From Alphaproteobacteria bacterium (GTDB lineage: Bacteria; Pseudomonadota; Alphaproteobacteria; Micropepsales; Micropepsaceae), in the NCBI GenBank assembly GCA_016792565.1, contig JAEUMK010000058.1, forward strand, positions 1 through 64,000: a stretch of 64,000 nt of DNA, written 5' to 3'. Both the position numbers and the translations under genes were made by a program. Positions 1-64,000 of this stretch are shown piece by piece (positions within the stretch are counted from its first letter, which is position 1; every line of letters starts with the position of its first letter). The notes under the pieces are model-generated. The model searched no databases. It was not told the DNA's origin and saw only the letters and a program-made list of their open reading frames with translations.

Positions 1-211
1 TCAGCAGGCGGAAGCGGCCGGGGTCCCAGGCGATGGCGAGAAAGACCAGCTGCCAGACGAAGGCCGAGCCGTAGAAGCCGTAATAGAATTCGGGGTGGTT
101 GACCGGCGGCGGACTGGCGGCGCCGAACGCGGCTTCCATGACGAAGCCGGGGGCGAGGACGGCGAGGCCATAGAGGCCTGCGACGAGGAAGATCCAGCGC
201 GCCAGTTTCAT
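1..211 (-). CDS. Small integral membrane protein, C-terminus outside window
   Basis: The reading frame opens at an ATG (complement of 209-211) and runs off the left edge after 70 residues without a stop, so only the N-terminal part is seen. It starts MKLARWIFLVAGLYGL, a basic start followed by one hydrophobic helix (about residues 5-25), then a loop with NHPEFYYGF and a second helix (AFVWQLVFLAIAW, about 49-62) ending in DPGRFR. This layout recalls small uncharacterised bacterial membrane proteins of about 120-130 residues with four helices. No function can be assigned. It is preceded by a hairpin cluster rather than by an obvious promoter and has the same orientation as topA. Confidence 0.7.
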   Translation of the reverse strand, partial: MKLARWIFLVAGLYGLAVLAPGFVMEAAFGAASPPPVNHPEFYYGFYGSAFVWQLVFLAIAWDPGRFRLL

Positions 212-297
212 GCGAGGCCCCCGTGTGCGGTGCGGGGGAGTTATGGCGGCCGGGCCGCCGTGTCGATGTGACGAAGCGCACCGGGGGCTTTGTGCCG

Positions 298-422
298 GAT
301 GGCCGGGTCAAGCCCGGCCAGGGGGGTGCGGGCCGAACCCTGTTTCCTCATGGCCGCCCCTGAGGCGGCCATCCAGAGCGGGGGTGGGCGTTAGGCTGGA
401 TGGCCGGGTCGGGCCCGGCCAT
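298..422. repeat. Three REP-like hairpins between topA and the next gene
   Basis: Three perfect inverted repeats lie within 125 bases. GGCCGGG and CCCGGCC flank TCAAG at 301-319. ATGGCCGCC and GGCGGCCAT flank 5 bases at 350-372. ATGGCCGGG and CCCGGCCAT flank TCGGG at 400-422. The first and third are near-identical copies, which is what dispersed extragenic palindromes look like in alphaproteobacteria. No T-run follows on either strand, so these are not classic intrinsic terminators. No other gene is visible in 212-448. Confidence 0.7.
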
Positions 423-448
423 GAGGGGGGGAGGCCTATTGGCCCGGT

Positions 449-3097
449 TCAGGAGTCGGTGGCGGCCGGCTTCTTGGCCTTGGGCGCGGCCTTCTTTGCC
501 GGCTTCTTGGCGGCCGGCTTCTTGGCCGCCGGCTTGGCGGCGGCTTTGGCCGGGGCCTTTTTCGCGGCGGTCTTTTTCGGCGCGGCCCTGGTCTTCTTCG
601 CCGGGGCCTTGGCGGCCAGCAGGGGCAGCGCGATCTCCAGCGTCATGTCCTCGGGCGGCATGTCCCTGGGCACATTGGCGTTGACCTTGCCGTGGCTGAC
701 ATAGGGCCCGAAGCGGCCCTTGAGGACGCGCACCGGCGCGCCGTCGTCCGGGTGAGTGCCCAGTTCCTTCAGCGCCTGCGCGCCGAACCGCTTGCCGGGG
801 CCCTTGGCCTTCTTCTCGGCGAGGAGATCGACGGCGCGGTTGATGCCGATGGTGAAGATGTCCTCGAACGTTTCGAGGTTCGCGTAGGTGCCGTCATTGG
901 CGATGTAGGGTCCGAAGCGGCCGAGCGCGGCGGTGATCGGCTTGCCGTTCTCCGGGTGGAGGCCGATCTCGCGCGGCAGTTCGAGCAGCCTGATGGCGTA
1001 GTCGAGCGTCAGTTCCTGCGCGTTGCGGCCCTTGGGGAGAGATGAACGCTTCGGCTTTTCGTCCTTGGTGCCGTTGCCCTTGCCGCGCTGGACGTAGGGC
1101 CCGAAGCGGCCGGACTTCAGCCAGATTTCGTCGCCCGTCGCCTCGTCGACGCCCAGCAGCCGGTCGCCGCCGCCGGCCGCGTCGCCGCCGCCCTGGCCGA
1201 GCTGTCGGGTGAAGCCGCACTCGGGGTAGTTCGAGCAGCCGAGGAAGGCGCCGAACTTGCCGAGGCGCAGGCCGAGCGTGCCCGTGCCGCAGGTCGGGCA
1301 GAGGCGCGGGTTCGAGCCGTCCTCCTTGGGCGGGAACAGATGCGGGCCGAGCACGTCGTCGAGGACGTCGATGACTTCGGTGATGCGCAGTTCCTTGGTC
1401 GCCGCGATGGCGGCGATGAAGTCGGTCCAGAACTCGCGCAGCAGCTTCTTGTAGTCGAGCTCGCCGGCCGAGACCTCGTCGAGCTTCTCCTCAAGGTCGG
1501 CCGTGAAGTCGAACTCGACATATTTGGCGAAGAACTTCTTGAGGAAGACCGTGACGATGCGGCCCTTGTCGGTCGGCTGGAAGCGCTTCTTGTCGAGCGT
1601 GACGTAGTCGCGTTCGACCAGCACCGCGATGGTCGAGGCGTAGGTGGAGGGACGGCCGATGCCGAGATCCTCCATCTTCTTCACCAGCGAGGCCTCGGTG
1701 AAGCGCGGCGGCGGCTCGGTGAAGTGCTGGTCGGTGCGGATGGCGTCGAGCCTCAGCGTCTCGCCGGGGACGAGGCGGGGCAGGCGGCGCGAATCCTCAT
1801 CGGCCGCGTCGTCGTCGGCGCCTTCCTGGTAGAGCGCGAGAAAGCCGTCGAAGAGCTGGACCGAGCCGGTGGCGCGCAGGTTCACGCCGGCGCCGGCGAT
1901 CTCGGCGGTGGTGCGTTCGAACTCGGCGGCCTCCATCTGGCAGGCCATGGAGCGCTTCCAGATCAGCTCGTAGAGGCGGGCGAGATCGCCGTCGAGCCAG
2001 CGCGCGACGTCCTGCGGGCGGCGCGAGGGATCGGCCGGGCGGATCGCCTCGTGCGCTTCCTGGGCGTTCTTCGCCTTGGACTTGTACATGCGCGGGCTGG
2101 AGGGGAGGTAGCGGCCGCCGAAATCCTTCTGCACCTGCTCGCGGAGCGCGAAGACCGCCTCGGGCGCCAGATCGACGCCGTCGGTGCGCATATAGGTGAT
2201 GAGGCCGACCGTCTCGCCGCCGAGATCCACGCCCTCATAAAGGCGCTGCGCGACCTGCATGGTGCGCTTGGCGTTGAAGCCGAGCTTGCGGGCGGCCTCC
2301 ATCTGGAGCGAGGAGGTGATGAACGGCGGCGGCGGGTTGCGCCGGACCGGCTTCGCCTCGACGGAGGCGACCTTCAGCGTCGCGGCCTCGATGGCGGCGC
2401 GGGCGCGGGCGGCGGCCTCGGCCCCGCGCAGCGACATCTGGCCGATCTTCTCGCCGCCGAGCCCGGTGAGGCGGGCCGTGAAGGGGCCGCCGGCGGCGGT
2501 GAGGTCGGCATCGACCGTCCAGTATTCCTCGGGCCGGAAGGCCTCGATCTCCATCTCGCGGTCGCAGATGAGGCGCAGCGCCACCGATTGCACGCGGCCC
2601 GCCGAGCGCGAGCCGGGCAGCTTGCGCCAGAGCACCGGCGAGAGATTGAAGCCGACGAGATAGTCGAGCGCCCGGCGGGCGAGATAGGCGTCGACCAGCT
2701 CCTGGTCGATGGCGCGCGGGTTGGCCATGCCGTGGGCGACGCCCGCCTTGGTGATGGCGTTGAAGACGACGCGCTCGACATCGACGCCCTTGAGCGCACC
2801 CTTCTTCTTGAGGATCTCGAGCAGGTGCCAGGAAATCGCCTCGCCCTCGCGGTCGGGGTCGGTGGCGAGGATGAGCTTGCTGGTGCCTTTGACGGCCGCC
2901 GCGATCTCGGACAGGCGCTTCTGGGCCTTGCCGTCGACCTCCCAGTCCATGGCGAAGTCCTCGTCCGGCCGGACCGAGCCGTCCTTGGGCGGCAGGTCGC
3001 GGACATGGCCGAAGCTCGCGAACACCTGGAAGTCGCGGCCGAGATATTTGTTGATCGTCTTGGCCTTGGCGGGCGACTCGACGATGACGACGGTCAT
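449..3097 (-). CDS. topA: DNA topoisomerase I with Lys/Ala-rich C-terminal tail
   Basis: Type IA topoisomerase that relaxes negative supercoils through a transient 5'-phosphotyrosine link. The 882-residue protein begins with the TOPRIM domain (VIVESPAKAKTI near residue 5, DPDREGE near 81). The active-site tyrosine is Y302 in LITYMRTDG. A four-cysteine zinc ribbon (CPTCGTG and CSNYPEC) lies near residues 600-630. Three Topo_C-type GRFGPY repeats follow. The last ~54 residues (829-882) are almost only Lys, Ala and Pro, like the C-terminal tails of histone H1-like proteins, and probably bind DNA nonspecifically. ATG start. In related genomes topA follows dprA; here a small plus-strand gene lies between them. 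Confidence 0.97.
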   Translation of the reverse strand: MTVVIVESPAKAKTINKYLGRDFQVFASFGHVRDLPPKDGSVRPDEDFAMDWEVDGKAQKRLSEIAAAVKGTSKLILATDPDREGEAISWHLLEILKKKGALKGVDVERVVFNAITKAGVAHGMANPRAIDQELVDAYLARRALDYLVGFNLSPVLWRKLPGSRSAGRVQSVALRLICDREMEIEAFRPEEYWTVDADLTAAGGPFTARLTGLGGEKIGQMSLRGAEAAARARAAIEAATLKVASVEAKPVRRNPPPPFITSSLQMEAARKLGFNAKRTMQVAQRLYEGVDLGGETVGLITYMRTDGVDLAPEAVFALREQVQKDFGGRYLPSSPRMYKSKAKNAQEAHEAIRPADPSRRPQDVARWLDGDLARLYELIWKRSMACQMEAAEFERTTAEIAGAGVNLRATGSVQLFDGFLALYQEGADDDAADEDSRRLPRLVPGETLRLDAIRTDQHFTEPPPRFTEASLVKKMEDLGIGRPSTYASTIAVLVERDYVTLDKKRFQPTDKGRIVTVFLKKFFAKYVEFDFTADLEEKLDEVSAGELDYKKLLREFWTDFIAAIAATKELRITEVIDVLDDVLGPHLFPPKEDGSNPRLCPTCGTGTLGLRLGKFGAFLGCSNYPECGFTRQLGQGGGDAAGGGDRLLGVDEATGDEIWLKSGRFGPYVQRGKGNGTKDEKPKRSSLPKGRNAQELTLDYAIRLLELPREIGLHPENGKPITAALGRFGPYIANDGTYANLETFEDIFTIGINRAVDLLAEKKAKGPGKRFGAQALKELGTHPDDGAPVRVLKGRFGPYVSHGKVNANVPRDMPPEDMTLEIALPLLAAKAPAKKTRAAPKKTAAKKAPAKAAAKPAAKKPAAKKPAKKAAPKAKKPAATDS

Positions 3098-3215
3098 GGG
3101 GAACGCACTGTTTCTAGGACAACGGGCCTATCGGCTTTGGCCGGACCCTTGCCCGCGACAGCCCGGCGTGTCAACCGCGACCAATTTCCGATGCCGGAAA
3201 ACAACCTAAAGATGT

Positions 3216-3252
3216 ATAGTCAAGCGGGTGCAATTCAATATAATTAGACTAT
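3216..3252 (+). promoter_or_regulatory. Promoter of the small gene at 3286, consensus -10 inside an inverted repeat
   Basis: A perfect TATAAT sits at 3239-3244 in an AT-rich island that contrasts with the surroundings. No good -35 is found at 16-18 bases; the -35 position (about 3216-3221) instead reads ATAGTC, which is the left arm of an inverted repeat whose right arm GACTAT is at 3247-3252. The arrangement fits a promoter controlled by a regulator binding both arms, but that is inference. The predicted transcript starts about 35 bases before the ATG. Confidence 0.5.
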
Positions 3253-3285
3253 CGCAGAAACGATTGCGACCTGGGGAAGCCAATC

Positions 3286-3477
3286 ATGTCTCGCGAATTC
3301 AATAAAGAGGCACCTTCTGCAACTAAAGCGCGAGTACCGGATGAAGCGGTGCCAGGCTATCTGCGCGAGATGCTGGTCGGCATGACCGATATGGCGCGGT
3401 CCAGCGGTCACGCTTTGCTGGCCTATTTGCTGGAGGTGGCGGCCCAGGAGGCCGCTCAGAAGGCCAGGAAGCCGTAA
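3286..3477 (+). CDS. Small uncharacterised protein (63 aa)
   Basis: This short gene has an ATG preceded by a good ribosome site (GGGGAAG at 3273-3279) and by a consensus -10 element. The product is soluble and mostly helical: a charged, disordered start (MSREFNKEAPSATKAR) followed by a single amphipathic segment, PGYLREMLVGMTDMAR and LLAYLLEVAAQEAAQ. Short proteins with a YLREML...LAYLLEMA pattern are common and uncharacterised in alphaproteobacteria; I recognise the pattern only loosely. It interrupts the dprA-topA minus-strand block and is convergent with dprA. Function unknown. Confidence 0.65.
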   Translation: MSREFNKEAPSATKARVPDEAVPGYLREMLVGMTDMARSSGHALLAYLLEVAAQEAAQKARKP

Positions 3478-3483
3478 CAACTC

Positions 3484-3518
3484 GACCGCGGCGCGTCTTG
3501 TCTTCCCGTCCCGCGGTC
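3484..3518. terminator. Hairpin between convergent genes
   Basis: GACCGCGG (3484-3491) is complementary to CCGCGGTC (3511-3518), with a 19-base loop. It lies exactly between the convergent ends of the small gene and dprA, so a bidirectional termination or mRNA-end role is likely. There is no long T-run and the loop is large, so efficiency is uncertain. Confidence 0.35.
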
Positions 3519-4602
3519 AGAGCAGCGCGACGCGCTGTCCGGTGCTGCGGTGGAGGCGGCCGCCAAGTTCCAGTTCCAGCAGAATCGTCATGACCGTGCC
3601 GGGGGGAAGAGCGGCCCGCCGCGTCAGTTCGTCGATCTCGACGGGCGTCGGGCCGAGAAGGTCCAGGACCAGGGTGCGGGCGGCGGCGAGGTCGGTTTCG
3701 GCCGCGGCCGGGTCTTCGGGCGGCGGCGGCTCGCGGAAGCCGGGGCGCGGGCGGGCGCCGAGGCCGGCAAGGACGTCGTCGGCCGACTCGGTCAGCGTTG
3801 CGCCCTGGCGGATGAGGTCGTTGGCGCCGCGGCTGCGCGGGTCGAGCGGCGAGCCGGGGACGGCGAAGACCTCGCGGTTCTGTTCGAGCGCATAGCGGGC
3901 GGTGATGAGCGAGCCGGAGCCGATCGCCGCCTCGACGATGACGACGCCGCGCGCGAGGCCGGAGATGATGCGGTTGCGGCGCGGGAAGTGGCTGGCGAGC
4001 GGCGCGAAGCCCGGCGGCATTTCGGAGACGACCGCGCCGCCGGCGGCGATGCGGGCATGCAGCTTCGCGTTCTCGGGCGGATAGACGACATCGACGCCGC
4101 CGGCGAGGACGGCGATCGTGCCGGTCGCGACCGACCCCGCGTGGGCGGCGGTGTCGATGCCTCGGGCGAGGCCCGAGACGACGGCGAGGCCGCAGGCCCC
4201 GAGGGCGCCGGCAATGTCCTCGGCCAGCTTGCGCCCGCCCGCCGAGGCGTTGCGCGCCCCGACGATGGCGACCGCGTCGCGGGCGAAGATGGCGGGATCG
4301 CCCAGAACATAGAGCAGCGGCGGGGCGGGATCGACGGCGGCGAGGAGGGGCGGGAAGTCCGGCTCGCCGAGGGCGAGCAGGCGCGCGCCGATCGCGGCGG
4401 CGGCGTCGAGCTCGCGCGCCGCGTCGGCCTCGGGGCAGAGCTTCAGCGGCGTGCGGCGGCCGCCATTGCGGGCCAGACCGGGCAGGGCGTCCAGCGCCCG
4501 CTCCGCCGTGCCGAAGCGGCGGATGAGATCGCGGAAGGTGACGGGGCCGACCCCTTCGCTGCGCGCCAGCCGCAGCCAGGCGATGCGACCGGCGTCAGCC
4601 AA
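3517..4602 (-). CDS. dprA: DNA-processing protein DprA
   Basis: DprA protects incoming single-stranded DNA and loads RecA during natural transformation. The 361-residue product has the Rossmann-like core with VAIVGARNASAGG near residue 111, SGLARGIDTAAH near 143, FPRRNRIISGLA near 205 and VPGSPLDPRSRGAN near 246, followed by a C-terminal winged-helix segment (PVEIDELTRRAALPPG). The start must be the TTG at 4600-4602, because an in-frame stop, the plsY stop codon, lies 21 bases upstream and no ATG or GTG fits. It is the last gene of the pyrB-pyrX-plsY-dprA run. Presence of dprA alone does not show the host is transformable. Confidence 0.95.
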   Translation of the reverse strand: MADAGRIAWLRLARSEGVGPVTFRDLIRRFGTAERALDALPGLARNGGRRTPLKLCPEADAARELDAAAAIGARLLALGEPDFPPLLAAVDPAPPLLYVLGDPAIFARDAVAIVGARNASAGGRKLAEDIAGALGACGLAVVSGLARGIDTAAHAGSVATGTIAVLAGGVDVVYPPENAKLHARIAAGGAVVSEMPPGFAPLASHFPRRNRIISGLARGVVIVEAAIGSGSLITARYALEQNREVFAVPGSPLDPRSRGANDLIRQGATLTESADDVLAGLGARPRPGFREPPPPEDPAAAETDLAAARTLVLDLLGPTPVEIDELTRRAALPPGTVMTILLELELGGRLHRSTGQRVALL

Positions 4603-4623
4603 GCCGGGTCTCGCGCGGCCGGG

Positions 4624-5334
4624 TCACAGATAGGGACCGCCGTTGTGGCCCATCATCTCGTCCTGCGAGGGCGGTTTCTTCTGGCCGATCTTCGGCTCGG
4701 CGCCCGAGACGAGGCGCATGATGTTCGACCAGTGCGACCAGATCACCATGAGCGCGAAGAACAGCGAGACGAAGGCGACGATGCGGTCGCCGAAGGCGAA
4801 GGCGGCGACCGGGGTGCCGAAAACCGCGACGAGCGCGGCAAGCGAAGAGTAGCGTGTGAGGAAGGCGGTGGCGAGCCAGAGCGCGGCGGCGACGAGGCCT
4901 GTCGGCCAGTGCAGCGCCAGGACCGTGCCGAAGAAGGTGGCGATACCCTTGCCGCCGCGGAAGCCGAGGCCGACCGGGAAGATGTGGCCGACGAAGGCGC
5001 CCAGCGCCGCGGCGGCCATCATCAGTTCGCCGCCCCAATAGACGGGAAGGCCGAACCATTCGAAGAGAACGCCGCTGGCGATGAAGGCCGCGAAGGCTCC
5101 CTTGCCGGCGTCGAAGACGAGGGTGAGGAGGGCGATCCGCTTGTTGCCGGTGCGCAGCACGTTGGTCGCGCCGATATTGCCCGAGCCGATGTCGCGGATG
5201 TCGCCGAGGCCCGCCCAGCGGGTGAAGATCTTGCCGAAGGGGATCGCGCCCAGCACGTAGCCGCAGACGAAGGCGCCGAGGAGATAGGGCCAGGCGGCGG
5301 CCCAGTCGGCCGGGGGCAGGGTGTCGAGGATCAT
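4624..5334 (-). CDS. plsY: Glycerol-3-phosphate acyltransferase PlsY
   Basis: PlsY transfers acyl from acyl-phosphate to glycerol-3-phosphate, the first step of phospholipid synthesis, in the inner membrane. The 236-residue protein has about six hydrophobic helices. Family motifs are visible: GSGNIGATNVLRT, PVGLGFRGGKGIATFFG, and TRYSSLAAL with conserved small residues. The open frame extends far upstream, but the ATG at 5332-5334 is the right start because it overlaps the pyrX stop in an ATGA junction and gives the normal family N-terminus. The polar C-terminal tail (about 25 residues, KIGQKKPPSQDE) is a little longer than in E. coli. Confidence 0.95.
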   Translation of the reverse strand: MILDTLPPADWAAAWPYLLGAFVCGYVLGAIPFGKIFTRWAGLGDIRDIGSGNIGATNVLRTGNKRIALLTLVFDAGKGAFAAFIASGVLFEWFGLPVYWGGELMMAAAALGAFVGHIFPVGLGFRGGKGIATFFGTVLALHWPTGLVAAALWLATAFLTRYSSLAALVAVFGTPVAAFAFGDRIVAFVSLFFALMVIWSHWSNIMRLVSGAEPKIGQKKPPSQDEMMGHNGGPYL

Positions 5335-6620
5335 GGCGGGCTCTCGTGGGCGAGGCGGCCGGCGACGTAGCTGCGCCAGACCCGGCCCTGGAAGTGGAGG
5401 CCCTCGAAGGGCGTGTTCTTGGAACGGGAGAGGAGATCCTCGCGCCGGATCGAACGCGGCGCGCCGGGATCGAAGAGGCAGAGATCGGCGCGCGCGCCTC
5501 TGGCCAGCGTGCCGGTGCCGTCGGCGAGGCGCAGGATGCGGGCCGGATCGCACGTCACCTTCGCGAGCGCCTCGCAGAGCGAGAGGCGGCCGTCGTGGAA
5601 CGGGGTCAGCGCCACAGGCAGTAGCGTTTCGAGCCCGGCCCCGCCGAACGCCGCCTGGGCGAAGGGCTGGCGCTTGGTGTCGGGGGCCTGCGGATCGTGG
5701 CTGGAGACGATGGCGTCGATCAGCCCGTCCTCGACCGCCTTGGCCATGGCGCGGCGATCGTCGTCGGAGCGCAGCGGCGGCGAGAGCTTGCGGAAGGTCA
5801 GATAGGTGCCGACGTCGTTCTCGTTGAGCGCCAGGTGGGCGGCCGAGACGGCGCAGGTGACCGGCAGGCCGCGCGCCTTGGCGCGTGCGATGGCGTCGAG
5901 GCTGGCGGCGGTGGAGACCTGGGCGATGTGCAGCCGCGCCCCGGTGATCTCGGCGAGGCGGATGTCGCGTTCCACGATGATCGCCTCGGCGGCGGCCGGA
6001 ATGCCGGGCAGGCCGAGGCGCGTCGCAGTCTCGCCCTCGTTCATCGCGCCGCCCTCGGCGAGGAAGGGGTCCTCGCAATGGACGGCGACCAGAAGGTCGA
6101 AGGTCGCGGCATAGGCGAGGGCGCGGCGCATGACGCGGGTGTTGGCGACGGTGCGGTCGCCGTCGGTGAAGGCGACGGCGCCGGCGCCGGCCAGCAGCGC
6201 CATCTCGGACATCGCCTCGCCGCGCAACCCCTGGGTCAGCGCCGCCATGGGCAGGGCGCGGACGGTGCAGGGGGCGCGGGCGATGTATTCGACGAGGGCG
6301 GGATCGTCGACCGGCGGGGTGGTGTCCGGCTGGAGCGCGATGGTGGTGACGCCTCCGGCCGCAGCGGCGCGTCCGGCCGAGGCGATGGTCTCGCGATGCT
6401 CGTCGCCGGGTTCGCCGGTCGAGACCTTGAGATCGACAAGGCCGGGCGCGAGGACGCGTCCGCCGCAGTCGACGATCTCGGCGTCGGGCAGGCCGGCGGC
6501 GAAGACCGAGGGTCCGAGATCGATGATGCGCCCGTCCCTGACCAGGAGGCCGCCGGCGACGTCGAGGCCGCTCGCCGGGTCGGCGAGGCGGGCGTTCACG
6601 AAAGCGATGGGGCGGCTCAT
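5331..6620 (-). CDS. pyrX: Dihydroorotase-like protein lacking metal ligands (PyrX type)
   Basis: The 429-residue amidohydrolase-fold protein is encoded directly after pyrB (ATGA overlap) as dihydroorotases often are. Residues needed for catalysis are missing. The HxH metal pair before REPG is replaced: the site reads [10 protein letters not shown] at residues 63-72. The HVxHVS motif reads HIAQVST, and the DHAPH motif reads SHDPQ. This matches the inactive PyrC-like subunits known in Pseudomonas, which support assembly of aspartate carbamoyltransferase. The likely role is therefore structural partner of PyrB, and a working dihydroorotase should lie elsewhere in the genome. The frame is intact, so it is not a pseudogene. 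Confidence 0.85.
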
Positions 6621-7582
6621 GCCCAGAGCCCCTTGTCGTCGTTCTTCAGATTGCGGCTGAGCGCGTCGAGCACCGCCATGCGGACGGCGACGCCCATCTC
6701 GACCTGCTCCTGGATGAGGCTGCGCTCGACATCGTCGGCGACGGCGCTGTCGATCTCGACGCCGCGATTCATGGGTCCGGGATGCATGACGACGGCGCTC
6801 GGCCTGGCCAAGGCGAGCTTCTCCGCGTCGAGGCCGTAGACGCGGTAGAATTCGCGCGTCGAGGGCAGGAACGAGCCGGTCATGCGCTCCATCTGGAGAC
6901 GCAGCATCATCACGACGTCGGCGTCCTTCAGGCCGTCCTCCATGCGGTGGAAGACCTCGGGCCCCAGGCGGCCGATGGCGGCGGGGAGCAGCGTCTTCGG
7001 CGCGACCAGGCGGACGCGCGCGCCCAGCTTCTGAAGCAGCGCGATGTTGGAGCGCGCGACGCGGCTGTGCAGGATGTCGCCGCAGATGGCGACGGTGAGG
7101 CCCTCGATCCGTCCGAGGCGGCGCTGGATGGTGAGGGCGTCGAGCAGAGCCTGGGTCGGGTGTTCGTGGGCGCCGTCGCCGGCGTTGATGACGCTGCATC
7201 CGACCTTGCGGGCGAGCAGCGACACGGCGCCCGAGTCCTGATGGCGGACGACCAGAAGATCGGGGTTCATCGCGTTCAGCGTCATCGCCGTGTCGATGAG
7301 CGTCTCGCCCTTCTTCACCGAGGAATTGCCGACCGACATGTTCATGACGTCGGCCCCGAGGCGCTTGCCGGCCAGCTCGAACGAGGCCTGGGTGCGGGTC
7401 GAGGATTCGAAGAAGAGGTTGATCAGCGTGCGGCCGCGCAGCGTGTCGCGCTTCTTGGCGACTTCGCGGTTCAGCGCCACATAGGATTCGGCAAGGCCCA
7501 GCAGGGTCGTAATTTCGGTCCGGCTCAAATCCTCGATGGCGAGAAGATGGCGGTTCGACAGGATCTGACCGGCGGAGGGCAT
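6617..7582 (-). CDS. pyrB: Aspartate carbamoyltransferase catalytic subunit
   Basis: PyrB joins carbamoyl phosphate and aspartate in the committed step of pyrimidine synthesis. The 321-residue chain has the carbamoyl-phosphate loop [13 protein letters not shown] near residue 53, [15 protein letters not shown] near 109, HPTQALLD near 141 and [11 protein letters not shown] near 271. ATG start; the end overlaps pyrX by four bases. Length equals that of class A/B type enzymes that associate with a dihydroorotase-like subunit, which fits the PyrX neighbour. No pyrI is seen nearby. Confidence 0.97.
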
Positions 7583-7607
7583 GAATGCGGCTTATAGGGG
7601 CGCGGGC

Positions 7608-8522
7608 TCACCTTGCCAAGGCGACGACCACGGGCATGGTCAGCGCCGAAAGCAGCGTCAGCACGGTGATGAGATTGGCCATCAGCGGCGCGTCGCCGCC
7701 AAGCTGGCGCGCCAGGATATAGGCCGAGGTCGCGGGCGGCACGGCGGCGCAGATGAGCGCGACGGCGCGGGCCTCGCCCTCGATGCCGAGCGCGAGGCAG
7801 GCGACCCAGACGAGCACGGGCATCACGGCGAGCTTGAGCACGCCGGTAACGGCCAGCGCGAGGCCGGAGGCGCGCAGGCGCCCGAAGTCGAGCGCCGCGC
7901 CGACGGCGATCAGCCCGAGCGCGATGGTGGCGTCGCCGAGCAGCCGGAAGCTCGTCAGCACGAAGGCCGGGACGGGAAGCCGCAGCGCCGCGACGGCGAT
8001 GCCGAGCACGCAGGCGATGATCAGCGGATTGGCGGCGAGGGCCATGACGATCGCGCGGGCCGAGGCGGGACGGTCGCCGGCATAGCGGCTGATCACGGTC
8101 ACCGAGAGGACGTTGACGGCCGGCACCATCGCCGCGAAGGCGACGGCCGAAAGGGCGATGCCGGACGGTCCCATCAACGCGGCGATGATGCCGAGCGCGA
8201 CGTAGGAGTTCCAGCGGATCGCCCCCTGATAGACGCTGGAATAGGCGGGGCCGGGCATCGGCAGCAGCGGCCGCAGCGCAAAGAGGATGAGCGCCATGCC
8301 GGCGACGGCGAGGAGGAAGGCGGCGGCGAGCCGCAGCGCCTCGCCCTGGTCGAGCTCGGCCGTGACGATGGTGTGAAAGAGCAGCGGCGGGAAGAGGACG
8401 AAATAGACCAGCCGCTCGAGCGGCGGCCAGAAGGTCTCGGGCAGGAGGGCGGCGCGCCGCAGCGCCGCCCCCAGAGCGATCAGCAGGAAGACCGGCAGCA
8501 GGCTCTGCGCGACATCGAGCAC
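7608..8522 (-). CDS. AEC (auxin efflux carrier) family transporter
   Basis: About 304 residues with roughly ten hydrophobic helices arranged as two halves, as in AEC permeases such as malonate, malate or auxin carriers. Recognisable features are the N-terminal LPVFLLIALGAALRR and the second-half segment GDATIALGLIAVGAALDF with its helix-breaking small residues, and the PPATSAYILARQLGGD region near the C-terminus. Substrate unknown. I chose the GTG at 8520-8522, five bases past the preceding stop; the longer frame would start at a TTG inside the MFS gene. It sits between the MFS gene and pyrB (25-base gap), probably in one transcript. Confidence 0.8.
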   Translation of the reverse strand: MLDVAQSLLPVFLLIALGAALRRAALLPETFWPPLERLVYFVLFPPLLFHTIVTAELDQGEALRLAAAFLLAVAGMALILFALRPLLPMPGPAYSSVYQGAIRWNSYVALGIIAALMGPSGIALSAVAFAAMVPAVNVLSVTVISRYAGDRPASARAIVMALAANPLIIACVLGIAVAALRLPVPAFVLTSFRLLGDATIALGLIAVGAALDFGRLRASGLALAVTGVLKLAVMPVLVWVACLALGIEGEARAVALICAAVPPATSAYILARQLGGDAPLMANLITVLTLLSALTMPVVVALAR

Positions 8523-8526
8523 GGGG

Positions 8527-9831
8527 TCAGTGCTTGACGCCGCTCTCGGCGGCAATCTGCTCGAGCGTCTTGCCGGCGGTTTCGGGAATGGTGAGCATGG
8601 CGATCGCCGTCGCGATGAGGATGACCGGCAGGAGCGCGGCGATCGATGCGGCGTGGCCGCCCATCGAATCGTAGAGGAAGCTCTGCGTCAGCAACGCCGC
8701 GCCGCCCGCGATGATGTTGACCGCCAGGCGGGCGCCCGAGGCGGTGGACCGCTGGGCGGTCGGGAAGAGCTCGGCGCTCCAGGCGCCCACCACCACTTCG
8801 AGGGCGAAGAAGCAGAAGACGCCGATGCCCCAGAGCACGCCGATCAGCACGGCATTGTGCGGCCCGAGATAGAGCGCCCCCATCGCGACGATGAAGAGGA
8901 GCGTCGCGGCCAGGAAGACCGGCTTGCGGCCGTTGCGGTCGGCATAGCGTCCGGCGATGAAATTTCCCATCAGGCCGAACAGTCCGCCGCCGATGAAGAT
9001 GGCGGTCACCCAGTGCGCTTCCAGCCCGATCTCGGTCTTCAGGAAGGTGGGGAGCAGAACCATGGCGCAGGTGAGGCCGAAGGCGAGGGGCGCGGTCACC
9101 GCCATCAGCGCGAAGAAGCGGCGGCGATGGGTGATCGCCAGGGCATAGATGCTCGCCAATATGGTGTGGAGGCTGGAGCGGGCGCTGACGGGCCGCGCGC
9201 GGGCCGCCGCTTCCATCTCCCTGAACCGCCGCGTCTCGGGCATGGTGCGCCAGGCGATGGCGATGGCGAAGATCGGCAGCGCGCCGATGACGTAGAGCGA
9301 GCGCCAGCCGAAGGGCATCACCTCGATGAGCGCGAAGATGACCGCCGAGAGGCCGCCGCCGAAGGCCGCGGCCGCCGCCAGCATGCCGAGCGCCCAGCCG
9401 CGCGCGCCGTCCACCATCTCCTCGGCGATGACGACGATGGAGATCATGTCCTGGGCGTAGCCGAAGGTGCGGACCGCCGCCTGGAGGACGATGAACTGGC
9501 TTTCGGTCTGGGCGAAGGCGGTGGCGAGCGTGGTCAGCGCGGAGCCGAGAATCGTCACCATGAGCAGCGAGCGCCGGCCCCATCGGTCGGCCAGCATGGC
9601 GAGCGGAAAGGCGACCAGCACGCCGAGCCGCGCCCACATGATGATCTCGCCCTCGTTGCCGGGCGGCACGCCGAAATCGGCGGCGACGTAGGGCAGCACC
9701 AAGCCCAGCAGCTGGATGTCGTAGCCGGCGATCAGGAAGGCGAAACTGACCAGGATCAGGACTTTCCACTGGTGTCCGTCCAGGGGAACCGGGGGCTTCA
9801 AGGAAAAGCCGCCGGAGGGGGCGCCAGCCAT
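8527..9831 (-). CDS. MFS transporter, sugar-porter-like (paralogue 1)
   Basis: The 434-residue protein has twelve predicted helices. Signature loops are visible: LADRWGRRSLL after helix 2, GRYADRNGRKPV between helices 8 and 9, and a PETAGKTLEQIA end typical of sugar-porter or metabolite:H+ symporter branches. The central cytoplasmic loop (about residues 190-225) carries MPETRRFREMEAAARAR. The longer open frame is not used: ATG 9829-9831 lies 4 bases after the ruvX stop and yields a normal short cytoplasmic N-terminus. It is closely similar to the MFS gene on the other side of ruvX (shared VVIAEE...RGW segment and loop order), so the pair are paralogues. Substrate unknown. Confidence 0.9.
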   Translation of the reverse strand: MAGAPSGGFSLKPPVPLDGHQWKVLILVSFAFLIAGYDIQLLGLVLPYVAADFGVPPGNEGEIIMWARLGVLVAFPLAMLADRWGRRSLLMVTILGSALTTLATAFAQTESQFIVLQAAVRTFGYAQDMISIVVIAEEMVDGARGWALGMLAAAAAFGGGLSAVIFALIEVMPFGWRSLYVIGALPIFAIAIAWRTMPETRRFREMEAAARARPVSARSSLHTILASIYALAITHRRRFFALMAVTAPLAFGLTCAMVLLPTFLKTEIGLEAHWVTAIFIGGGLFGLMGNFIAGRYADRNGRKPVFLAATLLFIVAMGALYLGPHNAVLIGVLWGIGVFCFFALEVVVGAWSAELFPTAQRSTASGARLAVNIIAGGAALLTQSFLYDSMGGHAASIAALLPVILIATAIAMLTIPETAGKTLEQIAAESGVKH

Positions 9832-9835
9832 GCAG

Positions 9836-10312
9836 TCAGCTCCGTGCCAGGATGCGGAGGCGGTCGAGCGCCCCCTGAAGGATGTAGGCGGCCGCCATCT
9901 TGTCGACGACCTCGGCCCGGCGGCGGCGCGAGGCGTCCGCTTCGAGCAGGGTCCGCGTGACGGCGGCGGTGGACCATCGCTCATCCCACAGCACGATGGG
10001 AAGGGCAATGAGAGGGTCGATGTTGCGCACGAAGGCCCGGGCCGACTGGGTGGAGGGGCTGTCGCTGCCGTCCATGTTGAGCGGCAGGCCGACGATGAGT
10101 CCCACGGGCTTTTCCCGCTCGATCAGCGCGACCAGCGGCGCGGCGGTCCTGGCGAAGGTCTTGGCGCGCGGCAGGCCCTGATGCGCGCTGGCGATCTGGC
10201 GCGTCTGGTCGGAGATCGCGACGCCGATGGTCTTGGAGCCGAGGTCGAGACCGATCAGCCCGCCGCGCGGGGGCAGGGTCGCCGCCAGTTCCTCGATGGT
10301 CACGAGGCTCAT
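9836..10312 (-). CDS. ruvX: RuvX/YqgF, pre-16S rRNA nuclease-like protein
   Basis: YqgF has a RNase H-like fold and is implicated in 16S rRNA 5' maturation; it was earlier proposed as a Holliday junction resolvase. The 158-residue product shows the first acidic strand [17 protein letters not shown] near residue 20, [15 protein letters not shown] near 88, and [13 protein letters not shown] near 118 followed by the acidic [12 protein letters not shown] motif. In alphaproteobacteria ruvX commonly lies divergent from gatC; here a MFS gene is between them. The start ATG overlaps the upstream MFS stop. Confidence 0.95.
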
Positions 10313-11619
10313 GCGCGGCCGGGTTCCTGACTGATGTCCTCAAGCCGCCTGCCCGCCGTCTCGGGGAGGAAGTAGATGCCGATCAGAGCCAGCGGCGCGG
10401 GAATCAGCAGCATGAGGACGGCGGGGCCGAAGCCGATCCAGGGCGCCAGCACCGCGCCCTGCAGGAGCAGGCCGATCGCGCCGCCCATGATGCCGGCCAT
10501 GAAGCGCATGGCCGACGAGGTCGCGCGGTAGGCGGTGGGGAAGAGTTCGGCGCTGTAGGCATCGACCTGGATGCCGACCGCGACCTGTCCGAAGACGCCG
10601 ATCAGGATCGCCGCCACCAGCAGCCACAGCGTATCGACATAGTAGATGCCGGCCATGCCGATCGTCGTCAGGACGATGCCGACGAGCAGCGTGGGGCGGC
10701 GGCCGACCCGGTCGCTGAGCTTGCCGATCCACATGCTGGCGGTGAGGCCGACAAGGCCGGTGCCGATGAGGACGCCGGAGATCATGCCGGGCGAGAAGGC
10801 GTGCTCGCTCTGCAGGAAGGTCGGCATCAGGGCGAGCGAGGGCGCCATGCCGAGCGCCAGCGGGGCGACGGCCAGCATCAGCAGGCCGAGCCGGGCCGGG
10901 TAGGCGCGCAGCAGTCCGATCATCGGGCGCCAGGCGTCGAGCGGGTTGGCGGGCCTGGCGCCGGCCGCCGCCGCGCTGGCGAAGCGCCGGGTCTCGGGAA
11001 GGCCGCGGCGCATCCAGGCGAGCAGGAAGAGGGGAACGGCGCCGAGGACATAGATCGCCCGCCAGCCGAAGGGCAGGAGATTGACCAGCGCGAACATCGC
11101 CACGGCAACGCCGGCGCCCAGGGTCCCCAGCGTGCCGAGCGCGCCGATCGACCAGCCGCGGGTGCGCTCCTCCACCTCCTCGGCGATCACCACGATGCAG
11201 AGCATGTCCTCGGTGTAGCCGAAGACCCGCACCAGGAACTGCATGGCCACGAAGGTCTCGTAGTCCGGCGCGAAGGCGGTGCCGGCCGTCGAGAGGGCCA
11301 TGCCGAGGATGGTGAACAGCAGCAGGCGGCGGCGGCCTATCACGTCGGCCAGCAGGCAGAGCAGCAAAGCGCCGAAGACGCCGAGGCGGAAGAGGGCGAT
11401 GGTCGGGCCGGTGGCGTTCTCGGTGAGCTGGAACTCGGCGAGAATCTGCTTGGCCGCCAGGCCGAAGATCTGGAGATCGTAGGCCCCCAGGAGGGTTGCG
11501 ATCCCGACGAGGCCGATCAGGCGCATATGGCTGGCCGGGACGGGGTGGGGAGGGCGCATGAAGGGCGGGAATCCCGCCATGGTATAGGTCCGCTCGGCCC
11601 GCTCCGCCGTGTTCACCAC
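10309..11619 (-). CDS. MFS transporter, sugar-porter-like (paralogue 2)
   Basis: About 436 residues and twelve helices, with motif loops [12 protein letters not shown] and [14 protein letters not shown] and a [12 protein letters not shown] end. It shares the IVVIAEE...RGW segment after helix 4 with the MFS protein downstream of ruvX, pointing to an old duplication. Start chosen as GTG at 11617-11619 because GGGAG precedes it by seven bases; the ATG at 11578-11580 is possible and would remove only 13 residues. The stop overlaps the ruvX ATG. The 84 bases to gatC (11620-11703) must hold both divergent promoters; I see no clear boxes there. Substrate unknown. Confidence 0.88.
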
Positions 11620-11703
11620 CCGTCTTCTCCCTCTGCGGCGGCTTGAAAGCCCCGGCTCACGTTGATAGCAGAACACCAGCTTTAGGCACGAAAGACCACA
11701 GAC

Positions 11704-11991
11704 ATGTCCGTCGATGAAAAGGCGGTGCGCCGGGCGGCGCGCCTCGCCCGCCTCGCCGTCCCCGAAGACCGCCTCGCGCCGCTGGCCGCCGAACTGAGCG
11801 GGATCCTCGCCTGGGTGGAGCAGCTCAACGAGCTCGACACCCAGAACGTCGAGCCGATGACCAGCGTCCGGCCGATGCGGCTCTATCGCCGCGCCGACGT
11901 CGTGACCGACGGCTTCTATGCCGAAGACATCGTGAAGAACGCGCCGCGCAGCGAGGACAATTTCTTCGTCGTGCCGAAGGTCGTGGAGTAG
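11704..11991 (+). CDS. gatC: Aspartyl/glutamyl-tRNA amidotransferase subunit C
   Basis: GatC wraps around GatA and stabilises the GatCAB complex, which converts misacylated Glu-tRNA(Gln) or Asp-tRNA(Asn) to the amidated form. The 95-residue product shows the family pattern: [18 protein letters not shown] helix, [19 protein letters not shown], and a C-terminal [10 protein letters not shown] anchor. First gene of gatCAB, two bases before gatA. Confidence 0.97.
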
Positions 11992-11993
11992 AC

Positions 11994-13469
11994 ATGAGCG
12001 ATCTTATGAAGATGACGCTGGCCGAGGCCCGCGAGGGCTTGCGCGCCCGGCGGTTCTCGTCCGCCGAACTCGCCGCCGCCAGCGCGGCGGAGATCGCGAA
12101 GGCGCGGCCGCTCAACGCCTTCATCGTCGAGACGCCCGAGATTGCGGCCGCGATGGCCGCCGCCTCCGACGCCAGGCTCGCCAGGGGCGAGGGCGGAGCG
12201 CTGGAAGGCATTCCGCTCGGCATCAAGGACCTGTTCTGCACCAAGGGCATCCAGACGACGGCCGGCAGCCACATCCTGGAGGGCTTCAAGCCGGTCTACG
12301 AATCGACCGTCACGCAGAAGCTGTGGGACGCCGGCGCGGTGATGATGGGCAAGCTGAATCTCGACGAGTTCGCCATGGGCTCGTCGAACGAGACCAGCTA
12401 TTTCGGCCCGGCGGTCAATCCGTGGCGGCGCGGCAACGACGACGCCAAGCTGGTGCCCGGCGGCTCGTCCGGCGGCTCGGCGGCGGCGGTGGCGGCAGAG
12501 CTGTGCTTCGGCGCGACCGGCACCGACACCGGCGGCTCGATCCGCCAGCCGGCGGCGGTGACCTGTATTGCCGGCATCAAGCCGACCTATGGCCGTTGCT
12601 CGCGCTGGGGCATCGTCGCCTTCGCTTCCTCGCTCGACCAGGCGGGACCGATGGCCCGCACCGTGAAGGACTGCGCCATCCTGCTGCGCGAGATGGCCGG
12701 GTTCGACCCCAAGGATTCGACCAGCGTCGACCTGGCGGTGCCGGATTTCGAGGCGGCCTGCAACGCGGGCGTGAAGGGCCTGCGCATCGGCGTGCCCAAG
12801 GAATACCGCATCGACGGCGTGCCGGCCGAGATCGACGCGCTGTGGGAGCAGGGCATCGCCTGGCTGAAGGAGGCGGGCGCCGAGATCGTCGAGGTCAGCC
12901 TGCCGCACACCAAATACGCGCTGCCCGCCTATTATATCGTCGCGCCGGCGGAGGCCTCGTCCAACCTCGCGCGCTATGACGGCGTCAAATACGGCCTCAG
13001 GGTCGAGAACGACGATCTGACGCGGATGTACGAGCAGACCCGCGCCGCCGGGTTCGGCCGCGAGGTGCAGCGCCGCATCCTGATCGGCACCTATGTGCTG
13101 AGCGCCGGGTACTACGACGCCTACTACCTGAAGGCGCAGAAGGTGCGCACGCTGATCGCCGGCGACTTCAAGGCGGCGTTCGAGAAGTGCGACGCACTGC
13201 TCACCCCGGCCTCGCCGTCGCCCGCCTTCGGTATCGGCGAGAAGACCAACGACCCGATCTCGATGTACCTGAACGACGTCTACACCGTGACGGTGAACCT
13301 CGCGGGCCTGCCCGGCATCGCGGTGCCGGCCGGGATCAGCAAGGACGGGCTGCCGCTCGGCCTGCAGCTGATCGGGCGGGCCTTCGACGAGGAGACCCTG
13401 TTCAGCGCCGGGTCGGTGCTGGAAAAGGCGGCGGGCTTCACGGGCAAGCCCGGCCGGTGGTGGGCGTGA
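11994..13469 (+). CDS. gatA: Aspartyl/glutamyl-tRNA amidotransferase subunit A
   Basis: GatA is the glutaminase subunit that releases ammonia for the transamidation done by GatB. The 491-residue protein has the amidase signature with the Ser-cisSer-Lys catalytic set: lysine in [11 protein letters not shown] near residue 78, the [13 protein letters not shown] serine loop near 155, and the nucleophile in [13 protein letters not shown] near 178. ATG start two bases after gatC; the stop shares a base with the gatB start (TGATG), which implies translational coupling. Confidence 0.98.
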
Positions 13470-14950
13470 TGAGCGAGAGCAAGATGCGCGGCAAGCTGAT
13501 CGAGGGCGTGACGGGTTCGTGGGAGGTGGTGATCGGCCTCGAGGTCCACGCCCAGGTCCTGTCGAACGCCAAACTCTTCTCCGGCGCCTCGGCCGCCTAT
13601 GGCGGCGCGCCCAACAGCCATGTCAGCCTGGTCGACGCGGGCATGCCCGGCATGCTGCCGGTGATCAACGAGTACTGCGTCGAGCAGGCGGTGCGCACGG
13701 GCCTCGGCCTCAACGCGCAGATCAACAAGGTCAGCGTCTTCGATCGGAAGAACTATTTCTACCCCGACCTGCCGCAGGGCTATCAGATCTCGCAGTTCAA
13801 GCAGCCGATCGTCGGCGAGGGCGTCGTCGTCGTCGATCTGCCGGGCGGCGAGAGCGTCGAGGTCGGGATCGAGCGGCTGCATCTGGAGCAGGACGCGGGC
13901 AAGAGCCTGCACGACCAGGACCCGAACGCGACCTTCGTCGATCTGAACCGCTCGGGCGTCGCGCTGATGGAGATCGTCTCGCGGCCCGACATGCGCTCGT
14001 CGGAGGAAGCGGCCGCCTATCTGAAGAAGCTGCGCGCCATCGTGCGCTATCTGGGCACCTGCGACGGCAACATGGACGAAGGCTCGATGCGGGCCGACGT
14101 CAACGTCTCGGTGCGCCGTCCCGGCGCGGCGCTGGGCACGCGCTGCGAAATCAAGAACGTGAACTCGATGCGCTTCGTGGCGCAGGCGATCGAATACGAG
14201 GCGCGCCGCCAGATCGACGTTCTGGAGGGCGGCGGCTCGATCCATCAGGAGACGCGGCTGTTCGACAACAAGGCCGGCGTGACGCGGCCGATGCGGTCGA
14301 AGGAAGAAGCGCATGACTATCGCTACTTCCCCGATCCCGATCTGCTGCCCCTGGAATTCGACGACGCCTTCATCGCGCGCATCAAGGCGACGCTGCCCGA
14401 GCTGCCCGACGCCAAGAAGGCGCGCTTCGTGAGCGAGTACGGTCTGTCACCCTATGACGCTGGCGTGCTGGTCGCCGAGCGCGAGATCGCCGCGTATTTC
14501 GAGGCGGCGGCGAAGGGCCGCGACGCCAAGGCGGTCGCGAACTGGGTGACGGGCGATCTCTTCGCCGCCTTGAACCGCGACGGCAAGCCGATCGGCGAAA
14601 GTCCGGTGTCGGCGGACGCGCTCGGCGAGATGGTCGGCCTGATCGGCGACGGCACCATCTCGGGCCGCATCGCCAAGGACGTCTTCGTCATCATGTACGA
14701 GACCGGCGAACGCCCGGCGAAGATCGTCGAGGAGCGCGGACTGCGCCAGGTGACCGACACCGGCGCGATCAGCGCGGCGGTCGACGAGGTGATCGCGTCG
14801 AATCCGGCGAAGGTCGAAGAGCTGGCGAAGAAGCCCAAGCTCATCGGCTGGTTCGTCGGCGAGGTGATGAAAAAGACTCAAGGCAAAGCCAATCCGCAGG
14901 CCGTCAACGAGGCGCTGAAGGCCAAGCTCGGCCATCTCCTGGGCGAGTGA
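13469..14950 (+). CDS. gatB: Aspartyl/glutamyl-tRNA amidotransferase subunit B
   Basis: GatB binds the misacylated tRNA and performs the kinase and amidotransfer steps. The 493-residue protein begins [13 protein letters not shown], followed by the family start [22 protein letters not shown], then [12 protein letters not shown] near residue 100, HLEQDAGKS near 140 and [10 protein letters not shown] near 168. The C-terminal YqeY-like helical domain ends in [18 protein letters not shown] overlaps the gatA stop. It may lack part of the zinc-binding cysteines found in some GatB proteins; only scattered cysteines are seen. Confidence 0.97.
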
Positions 14951-14973
14951 GTCGGCGGGTGATTCGCCAAGCG

Positions 14974-15105
14974 CAAGCGTGAAATCCGATTCGTTAACGG
15001 GAATTCACGCTTGACAGGGCGGTTCATCCGTAGACGGATAGTCGCAACGAAACCCTGATTTTTGCTGCAATCCGCGCAATTCGGGGTTCCGGCCCCGAAT
15101 CGCGG
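14974..15105. other. Hairpin-rich intergenic region between gatB and the H1-like gene
   Basis: This 267-base gap (14951-15217) has no gene. It holds three inverted repeats. CAAGCGTGAA (14974-14983) pairs with TTCACGCTTG (15004-15013) after gatB. ATCCGT and ACGGAT flank AG at 15026-15039. The strongest one, ATTCGGGG (15079-15086) with CCCCGAAT (15093-15100), is extended by CCGCG/CGCGG after a two-base bulge, spanning 15072-15105. The first may end gatCAB transcription; the last probably lies in the leader of the downstream gene. A TTGACA is present at 15011-15016 but no convincing -10 is paired with it. Confidence 0.5.
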
Positions 15106-15217
15106 CTTCACAAATCGTTCGACAAAATGTCGCGACGCTGGATACTCGCGTGCAGTCCGGCGCTGCTGCGTTCTTCCGCGTGCGGACGATGCGAAACCCA
15201 AGGGGAGTAATCTGCGA

Positions 15218-15415
15218 ATGCCTGCAACACCGAAGAAGCCGGCCGCCAAGAAGACGGTCGCCAAGAAAGCCCCCGCCAAGAAGGCGCCGGCCAAGAAGGC
15301 CGTCGTGAAGAAGGCGGCTGCGAAGCCTGCGGCCAAGAAAGCGGCGCCGAAGAAGGCCGCCGTGAAGAAAGTCGCCGCCAAGAAGGCGCCGGCGAAGAAG
15401 GCCGCGAAGAAGTAA
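15218..15415 (+). CDS. Histone H1-like Lys/Ala-rich protein (65 aa)
   Basis: The 65-residue product is built almost entirely from AKKAP, AAKKA and KKAV units, about 40 percent Lys and 40 percent Ala, with no acidic residue. Such peptides resemble the C-terminal domain of histone H1 and bacterial H1-like proteins (Hc1/Hc2, AlgP, BpH1), which bind and condense DNA. The start is the ATG at 15218 behind AGGGGAG (15201-15207); the frame stays open to 15062 but the added residues are ordinary and unlike the family. It is followed after 13 bases by a glutathione transferase with a similar arm. The role in nucleoid structure is inferred from composition only. Confidence 0.75.
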
Positions 15416-15428
15416 GCGGGTCGGATTC

Positions 15429-16415
15429 ATGGCCGCGGCGACTTCGCGCAAGACTTCATCGCGCGCAGGCGCCGCGGCCGCCCGTTCCGGATCGCCGGCG
15501 AAAGCGAAAGCCGCTCCGCCGGCGCCCACGAAGGCGAAGCCTCTCTCAGCCAAGCAGGCTTCGACCAAGCCGGCCACAACGAAACCGGTTGCCAAGAAAC
15601 AGGCTTCCGCAAAGCCGGCTTCCGCAAAGCCCGCCGCCGCCAAGGCGGCCGCAGCGAAGGCGCCGCCCGCCAAGGCGGCTCCGAGGCCGGTTCCCGCGCC
15701 GCCCCCCCGTCCCGCCAAGCCGATCGAGTTCTACTACTGGCCGACCGCAAACGGCTGGAAGGTCTCGATCATGCTGGAGGAATGCGGCGTTCCCTATGTC
15801 CTGCGGCCGGTCAATATCGGGCGCGGCGAACAGTTCACCGCCGACTATCTGAAGATCTCCCCGAACGGCCGCATTCCGGCGATCGCCGATCCCGACGGAC
15901 CGGGCGGGAAGGAGATCTCGGTCTTCGAGTCCGGTGCGGTGCTGCAGTATCTCGGGCGCAAGACCGGCAAGTTCTATCCTGCCGACGAGCGCGGCCGCGT
16001 CGCGGTCGACGAGTGGCTGTTCTGGCAGGTGTCCGGCCTGGGACCGATGGCCGGGCAGGCCAATCACTTCCGCCAGTTCGCGCCGGAGACGATCCCCTAT
16101 GCGATCGAGCGCTACACCAACGAGGTGGGGCGGCTCTACAACGTGATGAACAGGCGCCTGGCGGGACGCGACTACCTGGCGGGGCCGTATTCCATCGCCG
16201 ACATCGCCTGCTATGGCTGGATCATGTCGCACCAGCAGCAGGGCCAGAACCTGGCGGCGTTCGTCCATCTCAAGGCGTGGTTCGACCGCGTCGGGGCGCG
16301 GCCTGGCGTGCAGCGGGGCCTCGCCGTCGGCCGCGAGCTGCGCTCGGCGTCGCCCTCGGACCTCAGATCGTCGCAGGATTCGCGGCGGGTTCTGCTGAAC
16401 CAGAAGCCGCGCTAG
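15429..16415 (+). CDS. Glutathione transferase with Lys/Ala/Pro-rich N-terminal arm
   Basis: A 328-residue fusion. Residues 1-97 are a low-complexity basic arm of AKPA, TKPA and AKAA units with Ser and Pro. From residue 98 there is a full YfcG/Ure2-type glutathione transferase: thioredoxin half with [16 protein letters not shown], the cis-proline SPNGRIPAI and the glutathione-contact [10 protein letters not shown], then the all-helical half with [19 protein letters not shown] and [11 protein letters not shown]. YfcG enzymes act as disulfide-bond oxidoreductases with glutathione. The arm would be expected to bind nucleic acid or another polyanion. The gene starts 13 bases after the H1-like gene, so the arm may have come from a copy of it. 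The C-terminal ~25 residues are also basic and unstructured. Confidence 0.88.
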
Positions 16416-16448
16416 ACTGCCCGCCGAACAGCAATCGGGCGGACCGTC

Positions 16449-17162
16449 ATGATCGATCTCTATTCCTGGTGCACGCCGAACGGCCAGAAGGTCTCCATCA
16501 TGCTGGAGGAGGCCGAACTGCCCTACGAGGCGCATGGCGTGAACATCGGCGACGGCGAGCAGTTCTCGGACTTCTTCCGCTCGATCAGCCCGAACGGGCG
16601 CATCCCCGCCATCGTCGATCGCGACGGGCCGGGCGGCGAGCCGATCTCCGTCTTCGAGTCCGGCGCGATCCTGCTCTACCTGGCGGAGAAGTCGGGACGC
16701 TTCCTGCCGTCGGATCCGCGCCGCCGCGTCGCGGCGATGGAGTGGCTGTTCTGGCAGGTGGGCGGGGTCGGCCCGATGTTCGGCCAGGCCAACCATTTCC
16801 GGAACTACGCGACCGCGCGGGTCGGGGCGGAGCATGCCGCCTATGGCGTCGAGCGCTACACCAACGAGGCCAACCGCCTCTTCGCGGTGATGGACGAGCA
16901 GCTCGGCAAGGCCGAGTGGCTGGCCGGGCCGGAGATCACGGTCGCCGACTTCGCGACCTGGCCCTGGATCCTGGGGCGCAGGAATTTCGGCGTCGACATC
17001 GCCCAGTATCCCCATGTCGGGCGCTGGAACGAGGCGATGAAGGTGCGCCCGGCCGTGCGGCGCGGCGTCGATGTCCTGAAGAAGGAGCGCGACGAGGCGG
17101 CGGCCAATCCCGACCGCTGGAGCAACCTGTTCGGCGACAAGCAGTTCCAGCGCCGGAACTGA
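16449..17162 (+). CDS. Glutathione transferase, YfcG/Ure2 type
   Basis: A 237-residue cytosolic glutathione transferase closely related to the preceding gene but without the basic arm. Motifs: [22 protein letters not shown] near residue 4, [17 protein letters not shown] near 50, FESGAILLYLAEKSG near 72, and WLFWQVGGVGPMFGQANHF near 100, all as in E. coli YfcG, a glutathione-dependent disulfide oxidoreductase. ATG start; 33 bases after the arm-bearing paralogue, likely the same transcript. The tandem pair suggests duplication followed by gain or loss of the arm. Confidence 0.93.
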   Translation: MIDLYSWCTPNGQKVSIMLEEAELPYEAHGVNIGDGEQFSDFFRSISPNGRIPAIVDRDGPGGEPISVFESGAILLYLAEKSGRFLPSDPRRRVAAMEWLFWQVGGVGPMFGQANHFRNYATARVGAEHAAYGVERYTNEANRLFAVMDEQLGKAEWLAGPEITVADFATWPWILGRRNFGVDIAQYPHVGRWNEAMKVRPAVRRGVDVLKKERDEAAANPDRWSNLFGDKQFQRRN

Positions 17163-17273
17163 GCCGCGCGCGCAAGAGCCGCCAGATCAACGTGTCGCAG
17201 CGCGCCGGCTGGCGGAACCGGCTATGCGCTTGCGTGTGAGGCGCGGACTATCCTGCGCGAAGGAGACATTGCC

Positions 17274-18074
17274 ATGGCCGTTTCGCGTCGTACCTTGAGG
17301 CGGATCGCCGCCGCCCTGATGCTGTCCTCGTCGCTGACCTTCGCATCGGTGGCGCTGACCGGACGCGCCGCGGCCGCGAACGAACTGGAGACCTTTTTCT
17401 CGTCCGCCTACACCTATTGCGACGCCAAGCTGGTCGCGAGCCTGTGGAGCATCCCGATCGACGAGGCCAAGGCGACGATCGGGCGGAAGATCCTGAACGG
17501 GATCGGCGACGCGGTGCCGGTCATTCTCCAGGAGGCGCGCCTCGCCTATGCCTGCGAGTGGGCGGACACGCCGCATACCTATAGCGACGCCGAGAAGCTG
17601 GCCGCCCTGTGGGGCCTGCCGGACCCCTATGACGCCAAGCTGAAGGTCGCCAAGCTCTACACCCAGGGGCGCAGCGCCGAAGTGGTCGCGGCGCTCGGCC
17701 AGGCGATGCCGGCGCTCTCGCAGCCCGCGGGCGCGGGCGAAGCCGCCGCCTTCACCGCCTTCGCCGACTCGCCCTACACTTATTGCGACGCCAAGCTGGT
17801 CGCGGGGCTGTGGAGCATCTCGATCGAGCAGGCGAAGGTCGAGATCGGCCAGAAGATCATCAACGGCTATGGCGAAAACGTCCCCGGCCTTTTGGCCGCC
17901 GCGCGCGAGTCGAACGCCTGCGGCTGGGAAGACACCGGCCACAGCTATGAGGATGCGGTGACGCTGGCCGGGATATGGGGCCTGAAGGATCCGTACGACG
18001 CGAAGCTGAAGGTCGCGCAATATTATACGAACGGCGAAAGCGCGATCGTACTCGCGGCACTCGCGCCGCGCTGA
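17274..18074 (+). CDS. Secreted protein with two tandem copies of an unrecognised Cys-pair domain
   Basis: The 266-residue product has a signal peptide (RRTLRR, then a hydrophobic stretch to about residue 30 and cleavage near AAAAN). The mature part is two copies of one ~103-residue unit, at about 38-141 and 160-262. Each has YTYCDAKLVA.LWSI near the start, KI.NG.G..VP in the middle, a second Cys in AC.W.DT.H.Y, and WGL.DPYDAKLKVA near the end. The Cys spacing is 45 residues in both (C49-C94 and C171-C216), which suggests one disulfide per unit. I do not recognise the family. Location should be periplasmic or extracellular. GGAG precedes the ATG by 9 bases; no clear promoter seen. Confidence 0.85.
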   Translation: MAVSRRTLRRIAAALMLSSSLTFASVALTGRAAAANELETFFSSAYTYCDAKLVASLWSIPIDEAKATIGRKILNGIGDAVPVILQEARLAYACEWADTPHTYSDAEKLAALWGLPDPYDAKLKVAKLYTQGRSAEVVAALGQAMPALSQPAGAGEAAAFTAFADSPYTYCDAKLVAGLWSISIEQAKVEIGQKIINGYGENVPGLLAAARESNACGWEDTGHSYEDAVTLAGIWGLKDPYDAKLKVAQYYTNGESAIVLAALAPR

Positions 18075-18079
18075 GGAAT

Positions 18080-18112
18080 GCGCGTGAATCCCAGCATTTT
18101 GCTTGGATTCAC
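18080..18112 (+). terminator. Long hairpin after the duplicated-domain gene
   Basis: GCGTGAATCC (18080-18089) pairs with GGATTCACGC (18103-18112), and the loop continues as AGCA/TGCT, giving about 14 pairs with one mismatch and a three-base loop. It lies six bases after the stop of the secreted-protein gene. There is no T-run, so it may act as a factor-assisted terminator or 3' stabiliser. A related sequence with GCGTGAA/TTCACGC arms follows gatB. Confidence 0.5.
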
Positions 18113-18275
18113 GCGATCTTCACCATGAGCGCAGGTTAACCCTTCCGCAGGTTTTGCTTAACCGGCGATTCAGCCAAAGACGCCACGATCCCCCTGCAAG
18201 CCGATGACGGCTGCGGGGTGTCTTGAAGGGAAGAGGAGCCGAACGGCCCCTTCGCTTCGGTCAAAGGGGATCAAA

Positions 18276-18548
18276 ATGGCTCTTCTCGATTTCGAGGGCG
18301 TGCAGGCGCAGGAATGCGAAGCCCGCCGCGGCAAGCCGGATGCGTTCTACATTCTGGGCCTGGCCTATTCGACCGGCCAGGGGGTGGAGACGAACCTGGT
18401 GGAAGCCCACAAATGGTTCAACCTGGCGGCCATGAAGGGCGTCGTCGAGGCCCGCGAAAAGCGCGCCGAGATCAGCGCCGAACTGGGCCCGCAGGGCATC
18501 GCCGAAGCGCAGCGCTCGGCCCGCGCCTGGCTGTCGCAGCTGCACTGA
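18276..18548 (+). CDS. Short Sel1-repeat protein (90 aa)
   Basis: The product contains one clear Sel1-like repeat: DAFYILGLAYSTGQGVETNLVEA and HKWFNLAAMKG at about residues 22-55, followed by a helix with EAREKRAEISAELGP. Single-repeat Sel1 proteins usually act in protein contacts; nothing more specific can be said. There is no signal peptide, so it is probably cytoplasmic. Start is the ATG at 18276 behind AAGGGGA (18264-18270); the frame is open further upstream but without a ribosome site. The 200-base gap before it carries the hairpin at 18080 and two TTAACC-like sites but no clear promoter. Confidence 0.85.
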   Translation: MALLDFEGVQAQECEARRGKPDAFYILGLAYSTGQGVETNLVEAHKWFNLAAMKGVVEAREKRAEISAELGPQGIAEAQRSARAWLSQLH

Positions 18549-18616
18549 GCCGCATCCGCCTGAAGACAAGCGCCTCCGCCGGCCTATAGTGGGCGGCAAG
18601 GCAGGAGTATTCGGGC

Positions 18617-19408
18617 ATGAGCGGGCAAAGGGACGGCGAGGAGGCGCTGCGCATCAGGAAGCGCGGCCCGCTGACCATCCTGACCATCAACCGTCCGGAC
18701 GCGAACAACGCGCTGGACGATGCCGTGCGCGGCGCCCTGCTGCGCGCCTGCGACCGCATCGCCGCGGACGAGGAGACCGGCGCGGTCCTGTTGACCGGGG
18801 CCGGGAACGAGGCCTTCTCGACCGGCTACGACCTGCCGCAACTGGCGGCGCTGACGCCGGCCGAGGCCGAGGCGCTGGCGCGCACCGCAAGGACCGTGTG
18901 CGAGCGACTGGCGGGGCTGGACGTGCCGGTGATCGCGGCCATCAAGGGCGCCTGCATCGGCGCCGGGCTGGAACTCGCACTTCACTGCGACATCCGCGTG
19001 GCGCGGGGCGATGCCCGCTTCGGCTTTCCCGGCATCGGCCTCGGCCTGCCGCCCGGCTCGGCGGCCGTCGACCGGCTGGGCAAGCTGATCGGCATGGGGC
19101 CGGCGTCGGCGCTGTTCATCACGGGCGGCGTCATCACGGCCGAGCGCGCCTTCATGCTGGGGCTGGTCACCAACGTCGTCGGCATCGCCGAGTTCGATCC
19201 GGCGGTGATGGACTTCGCCGGGCACATCGCGGCGCTGCCCCGCACGGCCCTGCTGCAGCTCAAGCGCATGCTGAAGGCCGCCATGCTGGGCGCCGTGCCG
19301 GAGACGGTGGGCGCGGAGGCGCTGCGCCGGGCGTTCGACGAGGGCGAGGCGGGCGAGCGGCTGCGCGCGATGTTCGGCGGCCCGGCCCCCGGATCGGCGA
19401 TCCACTAG
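18617..19408 (+). CDS. Enoyl-CoA hydratase/isomerase family protein
   Basis: A 263-residue crotonase-fold protein. The oxyanion-hole elements are visible: AFSTGYDLPQLAAL near residue 75 and AIKGACIGAGLELALHCD near 113. The usual catalytic glutamates are less clear: the region after GFPGIGLGLPPGSAA has proline and glycine where hydratases carry E..LG, so the reaction could differ from hydration. ATG start with AGGAG about 11 bases upstream. The gene ends convergent to a hydrolase 13 bases away. Substrate unknown. Confidence 0.88.
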   Translation: MSGQRDGEEALRIRKRGPLTILTINRPDANNALDDAVRGALLRACDRIAADEETGAVLLTGAGNEAFSTGYDLPQLAALTPAEAEALARTARTVCERLAGLDVPVIAAIKGACIGAGLELALHCDIRVARGDARFGFPGIGLGLPPGSAAVDRLGKLIGMGPASALFITGGVITAERAFMLGLVTNVVGIAEFDPAVMDFAGHIAALPRTALLQLKRMLKAAMLGAVPETVGAEALRRAFDEGEAGERLRAMFGGPAPGSAIH

Positions 19409-19421
19409 AGGGCGGTGGCGC

Positions 19422-20282
19422 CTAGCCCAGTTCGGCCAGGAAGGCGTCGATGGCGGCGATCGAGTCCGGCTCGTCGAGCAGCGGTGCATGGCCGCGCCCC
19501 GGGATCTCGGCAAAGCGCATGTCGGGCTTGGCGGCCCGCATCTTGGCGACCGTCTCGGGCGACAGCAGATCGGAGTTCGCGCCGCGCAGGACGAGAAGCG
19601 GGATGGGAGCGAAGGCCTGGAACAACACCCAGGGGTCGATCGCCTGCGGCTGGGCCATGCTGGCCCGGGTCGCGTCGCCGATCCTGGGGTCGTAGTCGAG
19701 CACCGGCTTGCCGTCTTCGTCACGGAAGATGGCGCGGGTGACGGTCATCCATTGCTCGTCCGGCATGTCGAACAGGCCGCCGTTCACGGCCTTGAGGCCT
19801 TCCATCGCGGCCGTCCAGTCGGGCGGGGTGGCGTCCTGCCGTCCGACATAGGCGGTGATGCGCGCGATGCCGCGCGGATCGAGCTCCGGGCCGACATCGT
19901 TCAGCACCACGCCCTTCAGAAGGGCCGGCTTCATGGCCGCGATCACCGAGGCGATGAGGCCGCCGCGCGAGGTCCCGATGATCGCGACCTTCTCAAAGCC
20001 CAGCGAGGCGGCGAGGGCGAGCACGTCGCCGGTCTCGACGGGGATCGAGTAGTTCTGCCAGTTGGGATCGTAGGCCGAGCGGCCGCGTCCGCGCATGTCG
20101 GGGGCGATCACGCGGCGGGTCTTCGCCAGGTGCGCGGCGATGCCGTCGAAATCGCGGGCGTTGCGGGTGAGGCCGGGCAGGCAAAGCACCGGCGTCAGCC
20201 CGCCGCCGGCGCTGTCGTAGTCGCGATAATAGAGCTGCAGCCCGTCGGGGGCGGCGAGGAAGGCGTCGCGATAGGCGGTCAT
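19422..20282 (-). CDS. Alpha/beta hydrolase
   Basis: A 286-residue alpha/beta-hydrolase. It has the oxyanion segment VLCLPGLTRNARDF, the DMRGRGRSAYDP turn, the nucleophile elbow GTSRGGLIAS (Ser near residue 104), and a C-terminal catalytic His in IPGRGHAPLLDEP. These match esterases, haloalkane-dehalogenase-like and C-C hydrolases; the substrate cannot be told. Start is the ATG at 20280-20282, which overlaps the stop of the lytic transglycosylase gene by four bases, so the two are probably translated together. Confidence 0.9.
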   Translation of the reverse strand: MTAYRDAFLAAPDGLQLYYRDYDSAGGGLTPVLCLPGLTRNARDFDGIAAHLAKTRRVIAPDMRGRGRSAYDPNWQNYSIPVETGDVLALAASLGFEKVAIIGTSRGGLIASVIAAMKPALLKGVVLNDVGPELDPRGIARITAYVGRQDATPPDWTAAMEGLKAVNGGLFDMPDEQWMTVTRAIFRDEDGKPVLDYDPRIGDATRASMAQPQAIDPWVLFQAFAPIPLLVLRGANSDLLSPETVAKMRAAKPDMRFAEIPGRGHAPLLDEPDSIAAIDAFLAELG

Positions 20283-22312
20283 CTGAGAATTTCCGAGGCC
20301 ATCTGGCGGGCGGGTTGATAGTCGCTGCGCCCCGTGCCGTGGAGCAGGTCGGCCTCGACGAGCAAGGGTCCGCTGCCGCCGTTCAGCATGGCCCGGTAGA
20401 CGCTGGTGTTCTCGATCAGGCGCATGACGTAGTTGCGAGTCTCGCTGAAGGGGATGCGCTCGATCCAGTCCACAACGTCGACATTGGGGCTGCGCGGGTC
20501 GCCGAATTCCTTGATCCACTGATTGGCGCGGCCGGGTCCGGCATTGTAGGCGACCGCGACCAGCACATAGGAGCCGTCGAACTGCTCCAGCAGGTCGCGG
20601 ACATGCGCCATGCCGAGCGTCGCGTTGTACTCCCAGTCGCCGAGCAGGCGCCCTGCGTCGTAAGGGATGCCGTGCTTGTTGGCGGTCAGCTTCGCCGTCG
20701 AGGGCAGCATCTGCATGATGCCGCGCGCGTCGGCGCTGGAGCGCGCATTGGGGTCGAACTCGCTTTCCTGGCGCATCAGGGCGAGCACGAAGGCTGGGTC
20801 CGGCGGCTCGCCGCGGCCGCGATAGGGCGGCAGCTGGACGGTCGGGTAGGCGTAGCGGAAGACCTCGAGATCCTTCTGCATGGCCTTCTTGGCGACGCGG
20901 ACGGCCATCGCGGGGCGGTTCAGCTGCATCAGCAGGGCCGAGGCGGTTTCGAAGTCCTCGCGCTTCTCGAGCCGGTCGCCGAGGGCGGCGACGAAGCGCG
21001 GCAGCAGCCGGCTGCCGGTATCGACGCGGGAGAGGATCTCGATCGCCTGCACCAGTTCGTCGTTCTCCATGGTGGTGATCGCGCCGCGGCTGACCGAACT
21101 GTTCATGTCGACGGTGATGGTCGGGCTGTCCGACAGCGCGGCGATGGCGAGCTGTCCGTAGAACGCCTCGGGGTGACGGGCGGCGAGCGTGTACTCGGCG
21201 CGCGCGGTCTCAAGATCGCCGGCCGCCTCGGCGGCGCGGGCGGTCCAGTAATGGCCGCGCGACAGGCTGATCGGGGTCGAGACGCCGGGCGCGATGCGGC
21301 TGAAATGCGCATAGGCGGTGCGCGGGTCGCCGAGGAAGCGCAGCTGCATCCAGCCGGCGAGGAACTCGGCCTCCTGGAAGTCGGCGCCGTCCGTGAGGCC
21401 GGCGCTGGCGGCCACCGCATAGGCGTCGGCGAAGCGGCGCTCCTTGATCGCCATGCGGACATGGCTGGACTTCTCGTCCCACCATTTGTCGAGCGGCAGC
21501 GGGACCGCCGGATCGCGCACCGCGCGGGCGATCGTGCGCGCGCCGGCGGTGTACTGCTCGGAGCGGCGGTACCAGCGGCCGATGTCGAACATCAGGCCGA
21601 AGTCGCTCTTCAGGTCGGCGGGGACCGCATCGATGAAGCCCTGGGCGCCCTTGGTGTTGGTGCGCAGCTTCATGCGCGCCTGGGCGACCGCCCGGTAGCC
21701 GGAATCGACGACATCGAGCATCCGGGTGGCGGCCGCATACTCGTCGTTCCAGATCAGCGAGGCGAGGCGCAGCCGGTTGGCGTCGGCCGGGAGATATTCT
21801 CCGTACTGGGCCCGGATCTGGGCTTCGCGCGTCGCGCTGAAGGTGCCCGAGACGTAGCCGCGGCGAATCCAGATCGGGCCCTCGGCGGTGTCGCCGGCGG
21901 CGAGCAGCGCGACGCCCAGATTGAGCATGCCCTCGCCGCTGACCGGCTCGCGGCCCTGGAAGAAGGCGCGGACCTGGTCGGGCGAAAGATCGTCCGGCAT
22001 CGCCAGCTCGGCGTTGCGCTGGAGGGTCTGCGACGACGGCCAGTTGGGATGCTTGGCGATGAAGTCGGCGAGATCGGCGAAGGACGCGCCGCTTTCGCGG
22101 TCGACGAGATAGCGCCAGCGGACGATCGCGGCGACCGTTCCGTTCGAGGCGCGCTGCGACAGGGCGGCGACGCTCGCCCAGTCCTTTTCCTCGCCGGCGG
22201 CGATGGCGGAGGCGAGAATGGAGCGGTCGGCGTCGGAGATGTTGGCGGCGCCGGCCGGCATCACGATGGCAGCGCTGACGGCGAAAGCGGCGAAGAGACG
22301 GCTCAGGGTCAT
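20279..22312 (-). CDS. slt: Soluble lytic murein transglycosylase
   Basis: The enzyme cleaves peptidoglycan glycan strands with formation of 1,6-anhydro ends in the periplasm. The 677-residue protein has a signal peptide (cleavage near AGA-AN at residue 23), a long superhelical domain of TPR-like helices, and a C-terminal goose-lysozyme-like domain. The catalytic glutamate is E516 in MRQESEFDPNARS, followed by ARGIMQMLPSTA and VAYNAGPGRANQW. ATG start. It is divergent from dapA with a 160-base shared upstream region. Confidence 0.94.
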   Translation of the reverse strand: MTLSRLFAAFAVSAAIVMPAGAANISDADRSILASAIAAGEEKDWASVAALSQRASNGTVAAIVRWRYLVDRESGASFADLADFIAKHPNWPSSQTLQRNAELAMPDDLSPDQVRAFFQGREPVSGEGMLNLGVALLAAGDTAEGPIWIRRGYVSGTFSATREAQIRAQYGEYLPADANRLRLASLIWNDEYAAATRMLDVVDSGYRAVAQARMKLRTNTKGAQGFIDAVPADLKSDFGLMFDIGRWYRRSEQYTAGARTIARAVRDPAVPLPLDKWWDEKSSHVRMAIKERRFADAYAVAASAGLTDGADFQEAEFLAGWMQLRFLGDPRTAYAHFSRIAPGVSTPISLSRGHYWTARAAEAAGDLETARAEYTLAARHPEAFYGQLAIAALSDSPTITVDMNSSVSRGAITTMENDELVQAIEILSRVDTGSRLLPRFVAALGDRLEKREDFETASALLMQLNRPAMAVRVAKKAMQKDLEVFRYAYPTVQLPPYRGRGEPPDPAFVLALMRQESEFDPNARSSADARGIMQMLPSTAKLTANKHGIPYDAGRLLGDWEYNATLGMAHVRDLLEQFDGSYVLVAVAYNAGPGRANQWIKEFGDPRSPNVDVVDWIERIPFSETRNYVMRLIENTSVYRAMLNGGSGPLLVEADLLHGTGRSDYQPARQMASEILR

Positions 22313-22472
22313 GATCGTCGGATCCCGTTCGGAATGGGGCAGGGCGAACCATGCCGTAAGGCGATGGTTAACATAGGGCGAAGATCGCGTCCGTTTCTTG
22401 GCAAAGCGTTAAGCACCGCGTAGTTTCCGCCCTTCATAACCGGAGCCGGGCATTCAATCCCGGAAAAGTGAC

Positions 22473-23363
22473 ATGGCGTTCGACCGTACCCGTTTGAGAG
22501 GCTCCCTGACCGCGCTGATCACGCCTTTCGACAAGGGGCGGGTGGACGTGGCCGCTTTCAAGCGAATCGTCGAGCACCAGATCATCGAGGGGACGCACGG
22601 GCTGGTGCCCTGCGGCACGACCGGCGAATCGCCGACGATCAGCCACGACGAGCACCGCCTCGTGCTGGAACTGGCGGTCGAGACCTCGAACGGGCGCGCC
22701 TTCGTGCTGGGCGGCGCGGGCTCGAACGCGACGGCCGAGGCGATCGAACTCGCCCAGCACGCCGAAAAGGTCGGCTGCGACGCGGCGATGTGCGTCGTGC
22801 CCTATTACAACAAGCCGAGCCAGGAGGGCCTCTACCGGCACTTCGCGGCGATCGCCGAGGCGATCTCCATTCCGCTCGTTCTCTACAACGTGCCGGGCCG
22901 CACCATCGCCGACATCCTGCCCGAGACCATCGGCCGGCTGGCCAAGATCGCCAATGTGATCGGCATCAAGGACGCCACCGGCAAGATCGAGCGGGTGACG
23001 CAGCAGCGCCTGCACGCGGGGGCAGACTTCGTGCAGCTCTCGGGCGAGGACGCGAGCGCCATCGGCTTCAACGCGCAGGGCGGGGTGGGGTGCATCTCGG
23101 TGACCTCCAACGCCGCGCCGCGCCTGTGCGCCGAGATGCAGCTCGCCTCGCTGGGCGGCGACCTCGCCAAGGCCAACGCCATCAACGACACGCTGATGCC
23201 GCTGCACGAGGCGATGTTCGCCGAGCCGAGCCCGGCGCCGGCCAAGTACGCCGCCAGCCTGCTGGGCCTGTGCAGGCCGGAAGCGCGGCTGCCGGTCGTG
23301 GAGCTGACCGACGCGACCAAGGCCAGGATCAAGGCGGCCATGAGCCACGCGGGTCTGCTATAG
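22473..23363 (+). CDS. dapA: 4-hydroxy-tetrahydrodipicolinate synthase
   Basis: DapA condenses pyruvate with aspartate semialdehyde, the first step to diaminopimelate and lysine. The 296-residue barrel shows [11 protein letters not shown] near residue 44, [14 protein letters not shown] near 111, YNVPGRT near 138 with the catalytic tyrosine, and the Schiff-base lysine in IGIKDATGK near 167. ATG start; upstream is a 160-base region shared with slt. smpB follows six bases after the stop. Confidence 0.97.
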
Positions 23364-23369
23364 TTCCCC

Positions 23370-23843
23370 ATGGCGAAAAAGAAGGCTGACGACCGGAAGG
23401 TCGTTTCGGAGAACCGCAAGGCGCGCTTCAACTATGCGATCGAGAGCACGATCGAGGTGGGCATGGTGCTGACCGGCACCGAGGTGAAGTCGCTGCGCGA
23501 GGGCAAGGCGACGATCGCCGAATCCTATGCCCAGGTGAAGGACGGCAAGGTCTTCCTGGTCAACGCGACGATCCCCGAATACGCGGGCGGCAACCGGCTG
23601 AACCACGAGCCGACCCGGGTGCGCACGCTGCTGCTGAACAAGCGCGAGATCGCCAATCTCTACCGCGCAACGGAACGCGAGGGGATGACGCTGATCCCGC
23701 TGAAGGTCTATTTCAACGAGCGCGGCATCGCCAAGATGGAACTCGGCATCGCCAAGGGCAAGAAGCTCCACGACAAGCGCGAGGATCTGAAGCAGAAGGA
23801 CTGGCAGCGCGACAAGGCGCGCCTCATGCGGCAGAAGGGCTGA
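23370..23843 (+). CDS. smpB: SsrA-binding protein SmpB
   Basis: SmpB carries tmRNA to stalled ribosomes for trans-translation. The 157-residue product shows the OB-barrel motifs: [41 protein letters not shown] and the C-terminal [21 protein letters not shown] helix that mimics the anticodon stem. The gene for tmRNA (ssrA) is not in this window. ATG start, six bases after dapA. Confidence 0.98.
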
Positions 23844-23847
23844 CGCG

Positions 23848-24501
23848 ATGACGGACGGCGATGGTTTCAAGGAGAAGCTGATCGCGTCGAAGGAGCGCTG
23901 GGCGCGCGAGGGGCGGCTGCTGACCGGTTCGCCCGATCTCCAGCGCGCGCGCCGGCTGCCGCCGGGCCAGCGCGAGGTGAAGAACTGGCCGGTGCTGGAT
24001 CTCGGCGCGCAACCCAACATCCCGCTCGACAAATGGCGCCTGAGCATCGACGGCGCCGTCGAAAATCCCGTCGTGCTGAACTGGGAAGCGCTGAAGGCGC
24101 TGCCGCAGAGCGAGAGCGTCTCGGACATGCATTGCGTGACGCAGTGGAGCCGCTACGACAATCGCTGGCAGGGCGTCTCCGGCCGCACGCTGCTCGATCT
24201 CGCCATGCCCCGGGCCGAGGCGAAGCACGTCATTCTCCACGCCTACGACACCTACACGACCAATGTGACGCTCGAAGTCTTCGCCGATCCCGACGTGATG
24301 CTCGTCCATACCTGGGAGGGCCGGCCGATCAGCCGCGAGCATGGCGGTCCGCTGCGGGTGCTCATCCCGCGCTGGTATCTGTGGAAGAGCGCCAAGTGGA
24401 TCAAGCGCATCGAGTTCTCGGCCGAGGACAAGCCCGGCTTCTGGGAAGTGCGCGGCTACCACAACGAAGGCGATCCCTGGCTGGAGCAGCGCTACTCCTG
24501 A
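23848..24501 (+). CDS. Molybdopterin-dependent oxidoreductase, sulfite oxidase-like
   Basis: A 217-residue protein of the sulfite oxidase superfamily reduced to its Moco domain. The cysteine that ligates molybdenum is in SDMHCVTQWSRYDN near residue 94, and other family elements are WRLSIDGAVENP, GGPLRVLIPRWYLWKSAKW and GYHNEGDPW. No signal peptide or Tat motif is seen, and the dimerisation domain is missing, so it is a short cytoplasmic form of unknown substrate. ATG start five bases after smpB. Confidence 0.9.
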   Translation: MTDGDGFKEKLIASKERWAREGRLLTGSPDLQRARRLPPGQREVKNWPVLDLGAQPNIPLDKWRLSIDGAVENPVVLNWEALKALPQSESVSDMHCVTQWSRYDNRWQGVSGRTLLDLAMPRAEAKHVILHAYDTYTTNVTLEVFADPDVMLVHTWEGRPISREHGGPLRVLIPRWYLWKSAKWIKRIEFSAEDKPGFWEVRGYHNEGDPWLEQRYS

Positions 24502-24517
24502 GCCAGGGACCTTCGCC

Positions 24518-26527
24518 CTACGGCGTCACGATATTGAAGTTGGTGTCGAGCGGTTCGATGAGGCCGGCGAGGCGGCCGTAGAGCGCGCCGTCGCCCTCCG
24601 AGGCAATGGAGCGGGTCTCCACCGCCACGCCGGCGAACAGCGTCGCCAGCAGATCCATGCGCGTCAGCCGCACCGTTGCGCCGGCGGCCGGGTCGGTGAC
24701 GCCTTCCTCGTGGATCAGCACGCCGTTCTCCACCGTGACGAGGTGCGTCTCCTCGCGGTCGGTGAGGACGAGATTGATCGTCAGAGGCGCGGCGAGGGCG
24801 CGCTCGGGGTTGAGGCGGACGGCGGCGAAGTCGAGCAGCATCGCGGTCGGCGTCGCGGCGAGCACGTCGGGGCTGAGGCCGAGAGGCGGCAGCTTGAGCG
24901 CGCCGTCGCGCAGTTCCTGGGCGCCGGTGAGGTAGATGTTGCGCCATGTGCCGGCCTCGGACTGGTAGCCGAGCTGGGTGTAGACGCCGGCCAGCATGTC
25001 GCGCGCCGGCTTGGTCTCGCCGCCGGCGAAGACGACGTAGTTGAGCAGCATCGCGGCCCAGCGGTACTCGCCTGCGTCTGAGGCGGCCTTGGCGCGCGCC
25101 ATCACGGCGTCGGCGCCGCCCATCGCCTCGACGATGCGGACGGCGGCTTCCTCCTGCGGCAGCGGCCAGAGATTGGCCGGATTGGCGTCGTACCAGCCCA
25201 TGTAGCGCTGATAGATCGCCTTCGAGTTATGGCTCATCGTGCCGTAGTAGCCGCGGTTGAACCACTGTTTCGCCAGCACCTCGGGCAGTTTCAGCACCTC
25301 GGCGATCTCCGGGCCGTTGAGGCCGGCGTTCATCAGCCGCACGGTCTGGTCGTGCAGGAATTTGTAGGCGTCGCGGTGGCTGGTCAGGAAGGCGGCGATG
25401 TTCGCCTGCCCGAAGCGCGGGATGCCGTGCGCGGCGAACATCACGTCGGACTTGTGCACGTAGAGCCGGATCGACTGCGTCAGATAGTCGGCCCAGGCCT
25501 TGGCGTCGCGCACCAGCGCGCCGCGGGCGGGCAGCAGGTTGTGCATCGTCAGATTGGCGTTCTCGGCCATGAAGAGCGCGCGCTTGCCCGGCAGGTAGAA
25601 GTTCATTTCGGCCGGAGCCTCGGTGCCCGGCGTCACCTGGAACTCCATGACGACGTCGCCGATCGTGATCGTCTGCCCGGTCTTGGTGACGATGTCGGTG
25701 GGGGCGATCAGCGAGATGACGCCGCGCGAGAGCCCCGGCCCGAGGCCCGACGTCATCTCGCCCTCGGGTCCGCGCGGCAGCGTCAGGCCGAACTGATAGC
25801 GGGCGCGGCGGCCCATGGCGGGGCCGGCGATGATGTTCTCCGAGACGGAGTGCTCCATGAAGCCGTCCGGGGCGATGATCCGCACCTTGCCGGAGGCCAC
25901 GTCCTCGCGGGACGTGACGCCGAGCACGCCGCCATAGTGGTCGCCGTGGCTGTGCGAATAGACGACGGCGATGACCGGCTTGGCGCCGACATGCTGGTTG
26001 ACGAGGCCAAGCGCGGCGCGCGCGACTTCGACCGTGGTCAGCGGATCGACGACGATCCAGCCCGCCCCCGCGTCGATGAAGCTGACGGTCGAAACGTCGA
26101 AGCCGCGGACCTGCCAGATGCCGTCGGCGACCTTGAAGAGACCGTGCTTGGTGATGATCTGCGCGTGCCGCCACAGGCTGGGATTGGCGGTGTCGGGGGC
26201 GGGATTCTTCAGGAAGTCGTAGGAGGAGAGGTCGAAGACGACCTCGCCCTTGTCGTTGCGGATCAACGGATCGGCGAGCGTGGCGATGTATCCGCGCTCG
26301 GCGTCGGCGAAGTCCTGACGGTCGTCGGCGGCGACGCGCGCGGCGGCGTCGGCAAGCATCTCCCTGGAGGCTTGCGAGGCGGCGACCGGCGGCGGCTTGG
26401 GGATGGCCGGCGCGCCGATCAGCATCGGTCCGATGACGCCGCCGAAGGCGTAGAGGCCGCCGGCCCCGACCGCGCCGGTCAGCACCGCGCCCGACAGCAG
26501 CCCCAGCAGGAATCGTCCGCGCGCCAT
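24518..26527 (-). CDS. Alkylsulfatase-like metallo-beta-lactamase-fold protein
   Basis: The 669-residue protein resembles SdsA1/BDS1 linear alkylsulfatases, which cleave sulfate esters such as dodecyl sulfate. It has an N-terminal hydrophobic segment (signal peptide or anchor, LLGLLSGAVLTGAVGAGGLYAF), the zinc motif YSHSHGDHYGGVLG near residue 202, the family's central helical dimer region (KAIYQRYMGWYDANPANLWP) and a C-terminal SCP2-like lipid-binding domain. Start is ATG 26525-26527 because GGGGAG lies seven bases before it. It is divergent from the Crp/Fnr gene, which is the obvious candidate regulator. Export across the membrane is expected but the type of signal is unclear. Confidence 0.9.
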   Translation of the reverse strand: MARGRFLLGLLSGAVLTGAVGAGGLYAFGGVIGPMLIGAPAIPKPPPVAASQASREMLADAAARVAADDRQDFADAERGYIATLADPLIRNDKGEVVFDLSSYDFLKNPAPDTANPSLWRHAQIITKHGLFKVADGIWQVRGFDVSTVSFIDAGAGWIVVDPLTTVEVARAALGLVNQHVGAKPVIAVVYSHSHGDHYGGVLGVTSREDVASGKVRIIAPDGFMEHSVSENIIAGPAMGRRARYQFGLTLPRGPEGEMTSGLGPGLSRGVISLIAPTDIVTKTGQTITIGDVVMEFQVTPGTEAPAEMNFYLPGKRALFMAENANLTMHNLLPARGALVRDAKAWADYLTQSIRLYVHKSDVMFAAHGIPRFGQANIAAFLTSHRDAYKFLHDQTVRLMNAGLNGPEIAEVLKLPEVLAKQWFNRGYYGTMSHNSKAIYQRYMGWYDANPANLWPLPQEEAAVRIVEAMGGADAVMARAKAASDAGEYRWAAMLLNYVVFAGGETKPARDMLAGVYTQLGYQSEAGTWRNIYLTGAQELRDGALKLPPLGLSPDVLAATPTAMLLDFAAVRLNPERALAAPLTINLVLTDREETHLVTVENGVLIHEEGVTDPAAGATVRLTRMDLLATLFAGVAVETRSIASEGDGALYGRLAGLIEPLDTNFNIVTP

Positions 26528-26611
26528 GGTTTTCTCCCCGGATTCGCCGCCTTGTCGTGACAGGCGAGGCTTTGCGTTTGGCGGCATTCTAGCGGTGCGC
26601 TGGCGACATTG

Positions 26612-26627
26612 TGTAACTCAGGTTACA
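26612..26627. promoter_or_regulatory. Palindromic operator, Crp/Fnr type
   Basis: The 16-base site is TGTAAC, four bases, GTTACA, a perfect inverted repeat. Size, spacing and TG/CA edges fit binding by a Crp/Fnr dimer. It ends 7 bases before the ATG of the Crp/Fnr gene at 26635 and lies 85 bases before the alkylsulfatase start, so it could repress its own gene and control the divergent one. This is inference from position and symmetry. Confidence 0.65.
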
Positions 26628-26634
26628 GTCCAGC

Positions 26635-27324
26635 ATGAGCAGCAGCGACCTCGAGCTTGCCCGGCGCACCCTGTCGCGGGCCGGATGGCTTGCCGGGGAG
26701 GCGCCCGGCCTTGCCGATGCGCTGCTGCAGCACGGCAGCCTGGTCCGCTATGCGACCGGGCAATGGGCGCAGGCCGAGGGCGACCCCGACACCGGACTGT
26801 TCGTCGTCGTCGAAGGCGCGGTCCAGATGTATTGCCAGGCGCCGGGCGACCGCGAGGTGCTGGTCGGCCATGCCGAGGCGGGCGCGGCGATCGGCCAGAC
26901 CATGCGCTTCGGCGGCGGACCGCGGCTGGTGACCGCGATCTGCGTGGCGCCCAGCCTGCTGCTGCTGGTGCCCGACGCGGCGCTGGAACGGATCGGCAGG
27001 AGCCGGCCCGATATCTGGCGGGCCGTCGCGAGCCTCGTCTATGCGCAGTTGCGGACCGCGATCCGGCTGGCGGCGGAACTGGCGGCCCTGCCGCCCCGCC
27101 AGCGCCTGGCATCGCGCCTTCGCATGCTGGCGCGGACGGGCGGGGGGCGGGGACCTGTGACCCTGCATCTCAGCCAGCATGCCCTGGCCGAGATGATCGG
27201 GGTGACGCGCAAGACGGTGAACCTGCAGCTCTCGGCGTTCGCCCGCGCGGGCCTTGTGGAGATCGGCTATGGCCGCCTCACGATCCGAGACGTCGCGGGG
27301 CTGGATCGTGTTGCGGAGGGTTGA
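26635..27324 (+). CDS. Crp/Fnr family transcriptional regulator
   Basis: A 229-residue regulator with an N-terminal cyclic-nucleotide-binding barrel (GLFVVVEGAVQMYCQAPGDREVLVGHAEAG at about 54-83) and a C-terminal winged helix with the recognition segment LSQHALAEMIGVTRKTVNLQLSAFARAG at about 179-206. There is no N-terminal Cys cluster, so an oxygen-sensing Fe-S centre like Fnr is unlikely. The cAMP-type phosphate-binding Arg-Ser/Ala motif is not clear, so the effector is unknown. ATG start; a palindromic site overlaps its ribosome-binding region, suggesting self-control. Confidence 0.92.
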   Translation: MSSSDLELARRTLSRAGWLAGEAPGLADALLQHGSLVRYATGQWAQAEGDPDTGLFVVVEGAVQMYCQAPGDREVLVGHAEAGAAIGQTMRFGGGPRLVTAICVAPSLLLLVPDAALERIGRSRPDIWRAVASLVYAQLRTAIRLAAELAALPPRQRLASRLRMLARTGGGRGPVTLHLSQHALAEMIGVTRKTVNLQLSAFARAGLVEIGYGRLTIRDVAGLDRVAEG

Positions 27325-27515
27325 GCGGCCCGGCAGGCGCGACGCAAAATTCGGCGCGCCGATCACAACATATGTTAGTCGGCGACTGCTCCGGCTGCGT
27401 CTTCTTTTCCGCGGAAAGGCTGGGCTTTTCGCCGCTCGACGGCCGTGCGCGGGCAGGCGGCGGACGGTGCGTTCAGATTCACCGGGAAGTGAGGATTGCA
27501 CGCGATACTTGCAGT

Positions 27516-29915
27516 ATGGACGAGGGCGAGCACTCGCAGGACACCTTCTGTTGCTGGGCGGCGCGCCTCTGGCACCGGCTGCTGCATCCGGTCGACATTC
27601 CCGAAGCCGCCGAGGGGTGGGTCCGCGCGCACCAGATCTCGGCGTTCAAGGATCTCGGCCACTGGGTGGTCGCCGCAAACGTCCTGAACGCCGCGCTGCT
27701 GGGCTTTACGCTCCAAGATACATCGAGCCGGACGGACATACTCCTGTGGACCGGCCTGGTTTGCACGCTGATGGGCGTCTTCGCCTTCAGGCTGATGAGC
27801 GGTCGCGGCCAGCCGCGTCCCATGGCGCGGTCGGTCCGCGCCATAAGGGGCAATACGCGCGACAGCGCCCTGCTTGGCGTCATCTGGGGCGCCTTTCCGC
27901 CGGTCTTCTTCCCCGCGCTGAACGTCGCGCAGCAGGACCTCGTCGCGATCGTCGTCGTCGGCATGATGTGCGGCGGCGCCTTCATGCTTTCGACCTTGCC
28001 CCAGGGCGCCATGGCCTTTGTCGGCTCCATCGCCGCCGGCGCGCTCGCCGCGCTGCTGCTGGACCCGACGCCGCAGCACCTCTTCCTGTCCGCCCTGCTC
28101 GCGGTCTACACGGCCGTGCTCTTCACGGGATCGCGCTGGATCCATCGCGAGTTCGTCGGCCGGCTGCTGAACGAGCGCCTTGCGCGCGAGCAGGCCGAGG
28201 TCATCGGCATGCTGCTGCGCGAGTTCGAGATGTCGTCGTCCGACTGGCTCTGGTCGACCGACCGGAGCGGCCGGCTGTCCAGCGGGGCGGACCGGTTCGC
28301 CAGTCTCCCGGTCGAGGAGGGCGAGAGCGAGTTCCTCGACTTCGCCAGCCTGTTCGAGGCCGATGACGGCCGCGCCAGCCTGCTGCAGCGCATGGCGAAC
28401 TTCGAGAGCTTCGCCGATGTCGTCGTCAGGATGTCGGTGGGCGCCGACCGGCGATGGGTGTCGCTGACCGCCAAGCCGAATTTCACCTTCGGCAGGTTCC
28501 ACGGCTATCATGGCGTCGCCGCGGACATCACGGCGGAGCGCACCGCCGCGGCGCGCATCGCCCATCTGGCGTCGCATGACGCGCTGACCGGCCTGGCGAA
28601 CCGGGGCTCGCTGAACGCCGCGCTGCAGGAAGTCCTTGCCCGCGACGACGAGCACAAGCAGGAAGCGACCCTGCTGCTGATCGACCTCGATCGCTTCAAG
28701 GTGATCAACGACGCGCTGGGCCATGGGGTCGGCGACTCGCTGTTGATCGAGGTCGCGCGCCGGCTGCGGGAGGTGGTCGGCGACAAGGGACTTTGCGCCC
28801 GGCTGGGCGGTGACGAATTCGCCGTGGTGCTGACGGCGCCGGACGCCGATCCGGTCGTTGTGGCGCGCCGGATCGTGTCGGACGTCGCCCGGCCGCAGAC
28901 CTTCGGCGGGATGCGCGCCGACTGCTCGGCCAGCGTCGGCATCCGCCGCATCTGGGTCGAGGATTTCGATGCCGAGGCGATCCTGCGCCACGCCGATCTC
29001 GCCCTGTTCGAGGCCAAGGCCCAGGGTCCGGGACACATCGTCGAGTTCAACTGGTCGATGGACGTCGACGCGCAGGAGCGGGTGCAGCTGGAGCGCGAGC
29101 TGCAGGACGCGCTGGCCGGGGACCAGCTGCGGCTCGACTACCAGCCGCTGTTCGATGTGCGGACGGGGCGGATCGCAGGCCTGGAGGCGCTGATGCGCTG
29201 GGACCATCCGATGCGCGGCGCGATCTCGCCGGGGCGCTTCATCGACATCGCGGAGCGCTCCGGCCTCATCGTCTCGCTGGGCGAGTGGGTGATCCGGACG
29301 GCGCTGGAGGCCGCCGCCAGACTGGCGCCGTCGATCCGCGTGGCGGTCAACGTCTCGCCGCTCCAGTTGCGGAGCACCAACCTGGCATCGGTGTTCCTGC
29401 AGGCGCTGGCCGCGACCGGCGTCGATCCGCGGCGCATCGACGTCGAGATCACCGAGTCGGTGATGCTGTCCGACTCCGAGGCCAACCTGGCGGTTCTCGA
29501 TCAGTTGCGGCGCATCGGCCTGAACGTCAGCCTGGACGATTTCGGGGCCGGCTATTCCTCGTTCAGCTATCTGCGCCGGTTCCAGTTCAGCAAGCTGAAG
29601 ATCGACAAGTCTTTCGCCGACGCGATGGACGACGGCGGCAGCACCCTGGAGATCATCCGCGCCATCGTCTCGCTCGCCCGGGCGCTGGGCATGAAGACCG
29701 TGATCGAGGGCATCGAAACCGACGATCAGATGACGCTCGTCAGGGATCTGGGCTGCGACGAGGTGCAGGGCTATCTGATGGGCCGCCCGACGGCCCTTTC
29801 CAGGCTGCTGCTCCTGGAGGGCGTCGCGGCGCCTGCCCCGGATGCGGCGGCGGCTGAGACTTCGGCAGTGGTCGAAGGAACTGCCGCGGCCTCCTTCCGG
29901 CGGCGTCTGGCTTAG
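27516..29915 (+). CDS. Membrane-bound GGDEF/EAL cyclic-di-GMP protein with PAS domain
   Basis: A 799-residue protein. About six membrane helices lie between residues 45 and 207. A PAS-like domain (SDWLWSTDRSGRL to GVAADITAER) covers 241-343. The GGDEF domain (350-510) has intact RLGGDEF at 429-435 and no RxxD inhibitory site before it. The EAL domain (525-775) has EALMRW (557-562), NVSPLQL, EITES, DDFGAGYSS and VIEGIET, so phosphodiesterase activity is plausible. Balance of synthesis and breakdown cannot be told. The frame stays open far upstream across the Crp/Fnr gene; ATG 27516 is the sensible start, although its ribosome site is poor. No function is seen in the 190 bases after the Crp/Fnr gene. 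Confidence 0.93.
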   Translation: MDEGEHSQDTFCCWAARLWHRLLHPVDIPEAAEGWVRAHQISAFKDLGHWVVAANVLNAALLGFTLQDTSSRTDILLWTGLVCTLMGVFAFRLMSGRGQPRPMARSVRAIRGNTRDSALLGVIWGAFPPVFFPALNVAQQDLVAIVVVGMMCGGAFMLSTLPQGAMAFVGSIAAGALAALLLDPTPQHLFLSALLAVYTAVLFTGSRWIHREFVGRLLNERLAREQAEVIGMLLREFEMSSSDWLWSTDRSGRLSSGADRFASLPVEEGESEFLDFASLFEADDGRASLLQRMANFESFADVVVRMSVGADRRWVSLTAKPNFTFGRFHGYHGVAADITAERTAAARIAHLASHDALTGLANRGSLNAALQEVLARDDEHKQEATLLLIDLDRFKVINDALGHGVGDSLLIEVARRLREVVGDKGLCARLGGDEFAVVLTAPDADPVVVARRIVSDVARPQTFGGMRADCSASVGIRRIWVEDFDAEAILRHADLALFEAKAQGPGHIVEFNWSMDVDAQERVQLERELQDALAGDQLRLDYQPLFDVRTGRIAGLEALMRWDHPMRGAISPGRFIDIAERSGLIVSLGEWVIRTALEAAARLAPSIRVAVNVSPLQLRSTNLASVFLQALAATGVDPRRIDVEITESVMLSDSEANLAVLDQLRRIGLNVSLDDFGAGYSSFSYLRRFQFSKLKIDKSFADAMDDGGSTLEIIRAIVSLARALGMKTVIEGIETDDQMTLVRDLGCDEVQGYLMGRPTALSRLLLLEGVAAPAPDAAAAETSAVVEGTAAASFRRRLA

Positions 29916-29934
29916 GCCTGCGGGCCGTCGATTC

Positions 29935-29963
29935 TTGACACTTGGGCGTCCGGCGGACTAAAT
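29935..29963 (+). promoter_or_regulatory. Sigma-70 promoter of the cold-shock gene
   Basis: TTGACA (29935-29940) and CTAAAT (29958-29963) are separated by 17 bases. The predicted transcript starts near 29970, about 170 bases before the cold-shock ATG. A long leader of this length is typical for cspA-type genes, whose leader folds in a temperature-dependent way. A hairpin GCGGGA-TGG-TCCCGC lies in the leader at 30074-30088. Confidence 0.65.
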
Positions 29964-30140
29964 CGGCGCAACAATCGAGATCAGGCCGGTTACGGCGATG
30001 TCTCGGCGGCGGCTCCCAGAGGCGCTAACCGAGCCCACACCCGACACCTCCAAGAGACTCAGTTGTAAACGCGGCGGGATGGTCCCGCGGCGTCACGAAA
30101 ATCATGCGCGCGCGTCGCGCATGTGGAGACGGATACGGAT

Positions 30141-30344
30141 ATGGCTATCGGCACGGTCAAGTGGTTCAACACCACGAAGGGTTTTGGTTTCATTCAGCCG
30201 GAGGACGGCGGCGCGGACGTTTTCGTCCACATCAGCGCGGTCGAGCGCAGCGGCATGCGCAGCCTCGTCGAAGGCCAGCGCGTCTCGTTCGAGATCGTCA
30301 AGGAGCGCGGCAAGTCCGCGGCCGGCAACCTGAAGGCGGCGTAA
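30141..30344 (+). CDS. Cold-shock domain protein
   Basis: A 67-residue single cold-shock domain, an OB-fold that binds single-stranded RNA or DNA and melts mRNA structure. Both RNP motifs are present: KGFGFI near residue 14 and VFVHIS near 28. The first residues [14 protein letters not shown] match CspA. ATG chosen at 30141 with GGAGA upstream; a GTG at 30123 would add six polar residues and is less likely. It has its own promoter and a strong terminator, so it is monocistronic. Confidence 0.96.
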
Positions 30345-30368
30345 GCCACTTCACGGTTTGAGACAGCG

Positions 30369-30406
30369 ACGGGCCGCACCCCATGGGTGCGGCCCGTTTG
30401 TTTTTT
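30369..30406 (+). terminator. Strong intrinsic terminator of the cold-shock gene
   Basis: A 13-base-pair G+C-rich stem (30369-30381 with 30385-30397) closes a three-base loop and is followed by TTTGTTTTTT. It starts 24 bases after the cold-shock stop. This is the clearest intrinsic terminator in the window. Confidence 0.92.
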
Positions 30407-30462
30407 GGGACGGACCATTGGCGAAGGATGCGCATGCAATGCCACACGATGCCGGACATGCG

Positions 30463-30768
30463 ATGAAGCTGCGGCTGCGAGACGATCTGCTTGCCGCGAT
30501 GAAGGAGGGCCGCGCCGCCGAGGCAAAGGTACTGCGCACGCTGGTCGCGGCAATCGACAATGCCGAGGCCCCGCCCATCATCGCGGGCCAGGGCCATCAG
30601 GGCGAGACCGAGCGGCTGTGCCTGGACGATGCTTCCGTCCTTGCCGCGATCCGCGCGGAGACCGAGGAACGCGAGCATGCGGCCGTCCAGATGGATGGAT
30701 TGGGCAAGCCGATCCACGCCGAAGCCCTGCGCACGGAGGCCGCGATCGCCCGGCGCTATCTCGGCTGA
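30463..30768 (+). CDS. YqeY-like (GatB/YqeY domain) protein
   Basis: A short protein of about 101 residues. The N-terminal KLRLRDDLLAAMKEGRAAEAKVLRTLVAAIDNAE matches the start of YqeY/GatB-tail domains. The middle is more divergent and shorter than the usual ~150 residues, so it may be a reduced member. YqeY-type domains bind tRNA in GatB and Gln-tRNA synthetases; the free-standing role is unknown. The start may be ATG 30463 or ATG 30439 (eight more residues); neither has a strong ribosome site. Confidence 0.7.
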   Translation: MKLRLRDDLLAAMKEGRAAEAKVLRTLVAAIDNAEAPPIIAGQGHQGETERLCLDDASVLAAIRAETEEREHAAVQMDGLGKPIHAEALRTEAAIARRYLG

Positions 30769-30769
30769 G

Positions 30770-31414
30770 CTATCGGCTCAGGTCGCGCTCCACCCGGTCG
30801 AATACGGCGCGGAACATGGCGGGGGTCAGGACGCCGGTGTTCGTGTTGTAGCGGCTGCAGTGATAGCTGTCGTAGAGCGTCACGGACCCGAGATCGTGCA
30901 CGGCGCCGTGGCCGAACTTGAACGCCGACTTCTTCCTTCCCAGCGCCGTCAGCGTCGCGTTGTGGGCGATCGTGCCCAGAGCGACGATGGCCCGCAGCTT
31001 CGGCAAAGAAGCGATGCGGCTTTTCAGGAAGCCGTTGCAGGCGTTGATCTCGGACGTCTCCGGCTTGTTCTGCGGCGGCACGCAGCGCACGGCGTTCGAG
31101 ATCATCGCGCCCTTCAGCTGCACGCCGTCGTCGGGACGGGCGTCATAGAGGCCCGTCAGGCGGCCGACCGCGGCCAGCGTCGCGTAGAGGAGGTCGCCGG
31201 CATAGTCGCCCGTGAACGGCCGCCCGGTGCGGTTCGCGCCGTGCAGCCCCGGCGCGAGACCGACGATCAGGAGATCGCAGTCCTCCGCGCCGAAGGAGGG
31301 CACGGCGCCGTTGAAGTGCAGCGGCAGCGCCGTCCGGTTGGCGTCGCGGAAAGCGGCGAGGCGCGGGCAGATCCGGCAATCGGCCGGCGCTTCGGGCGGC
31401 AGGGCGGCGCTCAG
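30770..31414 (-). CDS. Type-5 uracil-DNA glycosylase, iron-sulfur (probable CTG start)
   Basis: A glycosylase that removes uracil and other deaminated bases from DNA. Motif 1 is GLAPGLHGANRTGRPFTGD and motif 2 HCSRYNTNTG, as in type-5 (UdgB) enzymes. The conventional start would be GTG 31303, which removes the N-terminal CRICPRLAAFR with two of the four 4Fe-4S cysteines; the others are in NAVRCVPP and NACNGF. The frame continues upstream to CTG 31412-31414, which overlaps the NYN gene stop as CTGA, the same way ATGA is used elsewhere here. No ATG, GTG or TTG lies between them in frame. I therefore extend the gene to a 214-residue product. Confidence 0.85.
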   Translation of the reverse strand: MSAALPPEAPADCRICPRLAAFRDANRTALPLHFNGAVPSFGAEDCDLLIVGLAPGLHGANRTGRPFTGDYAGDLLYATLAAVGRLTGLYDARPDDGVQLKGAMISNAVRCVPPQNKPETSEINACNGFLKSRIASLPKLRAIVALGTIAHNATLTALGRKKSAFKFGHGAVHDLGSVTLYDSYHCSRYNTNTGVLTPAMFRAVFDRVERDLSR

Positions 31415-32064
31415 AGCAGGTCGTCCAAAGGTGTGGAGGCCTGCTGCGGCGCGGCGTGGCGCGGACGCCGCTCGGCGTGCTCGCCGCTCATCTGGGACTG
31501 GCGCTGCTCGCGGCGCTCGTCGGCCTGGGCGCGGGCGGCGGGATCGCGCTGGATCAGAGACTGCAGGGTCTGAAGCTCGATGAAATTGTCGGCCTGGCGG
31601 CGCAGATCGTCCGACATCATCGGCGGCGTCGACTTCAGCGTCGAGACGACGCTGACCCGCTTGCCCTTGCGCTGGATCGCCTCGACCAGCCGGCGGAAAT
31701 CGCCGTCGCCGGAGAACAGAACGATGTGGTCGACATTGTCGGCCATCTCCATCGCATCGACAGCCAGTTCGATGTCGATCGACCCCTTGAAGCGGCGGCG
31801 GCCCATCGTGTCGGTGAATTCCTTGGTCGGCTTCGTCACCATGGTGAAGCCGTTGTAGTCGAGCCAGTCGATCAGCGGGCGCAGCGGCGAGTATTCCTCG
31901 TTCTCCAGCAGCGTCGTGTAGTAGAAGGCGCGGATCAGGCGGCCGCGCTTGGAGAATTCGGTGAGCAGGCGCTTGTAGTCGATGTCGAAGCCAAGCGATT
32001 TCGAGGCGCCGTGCAGGTTCGCGCCATCGACGAAAAGCGCGAGGCGCTCGTTCTGGTAGAACAC
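31411..32064 (-). CDS. NYN-domain (LabA/DUF88) ribonuclease-like protein
   Basis: The 217-residue protein has a PIN-like NYN fold with conserved acidic sites: LALFVDGANLHGASKSLG near residue 8, SIDIELAVDAMEMADNVD near 94 and LFSGDGDFRRLVEAIQRKGKRV near 116. Such domains usually cut RNA in a metal-dependent way. The C-terminal 50 residues are charged and disordered. GTG start at 32062-32064 with GGAG upstream. It is divergent from folK by 129 bases and translationally linked to the uracil-DNA glycosylase downstream. Confidence 0.9.
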   Translation of the reverse strand: MFYQNERLALFVDGANLHGASKSLGFDIDYKRLLTEFSKRGRLIRAFYYTTLLENEEYSPLRPLIDWLDYNGFTMVTKPTKEFTDTMGRRRFKGSIDIELAVDAMEMADNVDHIVLFSGDGDFRRLVEAIQRKGKRVSVVSTLKSTPPMMSDDLRRQADNFIELQTLQSLIQRDPAARAQADERREQRQSQMSGEHAERRPRHAAPQQASTPLDDLL

Positions 32065-32193
32065 GTGTCTTGTACTCCGTCGGTCCGTTGAGTCGGCGTC
32101 CGGCGGGGGCGGCTGAATGGCCGTCGCGTGGGACGCGGTGCGAATATCGGATCGTTCATAGGATGTTTGCCGGACGAGGGCGACAGTAAATCG

Positions 32194-32688
32194 ATGATCC
32201 TGATCGCCCTCGGCTCCAACCGGCCCTCGGCCGCCGGTCCCCCCGCCGCGACCCTGCGCGCCGCCCTCACGGCGCTGGCCGAGGCGGGCGTGACGATCCT
32301 TGCCGTCTCGCGCTTCTTTGCTTCGCCGGCCTGGCCGGACCCGTCCGAGCCGCCTTACGTCAACGCGGTCGCCCGGATCGAGACGTCAATGACGCAACGT
32401 CAACTGATCGATCTGCTCCATGCGGTCGAACTCCGCTTCGGGCGCGAGCGGCGGGCCCGCAACGCCCCCCGGACGCTCGATCTCGATATCGTCGACATGG
32501 ACGGGCGGGTCGAGAGCCCGCCGGACGGGCCTATCCTGCCGCATCCCAGGGCGCATGAGCGGGCCTTCGTGCTGGCACCGCTGCTCGACGTCGCGCCGGA
32601 CTGGGTTCACCCGGCGCTGGGGATCCCCGGCCGAGGCCTGCTGGAAGCCGTCCGGGCGGGCGGCGGGGCGGCGGAACCCCTGGATTAA
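32194..32688 (+). CDS. folK: 2-amino-4-hydroxy-6-hydroxymethyldihydropteridine pyrophosphokinase
   Basis: FolK pyrophosphorylates the pterin precursor in folate synthesis. The 164-residue protein begins MILIALGSNRPS, contains SRFFASPAWPDP, YVNAVARIET and the signature RNAPRTLDLDIVDMDG with the metal-binding aspartates, and PHPRAHERAFVLAPLLDV. The ATG at 32194 gives the standard family start; the frame is open to 32128 but that part is unlike FolK. No folB or folP neighbour is present. Confidence 0.95.
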   Translation: MILIALGSNRPSAAGPPAATLRAALTALAEAGVTILAVSRFFASPAWPDPSEPPYVNAVARIETSMTQRQLIDLLHAVELRFGRERRARNAPRTLDLDIVDMDGRVESPPDGPILPHPRAHERAFVLAPLLDVAPDWVHPALGIPGRGLLEAVRAGGGAAEPLD

Positions 32689-32766
32689 GCCTTTGGCAGG
32701 GCTTGCGTCCGCCAAATGACACCTATATCAGATGCGGCTTCCCGATCCGTCTGAAGGAGTGCGGCG

Positions 32767-33156
32767 ATGGCGCGCGTCACCGTCGAAGATTGCGTCGACA
32801 AGATTCCGAACCGCTTCGAGCTGGTTCTGCTGTCCGCCCAGCGGGCGCGGGCGCTGTCGGCCGGCGTCCAGATGACGGTCGAACGCGACAACGACAAGAA
32901 CCCGGTCGTCGCCCTGCGCGAGATCGCCGAGCAGACCGTGACTCCCGACCAGCTGCGCCACGAGATGTTCCGCAGCCTCCAGCGCCACACCGAGCTGGAA
33001 GACGTGCCGGTGGCGGCCGCCGTCACCGTGTCGGAGTCCGAGGACAAGCCGGAAGACCTGCAGCTGTCGGAGGAGGATTTCTTCAAGGCGGTCACGCAGC
33101 AGGCCCCCGAGCGGGAGCCGGAACCGGAAGATGATTCCTACGACGAGGGCATGTAA
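32767..33156 (+). CDS. rpoZ: RNA polymerase omega subunit
   Basis: The omega subunit helps RNA polymerase assembly and, in proteobacteria, forms one ppGpp site. The 129-residue protein has [44 protein letters not shown] and an acidic tail of about 45 residues. GAAGGAG lies before the ATG. It precedes rsh, the ppGpp enzyme gene, by 54 bases, a usual pairing. Confidence 0.97.
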
Positions 33157-33210
33157 CGGCTTCGGCCCCGTCGTTCCGCCGGTCCGCGCGGCAGCGCAGG
33201 CGGTCCGGCC

Positions 33211-35343
33211 ATGATGCGCCAGTACGAGCTCGCCGAGCGAGTCCATGCCTACGATCCGGAAGCTGACGAAACGCTGCTGAACCGGGCCTATGTGTTCGCC
33301 ATGAAGGCGCACGGCAACCAGCGCCGGGCCTCGGGCGATCCCTATTTCTCCCATCCTCTCGAAGTCGCGGGCATCTGCACCGAACTGAAGCTCGACGTGG
33401 ACACCGTCGTCACCGCGCTGCTGCACGACACGATCGAGGACACCGAAACCACCTACGACGACATCAAGCGGCTGTTCGGCGAGGACATCGCGGCGCTCGT
33501 CGACGGCGTGACCAAGCTGTCCAAGCTGGAGCTGCAGTCGGAGCGCACGAAGGATGCGGAAAACTTCCGCAAGTTCGTGCTCGCGATCTCGGACGACGTC
33601 CGGGTGCTGCTGGTGAAGCTGGCGGACCGGCTGCACAACATGCGCACGCTGGCGCACATCCCCAAGCCCGAGAAGCGCCAGCGCATCGCCCAGGAGACGA
33701 TGGACATCTATGCGCCGCTGGCCGGACGCATGGGCATGCACGAGCTGCGCGAGGAGCTGGAGGATCTCGCCTTCCGCGAGCTGAACCCGGACGCCCGCGA
33801 TTCCATCGTGAAGCGCCAGGAGTTCCTGGCGGCGGCGAGCGGCGGCCGCGTCGCGCGCATCACCGACGAGATCAAGCGGGTGCTCACCGCGGCCGGGATC
33901 GAGGCCTGGGTCAGGGGGCGGCAGAAGCGGCCCTTCTCGATCTGGCGCAAGATGCAGGAGAAGAGCATCTCCTTCGAGCAGCTCTCCGACATCATGGGAT
34001 TTCGCGTCGTCGTCGGCTCGCTGGCCGACTGCTACAAGGCGCTGGGCGTCCTGCACATGACGTGGCGCCTCGTGCCGGGGCGGTTCAAGGACTACATCTC
34101 GCTGCGCAAGCCCAACGGCTACCAGTCGCTGCACACGACGATCGTCGGACCCGACAACGCCCGCATCGAGGTGCAGATCCGCACCGTCGAGATGAACGAC
34201 ATTGCCGAACGCGGCGTCGCGGCGCACTGGTCCTACAAGGACCACGTGACCTCGATCCAGGACGGCCAGTCGCCCTATGCCTTCCTGCAACGGCTCGGCG
34301 AGATGGCGCGCGAGGGCGAGACGCTGGAAGACGTGATCGAGAACACCAAGCTGGAGCTGTTCCAGGACCAGGTGTTCTGCTTCACGCCCAAGGGCGACCT
34401 GATCGCCCTGCCCAAGGGCGCCACGCCGATCGACTTCGGCTATGCCGTCCACACCGATGTCGGCAACCAGTGCGTCGGCGCGCGCATCAACGGCCGCGCG
34501 GCGCCGCTGCGCACCCAGCTGAACAACGGCGACGAGGTCGAGATCGTCCGTTCCAAGAGCCAGACGCCCCAGCCTGCCTGGGAGGCGATGGTCGTCACCG
34601 GCAAGGCGCGCTCGGCGATCCGCCGCCACATCCGCAGCGTGCACCGCGCCGAATTGGTGAAGATCGGCAAGCGGATCGCCGAGAAAGCCTTCCTGGAAGC
34701 CGATCAGGAACTGACCGACAAGGGCGTCGAGGAAGCGATCAAGCGGCTGAAATACGCCAAGGCCGAGGACCTCTTCGCCGCCGTGGGACAGGGGCAGATC
34801 GCGCTGCGCGATGTCGTGGCCGCCGTGTTCCCCGAATCGGTCGATGCCGCGTCCGGCAAGCGCGGCCGGGCGAGCGGCAACGGGTCGGCGAAACTGATCC
34901 CGATCCGCGGCCTGACGGCCGGCGTCTCGTACCATCTGGGCGAGTGCTGCCATCCGCTGCCGGGCGACCGGATCGTCGGTATCCTGGAGCCGGGACAGGG
35001 CGTCGTCGTCCACACGATCGACTGCGACCGGCTGGTCGCCTCTCAGGACCATCCCGAACGCTGGCTGGACCTCAGATGGGAGAGCTTCGCGGCCGACCGC
35101 CAGCAGGCGACGGCGCGGCTCAGGGTCGATCTGAAGAACGAGCCGGGGGCCCTGGCGACGCTGTGCACCATCATCGCCAAGGCGCAGGGCAATATCTCGA
35201 ACCTGAAGGTCACCGACCGCAGCACCTCGTTCTTCCAGTTCGAGGTCGATATCGAAGTACGCGACGTCAAACACGTCACCAACATCATGACGGCGCTCAG
35301 GGCCTCGCCCGTGGTAAGCAGCGTCGAACGCAGCCGCGAATGA
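33211..35343 (+). CDS. rsh: RelA/SpoT homologue, bifunctional (p)ppGpp synthetase/hydrolase
   Basis: This 710-residue protein controls the stringent response. The hydrolase domain has HDTIEDT near residue 72, so hydrolase activity is expected. The synthetase domain has DIMGFRVVV near 261 and PGRFKDYISLRKPNGYQSLHTT near 288. TGS (DLIALPKGATPIDFGYAVHTD), zinc-finger-like helical and ACT regions (ARLRVDLKNEPGALATLC) follow. Such long single Rsh enzymes are the alphaproteobacterial form. ATG at 33211, with a second ATG directly after it. Confidence 0.97.
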   Translation: MMRQYELAERVHAYDPEADETLLNRAYVFAMKAHGNQRRASGDPYFSHPLEVAGICTELKLDVDTVVTALLHDTIEDTETTYDDIKRLFGEDIAALVDGVTKLSKLELQSERTKDAENFRKFVLAISDDVRVLLVKLADRLHNMRTLAHIPKPEKRQRIAQETMDIYAPLAGRMGMHELREELEDLAFRELNPDARDSIVKRQEFLAAASGGRVARITDEIKRVLTAAGIEAWVRGRQKRPFSIWRKMQEKSISFEQLSDIMGFRVVVGSLADCYKALGVLHMTWRLVPGRFKDYISLRKPNGYQSLHTTIVGPDNARIEVQIRTVEMNDIAERGVAAHWSYKDHVTSIQDGQSPYAFLQRLGEMAREGETLEDVIENTKLELFQDQVFCFTPKGDLIALPKGATPIDFGYAVHTDVGNQCVGARINGRAAPLRTQLNNGDEVEIVRSKSQTPQPAWEAMVVTGKARSAIRRHIRSVHRAELVKIGKRIAEKAFLEADQELTDKGVEEAIKRLKYAKAEDLFAAVGQGQIALRDVVAAVFPESVDAASGKRGRASGNGSAKLIPIRGLTAGVSYHLGECCHPLPGDRIVGILEPGQGVVVHTIDCDRLVASQDHPERWLDLRWESFAADRQQATARLRVDLKNEPGALATLCTIIAKAQGNISNLKVTDRSTSFFQFEVDIEVRDVKHVTNIMTALRASPVVSSVERSRE

Positions 35344-35353
35344 CGAGAGCGAG

Positions 35354-35938
35354 ATGACACCCGACCAGGTCCTGAAGGAATTCGCGAAGGCCGGCGCCCT
35401 CCTGAAGGGCCACTTCGTGCTGTCGAGCGGACTGCACAGCGACACCTTCCTGCAGAAGGCGCTCGTCTTCCAGGATGCCAAGCGCACCGCCAAGCTCGCC
35501 AGGGCGCTGGCCGCCAAGGTCAAGGCGCAAGTCGCCGGCCGGATCGACGCCATCGTCTCGCCGGCGGTCGGCGGCATCATCCCGGGCTACGAAATGGGCC
35601 GCGCGATGGGATTGCCGGCGATGTATGTGGAGCGCGAGAACGGCCAGTTCGCGCTGCGCCGCGGCTTCCATCTCGACAAGACGATGCGTGTCCTTATCGT
35701 CGAGGACATCGTGACGACCGGCCTTTCATCGCGCGAGTGCATCGAGGCGGTGAAGGCGACGGGCGCGAAGGTCGCTGCGGAGGCCTGTCTGATCGACCGC
35801 TCGGGCGGCAAGGCGAAGCTTGGAGTCAAGCTGATCGCGCTGGCGAGCCTCAAGATCCCGGCCTGGGAGGCGGACAGGCTTCCGCCGCATCTGGCGAACA
35901 CCCCGGCGATCAAGCCGGGCAGCCGGGGGCTCGCATGA
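35354..35938 (+). CDS. pyrE: Orotate phosphoribosyltransferase
   Basis: PyrE makes orotidine 5'-phosphate from orotate and PRPP. The 194-residue protein has the PRPP-binding motif RVLIVEDIVTTGLSSRE near residue 114, GHFVLSSGLHSDTFLQKAL near 18 and IVSPAVGGIIPGYEMGRAM near 64. ATG start with GAGCGAG upstream. The stop overlaps the pdxJ ATG by three bases. Far from pyrB in this window, so pyrimidine genes are dispersed. Confidence 0.97.
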   Translation: MTPDQVLKEFAKAGALLKGHFVLSSGLHSDTFLQKALVFQDAKRTAKLARALAAKVKAQVAGRIDAIVSPAVGGIIPGYEMGRAMGLPAMYVERENGQFALRRGFHLDKTMRVLIVEDIVTTGLSSRECIEAVKATGAKVAAEACLIDRSGGKAKLGVKLIALASLKIPAWEADRLPPHLANTPAIKPGSRGLA

Positions 35939-36699
35939 GCCGCGGGGGCCTTCGCCTCGGCGTCAACATCGATCACGTCGCCACCATCCGCAACGCGCGC
36001 GGCGGGACACATCCGGATCCGGTGAAGGCGGCGCGGATCGCCGCTGCGGCGGGGGCCGACGGCATCACCGCCCATCTGCGCGAGGACCGGCGCCACATCA
36101 CCGACGCCGACATCGCGGCGCTGGCGCGCGACATCGACCTGCCGCTGAACCTGGAAATGGCGGCGACCGACGAGATGCTGGAGATCGCGCTGCGCCACAG
36201 GCCGCACGCCGCCTGCATCGTGCCCGAGCGGCGCGAGGAGCGCACGACCGAGGGCGGGCTGGACGCCGCCGGCCAGCACAATTCTCTCAGCCCGCTCGTG
36301 CGCGCGCTGGGCGGCGCGCGGATCCGCGTCTCGCTGTTCATCGAGCCCGATCCGCTTCAGCTCGACGCGGCCGTCTCGCTGGGCGCGCCGGTGGTCGAGC
36401 TGCACACCGGGGCCTATGCCCATGCGGTGATCGACGGCGATGCGGCGCGGACCGCCGAGTTGCTGGAGCGCATCCGGGCCGCGGCCGCCTATGGCGCGGC
36501 GCGCGGACTGGAGATCCATGCAGGCCACGGCCTCACCTTCGACAACGTGGCCCCGGTCGCCGCCATCGGCGAGATCGCCGAACTCAATATCGGCCACTTC
36601 CTGATCGGCGAGGCGATCTTCTCTGGCCTCGATTCCGCCGTGCGCCGCATGCGTCTGATGATGGACCAGGCGCGCTCGGCCGCCGCGAGCGCGGCCTGA
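35935..36699 (+). CDS. pdxJ: Pyridoxine 5'-phosphate synthase
   Basis: PdxJ closes the ring of pyridoxine 5'-phosphate in the deoxyxylulose-dependent pathway. The 254-residue barrel has LGVNIDHVATIRNARGG near residue 8, GITAHLREDRRHI near 43, VPERREERTTEGG near 95, FIEPDPLQLDAA near 135 and GLEIHAGHGLTFDN near 188. The ATG at 35935 overlaps the pyrE stop (ATGA). Longer open frame upstream is rejected because it lies inside pyrE. Confidence 0.97.
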   Translation: MSRGGLRLGVNIDHVATIRNARGGTHPDPVKAARIAAAAGADGITAHLREDRRHITDADIAALARDIDLPLNLEMAATDEMLEIALRHRPHAACIVPERREERTTEGGLDAAGQHNSLSPLVRALGGARIRVSLFIEPDPLQLDAAVSLGAPVVELHTGAYAHAVIDGDAARTAELLERIRAAAAYGAARGLEIHAGHGLTFDNVAPVAAIGEIAELNIGHFLIGEAIFSGLDSAVRRMRLMMDQARSAAASAA

Positions 36700-36702
36700 G
36701 CG

Positions 36703-37110
36703 ATGATCCTCGGCATCGGCTCAGATCTCTGCGACGTGCGGCGGATCGAGAAGACGCTGGCGCGCTTCGGCGAGCGGTTCATCGCCCGCACCTTCACCGA
36801 CATCGAACGCGCCCGTTCCGAGCGCCGGGCGCAGCGCGCCGGGTCCTATGCCAAGCGGTTCGCCGCCAAGGAGGCGTGCTCCAAGGCCCTGGGCACGGGG
36901 TTCCGGGACGGCGTCTATCTGCGCGACATCGGCGTGGTGAACCAGCGCAGCGGCCGTCCGACGCTGGCGCTGGCCAATGGCGCAGCGGAACGGCTGGCGG
37001 CGATGACGCCGCCCGGACACCGCGCCGAGATCCACCTGACGCTGACCGACGAGTATCCGCTGGCGCAAGCCTTCGTGATGATCGTCGCCATCCCGTTGGC
37101 CGCCCCTTGA
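36703..37110 (+). CDS. acpS: Holo-[acyl-carrier-protein] synthase
   Basis: AcpS attaches 4'-phosphopantetheine to acyl carrier protein. The 135-residue product has the magnesium Asp in [15 protein letters not shown] near residue 8 and the catalytic Glu in [16 protein letters not shown] near 52. ATG start three bases after pdxJ. pdxJ-acpS-lepB-rnc-era-recO is a usual order in alphaproteobacteria. Confidence 0.96.
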
Positions 37111-37180
37111 CGGGCAAGGGCGGCCTGAGTCTCTTGGTGCCAGTCGCGGGCAGGCCCGCCGCAACAGGCCCCGCAATCCG

Positions 37181-37981
37181 ATGAGCTTGATCGACGTGCC
37201 AGCCAGAAAGAAGCCCAAGCCGTCCCGCGGCTGGTTCCACGAGATCATCTCGACCTTCGTCTATCCGCTGCTCGCGGTGGTCGCGGTCTATTCGCTGCTG
37301 TTCCAGCCGTTTCGCATTCCATCCGGATCGATGATCGACACGCTGCTGGTCGGCGATTTCGTCTGGGTGTCGAAATTCTCGTACGGCTATTCCAAGCACT
37401 CGGTGCCGTTCAGTCCGCCGCTGTTCGAAGGGCGCATCTGGGGCGGCGAACCGGAGCGGGGGGACGTCATCGTCTTCAAGCTGCCGCGCGACAACTCCAC
37501 CGACTACATCAAGCGGCTGGTCGGCCTTCCGGGAGACCGGGTGCAGGTGAGGGACGGCATCCTCATCATCAACGGCGAGCCGGTGAAGACCGAATTCGTC
37601 GGCGAAGTGGAGGTGCCGATCGAGTCGGGCCGGGCGGGGACGCACAAGGTGCGCAAGTACCGCGAGACGCTGCCGGGCGGCGTGACGCACTATATCCTGC
37701 AGGAGCGCGACGGCGGCACGAGCCTCGGCATCGATCCCGACAACACGCCGGAATACGTGGTCCCGGCGGGCCACTATTTCATGATGGGGGACAACCGCGA
37801 CAATTCGGTCGACAGTCGCTGGCCGACCGCCAGCGGGGTCGGCTTCGTCCCCTACGAAAACCTCGTCGGGCGGGCCGAGCGGATATTCCCCTCCTGGGAC
37901 GCCTCGCAGTCCGCCTTCTGGGAAATCTGGAACTGGCCGGCGGCAATCCGCTGGGATCGGCTGTTCCAGTCGATCGATTAA
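37181..37981 (+). CDS. lepB: Signal peptidase I (first of two)
   Basis: LepB removes signal peptides from exported proteins at the periplasmic face of the inner membrane. The 266-residue protein has one membrane helix (about 24-41), the nucleophile S50 in PSGSM, the general base K111 in DYIKRLVGLPGD, and the GDNRDNSVDSR box near residue 205. Both catalytic residues are intact. A second complete lepB follows after 82 bases. Confidence 0.96.
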   Translation: MSLIDVPARKKPKPSRGWFHEIISTFVYPLLAVVAVYSLLFQPFRIPSGSMIDTLLVGDFVWVSKFSYGYSKHSVPFSPPLFEGRIWGGEPERGDVIVFKLPRDNSTDYIKRLVGLPGDRVQVRDGILIINGEPVKTEFVGEVEVPIESGRAGTHKVRKYRETLPGGVTHYILQERDGGTSLGIDPDNTPEYVVPAGHYFMMGDNRDNSVDSRWPTASGVGFVPYENLVGRAERIFPSWDASQSAFWEIWNWPAAIRWDRLFQSID

Positions 37982-38063
37982 GCTTTCGGCACGAATTTGC
38001 CGGGATTAGGCGGGCCGGACGGGTTATGATGGAGGAAGGGACGATCCTGTCCCGCCGACCGCC

Positions 38064-38858
38064 ATGACCGCTCAGTCCACAACCCTGCCCAAACCGCACT
38101 CCCTGCTCGCCGAGGTCGCCCGGACGCTGCTCTATGCGCTGGCGATCGTCATGGTCGTGCGGGCGCTGCTGTGGCAGCCGTTCAACATCCCCTCCGCGTC
38201 GATGGCGGAGACGCTGCTGCCGGGCGACTATGTCGGCGTCTCCAAGTTCGCCTACGGCTATTCGCGCTACTCGCTGCCGGGCGGGCTCGGCCTGTTTTCC
38301 GGCCGCATCTTCGGCGCCGATCCGCAACGCGGCGACGTGGCGGTCTTCAAGCTGCCGCGCGACAACGCGACGGACTACATCAAGCGGGTCATCGGATTGC
38401 CGGGCGACCGCATCCAGATGAAGCGCGGCATCCTGCATATCAACGGCCAGCCGGTTGGGATGAAGCCGCTGGGCGAGGCCGTCATCGCGATGGGCGACGG
38501 CCCGGCCCTGCGCGGCAAGCGCTATCTCGAAACGCTGCCGGACGGGCGCAGCTACACCATCTTCGACAAGTACGAGGCGAGCGCCGGCGACAATACTGCG
38601 GAGTATGTCGTGCCCGAGGGCCACTACTTCATGCTCGGCGACAACCGCGACGACTCGACCGACAGCCGGTTCGCGCCCAAGTCGTCCGGGGGCGCCTTCA
38701 TCGAGAACAAGGACGGGGTCGGCTTCGTGCCCTCCGAGAACCTGGTGGGACGGGCCGATACGATCTTCTTCTCGGCCGACGGCACGGCCGGCTTCCTGGA
38801 CGTCTGGAACTGGCCGTCCGCGATCCGCTGGGACCGGATCTTCGGGGGGGTGGAGTGA
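38064..38858 (+). CDS. Signal peptidase I (second, tandem paralogue)
   Basis: A 264-residue signal peptidase I with catalytic S46 (PSASM), K107 (DYIKRVIGLPGD) and GDNRDDSTDSR near residue 191. It is clearly homologous to the preceding gene yet diverged: SGS is SAS, and the loop after the GxxP segment differs. Both genes look functional. ATG start; the stop overlaps the rnc GTG (GTGA), so it is coupled to rnc. Whether the two peptidases differ in substrate cannot be read from sequence. Confidence 0.95.
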   Translation: MTAQSTTLPKPHSLLAEVARTLLYALAIVMVVRALLWQPFNIPSASMAETLLPGDYVGVSKFAYGYSRYSLPGGLGLFSGRIFGADPQRGDVAVFKLPRDNATDYIKRVIGLPGDRIQMKRGILHINGQPVGMKPLGEAVIAMGDGPALRGKRYLETLPDGRSYTIFDKYEASAGDNTAEYVVPEGHYFMLGDNRDDSTDSRFAPKSSGGAFIENKDGVGFVPSENLVGRADTIFFSADGTAGFLDVWNWPSAIRWDRIFGGVE

Positions 38859-39535
38859 AGCCGCTCGACGCCCTGCAGGCGACGCTCGGTCATCGCTTCG
38901 ACGACCCGGCCCGCCTTACCGAGGCGCTGACCCATGCCAGCGCCGACGCGAAGCGCTCGAACGAGCGGCTCGAATTCCTCGGCGACCGCGTCCTGGGCCT
39001 CGTCGTGGCCGAGGAGCTCATCCGCCGCTTCCCCGGCCTTGAGGAAGGCGAGCTGGCCGTGCGGCTCAATGCGCTCGTCCGCAAGGAGACCTGCGCCCGC
39101 GTGGCGCAGGACACCGGAATCGACACCCATATCATCCTGGCGCCGGGCGAGCGGCAGACCGGCGGCGTCGCCAAGAAGGCGGTGCTGGGCGACGCCTGCG
39201 AAGCGATCATCGCGGCGCTCTATCTCGACGGCGGCCTGCCGGCGGCCCGGCACTTCATCCTGACCGCCTGGAAGAACGATTTCGACGCCAGCGCCGGGGT
39301 CGGCCGCGATCCCAAGACCGAACTCCAGGAGTGGGCGCAGTCGCGCTCGGATCTGGGGCGGGCGTTGCCGGTCTATCGCGTGACCCATAGCTCCGGCCCC
39401 GCCCATGCGCCGCATTTCGTCGTTGCGGTCTCGGTCGGAACGGCCGGGACGGCCGAGGGCGAGGGCGGCTCGAAGCGCGAAGCCGAGCGCAACGCCGCCG
39501 CCGCACTCCTTGCAACATTGAAAGGGCCGGCATGA
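38855..39535 (+). CDS. rnc: Ribonuclease III
   Basis: RNase III cuts double-stranded RNA in rRNA processing and antisense control. The 226-residue product has the signature NERLEFLGDRVLGL near residue 36, the second acidic cluster LGDACEAIIAALYLDGG near 106, and a C-terminal dsRNA-binding domain (DPKTELQEWAQ and GGSKREAERNAAA). GTG start at 38855 overlapping the lepB stop; no ATG is suitable. The stop overlaps the era ATG. Confidence 0.96.
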   Translation: MKPLDALQATLGHRFDDPARLTEALTHASADAKRSNERLEFLGDRVLGLVVAEELIRRFPGLEEGELAVRLNALVRKETCARVAQDTGIDTHIILAPGERQTGGVAKKAVLGDACEAIIAALYLDGGLPAARHFILTAWKNDFDASAGVGRDPKTELQEWAQSRSDLGRALPVYRVTHSSGPAHAPHFVVAVSVGTAGTAEGEGGSKREAERNAAAALLATLKGPA

Positions 39536-40461
39536 CGCCGCCAGAGTCCGTCCAGCGTTCCGCCATCGTCGCCGTCATCGGGGCGCCCAATGCCGGCAAG
39601 TCGACGCTGGTGAACCGCCTCGTCGGGGCCAAGGTCACGATCGTCACCCACAAGGTGCAGACCACCCGGATGCGGGTGCGCGGGGTGATGATCGAGGGCG
39701 AGGCGCAGATCGTTCTGGTCGACACGCCCGGCATCTTCGCGCCGAAGCGACGGCTGGACCGCGCCATGGTCGGCGCGGCCTGGGCAGGCGCCGAGGACGC
39801 CGACTCGATCCTGCTGATCGTCGATGCGGCCGACCTCGACGCCAAGCCCAACGGTCTGGGGGCACAGGACACCAACCGCATCATCGAGGGCCTGAAGGGG
39901 CAGAACCGCAAGGCGGCGCTGGTGCTCAACAAGGTCGATGCCCTCAAGCGCGAAAAGCTGCTCGACCTCGCCACGCGGCTGAACGCCGCGTTCCCGTTCG
40001 AGGAGACCTTCATGATCTCGGCCCTCAAGGGCGGAGGGGTCGACAGGTTGCGGGCCTGGCTCGCCGGGCGGGCGACGCCGGGGCCGTGGTTCTTTCCCGA
40101 GGACCAGACGGCCGACCTGTCGAGCCGGATGATGGCTGCCGAGGTAACGCGCGAGCAGCTCTATCTGAGGTTGCATGAGGAGCTTCCCTACTCGGTGCAT
40201 GTCACGACCGAGGGGTGGCAGGAGCGCAAGGACGGCTCGGTCAGGATCGACCAGGTGATCCTGGTGGAGCGCGACGGCCAGAAGCCGATCGTCATCGGCA
40301 AGGGCGGGGCGACGCTGAAAGCGATCGGCGCCGCCGCCCGCAAACAGATCGCCGAGATCCTGGGCCAGCCGGTCCACCTCTTCCTGACGGTCAAGGTGAA
40401 GAGCAGCTGGGCCGAGGAGCGGGGGGTCTATGACGAGATCGGTATCGACTTCGAAAGCTAG
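39532..40461 (+). CDS. era: GTPase Era
   Basis: Era binds 16S rRNA and assists 30S assembly. The 309-residue protein has P-loop GAPNAGKSTLVNRL near residue 16, DTPGIF near 64, NKVDA near 136, and the C-terminal KH domain with VIGKGGATLKAIGAAARKQIAE near 255. ATG start in overlap with rnc. An AT-rich 48-base gap to recO follows. Confidence 0.97.
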   Translation: MTPPESVQRSAIVAVIGAPNAGKSTLVNRLVGAKVTIVTHKVQTTRMRVRGVMIEGEAQIVLVDTPGIFAPKRRLDRAMVGAAWAGAEDADSILLIVDAADLDAKPNGLGAQDTNRIIEGLKGQNRKAALVLNKVDALKREKLLDLATRLNAAFPFEETFMISALKGGGVDRLRAWLAGRATPGPWFFPEDQTADLSSRMMAAEVTREQLYLRLHEELPYSVHVTTEGWQERKDGSVRIDQVILVERDGQKPIVIGKGGATLKAIGAAARKQIAEILGQPVHLFLTVKVKSSWAEERGVYDEIGIDFES

Positions 40462-40509
40462 TTATTTCATATAATTATCTTCTATATCTCATCCAAAACG
40501 TGAGGATTC

Positions 40510-41238
40510 GTGGACTGGCAGGACGAGGGATATGTGCTCTCGGTCGCACGGTTCGGCGAGTCCGATGCGATCCTCGACGTGCTGACCCGCGGGCACGGCC
40601 GGCATGGCGGACTGGTCAAGGGCGGTCTTTCCAAGAGCAGGCGCGCCGGCCTGCAGCCGGGCAACCGCGTTGCGGTATCCTGGCAGGCCCGGCTGTCCGA
40701 CCATCTGGGGCGCTACGAGGTCGAGCCGTTGCGGGCCCATGCCAGCCTCGCCCTTGACTCCGGCCCGGCGCTCGCCGGCCTGTCGGCCGCCACCCAGATG
40801 GCTGCGCTGTGCCTGCCGGACCGTGAAATCCACCCCGCCGTCCATGACGCCTTCGGTGTGCTGATGGCGGCGCTTACCGGCGACGACCCGGTCCTCGGAG
40901 CGGCGATCTTCGTGAAGTGGGAAACCGGGCTTTTGCAGGACCTTGGCTTCGGGCTCGATCTGGGGCGCTGCGCCCTGACCGGCTCGATGGACGATCTCGC
41001 CTTCGTCTCGCCCCGCACCGGGCGGGCGGTCACGCGCGGCGCGGCGGCCCCCTATGCCGGGCGGCTGCTCGCACTGCCGCCCTTCCTGCTCGGCAACCAG
41101 ACCGGGCGCCCGACGGCGGGCGACCTCGCCGACGGCTTCCGCCTGACCCGGCACTTCCTGATGCAATCAGTACTTGAGCCACACGGTAGGATTATGCCGC
41201 AGGCGAGGGACTATTACGCGGATTTAATGACGCGCTGA
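40510..41238 (+). CDS. recO: DNA repair protein RecO
   Basis: RecO, with RecR, loads RecA onto gaps coated with single-strand binding protein. The 242-residue protein begins VDWQDEGYVLSVARFGESDAIL, the usual N-terminal OB-fold, with GGLVKGGLSKSRRAGLQPGN near residue 35. GTG start at 40510 with GAGGA 6 bases upstream. The 48-base gap after era is AT-rich and could hold a weak promoter. Confidence 0.93.
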   Translation: MDWQDEGYVLSVARFGESDAILDVLTRGHGRHGGLVKGGLSKSRRAGLQPGNRVAVSWQARLSDHLGRYEVEPLRAHASLALDSGPALAGLSAATQMAALCLPDREIHPAVHDAFGVLMAALTGDDPVLGAAIFVKWETGLLQDLGFGLDLGRCALTGSMDDLAFVSPRTGRAVTRGAAAPYAGRLLALPPFLLGNQTGRPTAGDLADGFRLTRHFLMQSVLEPHGRIMPQARDYYADLMTR

Positions 41239-41287
41239 GCGGTCAATTACCGGAGTTGGGATGCCCGGCGGCTGTTATGGTCGGCGC

Positions 41288-42307
41288 ATGAAGACCTATC
41301 GATTCGACGCCCTCACCAGCCTTGAGGACCTGACCCTGCACGACGAACCCATGCCGGCGCCGCAGCGCGGCGAGGTGGTGGTGCGGGTTCATGCCGTTTC
41401 GCTCAACTACCGCGATCTTTCGGTTGTGCTCGGGAACTATGTCCACGCCGCCATGACTGGCCTCGTGCCGTGCAGCGACGCGGCCGGGGAGATCGCGGCG
41501 GTCGGCGAGGGCGTGACCGCCTGGAAGCCGGGCGACCGGGTGATCAGCATCTTCCATCCGCGCTGGTTCGGCGGCCGGCCGCATCGCACGCTGGGGCACG
41601 AGACCTATGGCAGCGCGCAGGACGGCTGGCTGTGCGAATACAAGGTGTGTTCGCAGGAGGCGGTCGTGGCGCTGCCCGCGGGGATTTCCTACGCGGCCGG
41701 CTGCACGCTGCCCTGCGCCGCGACGACGGCCTGGAATGCGCTTTCCGGCGCGCCGCCGGTCCGCGCCGGGCAAACGGTCCTGACGCTCGGCACCGGCGGG
41801 GTTTCGATCTTCGCCGTGCAGCTCGCCAAGCTGCTGGGCGCGACGGTGATCGCCACGACGTCGAGCTCGCGCAAGGGCGAGATCCTGAAAGGTCTCGGTG
41901 CCGATTATGTGGTGAACTACGGCGAGATCGCCGACTGGGGCGTCCATGTGAAGAAGGAGCTGACCGGCGGCATGGGCGTCGATTGCGTGGTCGAGGTCGG
42001 CGGGCCGGGCACCGTGAACCAGTCGCTCCATGCCGTGCGCTGGGGCGGCGAGGTGGTGCTGATCGGCTTCCTGACCAGCGAAAATCCGGGCATCGACTAT
42101 TTCCACCTGAAGGGCAGCGGCGCGACCGTGCGTGCCATCGGCGTCGGCGATCGCGCGACCTTGCAGGATTTGGTGCGGGCGGTGGAGGGCGGCCGTTTGC
42201 AGCCGGTGATCGACAAGACCTTCGACTTCGCGGACGCCAGGGCCGCCTTCGCGCATCTGCAGGCGGCGAAGCATGTCGGCAAGGTCGTCATCGCGGTCGG
42301 CGGATAA
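41288..42307 (+). CDS. Zinc-free NAD(P)-dependent alcohol dehydrogenase/quinone reductase family
   Basis: A 339-residue medium-chain dehydrogenase/reductase. It shows the GroES-like N-terminal domain (RVHAVSLNYRDLSVVLGNY), the nucleotide loop LTLGTGGVSIFAVQLAKLLGA near residue 163, and GADYVVNYGE. The usual zinc ligands Cys and Glu of alcohol dehydrogenases are not placed as in the zinc group: the site reads SDAAGEIAAVGEGV, which is the GxxG region without a GHE motif. ATG start at 41288; the longer frame from 41261 has no ribosome site. Substrate unknown. Confidence 0.9.
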   Translation: MKTYRFDALTSLEDLTLHDEPMPAPQRGEVVVRVHAVSLNYRDLSVVLGNYVHAAMTGLVPCSDAAGEIAAVGEGVTAWKPGDRVISIFHPRWFGGRPHRTLGHETYGSAQDGWLCEYKVCSQEAVVALPAGISYAAGCTLPCAATTAWNALSGAPPVRAGQTVLTLGTGGVSIFAVQLAKLLGATVIATTSSSRKGEILKGLGADYVVNYGEIADWGVHVKKELTGGMGVDCVVEVGGPGTVNQSLHAVRWGGEVVLIGFLTSENPGIDYFHLKGSGATVRAIGVGDRATLQDLVRAVEGGRLQPVIDKTFDFADARAAFAHLQAAKHVGKVVIAVGG

Positions 42308-42376
42308 CCCGCGCCGCTGGACGGATCGGGCGGGGGGCGGCTATCCGCTGTCAGTCCCGCTCCTTGATTGATTCGC

Positions 42377-44623
42377 ATGGCCCGTACCGCAGCCCCGCCG
42401 CCGCCCGAAGACGAAATCCGCGACGAGCCGCTCGCCCGTGCGCTGGGGGAGCGCTATCTCTCCTATGCGCTGTCGACGATCACCGCGCGGGCGCTGCCCG
42501 ACGTGCGCGACGGGCTGAAGCCCGTCCACCGGCGCATCCTGTTCGCGATGACCCGGCTCGGCCTCAATCCGGCCGCGCCCTTCAAGAAGAGCGCGACGGT
42601 GGTCGGCGAGGTGATCGGCAAGTATCACCCGCATGGCGACCAGTCGATCTACGACGCCATGGTGCGCCTCGCGCAGGATTTCGCCGCGCGCTATCCGATC
42701 GTCGACGGGCAGGGCAATTTCGGCTCGATCGACGGCGATAACGCCGCCGCCTACCGCTACACCGAAAGCCGCCTCACCGCCGTCGCGACCGCCATGGTCG
42801 AGGGGCTGGACGAGGACGCCTGCGATTTCCGGCCGACCTACAACCAGGAAGGCGAGGAGCCGGTCGTCCTGCCGGCCGCCTTCCCCAATCTGCTGGCGAA
42901 CGGCGCGGCCGGCATCGCGGTCGGCATGGCGACCTCGATCCCGCCGCACAATGCGGGCGAGTTGTGCGACGCGCTGGTCCATCTGATCAGGACGCCGGCG
43001 GCCCGCGACGACACGCTGCTCAACTTCATCAAGGGGCCGGATTTCCCGACCGGCGGCGTCATCGTGGAGACCCGCGAAGCGATGGCGGAAGCCTATCGCA
43101 CCGGACGCGGCGGTTTCCGCACGCGGGCCCGCTGGCGCAAGGAGGACGGCACGCGCGGCTCGTACATCCTCGTGATCGACCAGATTCCCTACCAGGTCCA
43201 GAAGTCGAAGCTGATCGAGCGCGTGGCCAGCCTGCTGCAGGACAAGAAGCTGCCGCTTCTGGAGGACATCCGCGACGAGTCGGCCGAGGACATCCGCATC
43301 GTGCTGGAGCCCAAGAGCCGCACGGTCGATCCGGAACTGCTGATGGAGCAGCTCTTCCGCCAGACGGAACTGGAAAGCCGCTTCCCGCTCAATCTCAACG
43401 TCATCGACGCCGACGGCGCGCCGCGCGTGATGAGCCTGAAGGAGGCGCTGCAGGCCTTCCTCGACCATCGCCGCAACGTGCTCCAGCGCCGCTCGAGGCA
43501 CCGCCTGGAGCAGATCGCCCGGCGTACCGAGATACTGGAAGGCTATCTCGTCGCCTTCCTCAATCTCGACCGGGTGATCCGCATCATCCGCGAGGAAGAC
43601 GAGCCCAAGCCCAAGCTGATGGCCGCGTTCAAGCTGACCGACGTGCAGGCCGAGGCCATCCTCAACATGCGGCTGCGCTCGCTGCGCAGGCTGGAGGAGA
43701 TGGAAATCCGCGGCGAGCACAAGAAGCTGAAGGACGAAGGGGCAGGGCTGACGAAGCTGCTCGGCTCGGACGATCTCCAGTGGCAGCGGATCAGCGAGGA
43801 GATCGGTGAGATCAAGTCCAAGTTCGGCCAGAAGACCAAACTGGGCGCGCGCCGCACCCAGTTCGCCGACGCGCCGGCGCTGGACGAGATGCCGGAAGAG
43901 CATTTCATCGAACGCGAGCCGATCACCGTCATCTGCTCGGACAAGCTGTGGATCCGCGCGATGAAGGGGCATGTCGAGCGGGGCACGGAGCTGAAGTTCA
44001 AGGAAGGCGACAAGGGCCGGTTCTTCATCCACGCCGAGACGACCGACAAGCTGATCGCCTTCGCCACCAACGGACGTTTCTACACGCTGGGCGGCGACAA
44101 GCTGCCGGGCGGGCGCGGCATGGGCGAGCCGATCCGGCTGCTGATCGATCTGGAGAACGACGCCGACATCGTGGCGCTGTTCGTCCACAAGCCGGGGCGG
44201 ATACTGCTCGTCGCCTCCAGCAGCGGTCACGGCTTCCAGGTGGCCGAGGACGAGGTCGTCGCCATGACCCGCAAGGGCAAGGGCGTGATGAACGTCGAGG
44301 CCGGGCATGAGGCCGCCGTGGTGACGCCGGCCGAGGGCGACTCGATCGCCGTGTCGGGCGAGAACCGCAAGGTCGTGGTCTTCCCGCTGGCGGAGGTTCC
44401 CACACTGGCGCGCGGGCGCGGCGTGACACTCCAGAAATACCGCGACGGGCGCTTGGTCGACGCCCGGACGTTCACCCTCAAGGAGGGTCTCAAGGACTCC
44501 AACGGGCGCCTCTGGAGCGACAAGGAGCTCGCCGACTGGCGCGGCGGGAGGGCCAATGCCGGCCGTCTCGCGCCGAAGGGCTTTCCGAAGAACAACCGCT
44601 TCCGGCCGATCGGGGAGTTCTGA
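42377..44623 (+). CDS. parC: DNA topoisomerase IV subunit A
   Basis: ParC is the DNA-cleaving subunit that, with ParE, unlinks daughter chromosomes. The 748-residue protein has the active-site tyrosine in [11 protein letters not shown] near residue 129 and [14 protein letters not shown] near 84. At the position of the quinolone-determining serine it has Gln, which is common in this group's ParC. The C-terminal beta-pinwheel is shorter and lacks a clear GyrA box, which supports ParC rather than GyrA. ATG at 42377; a TTG nine bases before it is in frame but unnecessary. parE is not in this window. Confidence 0.95.
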
Positions 44624-44649
44624 CGCCAGCAGAGGGGGAACCCGAGGAC

Positions 44650-44670
44650 GATACACGTATAAAGTGTATC
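44650..44670. promoter_or_regulatory. 21-base inverted repeat between parC and the DUF900 gene
   Basis: GATACAC and GTGTATC flank GTATAAA, a perfect inverted repeat in an AT-rich patch of 104 bases (44624-44727). It is 58 bases before the downstream ATG and contains a TATAAA-like box in its centre, so a regulator could block a promoter there. There is no T-run, so it is not a simple terminator. Role is inferred. Confidence 0.45.
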
Positions 44671-44727
44671 TTGCGCCTCACACCTCTTTCAGATTGAAAT
44701 TCCCTTAGGTCAACTTGGGGAAGCGCC

Positions 44728-45795
44728 ATGCCGGATTGGGTCTACTACGCGACGAACAGAAACGAGATCACCGACGCCGCGGGCCGGGAGATCGGCTTCG
44801 GGCCGCACCTCAACCCGAAATCGCCCGTCTGGCTGCGCTACGGCGCGGCGGCCATGAAACCGGCGACCCGCGGCAAGACCGAGAACGAGTTTGTCGTGGA
44901 ACGGCTCCATATCGAGCCGGAGCACATGCCTGATCGCGGCGAGAGCGCCGAAGCGATGGTCCGCGGCAGCGACAAGGTCTTCGAGACACTGCGCAAGGAA
45001 ATGTGCGCCAACCGTGCCGACCTGATCCTGCTGGTCCATGGGTTCGCCTGTTCGTTCGAAAACGCGCTGTCGAACGCGGCCTCGATCAAGAAGCGCTACT
45101 CGACGCCGCGCCGCCCCGTCGAGGTCGCGGTGTTCAGCTGGCCATCGGACGGGTCGATGAATCCGGCGGCCTTCAAGTACAAGAAGGACCGCGACGACGC
45201 GCGCTCGTCGGCCAAGGCGGCGTCGCGCGCCCTGCGGCGTCTGATCGAGTTTCTCGAAGACCTGCCTCAGGAAAAGCTCTGCGGCCGGCGCATCCAGCTC
45301 GTCGCGCACAGCATGGGCAACTATGTGCTGCGGAACGCCCTGCAGGCGCTGATCTCGGACTTTCCGCACAAGACGCTGCCGCGCATCCTCACCAACATCT
45401 TCCTGATGGCGGCCGACGAGGACGACGACACCTTCGAGCACGATCACAAGCTGGCGCGCCTGCCCGAACTGGCCGAGCGCGTGAACGTCTATTTCGCGAA
45501 GGACGACAGGGCGCTGATGATCAGCGACGTCACCAAGTTCCAGAGCGACAGGCTGGGCGCCGGCGGGCCGCGCACGCTCACCAACCTGCCGCACAAGGTC
45601 GTTCTGGTCGACTGCGCGGAGGTGTCGGACACCACGGCTCTGGAAGCGCGCCACCAGTACTACCGGGCCCGCGCGGAGGTGATCGCCGATGTCCAGCAGG
45701 TGCTGGCGGACAGGGCGCCGGAAGACATCAAGCCCGGCAGGGCATGGATTCCGGCGCGGCGCTGCTTCCGCCTCAAGCCTGCGCGGAGCGGCTAG
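44728..45795 (+). CDS. Alpha/beta hydrolase, DUF900 family
   Basis: A 355-residue cytoplasmic protein with the DUF900 alpha/beta-hydrolase features: ILLVHGFACSFENAL near residue 99, the WPSDG turn near 133, and the nucleophile elbow LVAHSMGNYVLRNAL with Ser near residue 194. A catalytic His is probable near the end but not identified. The first 30 residues (MPDWVYYATNRN) are typical for the family. Substrate unknown. ATG start with GGGGAAG upstream. Its stop shares bases with the stop of the next, convergent gene (CTAG). Confidence 0.88.
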   Translation: MPDWVYYATNRNEITDAAGREIGFGPHLNPKSPVWLRYGAAAMKPATRGKTENEFVVERLHIEPEHMPDRGESAEAMVRGSDKVFETLRKEMCANRADLILLVHGFACSFENALSNAASIKKRYSTPRRPVEVAVFSWPSDGSMNPAAFKYKKDRDDARSSAKAASRALRRLIEFLEDLPQEKLCGRRIQLVAHSMGNYVLRNALQALISDFPHKTLPRILTNIFLMAADEDDDTFEHDHKLARLPELAERVNVYFAKDDRALMISDVTKFQSDRLGAGGPRTLTNLPHKVVLVDCAEVSDTTALEARHQYYRARAEVIADVQQVLADRAPEDIKPGRAWIPARRCFRLKPARSG

Positions 45796-46271
45796 TCGGC
45801 GGTTGTGAAGTCGGCGCTCGAGGTCTCGCCCCAGAACTGGATGGTCAGGCGATAGCTGACGCCCGGCTTGAAGCGGGCACTGTCGAGCAGGATGGTTTCG
45901 CGGCGCTCGATCGTCTGGGCGGCGGCGATGGTGATGGTATCGGGCTCGGGCGCGCAGGCTTCGCCCTTGGACTGGACGAAGTCGTCGGCCATCGTCTGAA
46001 CGACCCAGCGCACCACGCGGCACGGTCCGTCGACCTTCAGGGGAATGTCGCTGCCGGTCCGGTTCTGCAGCGTCAGACGGGCTTCCATCGCGGTCTGCCC
46101 GCGCGGACTGAGCGTGACGGGGCCTTCGATCGCGACGGTCAGCCGCAGCCGGGCGCCGCCGAGGTCGCCGAACTCGCCCCGCGAGGCATACCAGGCCACC
46201 AGCAGCAGCGTCAGCGGCACCAGAATGGCGATCGCCAGGCGGCGATAGGACGGCTTGACCGGAGGAGACAT
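45792..46271 (-). CDS. Small membrane-anchored protein with beta-rich domain
   Basis: The 159-residue protein has an N-terminal membrane anchor (RRLAIAILVPLTLLLVAWYASR, about 10-31) with a small cytoplasmic start, so the rest is probably periplasmic. The domain has alternating strands (RLRLTVAIEGPVTLSPRG, MEARLTLQNRTGSDIPLKVDGPC, ETILLDSARFKPGVSYRLTIQF), which looks immunoglobulin-like, and contains two Cys. I do not recognise the family; a BsuPI-like inhibitor fold is a guess. It overlaps the bpt stop by one base, so it follows bpt in one unit. Confidence 0.75.
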   Translation of the reverse strand: MSPPVKPSYRRLAIAILVPLTLLLVAWYASRGEFGDLGGARLRLTVAIEGPVTLSPRGQTAMEARLTLQNRTGSDIPLKVDGPCRVVRWVVQTMADDFVQSKGEACAPEPDTITIAAAQTIERRETILLDSARFKPGVSYRLTIQFWGETSSADFTTAD

Positions 46272-47014
46272 CAGCGCGGCTTGTACGGGGTCCAGCCTTC
46301 AGGCCCATGGCCTTCGAGCGGTTGAAAGCGCGCCTTGTAGGCCATCTTGCGGCAATCCGCGACCAGATATCCCAGATAGACGTGCGGCAGGCGGGCCGCA
46401 CGCGCCCGCTCCACGTGATGCAGCACCATGTAGCTCCCCAGGCTGCGCGGCTCCAGCGCAGGATCGAAGAAGCTGTAGACCATCGAAAGGCCGTCGCTCA
46501 TCACGTCGGTCAGGGCGCAGGCGACGAGCTGCCCCTTGTCGCGGGGCCGCTCGGGCGGCAGGCGATACTCGACGATCTGCGTGTCGATCGTCGTGTCCTC
46601 GATCATCGCGACGAAATCGAGGACGCCCATGCCCGACATGCCGCCGCCCTTGTGGCGGCTGTCCAGGTAGGATCGCAACAAGTGGAACTGTTCCTCGGTG
46701 CCGACCGCCTCGACGGCCTCTGCCGACAGGTCCGCATTCTCCTGGGCGATGCGCCGGAAGCCGCGCGAGCGCTCGAAGGCATCGACCAGTATGCGCACCG
46801 ACACACAGGCCGAGCAGCCGTCGCAGGCGGGCCGGTAGGCGATCGTCTGGCTGCGGCGGAAGCCGACGCGCGCCAGGCTCTCGTGGATCTGGCGCGACAG
46901 CGGTCCGGCGAGCTTCGTGAAGACCTTGCGTTCCAGCCGGCCCGGCAGATAGGGGCAGGGCGTCGGCTGGGTCAGGTAGAACTGCGGAAACCGTGTACCG
47001 AGTTGTTCGGTCAA
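46271..47014 (-). CDS. bpt: Aspartate/glutamate leucyltransferase (Bpt)
   Basis: Bpt adds leucine to proteins with N-terminal Asp or Glu, creating N-degrons for ClpS/ClpAP. The 247-residue protein has PCPYLPGRLERKVFT near residue 18, the cysteine cluster YRPACDGCSACVSVR near 60, and the GNAT-like C-terminal part YLGYLVADCRKMAYKARFQP near 217. The start is a TTG at 47012-47014; no in-frame ATG or GTG lies just upstream. Downstream is a small anchored protein in a TGATG overlap. Confidence 0.93.
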   Translation of the reverse strand: MTEQLGTRFPQFYLTQPTPCPYLPGRLERKVFTKLAGPLSRQIHESLARVGFRRSQTIAYRPACDGCSACVSVRILVDAFERSRGFRRIAQENADLSAEAVEAVGTEEQFHLLRSYLDSRHKGGGMSGMGVLDFVAMIEDTTIDTQIVEYRLPPERPRDKGQLVACALTDVMSDGLSMVYSFFDPALEPRSLGSYMVLHHVERARAARLPHVYLGYLVADCRKMAYKARFQPLEGHGPEGWTPYKPR

Positions 47015-47083
47015 CGCCTGATCCTGGACCGGAGGGTTCGCGATGAACTCAGCATGGCACCGCCAGCGCGGCGCGCAAGGGGA

Positions 47084-47992
47084 TCAGGGCTGGGTCCCGG
47101 CGGGGAGGGGCGGCGCCTCGCGCAGCAGCACGATGGTCATGCGCCGGTTGGCCGAGGCATAGGGATCTTCGGGAAGAAGGGGTTCGGAGCCCGCCTTTCC
47201 GGAGACCTGGAAGATGCGGTCGGCGGGCACGCCGCTGGCCATCAGGAGCTTGCGCGTGGCGTTCGCCCGGTCGGCCGACAACTCCCAGTTGGAGTAACCG
47301 TCGGCGCCTTCGAATTGTCCGCTATCCGTATGACCTGAAATGGAAATCCGGTTCGGCAGCTTGAGCACGATCTTGGCGACCTCGACCAGGAGGCGCTTGA
47401 CGCGGTCGGTCGGCTCGGCCGATCCGGCGGCGAACATCGGGCGGCCTTCCTGATCGACGAGCTGCAGCCGCAGGCCCTCGGGCGTGATGTCGATGAGGAT
47501 CTGCTTGGAGAGCTCGGCGAGGTCGGGCATGTCCTGCATGGCCTGGCGCAGCGACATCTCCGCCTGCTCGAACTCGCGCTGCTCGGCGGACGATTGCGCG
47601 GCCTCCTCGATCTCCTGCGCCGAGGGGCGGATCTCCTCCGAGGGCGGGGCTTCGGTCGGCGGCGCCTCGCCGTCCTTGGTCTTCTGGGCCTCGGGCGCCA
47701 TCTTGACGACGACCGCGACCGCGCCGCCGCTCTTGCCGCCGTTTTCGCCGAAGCTGGTGCCGTCGAGGATGCCGCCGGAGCCGCTGGTCGAGCGGCTGAC
47801 CGAGGCGGGGGCGAAATAGTCGGCGATGCCGCGCTTCTGCTCGGGGCTTGTCGTGTTGATCAGCCACATCAGCAGGAAGAAGGCCATCATCGCGGTCACG
47901 AAGTCCGCATAGGCCACCTTCCACGCGCCGCCATGGTGGCCATGGCCCGCGATCTTCTTGATTTTCTTGATGACGATAGAATCGTCAGCCAT
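47084..47992 (-). CDS. motB: MotB-like flagellar motor stator protein
   Basis: The 302-residue protein has the MotB layout: a single membrane helix with the proton-carrying aspartate D30 in AYADFVTAMMAFFLLMWLI, a plug-like linker, a long low-complexity periplasmic stretch with Pro, Glu and Ala, and a C-terminal OmpA-like peptidoglycan-binding domain (ISGHTDSGQFEG and SANRRMTIVLL). No motA or other flagellar gene is adjacent, so it must work with a MotA coded elsewhere. The hydrophobic start KKIKKIAGHGHHGGAWK is typical for alphaproteobacterial MotB. ATG start, 115 bases from the divergent flavin reductase. Confidence 0.9.
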   Translation of the reverse strand: MADDSIVIKKIKKIAGHGHHGGAWKVAYADFVTAMMAFFLLMWLINTTSPEQKRGIADYFAPASVSRSTSGSGGILDGTSFGENGGKSGGAVAVVVKMAPEAQKTKDGEAPPTEAPPSEEIRPSAQEIEEAAQSSAEQREFEQAEMSLRQAMQDMPDLAELSKQILIDITPEGLRLQLVDQEGRPMFAAGSAEPTDRVKRLLVEVAKIVLKLPNRISISGHTDSGQFEGADGYSNWELSADRANATRKLLMASGVPADRIFQVSGKAGSEPLLPEDPYASANRRMTIVLLREAPPLPAGTQP

Positions 47993-48107
47993 GAGGTGGA
48001 ACAGGCCCCGGCGCGCGCATGGCGCCGCCGGCCGGACGACGCCTCTCGCACCATGGCGGCGGCTGTCTTAAGAAGCGGTGAACAGGTATTAACCCAGGCA
48101 GGCGGGC

Positions 48108-48587
48108 ATGACGGACGAGAAGCGGAAGCTACGCAACGCGCTGGGGTGCTTCACGACCGGCGTCTGCGTCGTCACGGCGGCGACCGAGGCCGGGCCGATC
48201 GGGCTGACGATCAATTCGTTCGCGTCGGTATCCCTCGATCCGCCGCTGGTCCTGTGGAGCCTCGATCGCGCCTCCGATCGCGCCGAGGCGTTCCACGTCG
48301 CCGATCGCTTCGCCATCAACGTCCTGACCGAGGACATGCGCGACCTCTCGGCGCGGCTTGCCCAGAAGGGCGCCTATGCCGTGCCCGACGACGCACTGGA
48401 CCCCGGGCCCGGCGAGGTTCCGGTGCTTCACGGGGCGCTGGCGCAGTTTGTCTGCGAGATCGAGGCCAGGCACGAAGGGGGCGACCACGTGATCTTCGTG
48501 GGACGGGTCGTGCAGTTCGCCCATGCCGAGGCGGGCCGCCCGCTCGTCTACTATCGCGGGCAGTATCGCTCGCTTGCGGAGCTCTAG
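48108..48587 (+). CDS. Flavin reductase family protein
   Basis: A 159-residue FMN-binding split-barrel protein, like the small reductase of two-component monooxygenases. It has LRNALGCFTTGVCVVTA near residue 8, GLTINSFASVSLDPPLVLWSL near 31, and GGDHVIFVGRVVQF near 123. No oxygenase component is next to it. ATG start, divergent from motB; 5 bases before the next gene. Confidence 0.92.
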   Translation: MTDEKRKLRNALGCFTTGVCVVTAATEAGPIGLTINSFASVSLDPPLVLWSLDRASDRAEAFHVADRFAINVLTEDMRDLSARLAQKGAYAVPDDALDPGPGEVPVLHGALAQFVCEIEARHEGGDHVIFVGRVVQFAHAEAGRPLVYYRGQYRSLAEL

Positions 48588-48592
48588 CGATC

Positions 48593-49459
48593 ATGGCGCG
48601 TGTCGCATTCCTGGGCCTCGGCGTGATGGGCTTCCCGATGGCAGGACACCTCGCGCGAGGGGGCCATGAGGTCACGGTCTACAACCGGACCGCCGGCCGC
48701 GCGGCTTCCTGGGTGGCGGCCGCCGGGGGGCGCAGCGCTCCGACGCCGGCGGCGGCGGCCAGGGGAGCCGACATCGTCTTCGCCTGCGTCGGCCGCGACG
48801 ATGACGTCAGGCAGGTCGCGACGGGGCCCGACGGGGCCTTCGGCGCGATGGCGCCGGGCGCGCTCTTCGTCGATCACACGACGACTTCGGCGACGCTGGC
48901 GCGCGAGCTGGACGCCGCGGCACGGGCGTTGGGCCTCGGCTTCGTCGATGCGCCGGTCAGCGGCGGGCAGGCGGGGGCCGAGAAAGGCCAGCTCACCATC
49001 ATGTGCGGCGGCGCCGAGGCGGACTTCGCCTCCGCCGCTCCGGTCTTCGCCTGCTATGCGAAGATGGCGCGCCGGCTCGGCCCCGCCGGGGCCGGCCAGC
49101 TCGCCAAGATGACCAACCAGATCTGCATCGCTGGCCTCGTCCAGGCGCTGGCTGAGGGGCTGGCGTTCGCGCAGGCCGCCGGGCTCGACGGCAAGGCCGT
49201 GGTCGACGTGATCTCCAAGGGCGCCGCCCAGTCGTGGCAGATGGAGAACCGCCACGCGACGATGCTGGAGGGTGAGTTCGACTTCGGCTTCGCCGTGGAA
49301 TGGATGCGCAAGGATCTGGGGATCGCGCTCGACGAGGCGCGGCGCAACGGCGCCCAGCTGCCCGTGACGGCGCTGGTCGACCAGTTCTATGCCGAGGTCG
49401 AGAAGATGGGCGGGCGGCGCTGGGATACGTCCAGCCTCATCGCGCGTCTGAAGGAATGA
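48593..49459 (+). CDS. 3-hydroxyisobutyrate dehydrogenase-type NAD(P)-dependent dehydrogenase
   Basis: A 288-residue beta-hydroxyacid dehydrogenase. The Rossmann loop is VAFLGLGVMGFPMAGHLARGGHEV, the substrate motif FVDAPVSGGQAGAEKGQL near residue 117, and the catalytic lysine is in GAGQLAKMTNQICI near 163. It could oxidise 3-hydroxyisobutyrate in valine degradation, since isobutyryl-CoA dehydrogenase and 3-hydroxyisobutyryl-CoA hydrolase homologues lie 2-4 kb downstream; other substrates such as tartronate semialdehyde are possible. Start ATG 48593. The stop overlaps the TetR ATG. Confidence 0.9.
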   Translation: MARVAFLGLGVMGFPMAGHLARGGHEVTVYNRTAGRAASWVAAAGGRSAPTPAAAARGADIVFACVGRDDDVRQVATGPDGAFGAMAPGALFVDHTTTSATLARELDAAARALGLGFVDAPVSGGQAGAEKGQLTIMCGGAEADFASAAPVFACYAKMARRLGPAGAGQLAKMTNQICIAGLVQALAEGLAFAQAAGLDGKAVVDVISKGAAQSWQMENRHATMLEGEFDFGFAVEWMRKDLGIALDEARRNGAQLPVTALVDQFYAEVEKMGGRRWDTSSLIARLKE

Positions 49460-50016
49460 GCCGGCTCGACGAGGGGCGGGCACGTCTTCTGGCCGCCGCG
49501 AGGCGGGCGGCCACCGAGACCGCGGCGTCGCGGGTATCGCTGCGCGACATCGCCAAGGCCGCCGGCCTGTCGCCGGCCGCCTGCTATCGCTACTTCCCGT
49601 CGCGCGAACGGCTCGCGGATGCGCTGGCGGTCGAGGTCTGCGCCGAAATCGTCGCCGCAGCCGGCGCGGCGGCGGCCGAGGAATCGGAACCCGGCGAAAA
49701 GCTTGCCGCCGCGGCCGAGGCCTATCTCGGCTATGCGGTCGCCAATCGCGGCGCCTTCGATCTCGCCTTCGAGCGCGGCGAGGGCGACTGGGTCGCGGCG
49801 GATCGCAGCGGGGCCGGCATGGCGATCGCCAATCTGTTCGGCGATCTGGCCGGGCAGCCCGGCTTCGGCGCCTCGCTGTGGGGCGCCGTGCACGGCGTCG
49901 TCGACCTGCTGATCAAGGGTGTCATCGACGTCGGCCAGCGCGAACTGGGAACCAGCGTCATCCCTTCGCGCGGCGGCACGCTGCTGCGCGGTCTGGTGGA
50001 CAGCCTGAGGCTCTGA
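49456..50016 (+). CDS. TetR family transcriptional regulator
   Basis: A 186-residue regulator with an N-terminal helix-turn-helix: ASRVSLRDIAKAAGLSPAACYRYFPSRERLADALA at about residues 24-58. The C-terminal ligand domain is alpha-helical and lacks clear Cys or His metal sites. Ligand unknown. ATG overlaps the dehydrogenase stop (ATGA), so it may regulate the dehydrogenase and neighbouring valine genes. Confidence 0.92.
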   Translation: MSRLDEGRARLLAAARRAATETAASRVSLRDIAKAAGLSPAACYRYFPSRERLADALAVEVCAEIVAAAGAAAAEESEPGEKLAAAAEAYLGYAVANRGAFDLAFERGEGDWVAADRSGAGMAIANLFGDLAGQPGFGASLWGAVHGVVDLLIKGVIDVGQRELGTSVIPSRGGTLLRGLVDSLRL

Positions 50017-50036
50017 CGGCGGCGCCGCGGCGGCCG

Positions 50037-50456
50037 CTACTTCTTCAGCGAATCCCGGATTTCGCGCAGCAGGACGATGTCCTCGGGCGTCGGCGGCGCT
50101 TCGGCCGGCGCTTCGGGCGCCTTCGGCAGCATGCGGTTCGCGGCCTTGACCAGCAGGAAGACCGCGAAGGCGACGATGACGAATTTCACGAGGGCGTTCG
50201 TGAACATGCCGTAGTTCAGCGTCGCCACGCCGGCCTTCTGGGCTTCGGCCAGCACGGGGTACAGCGTGTCGCGGCCGCTGATCTGGATGAAGAGGTTCGA
50301 GAAGTCGACGCCGCCCAGAAGCACGCCGATCGGCGGCATGATGATGTCGTTGACCAGCGAGGTCACGATCGCCGTGAAGGCCGTGCCCATGATGATGCCG
50401 ACCGCCAGGTCGAGCACGTTGCCGCGCAGGATGAAGGCTCGGAATTCCTTGAACAT
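50037..50456 (-). CDS. mscL: Large-conductance mechanosensitive channel
   Basis: MscL opens at high membrane tension to release solutes. The 139-residue product has the N-terminal amphipathic start [31 protein letters not shown], the first helix with its Gly/Ala packing, a periplasmic loop and the second helix [18 protein letters not shown], followed by a C-terminal bundle helix. Start at ATG 50454-50456; the frame stays open further but that region lacks a ribosome site. 20 bases from the convergent TetR gene. Confidence 0.96.
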
Positions 50457-50505
50457 TGGGCAGTCCTTCGGTGTTCGACGTCGCCGCGCAACCTTGGCGC
50501 GCAGA

Positions 50506-51504
50506 TCAGGTGTTGGCAAGCAGCCGTGCGATGTCGCGGGCGAAATAGGTCAGCACGCCGTCCGCGCCGGCGCGCTTGAAGGCGGTGAGGCTTTCCAGAA
50601 TGGTCCGGTCGCGGTCGAGCCAGCCTTTGTCGATGGCGCCCCGCAGCATCGCGTACTCGCCCGACACCTGGTAGGCGAAGGTCGGAACGCCGAATGCGGC
50701 CTTCACGCGCTGCACGATGTCGAGATAGGGCATCCCCGGCTTGACCATCACCATGTCGGCGCCTTCCGCGAGATCGAGCGCCACTTCGCGCAGCGCCTCG
50801 TCGCCGTTGGCGGGGTCCATCTGGTAGGTCTTCTTGTCGCCGGTGAGCGCCGTCTTGGTGCCGATGGCGTCGCGGAACGGGCCATAGAAGGCAGAGGCGT
50901 ACTTGGCCGCATAGGACATGATCAGCGTGTCCTTGAAACCCGCCGCCTCCAGCCCCGTGCGGATCGCCCCGACGCGGCCGTCCATCATGTCGGAGGGGGC
51001 GATGATGTCGCAGCCGGCTCGGACCTGGAGCAGCGCCTGCTCCACAAGGATGGCGACCGTCTCGTCGTTGAGAATGCGGCCGTCCTTCAGCAGCCCGTCA
51101 TGGCCGTGGCTGGTATAGGGGTCGAGCGCCACGTCGCAGAGCACGCCGACGGCGGAGCTCGCCGCCTTGATTTCGGCGATCGCGCGGCACACCAGATTGT
51201 CCGGATTGAGGGCCTCGCGGCCGTCCTCGGACCGGGCCTCCGGCTGGGTGAAGGGGAAGAGGGCAATGCACGGAATGCCGAGCGAGGCGGCTTCCTGCGC
51301 CGCCTTGCCGATGAGATCGACCGAGAGCCGCGCGACGCCCGGCATGGAGGGAACCGGCTCCTCGACGCCGCGCCCGGCGCAGACGAAAAGCGGCCAGATG
51401 AGATCGTTCGGCGACAGCGCGGTCTCGCGCACCATCCGGCGGGACCAGTCTGCCTGGCGAAGGCGGCGCATGCGAAGGGCAGGGAAGGTCGGTGCGGCGG
51501 TCAC
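50506..51504 (-). CDS. hemB: Delta-aminolevulinic acid dehydratase
   Basis: HemB condenses two 5-aminolevulinate molecules to porphobilinogen. The 332-residue barrel has the Schiff-base lysines in [17 protein letters not shown] near residue 199 and [11 protein letters not shown] near 251. The metal site at residues 120-130 reads [16 protein letters not shown], in which Cys/His zinc ligands are replaced by Asp, the magnesium-type site. GTG start at 51502-51504. HemA (ALA synthase) is 5 kb away. Confidence 0.96.
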
Positions 51505-51579
51505 GGCAGCGGTCTTTACGTTGGCGGAACTGGCGGAAAGATGGCACGTCCAGTATCACGCCGTCCAAGGGAGTCCGCC

Positions 51580-52719
51580 ATGAATTTCGACCTGACCGAG
51601 GACCAGCGCGCGTTCCAGGACACCGCGCATGCGTTCGCCGAAACCCATCTGCGTCCGAAAGCGGCGGAGTGGGACGAGACCGGCCACTTCGCGATCGACG
51701 AAATGCGCAAGGCGGCCGAACTTGGTTTCGCGGCGATCTACATCAAGGGCGATGTCGGCGGTTCGGAACTGAGCCGGCTGGACGCGGCGATCATCTTCGA
51801 GGAGTTGTCGTGGGGCTGCACCGCGACGGCCGCCTATCTGTCGATCCACAACATGGCGGCCTGGATGATCGACCGCTTCGGGTCGGATGCGCTGCGCCAC
51901 CGTTTCCTTCCCAGAATGACCACGATGGAGCACATCGCGAGCTACTGCCTGACCGAACCTAATTCTGGCTCGGACGCCGCGGCGCTGCGCACCCGCGCCG
52001 TGCGCGATGGCGACCACTACGTGCTGAACGGCTCCAAGGCGTTCATTTCGGGCGCCGGCGTATCGGACCTCTACGTCTGCATGGTGCGCACCGGCGAGGA
52101 CGGACCCAAGGGCATCTCCTGCATGGTGATCGAGAAGGGGACGCCGGGCCTCAGCTTCGGCAAGCCGGAGCGCAAGATGGGCTGGAACAGCCAGCCGACG
52201 GCGACGGTCAATTTCGAAGACTGCCGCGTACCGGCCGAGAACCTGGTTGGCAAGGAAGGCGAGGGCTTCCGCTTCGCGATGATGGGCCTCGACGGCGGGC
52301 GGCTGAATATCGGCGCCTGCTCGCTTGGCACGGCCCGATCGGCGCTGGAGACGGCGCGGACCTATCTCGCCGAGCGCAAGGCGTTCGGCCGCCCGCTGGC
52401 CGACTTTCAGGGCCTGCAGTTCAAACTGGCCGACATGGCGACCGACCTCGAAGCCTCGCGCCTGATGATCCGCCATGCCGCCGCGAAGCTGGACGCCAGA
52501 GATCCCCGGGCGACGATGTACTGCGCCATGGCCAAGCGGCACGCGACGGACATGGGCTTTGCGGTCGCCAATGAGGCGCTGCAGATCCATGGCGGCTACG
52601 GCTATCTGAAGGACTTCCCGCTGGAGCGCCACGTACGCGACCTGCGCGTGCACCAAATTCTGGAAGGCACCAACGAGATCATGCGTATGATCGTCGCGCG
52701 CGAACTGATGCGCCAATAG
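51580..52719 (+). CDS. Acyl-CoA dehydrogenase, isobutyryl-CoA dehydrogenase-like
   Basis: A 379-residue flavoprotein that dehydrogenates branched short acyl-CoA. It has [15 protein letters not shown] near residue 125, the [30 protein letters not shown] segment near 343, and the [15 protein letters not shown] element near 86 seen in isobutyryl-CoA dehydrogenases. Catalytic base probably Glu in EGTNE near residue 365. ATG with AAGGGAG upstream. Context (3-hydroxyisobutyryl-CoA hydrolase downstream) fits valine degradation. Confidence 0.93.
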
Positions 52720-52728
52720 GAGCGGGCC

Positions 52729-53142
52729 ATGATCTATCACTCGATCGTCGGATTCATCGTCTGGGTTCTCGCGACGCTGGCCTTCCGCTTCTACGGGCAG
52801 GCGTTCTTCTATCCGGACATCCTGGTGGTCTCGATCCTGTTCATCGTCGCCGGGCCGGTGCTGTGGGGGTTCATGATCGTCTATCTGGGCGTTCTGAACG
52901 TCCTGCCCGAGAACCGGGCGCTGGCGGCCATCGCCTTCGTTCTGCCCGGGATGGCGCTGGACTGTCTGGCGATTGCGAATTTCGGTCTGGTCTTCCCCAA
53001 TCTCGACCCGTCTCTGGACGGACTGTTCGGCTCGCTCATGTTGTGGGCCTACGGCTCGCTTCTGTTCGGCGGCTACAGCTCCGACCGGCGCGCCAAGCGC
53101 AAGGCGGCGAGGCTGCTGCTGGAGCGCGCGGGCGGCGAATGA
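52729..53142 (+). CDS. Small four-helix membrane protein, possibly DUF5367
   Basis: A 137-residue protein with about four hydrophobic helices (4-22, 30-55, 61-84, 95-112) and a basic cytoplasmic end (DRRAKRKAARLL). It may belong to the DUF5367 group, but I hold this loosely. No catalytic motif. ATG with GGAG upstream; the stop overlaps the hydrolase ATG, and it lies between two genes of valine breakdown, so it probably shares their transcript. Function unknown. Confidence 0.8.
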   Translation: MIYHSIVGFIVWVLATLAFRFYGQAFFYPDILVVSILFIVAGPVLWGFMIVYLGVLNVLPENRALAAIAFVLPGMALDCLAIANFGLVFPNLDPSLDGLFGSLMLWAYGSLLFGGYSSDRRAKRKAARLLLERAGGE

Positions 53143-54173
53143 GCGACGAGGAGATCCTGTTCGAACGGCGCGGCGGGCTCGGGCTCGTCACGCTGAACCG
53201 CCCCAAGGCGCTCAACGCCCTCACCCTCGGCATGGTCCGGGCGATGACGCTCCAGCTCAAGGCCTGGGCGAAGGACGAGCACGTCAAGACGGTGGCGGTG
53301 CGCGGCGCGGGGGATCGCGCGCTCTGCGCCGGCGGGGACATCCGCGCCCTGTACGAAAGCGGGAAGACCGGTACGCCCTATGCCAGCGATTTCTGGTCGG
53401 AGGAGTATCGCCTCAACACGCTGATCAAGGAATTTCCCAAGCCCTATGTGGCGCTGATGCACGGGATCGTGATGGGCGGCGGGGTCGGCGTCGCGCTGCA
53501 CGGCTCGCACCGCGTGGCCTGCGAGAGCACGACCTTTGCGATGCCGGAAACCGGCATCGGCCTTTTCCCGGATGTCGGCGGGACCTTCTTCCTGCCGCGG
53601 CTGGCGGGCCGGGTTGGGCTCTATCTGGGGCTCACCGGCGCCCGGCTCAAAGCGGCCGACCTGCGTCACCTCGGTCTCGTCACCCATGTCGCGCCCTTTG
53701 CGGACTTCGAGGCGATCGTCGCCGCGCTGGCCGAGACAGGCCCCGACAGGGCGCTGCGCGCCTATGCCGAACAGCCGCAGGATGCGCCGATCGAGGCAGC
53801 CATGGCCGAGATCGACGCTCATTTCGGCGGCGAGAGCGTGGAGGAAATCCTCGCAAGCCTCGACGCCGATCGGAGCGACTGGGCGCGGGCGACCGCCGCG
53901 ACCATCCGCACGAAGTCGCCGACAAGCCTCAAGATCGCCTTCCGTCAGATCATGGCGGGTCGCCGGCTGCCGTTCCGCGACTGCATGGCGCTGGAGTTCC
54001 GCATAACCGAACGGGTCCAGAAGGGGCACGATTTTTACGAGGGCGTGCGCGCCACGATCCTCGACAAGGACGGCGCACCGCAATGGAAGCCCGCGACGCT
54101 TGAGGACGTGAAGCCCTGGATGATTGACGATTACTTCACGCCCCTTACCCAGGAATGGACGGCCGACGCCTAA
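53139..54173 (+). CDS. 3-hydroxyisobutyryl-CoA hydrolase-like (crotonase fold)
   Basis: A 344-residue protein with the long crotonase form of HIBCH, which hydrolyses 3-hydroxyisobutyryl-CoA in valine degradation. Motifs are ALCAGGDIRALYESG near residue 62, ALMHGIVMGGGVGVALHGSHRV near 105, and the catalytic Glu/Asp region FAMPETGIGLFPDVGGTFFLPRL near 131. The C-terminal extension (FRITERVQKGHDFYEGVRATILDKD) is as in HIBCH and not in simple hydratases. ATG at 53139 overlaps the membrane-protein stop. Confidence 0.94.
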   Translation: MSDEEILFERRGGLGLVTLNRPKALNALTLGMVRAMTLQLKAWAKDEHVKTVAVRGAGDRALCAGGDIRALYESGKTGTPYASDFWSEEYRLNTLIKEFPKPYVALMHGIVMGGGVGVALHGSHRVACESTTFAMPETGIGLFPDVGGTFFLPRLAGRVGLYLGLTGARLKAADLRHLGLVTHVAPFADFEAIVAALAETGPDRALRAYAEQPQDAPIEAAMAEIDAHFGGESVEEILASLDADRSDWARATAATIRTKSPTSLKIAFRQIMAGRRLPFRDCMALEFRITERVQKGHDFYEGVRATILDKDGAPQWKPATLEDVKPWMIDDYFTPLTQEWTADA

Positions 54174-54287
54174 AGTTGCAGGCCGAAAATCAAGCTTAAT
54201 CCGGGATTCACCCCGTTCTTTGACCGGCGCTTAAGCCTGCCCGCGTATGTTCGCCTCAATGGTGGTGGATAAGGCGGGTAACTCGCA

Positions 54288-54815
54288 ATGAACGTCGCTC
54301 TGAAGGCTCGCGTGCCTCATGCTCCCGAACTGCCGGCCGCGCCGGAGAGTTCGGCCGAGCTGAAGCCGCTCTACCTGGAGACGCTCAACCGCATCGAGCG
54401 GCTGCATCGTCAGCTTCTGGATGTGATCAAGGACGAACTGGAGCGCGTACGCATCCGCGACGTGAACTCGGTTCAGGCGCTGCTGCTGTTCAATATCGGC
54501 GACGCCGAAATGACGGCCGGCGAACTGCGGACGCGCGGGCACTATCTCGGCTCGAACGTCTCGTACAATCTCAAGAAGCTCGTCGACATGGGCTACATCA
54601 ACCATGCCCGGTCCGAAGTCGACCGCCGCTCGGTGCGCGTGCGCCTGACGGAAAAGGGACGCGTCGTCCACAAGCTGTGCTCCGGGCTGTTCGACCGCCA
54701 CACGCTCTCGGTCGACAAGGTGGGCGGCGTCGATCCGGCGACGTTCGTGACGCTGAACGACTCGCTGCGCCGCCTGGAACGTTTCTGGGCCGACCAGATC
54801 CGCTTCCGCCTCTGA
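54288..54815 (+). CDS. MarR family regulator, LdtR-like
   Basis: A 175-residue winged-helix regulator. The first 30 residues are disordered; then DVNSVQALLLFNIGDAEMTAGELRTRGHYLGSNVSYNLKKLVDMGYI (about 60-105) with the wing DRRSVRVRLTEKG near 112. This resembles LdtR of Liberibacter and its alphaproteobacterial relatives, which regulate cell-wall genes, but the ligand is unknown. ATG start; about 114 bases of intergenic sequence before it contain a hairpin-free, AT-richer patch with CTTAA sites and no clear promoter. Confidence 0.85.
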   Translation: MNVALKARVPHAPELPAAPESSAELKPLYLETLNRIERLHRQLLDVIKDELERVRIRDVNSVQALLLFNIGDAEMTAGELRTRGHYLGSNVSYNLKKLVDMGYINHARSEVDRRSVRVRLTEKGRVVHKLCSGLFDRHTLSVDKVGGVDPATFVTLNDSLRRLERFWADQIRFRL

Positions 54816-54816
54816 C

Positions 54817-55617
54817 CTAGGGCCGCTTCGGCGGCCACGGAACGAACGCGCTGGTCCGCCTCGCATACTCCGCGTAGGCGGGCTTTCGCTTTTTCAGCCC
54901 CTGTTCCAGAAGCGTGACCCCGGACACCCTGAGCAGCAGGAAGGTCATGACTGCGGGCGAGAGCGCCGTCCACCAGGGCGCGCCAAGCGCAAGGGCCATG
55001 GCGAAGAGGCCCCACCAGAGCACCGTCTCGCCGAAATAGTTGGGATGCCGCGACCAAGCCCAAAGGCCGCGATCGTTGACCTGGTCGGGGGCGCTGCGGG
55101 TCTTGCGGAAGCGCGCGAGCTGCCAGTCCGCCACCGCCTCGACGCCCAGGCCGGCGGCGAAGACGGCGAACCCCGTCCAGAAGAGCGCGGCCTCGAAGTC
55201 CAGGGGCGACGCCAGGGCGAAGATGATCGGCCATGCGACGATCCACTGCAGCACGGCCTGCAGCCCGAAGACCCAGGTCAGGCTCTCGCGCGCGAAGGCG
55301 TCGCCTGCCTTCGCGCGCATGGCGGCGTAGCGCGGATCCTCGTGCGTTTCGCCCAGCTTGCGTACCCCGATGTGCAGGCCCAGGCGCAGCGCCCAGACGA
55401 TCACCGCGCCAAAGAGGATCGCCGTCGGCAGCGCCAGGGCCGGCGAGAAGGCGAGGGAGGCGGCGATCGCGACGACGAAGCCCGGCCCCCACCAGATGTC
55501 GGCAATGCTGGCGTCGCGCAGCTTCAGGCTCGCCAGCCAGAGCAGGAAGAACGATACCAGGGCCGCCGCCAGAGCGGCGGCGAGCGCCAGCTTCAGATCG
55601 GTATCGAATAGAGGCAT
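54817..55617 (-). CDS. DUF1295 family membrane protein (steroid 5-alpha-reductase-like)
   Basis: A 266-residue protein with six to seven helices, belonging to the DUF1295/steroid 5-alpha-reductase fold. The conserved C-terminal part reads GLWAWSRHPNYFGETVLWWGLF near residue 193 and KRKPAYAEYARRTSAFVPWPP near 245. Such proteins are probable NADPH-dependent membrane reductases with unknown substrate. Start ATG 55615-55617 with GGAGCC upstream; the longer frame has no ribosome site. Ends two bases from the MarR stop, convergent. Confidence 0.9.
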   Translation of the reverse strand: MPLFDTDLKLALAAALAAALVSFFLLWLASLKLRDASIADIWWGPGFVVAIAASLAFSPALALPTAILFGAVIVWALRLGLHIGVRKLGETHEDPRYAAMRAKAGDAFARESLTWVFGLQAVLQWIVAWPIIFALASPLDFEAALFWTGFAVFAAGLGVEAVADWQLARFRKTRSAPDQVNDRGLWAWSRHPNYFGETVLWWGLFAMALALGAPWWTALSPAVMTFLLLRVSGVTLLEQGLKKRKPAYAEYARRTSAFVPWPPKRP

Positions 55618-55638
55618 GGTGGCTCCGGGGAGAGGCGC

Positions 55639-56385
55639 ATGAAAGACCTGCATCCATATCTACGCCACGAAGGCGTTCTCGGTTTCGCGCATCGCGGCGG
55701 CGCGCTGGAGGCGCCCGAGAACACCATGAAGGCGTTCCAGTACGCCGTCGATCTGGGCTACGCCTATGTCGAGACCGATGCCTATGCGACGCGCGACGGC
55801 GTGCTGCTGGCCTTCCACGACGACCGGCTGGACCGGGTGACGGATGCAAGGGGCCTCATCGGCGAGCTCGACTATGCGGATGTCCGCAAGGCCAGGATCG
55901 GCGGGAGCGAGCCGATCCCGCTGCTCGAGGAGCTGTTGACCGCCTGGCCCAGCCTCAAGGTCAATATCGACCCCAAGCATGACGGCGCGGTCGAGCCGCT
56001 GATCGCGTTGCTGAAGCGGCTGGACGCGCTCGACAGGGTCTGTGTCGGTTCGTTCTCGGATGCCCGCATTGCGCGCGTGCGCGCGGCTTTCGGGGCCGAC
56101 GTCTGCACGTCGATGGGGCCCAAGGAGGTCGTGCGGTTCTGGCTCGCCAAGCGGCGCGTTCCGGTCGGCCGGTTCGTCGCGAACTGCGTGCAGATCCCGG
56201 TGCGTCAGGGGCGCTTCCGGCTGGTCGACGAGGCGGCCGTGCGGGCGGCGCAGCGGCACGGGTTGCAGGTGCACGTCTGGACGATCGACGATGAGGACGA
56301 AATGCGGCGTCTGATCGGTCTCGGCGTCCACGGGATCATGACGGATCGCCCGGCGCTATTAAGAGCCGTTCTCAAATCATTGTAA
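55639..56385 (+). CDS. Glycerophosphodiester phosphodiesterase
   Basis: A 248-residue GDPD-family barrel that hydrolyses glycerophosphodiesters to glycerol-3-phosphate and alcohol. The catalytic site shows FAHRGGALEAPENTMKAF near residue 16, the ETDAYATRDGVLLAFHDDRLDR segment near 42, and NIDPKHDGAVE near 115. No signal peptide, so a cytoplasmic member. ATG start, with GGGGAGAGG upstream. Divergent from the DUF1295 gene. Confidence 0.93.
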   Translation: MKDLHPYLRHEGVLGFAHRGGALEAPENTMKAFQYAVDLGYAYVETDAYATRDGVLLAFHDDRLDRVTDARGLIGELDYADVRKARIGGSEPIPLLEELLTAWPSLKVNIDPKHDGAVEPLIALLKRLDALDRVCVGSFSDARIARVRAAFGADVCTSMGPKEVVRFWLAKRRVPVGRFVANCVQIPVRQGRFRLVDEAAVRAAQRHGLQVHVWTIDDEDEMRRLIGLGVHGIMTDRPALLRAVLKSL

Positions 56386-56463
56386 CGCATAAGTAATCAC
56401 CACACTTGACCCTCGTTAACCGGGCGGGCAAATCCGCTAGAGTGATTTCCCGGGGCAGGGCCC

Positions 56464-57684
56464 ATGGACTACGACAAGGTATTCGATGAGGCGATCGGCG
56501 CTCTGAAAGACGAGGGCCGATACCGCGTCTTCATCGACATCGAGCGTCAGCGCGGTTCCTTCCCGCGCGCGGTCCATCATGCCAGCGAGACCCAGGGTAA
56601 GCGCACCATCACCGTGTGGTGCAGCAACGATTATCTCGGCATGGGCCAGCATCCCGTCGTCACGACGGCGATGCACGAGGCGATCGAGGCGGTGGGTGCC
56701 GGCTCGGGCGGAACCCGCAACATCTCGGGCACCACCCATTTCCACGTCGAGCTGGAGCGCGAACTGGCGGACCTCCACGGCAAGGAAGCGGCGCTGCTGT
56801 TCACGAGCGGCTATGTCTCGAACGACGCAACGCTCTCGACCCTGCAGAACATCCTGCCCGGCGTCATCGTCTATTCCGACGAATTGAACCATGCCTCGAT
56901 GATCGAGGGGATCAAGCGGGGGCGCGGGCGCTGCCGCATCTTCCGCCACAACGATCTGGCGCATCTTGAAGAGCTCCTGGCGGCCGACGACCCGGAGGCG
57001 CCCAAGCTGATCGCCTTCGAGTCCGTCTACTCGATGGACGGCGACATCGCGCCCATCGGCCCGATCTGCGATCTGGCCGAGAAGTATGGCGCGCTGACCT
57101 ATCTGGACGAGGTCCATGCGGTCGGCATGTACGGCCCGCGCGGTGCCGGCGTCGCCGAGCGCGACGGCGTGATGCACCGCGTCGATATCCTGGAGGGCAC
57201 GCTTGCCAAGGCGTTCGGCGTGATGGGCGGCTACATCGCCGCCAGCGCGCGGATCGTCGATTGCGTGCGCTCCTATGCGCCGGGGTTCATCTTCTCCACC
57301 TCGCTGTCGCCGGTGCTGACGGCAGGGGCGCTCGCCAGCGTGCGCTACCTCAAGCAGAGCAGCGAAGAGCGCGACCTGCTGCACGCCAAGGCGGCGAAGC
57401 TGAAGACCATGCTGAAGGCGGCCAAGCTGCCCGTCATGGACAGTTCGGTTTCGCACATGGTGCCGGTGCTGGTCGGCGATGCGGTCCAGTGCAAGGCGGT
57501 CGCCGACGAGTTGCTGTTCGAGTACGGTATCTACGTCCAGCCGATCAACTACCCGACCGTGCCGCGCGGGACGGAGCGTCTGCGCTTCACGCCGTCGCCG
57601 ACCCATAGCGACGAGAAGCTGGCCGAACTCGTGTCGGCGCTGGACCGGTGCTGGCGCCGGCTCAAGATCCGGCGTGCCGCCTGA
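56464..57684 (+). CDS. hemA: 5-aminolevulinate synthase
   Basis: ALA synthase condenses glycine and succinyl-CoA using pyridoxal phosphate in the C4 route to heme, the alphaproteobacterial and mitochondrial route. The 406-residue protein has [14 protein letters not shown] near residue 57, [10 protein letters not shown] near 82, [15 protein letters not shown] near 216, and the cofactor lysine in [11 protein letters not shown] near 250. ATG start; upstream is a TTGACC at 56406-56411 but a convincing -10 is lacking. DUF6898 gene follows after 10 bases. Confidence 0.97.
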
Positions 57685-57694
57685 TCGGCCAGGC

Positions 57695-57955
57695 ATGCGC
57701 GGCAGCCTGCCGGCGGCAGGCGACATCTATCTGGAGTTTTTGCGCCAGGGGAACGCCATGCGCGCCACGGCGATCGACGCCGCGACAGGCATCGAGGCGA
57801 GCGTTCTCGGGCCGCTGAATGCGCCCAAGGCCGATCTGGAAAAGCTGGCAGTCGGCAAGCTGATGCGGGCGCTGGGACGCGCGCCGGAAACCGCGGCCGG
57901 CGAGGACCAGGCAAGAGAAACCCCGCCCGGAACCGGGCGGGGCATCGTCGTCTGA
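57695..57955 (+). CDS. Small conserved protein, DUF6898-like
   Basis: The 86-residue product has the pattern GDIYLEFLRQGNAMRATAIDAATGIEASVLGP followed by ADLEKLAVGKLMRALGR, which matches small DUF6898-type proteins found after hemA or near in alphaproteobacteria. No known function. Start is ATG 57695; the longer frame lies inside hemA. The C-terminal residues GTGRGIVV are encoded by the hairpin that acts as the mucR terminator on the other strand. Confidence 0.8.
   Translation: MRGSLPAAGDIYLEFLRQGNAMRATAIDAATGIEASVLGPLNAPKADLEKLAVGKLMRALGRAPETAAGEDQARETPPGTGRGIVV
57912..57942 (-). terminator. Intrinsic terminator of mucR, inside a convergent gene
   Basis: On the minus strand CCCCGCCCGG pairs with CCGGGCGGGG (57933-57942 with 57921-57930), followed by TTTCTCTTG. 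The stem is 8-10 pairs with a short loop. It lies 29 bases beyond the mucR stop and within the last codons of the DUF6898 gene, so the same bases code protein on the plus strand. Confidence 0.75.
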
Positions 57956-57970
57956 ACCGCCTGTTGCGGG

Positions 57971-58429
57971 TCAGACCTTCTTCTTGCGGCCGCGGCCCGA
58001 GGCCGGGGTCAGGCGGCCCAGACCGATGCGCTTGGCCATTTCCGAGCGGGCCTGGGCGTAGTTCGGCGCGACCATCGGATAGTCGTTTGGCAGCTTCCAC
58101 TTCGCGCGGTACTCGTCCGGAGTCATGCTGTAGTGCGTCATCAGGTAGCGCTTGAGCATCTTCAGCTTCGCGCCGTCCTCAAGGCAAATAATGTAGTCGT
58201 CCGTGATCGACTTCTTGATCGGAACGGCGGGCTTGAGTTCGCCGGCGACCGGCGTCTCGGCGATCGGCTGCGACACGCCGGCCAGCGCGTCAAAGACAGA
58301 TTTGATGAGCGACGGCAAGTCTGTCTGCGGAATCTGGTTGCGCCCGACATAGGCGGCGACGATCCCCGTTGCGTACTCCAGCAGATCCGACTTGTCGGCT
58401 CCAATTACCCCAGTGTCGTCCTTGGACAT
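57971..58429 (-). CDS. mucR: MucR/Ros family transcriptional regulator
   Basis: MucR proteins are H-NS-like global regulators of alphaproteobacteria, controlling exopolysaccharide, motility and cell-cycle genes. The 152-residue protein has the family core DLLEYATGIVAAYVGRN and the C-terminal DNA-binding domain DDYIICLEDGAKLKMLKRYLMTHYSMTPDEYRAKWKLP. The zinc site is CLED, with Asp replacing the second Cys of Ros, as in other MucR proteins. A basic tail (GRGRKKKV) ends it. ATG start; the promoter region carries a 17-base palindrome. Often autoregulated. Confidence 0.95.
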   Translation of the reverse strand: MSKDDTGVIGADKSDLLEYATGIVAAYVGRNQIPQTDLPSLIKSVFDALAGVSQPIAETPVAGELKPAVPIKKSITDDYIICLEDGAKLKMLKRYLMTHYSMTPDEYRAKWKLPNDYPMVAPNYAQARSEMAKRIGLGRLTPASGRGRKKKV

Positions 58430-58467
58430 GTTCCAGCTTTCCTGTGAATCGATAGTCGAACCTCTTA

Positions 58468-58495
58468 TTCATATCAGTATTGTCGAGCAATACAA
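58468..58495 (-). promoter_or_regulatory. Promoter and palindrome of mucR
   Basis: On the minus strand TTGTAT (58490-58495) and TATGAA (58468-58473) are 16 bases apart. The spacer and -35 edge hold the perfect palindrome GTATTG-TCGAG-CAATAC (58477-58493). The position between -35 and -10 suggests a repressor site, and MucR itself is a candidate because MucR genes are often autoregulated. The strand around is unusually AT-rich. Confidence 0.6.
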
Positions 58496-58546
58496 TCTGT
58501 GGGTGTATCTTTTAGTGTAGGAAATCTGACCTTCTCGCTGGGACAA

Positions 58547-58574
58547 TTGCAGTTCGATACCCGCGCGCTAGATA
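58547..58574 (+). promoter_or_regulatory. glyA: Candidate glyA promoter
   Basis: TTGCAG (58547-58552) and TAGATA (58569-58574) are separated by 16 bases, followed by a G-rich start region about 55 bases before the glyA ATG. The -35 and -10 each match consensus at four of six positions. This is a plausible but weak match. The 200 bases before glyA otherwise show only the mucR promoter. Confidence 0.4.
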
Positions 58575-58632
58575 TGGTGCACGGGCAAGGGTGCTGGGCT
58601 ATAAGGCGGCGCGTCGCCTCTTCGGGATTCCC

Positions 58633-59940
58633 ATGACCGCCAGCCTTTCCGATTCCTCCCGTTCATCCGTGTCAGATTTTTTCGCGCGCGGCCTCGCCGA
58701 AAGCGATCCCGACCTGTCGGGTGCGATCGGCAAGGAACTGAAGCGCCAGCAGGACCAGATCGAACTCATCGCCTCGGAGAATATCGTCTCCCGGGCGGTG
58801 CTTGAGGCCCAAGGCTCCGTCCTGACGAACAAATACGCCGAAGGCTATCCCGGGCGCCGCTACTACGGCGGCTGCGAGATGGTCGATATCGCCGAGACAC
58901 TGGCGATTGACCGGGCCTGTCGTCTGTTCGATGCGAAATTCGCCAATGTCCAGCCTCACTCCGGCGCGCAAGCCAACCAGGCCGTGTTCCTTGCGCTGCT
59001 GCAGCCTGGCGATACCTATATGGGGCTCAATCTTGCGGCCGGCGGTCACCTGACCCACGGCGCGCCGGCCAACCTGTCGGGCAAGTGGTTCAAGCCGATC
59101 CCCTACGGCGTCCGCCCCGACGATCACCTGATCGACTTCGACGAAGTGGCGCGGCTGGCGCGAGAGAACAGGCCCAAGCTGATCATCGCTGGCGGCTCGG
59201 CCTACCCGCGCACCATCGACTTTCGCCGCTTCCGCGAGATCGCGGACGAGGTCGGCGCGACGTTCATGGTCGACATGGCCCACTTCGCCGGGCTCGTCGC
59301 CGGCGGCGCCCATCCCAATCCGCTCGAGCATGCCCATGTCGTGACCACGACCACGCACAAGACGTTGCGCGGCCCGCGCGGCGGCATGATCCTCACCAAC
59401 GACGAGGCGTTGTCGAAGAAGATCAACTCCGCGGTCTTTCCCGGCCTGCAGGGCGGGCCGCTGATGCACGTCATAGCGGCCAAGGCGGTAGCCTTTGGCG
59501 AAGCGCTGCGGCCGGATTTCAAGCTCTACGCCCGCAGCGTCGTCGAAAACGCCAGGGCGCTGGCCGCGACGCTGAAGGCGGGTGGCCTCGACATCGTCTC
59601 GGGCGGCACCGACACGCATCTCATGCTGGTGGATCTGAGGCCGAAGAAGGTGACCGGCAAGGTTGCCGAGCATGCGCTGGAGCGCGCCCACATCACTGCC
59701 AACAAGAACGGCATCCCGTTCGATCCGGAGAAGCCGGCGCTCACCTCGGGCATCCGGCTCGGCTCGCCCGCCGGAACGACCCGCGGCTTCGGCGTCGCCG
59801 AGTTCAAGCAGATCGGCGAGATGATCGTCGAGGTACTCGACGGCCTCAACGCCAACAGCCCCGAGGGCAACACGCTGGTCGAGGACCGGGTCCGCGCCCG
59901 GGCGCTCGATCTCTGCGCCCGCTTCCCCATCTACGGCTAG
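58633..59940 (+). CDS. glyA: Serine hydroxymethyltransferase
   Basis: GlyA interconverts serine and glycine with tetrahydrofolate, supplying one-carbon units. The 435-residue protein has [34 protein letters not shown] near residue 45, the cofactor lysine in [14 protein letters not shown] near 239, and a conserved [16 protein letters not shown] near 374. ATG 58633 gives the normal length; the frame is open to 58591. The gene leads the nrdR-rib set. Confidence 0.97.
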
Positions 59941-59949
59941 GACGTTTCC

Positions 59950-60429
59950 ATGCGCTGTCCCTTCTGCGGCTCGGAAGAAACCCAGGTCAAGGACAGCCGT
60001 CCCACCGAGGACAACACGGCGATCCGCCGCCGCCGGTTCTGCCCGGCCTGCAATGCGCGCTTCACCACTTTCGAGCGCGTACAGCTGCGCGAGCTGACGG
60101 TGGTCAAGAAGCACGGCAAGCGCGAGGCTTTCGACCGCGACAAGCTGTTCCGCTCCATCGAGAAGGCGGTGCGCAAGCGCCCCGTCGAGCCGGAGCGCGT
60201 CGAGCGGCTGGTCTCCTCGATCGTGCGCCGCCTGGAAAGCATGGGCGAGACGGACATCGACTCCAAGGAGATCGGCGCGCTGGTGATGGAGGGCCTCAAG
60301 ACCCTCGATCCCGTCGCCTATGTCCGCTTCGCCTCGGTCTATCGCAATTTCCGCGAAGTGAACGACTTCGAGAAGTTCGTCGATCAGCAATACGGACGGG
60401 GCGGCGGTGACGGACGCCGCGACGAGTGA
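59950..60429 (+). CDS. nrdR: Transcriptional repressor NrdR
   Basis: NrdR represses ribonucleotide reductase genes when (d)ATP is plentiful. The 159-residue protein has the zinc ribbon C3, C6, C31, C34 and an ATP-cone domain ([23 protein letters not shown] near residue 50, then [14 protein letters not shown] near 132). ATG start nine bases after glyA. Its end overlaps ribD by 23 bases. Confidence 0.97.
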
Positions 60430-61522
60430 CGCCCGCCATATGGCGGCGGCGCTGCTGCTGGCGCGCCGCGGTCTCGGCCGGACATGGCCAAACCCCGCCG
60501 TGGGCTGCGTCGTCACGGATGCGGCGGGACGCGTCGCGGGGCGAGGCTGGACGCAGCCCTCGGGCCGCCCGCATGCCGAAACCGAGGCTCTGAAACAGGC
60601 CGGCCTGCGCGCCAAGGGCGGCACGGCCTATGTCACGCTTGAACCCTGTGCCCACCACGGCAGGACGCCGCCCTGCGCAGATGCGCTGATTGACGCCGGC
60701 GTGGCGCGCGTCGTGGCCGCGATAGAGGATCCCGACCCGCGCACCTCGGGAGAGGGCTTCGGTCGTCTTTCCGCCGCCGGCATCGCGGTGACGACCGGCG
60801 TGCGCAGCGCCGAGGCGACCGAGGTGACCGCGGGGTTCCTCAGCCGCATTCTCAAAGGCCGCCCCCTATTCACGCTGAAGACGGCGATGACGCTGGACGG
60901 CCGGATCGCATCCCATTCCGGAGCCAGCCGCTGGATCACGGGCGAGGCGGCGCGGGCCTGCGGGCATCTCCTGCGCGCGCAGAACGACGCGGTCCTCGCC
61001 GGCATCGGAACGGCCATCGCCGACGACCCCTTGCTCGATGTCCGGCTGCCGGGGCTCGAGGATCGCAGGCCCGTGCGCATCGTCGCCGACGCACGCCTCA
61101 GATTGCCGCTGACCTCGCGGCTGGCGCGCACGGCCCGGACGCAGCCGCTCTGGCTGCTCGCCCGCCCCGACGCCGACCGGGGCAGGGCGGCCGCGTTCCG
61201 CGATCTCGGGGCCGAGATCGTTGCGGTGCCGGTGACGGCGACCGGCGAACTCGATCTCGCCCATGCCGCTGCGGCGCTCGGCGAACGCGGCCTGACGCGC
61301 GTGCTGGTCGAAGGCGGCGGACGGATCGCCGGGGCGTTGGTGCGGGCCGGTCTGATCGACCGGATCGCGGCCTTCCGGTCAGGCCTCGTGATGGGCGGCG
61401 ACGGCCTCGCCTCGATCGCCGCCATGGGGGTCGACGGCCCGGAGACCGCGCCGCGCTTCGACCTTGCCCGTGTCGAGCGGGTCGGCGAAGACGTTCTGGA
61501 AACCTGGGCGGCGCACGCGTAG
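60407..61522 (+). CDS. ribD: Bifunctional diaminohydroxyphosphoribosylaminopyrimidine deaminase/reductase
   Basis: RibD performs deamination and reduction in riboflavin synthesis. The 371-residue protein has the deaminase zinc site HAETEAL near residue 54 and [14 protein letters not shown] near 79, then the reductase domain with [23 protein letters not shown] near 157 and [14 protein letters not shown] near 298. GTG start at 60407 because the first useful ATG is later; the overlap of 23 bases with nrdR points to coupling. Confidence 0.96.
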
Positions 61523-61532
61523 AAGAACGCGC

Positions 61533-62132
61533 ATGTTCACCGGTATCATCACGGACAAGGGCCGCGTGCGGGCGATCTCGAAGCCCGGCGACACGCTCAT
61601 CGAAATCGACACGTCCTATGACGTGGCGCGGATCGCCATCGGCGCCTCCATCGCCTGCTCCGGCCCATGCCTCACGGTCGTGCGGCGCGGCGTCACCGAG
61701 GGGCAGGGCTGGTTCGCCGTCGAGGCCTCGGCGGAAACGCTGTCCAAGACGACGATCGGCGACTGGTCCGTCGGCACGCCGGTCAACCTGGAGCGGGCGC
61801 TGCGGGTCGGCGACGAACTGGGCGGCCACATCGTCAGCGGCCATGTCGACGGCGTCGGCACGGTGCGCTCCATACGGCCCGAGGGCCAGTCCTGGCGCTT
61901 CAGCTTCGAGGCGCCGTCAGAGCTCATGCGCTACATCGCCCACAAGGGCTCCATCGCCATCGACGGCGTCTCGCTGACCGTCAACGAGGTCGAGGGCGAG
62001 ACGTTCGGGGTCAACATCATTCCCCACACCTTCACGGAGACGACCTTCGGGCAGATGACGCAGGGGCAGCGCATCAATCTGGAGATCGACGCGCTGGCGC
62101 GCTACGTGGAACGCATCAGAACCGCGAATTGA
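61533..62132 (+). CDS. ribE: Riboflavin synthase, alpha subunit
   Basis: RibE dismutates two lumazine molecules to riboflavin. The 199-residue protein has two similar lumazine-binding halves: MFTGIITDKGRV, ASIACSGPCLTVV, and in the second half GGHIVSGHVDGVGTV and GSIAIDGVSLTVNEV. ATG 61533. It lies 10 bases after ribD and 14 before ribBX. Confidence 0.97.
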   Translation: MFTGIITDKGRVRAISKPGDTLIEIDTSYDVARIAIGASIACSGPCLTVVRRGVTEGQGWFAVEASAETLSKTTIGDWSVGTPVNLERALRVGDELGGHIVSGHVDGVGTVRSIRPEGQSWRFSFEAPSELMRYIAHKGSIAIDGVSLTVNEVEGETFGVNIIPHTFTETTFGQMTQGQRINLEIDALARYVERIRTAN

Positions 62133-62146
62133 AGGCGCGCGCCGCC

Positions 62147-63268
62147 ATGAACGAATACACCGACTACATCTCCTCGATCGAAGACGTCATCGAGGACGCC
62201 CGCAACGGGCGCATGTTCATCCTGGTCGATGCCGAGGATCGGGAGAATGAGGGCGACCTCATCATTCCGGCCCAGATGGCGACGCCGCAGGCGATCAACT
62301 TCATGGCGAAGTTCGGCCGCGGACTCATCTGTCTGGCGCTGAACGGAGAGCGGGCCGAGAAGCTGAACCTCAACCCGATGGCGATGGACAACCGAACCCG
62401 CCACGGCACCGCCTTCACGGTATCGATCGAGGCCAAGGAAGGCATCTCGACCGGCATTTCGGCGCATGACCGCGCCCATACCATTTCGGTTGCCATCGAT
62501 GCCACCAAAGGTGCGGGCGACCTGGTTTCGCCTGGCCACGTCTTCCCGCTGGTCGCTCGCACCGGCGGCGTTCTCGTGCGCACCGGCCACACCGAGGCGG
62601 CGGTCGATATTTCGCGCCTGGCCGGCCTCTACCCGGCGGGCGTCATCTGCGAGATCATGAACGACGACGGCACGATGGCCCGCCTGCCGGACCTCGTGCC
62701 CTTCGCCCAGCTGCATGGGCTGAAGATCGGCACGATCGCCGACCTCATCGCCTATCGCCGCAAGTACGACCACCCCATCAAGCGCGAGATCGAGACCGAG
62801 ATCGAGAGCGAGTATGGCGGTACCTTCAAGCTGTATCTCTATGTGAACACGCTCGAATACGCCGAGCATATCGCGCTGGTGAAGGGCGACGTCTCGGCGC
62901 CCGGCCCGGTGCCGGTGCGGATGCATGCGCTCAATGTGTTCGACGATCTCTTCGCCGCGAAGGGCGGCCGCAACGACCTGCTGCGCCAGTCGATGCGCGA
63001 GATCGGCAAGGACGGCCGCGGCGTGATCGTGCTGATCCGCGACACCAAGGACACCGCCATCTCGGAATACCTGCGCGGCTACGAGGACGTGGAGGCGCAG
63101 CGCAACGGGCTGCTCAAGGAGTATGGCGTCGGGGCTCAGATCCTGCTCGATCTCGGCATCACGGAGATGGAGCTGATGACCCGCTCGCAGGGCAAGACGA
63201 TCGTCGGCCTCGACGGCTATGGTCTGACGGTTACCGGCTATCGGAACATTCCCAGGGAAGGGTCGTAG
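62147..63268 (+). CDS. ribB: DHBP synthase with inactive GTP cyclohydrolase II-like domain (RibBX)
   Basis: The 373-residue protein has an intact 3,4-dihydroxy-2-butanone-4-phosphate synthase domain: [13 protein letters not shown] near residue 27, [12 protein letters not shown] near 85 and [14 protein letters not shown] near 148. The C-terminal part (from ~210) aligns in shape with GTP cyclohydrolase II but the zinc-binding cysteines are absent: after [11 protein letters not shown] no SECLTGD or RCDCG follows, and RQEGRGIGL is replaced by RDTKDT. This is the RibBX form, so GTP cyclohydrolase II must be encoded elsewhere. ATG start. Confidence 0.93.
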
Positions 63269-63269
63269 G

Positions 63270-63728
63270 ATGGCCGCCAGACCGCATCTTCTCATCGTCG
63301 AGGCGCGCTTCTACGACGACATCTCCGACGCCCTGTTCGAGGGCGCCCGGATGGCGCTGGATCAGGCCGGCGCGACCTATGAGCGCGTCGCCGTGCCGGG
63401 AGCGCTCGAAATCCCCTATGCCATCCGCATGGCCGTCGAGGCCTCGGACGAGGAGACGCTGAAGCGTCCCTTCGACGGCTATGTCGCGCTCGGCTGCGTG
63501 ATCCGAGGCGAGACCACCCACTACGAAATCGTCTCGAATGAGTCGGCGCGGGGCATCATGACCCTGACGCTGGAGGGCATCGCCGTCGGCAACGGCATTC
63601 TGACCGTCGAGGACGAAGAGCAGGCCTGGGAACGGGCGAGCGCCGAAAAGCTCGACAAGGGCGGCGGCGCGGCGGCGGCGGCGCTCGCGATGATCGCCTG
63701 GCGCCGCCAGCTGGGCCTTGAGGCATGA
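63270..63728 (+). CDS. ribH: 6,7-dimethyl-8-ribityllumazine synthase
   Basis: RibH condenses the pyrimidine and DHBP to lumazine. The 152-residue protein has [20 protein letters not shown] near residue 8, [15 protein letters not shown] near 38, and [21 protein letters not shown] near 75 with the catalytic histidine. ATG one base after ribBX. The stop overlaps the nusB ATG (ATGA). Confidence 0.97.
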
Positions 63729-64000
63729 GCAAGCCGCGCATCACGCGCAGCCGCGCCCGGCTCGCCGCGGCGCAGGCGCTCTACCAGATGGAGTTCGGCG
63801 GCGAAGACGCCGGCGACGTGGTCTCGGAGTTCCGCTCGCACCGGCTCGGCTTCGAACAGGATGCGGCCCAGGGCGAGACGCTCGCCGACGCCGACGAGAA
63901 GCTTTTCGCCGACATCGTCAACGGCGTGGTGGCGCGCCAGGTGGAGATCGACCGCGCGCTGGCCGGCGCATTGTCGGCGGGCTGGCCGCTGGAGCGCATC
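63725..64000 (+). CDS. nusB: Transcription antitermination protein NusB (truncated by window)
   Basis: NusB binds boxA RNA with S10 in rRNA antitermination. The visible 92 residues begin [24 protein letters not shown] and continue with [26 protein letters not shown], the helical NusB layout. The gene runs off the right edge. ATG overlaps the ribH stop; ribH-nusB is a usual pair. Confidence 0.95.

Follow-up and report, generated by a model that had tools for sequence, protein, structure and literature searches.

The gene at positions 17274-18074 (+) of the window, by which we mean the whole analyzed stretch of 64,000 nucleotides, encodes an exported repeat protein, here called X, and the X family co-occurs almost perfectly with an amidoligase of the Amidoligase_2 family (PF12224), the two genes usually being adjacent. 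Since both occur together in the sampled genomes, mostly as neighbors, they very probably work together, and we hold a functional link between them with high confidence.

An exported protein built from ~46-residue repeats

The open reading frame starts with ATG, encodes 266 aa and is a real gene, backed by codon usage and by full-length relatives at ~56% identity in two genomes of the same genus; another full-length relative, from Citromicrobium sp. JLT1363, is 40% identical. Judged by eye, X is probably exported via a Sec signal peptide covering about residues 1-35 (17274-17378, +), with an Arg-rich start, a hydrophobic stretch and an Ala-rich end, and its relatives carry cleavage-like VxAQ or VLA ends, in line with the secretion proposed in the preliminary description of this DNA.

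The same description had seen two copies of a ~103-residue domain, each with two cysteines at 45-residue spacing. The copies are there: unit 1 shares 60% identity with unit 2, and the cysteines at residues 49 and 94 and at residues 171 and 216 keep the 45-residue gap in both. The unit itself has to give way to a smaller element. Within a unit, one half can be aligned with the other ('YTYCDAKLVASLWS...EAKATIGRKILNG' with 'HTYSDAEKLAALWG...DAKLKVAKLYTQG'), HMM-HMM comparison by hhalign gives a probability of 96.7% (E 3.8e-10), and in pairwise comparisons of half against half inside the window protein only 0 or 1 of 2000 shuffles scored as well, with like halves (1A/2A, 1B/2B) ~30 standard deviations above shuffles. 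Because the halves of each unit are homologous, the true repeat of X is a ~46-aa three-helix element in four copies. Their borders, taken from the comparison of halves and from the structure model, are residues 44-89 for 1A (17403-17540, containing Cys49), 99-144 for 1B (17568-17705), 166-211 for 2A (17769-17906, containing Cys171) and 221-266 for 2B (17934-18071), all on the + strand.

From spacing and conservation, Cys94 (17553-17555, +) is the presumed disulfide partner of Cys49, and Cys216 (17919-17921, +) that of Cys171. The earlier proposal of one disulfide per unit stands as far as the cysteine pair is concerned, which is kept 45-46 residues apart in 17 of 17 aligned alphaproteobacterial units, while the bond itself is presumed. 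As a hallmark of the family the pair failed, since it is missing from the member found in a genome of another class (G918), which has three half-repeats ~64-66 residues apart and no cysteines. It follows from this member that the half-repeat is the evolutionary unit and that the disulfide does not define the family; on the sequences compared, the cysteine pair is a trait of its alphaproteobacterial members. The unit tree has few supported branches with which to time the split between units 1 and 2.

Family members contain one to four repeats. Four are present in the window protein and in L026, L007, L008, L021, L022 and L024, and three in L060; the search for single-unit relatives suggested earlier yielded L023 (147 aa) and the still shorter forms L027 and L028 (~120 aa). 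A distant X-like protein of G325 (L025 6422-7183) joins one half-repeat to a different C-terminal region, which matched no family. Among the 21 repeats of our alignment, which leaves out unit 1 of G325 and the L025 protein, a Lys is conserved in all and an Asp in 20; a Tyr and a Trp are conserved as well. The Lys is missing from the two sequences left out.

The predicted model of whole X has a mean pLDDT of 87, and that of a single unit reaches pLDDT 97.4 and pTM 0.85, with three helices per half. The structure prediction that had been proposed thus gave a confident model, and the unit remained as unrecognized as first described: Foldseek searches of the models against the PDB gave no match (criterion E below 0.001), and nothing in Pfam, NCBIfam, PHROGs, PADLOC or the PDB sequences was above a curated cut-off or consistent across members. 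On these models X is an unclassified repeat family, confidently predicted and without a solved-fold match. It resembles Sel1 and TPR proteins in its tandem short alpha-helical repeats and differs from these solenoids in having no Pfam match, three helices per ~46-aa repeat and no solved structure matched by Foldseek. Weak matches to NPM1-C (PF16276) in 2 of 10 family members (best E 4e-4) were rejected as sub-threshold, the L002 match being 25 residues long and scoring 14 bits where the cut-off is 29, and structurally X does not match NPM1-C. Sequence-profile matches to RecA and a Kruppel-like protein in the PDB lacked any passing stretch and were considered chance hits. An origin of X as phage- or plasmid-borne cargo was rejected, because no relatives were found in plasmid, phage and viral-contig collections; the whole-X model likewise had no relative among viral protein models by Foldseek.

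Pairing with an Amidoligase_2 enzyme

The partner gene lies outside the window and scores over the gathering cut-off of PF12224. In a comparison of its subfamily the ExE, HxH and RxR positions are invariant, which is compatible with ATP-dependent amide-bond formation. Profile searches, in which the top candidates per genome were scored in sampled genome sets, covered 401 genomes of the Citromicrobium family. X and the amidoligase turned up in the same five, and the other 396 had neither; the chance of such agreement is 1.2e-11 if genomes are independent, a figure that shared ancestry weakens. Among 96 genomes from the window's order, both occur in the same three, an amidoligase match in G067 (62 profile positions, E 7e-4) being taken as chance, and in a class-wide sample of 385 genomes either gene was found in the window's own genome only.

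Of the 9 carrier genomes, 7 have the two genes side by side. The amidoligase is directly upstream of X on the same strand in G000 (contig C110), G003, G002, G120, G222 and G301, and within one genus the pair occupies two genomic settings; G325 and G381 have both genes at unlinked positions. The single strongest test comes from G918, a genome picked up with the X profile alone: directly after its X gene comes an amidoligase of the same subfamily (E 2.4e-95), in an order reversed relative to the other genomes, and this amidoligase gene is cut by the contig end. Each carrier has one amidoligase and up to three X-type genes. No third gene is found repeatedly next to the pair in the examined flanks, be it a transporter gene or another biosynthetic gene. 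The amidoligase tree has only two well-supported branches.

Two side observations concern the carriers and their kin. A genome of the same family as the window's, G009, lacks the amidoligase and holds a decayed X fragment (L029 7021-7323), which suggests joint loss of the two genes. Genes for secreted-looking pentapeptide-repeat proteins lie next to the G381 amidoligase (L051 7511-9705) and flank the distant X-like gene in G325 on either side (L025 5591-7915); these proteins may be a further associated element.

The window locus is syntenic with that of G002 in the order gatB, GST1, a variable gene, X, Sel1 and enoyl-CoA hydratase (ECH). The variable gene is the amidoligase in G002 and a second glutathione transferase gene (GST2; 16449-17162, +, assigned by Pfam and synteny) in the window, where no trace of an amidoligase was found (best tblastn E 0.96); GST2 is probably not part of the X system. 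The only amidoligase of the window's genome is on contig C110 (L028 6220-7299), beside a short X paralogue and between a TraB/PrgY/gumN gene and ahcY, and the arrangement is the same in G003. The TraB/PrgY/gumN-type gene upstream and ahcY downstream frame the pair in L028 5265-9252 and L027 4859-8916, the former assignment being Pfam-confirmed in L028 only. GST1 (15429-16415; L007 3865-4773) carries a ~90-residue Ala/Lys/Pro-rich, histone-H1-like extension before its GST domain, an extension shared by the G002 relative, and the preceding ORF (15218-15415) encodes a similar Lys/Ala-rich protein with a Pfam HC2 score below cut-off. An ECH gene follows X both in the window and in Citromicrobium-type loci, behind Sel1 in one of them only; the two ECHs differ by eye, and this shared neighbor was taken as coincidence.

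Substrate, carrier or fellow traveler

We hypothesize a two-gene system in which X is the exported component and the amidoligase the cytosolic one. The enzyme would spend ATP to create an amide bond on freshly translated X, and the likeliest sites are the near-invariant Lys or, alternatively, the conserved acidic residues of each ~46-aa repeat. The modified X would then be exported by Sec and, in alphaproteobacteria, would fold in the periplasm as tandem helical domains with one disulfide per repeat pair; in the window's genome the amidoligase would act in trans from the other contig. That X is the protein substrate of the amidoligase is the leading mechanism, to which we give somewhat less than an even chance on sequence grounds. 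It draws on the shared distribution, on adjacency in six genomes and, reversed, in the other-class genome, and on the presence of one amidoligase with several X-type genes, the pattern to be expected if a single enzyme serves several substrates. The repeat-wise conservation of Lys and Asp would offer bond sites. From sequence, an export signal is present on X and none is evident on the amidoligase, which would place the modification ahead of export. Against the substrate reading, the Asp fits a helix-capping box (S/T-x-x-D), and its conservation may therefore be structural; the Lys is absent from G325 unit 1 and the L025 protein, the genes are unlinked in two genomes, and Sec export might be impeded if an internal cross-link had already formed. 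It is rather doubtful, though conceivable, that these genes form an undescribed protein-modification system in which an exported helical-repeat protein without a solved-fold match receives amide bonds from the PF12224 amidoligase, once per ~46-aa repeat and before Sec export, either as Asp/Lys links within the repeat or as a tag consisting of an amine or amino acid.

The main competing explanation has the amidoligase producing a small amide or peptide in the cytosol, such as a gamma-glutamyl conjugate or a modified stem peptide of the cell wall, with the exported X binding, carrying or sensing this product or the modified wall. Such a division of labor, which we regard as possible and appreciably short of even, would explain co-occurrence and adjacency equally, would suit an enzyme and a protein that end up in different compartments, and agrees with X modeled as a confidently folded domain, presumably disulfide-stapled, with conserved Tyr and Trp. 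It is weakened by the lack of a recurring transporter or further biosynthetic gene beside the pair, and a one-pocket carrier would not require one to four repeats per protein.

It is improbable that transfer or shared loss keeps X and the amidoligase together with no direct action of either on the other, e.g., with both as members of a larger pathway. The patchy distribution, the few carriers, the poorly resolved amidoligase tree, the unlinked genes of G325 and G381 and the pentapeptide-repeat proteins near them would fit; however, X and the amidoligase stay together even where unlinked, are paired in two settings within one genus and are adjacent in reversed order in the other class, and no third gene recurs. 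The weakest candidate, that X acts with its window neighbors (GSTs, Sel1, H1-like protein) in an accessory stress cluster, is very improbable: the gene order from gatB to ECH is common to the window and G002, but no relative of these genes was present in the examined flanks of the G003 X or the short forms, and they were unseen beside X in other lineages, so that the neighbors once offered as a clue to function reflect local synteny with one relative, were rejected as partners and leave the amidoligase as the recurrent one.

Relation to known amidoligase and ligase systems

Known partner genes of PF12224 enzymes encode either a glutamine-amidotransferase-like peptidase or a cyclotransferase. 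Gene-neighborhood contexts for Amidoligase_2 were reportedly proposed by Iyer et al. (2009, Mol Biosyst 5:1636). The enzyme described here resembles those neighborhoods in scoring over the PF12224 cut-off and differs from them in being paired with an exported helical-repeat protein; neither a GATase-like peptidase nor a cyclotransferase was seen beside it in the examined flanks, which were inspected by eye and in part checked with Pfam. To our knowledge, PF12224 amidoligases have no established substrate, and literature searches gave nothing to the contrary; X, co-occurring and usually adjacent, is a concrete candidate for the substrate or client of one PF12224 subfamily. Among the papers listed by the literature searches, none described such a pair.

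Graspetide systems consist of an ATP-grasp ligase and a ribosomal precursor (PMC8939145, PMC5934393). We propose a likeness to them in that the gene of an amide-forming ligase neighbors that of a protein containing repeated target units. Unlike in graspetides, the enzyme belongs to PF12224 and not to the ATP-grasp ligases, and in place of a short leader-core peptide the candidate substrate X is a large, apparently exported protein with a confidently predicted fold.
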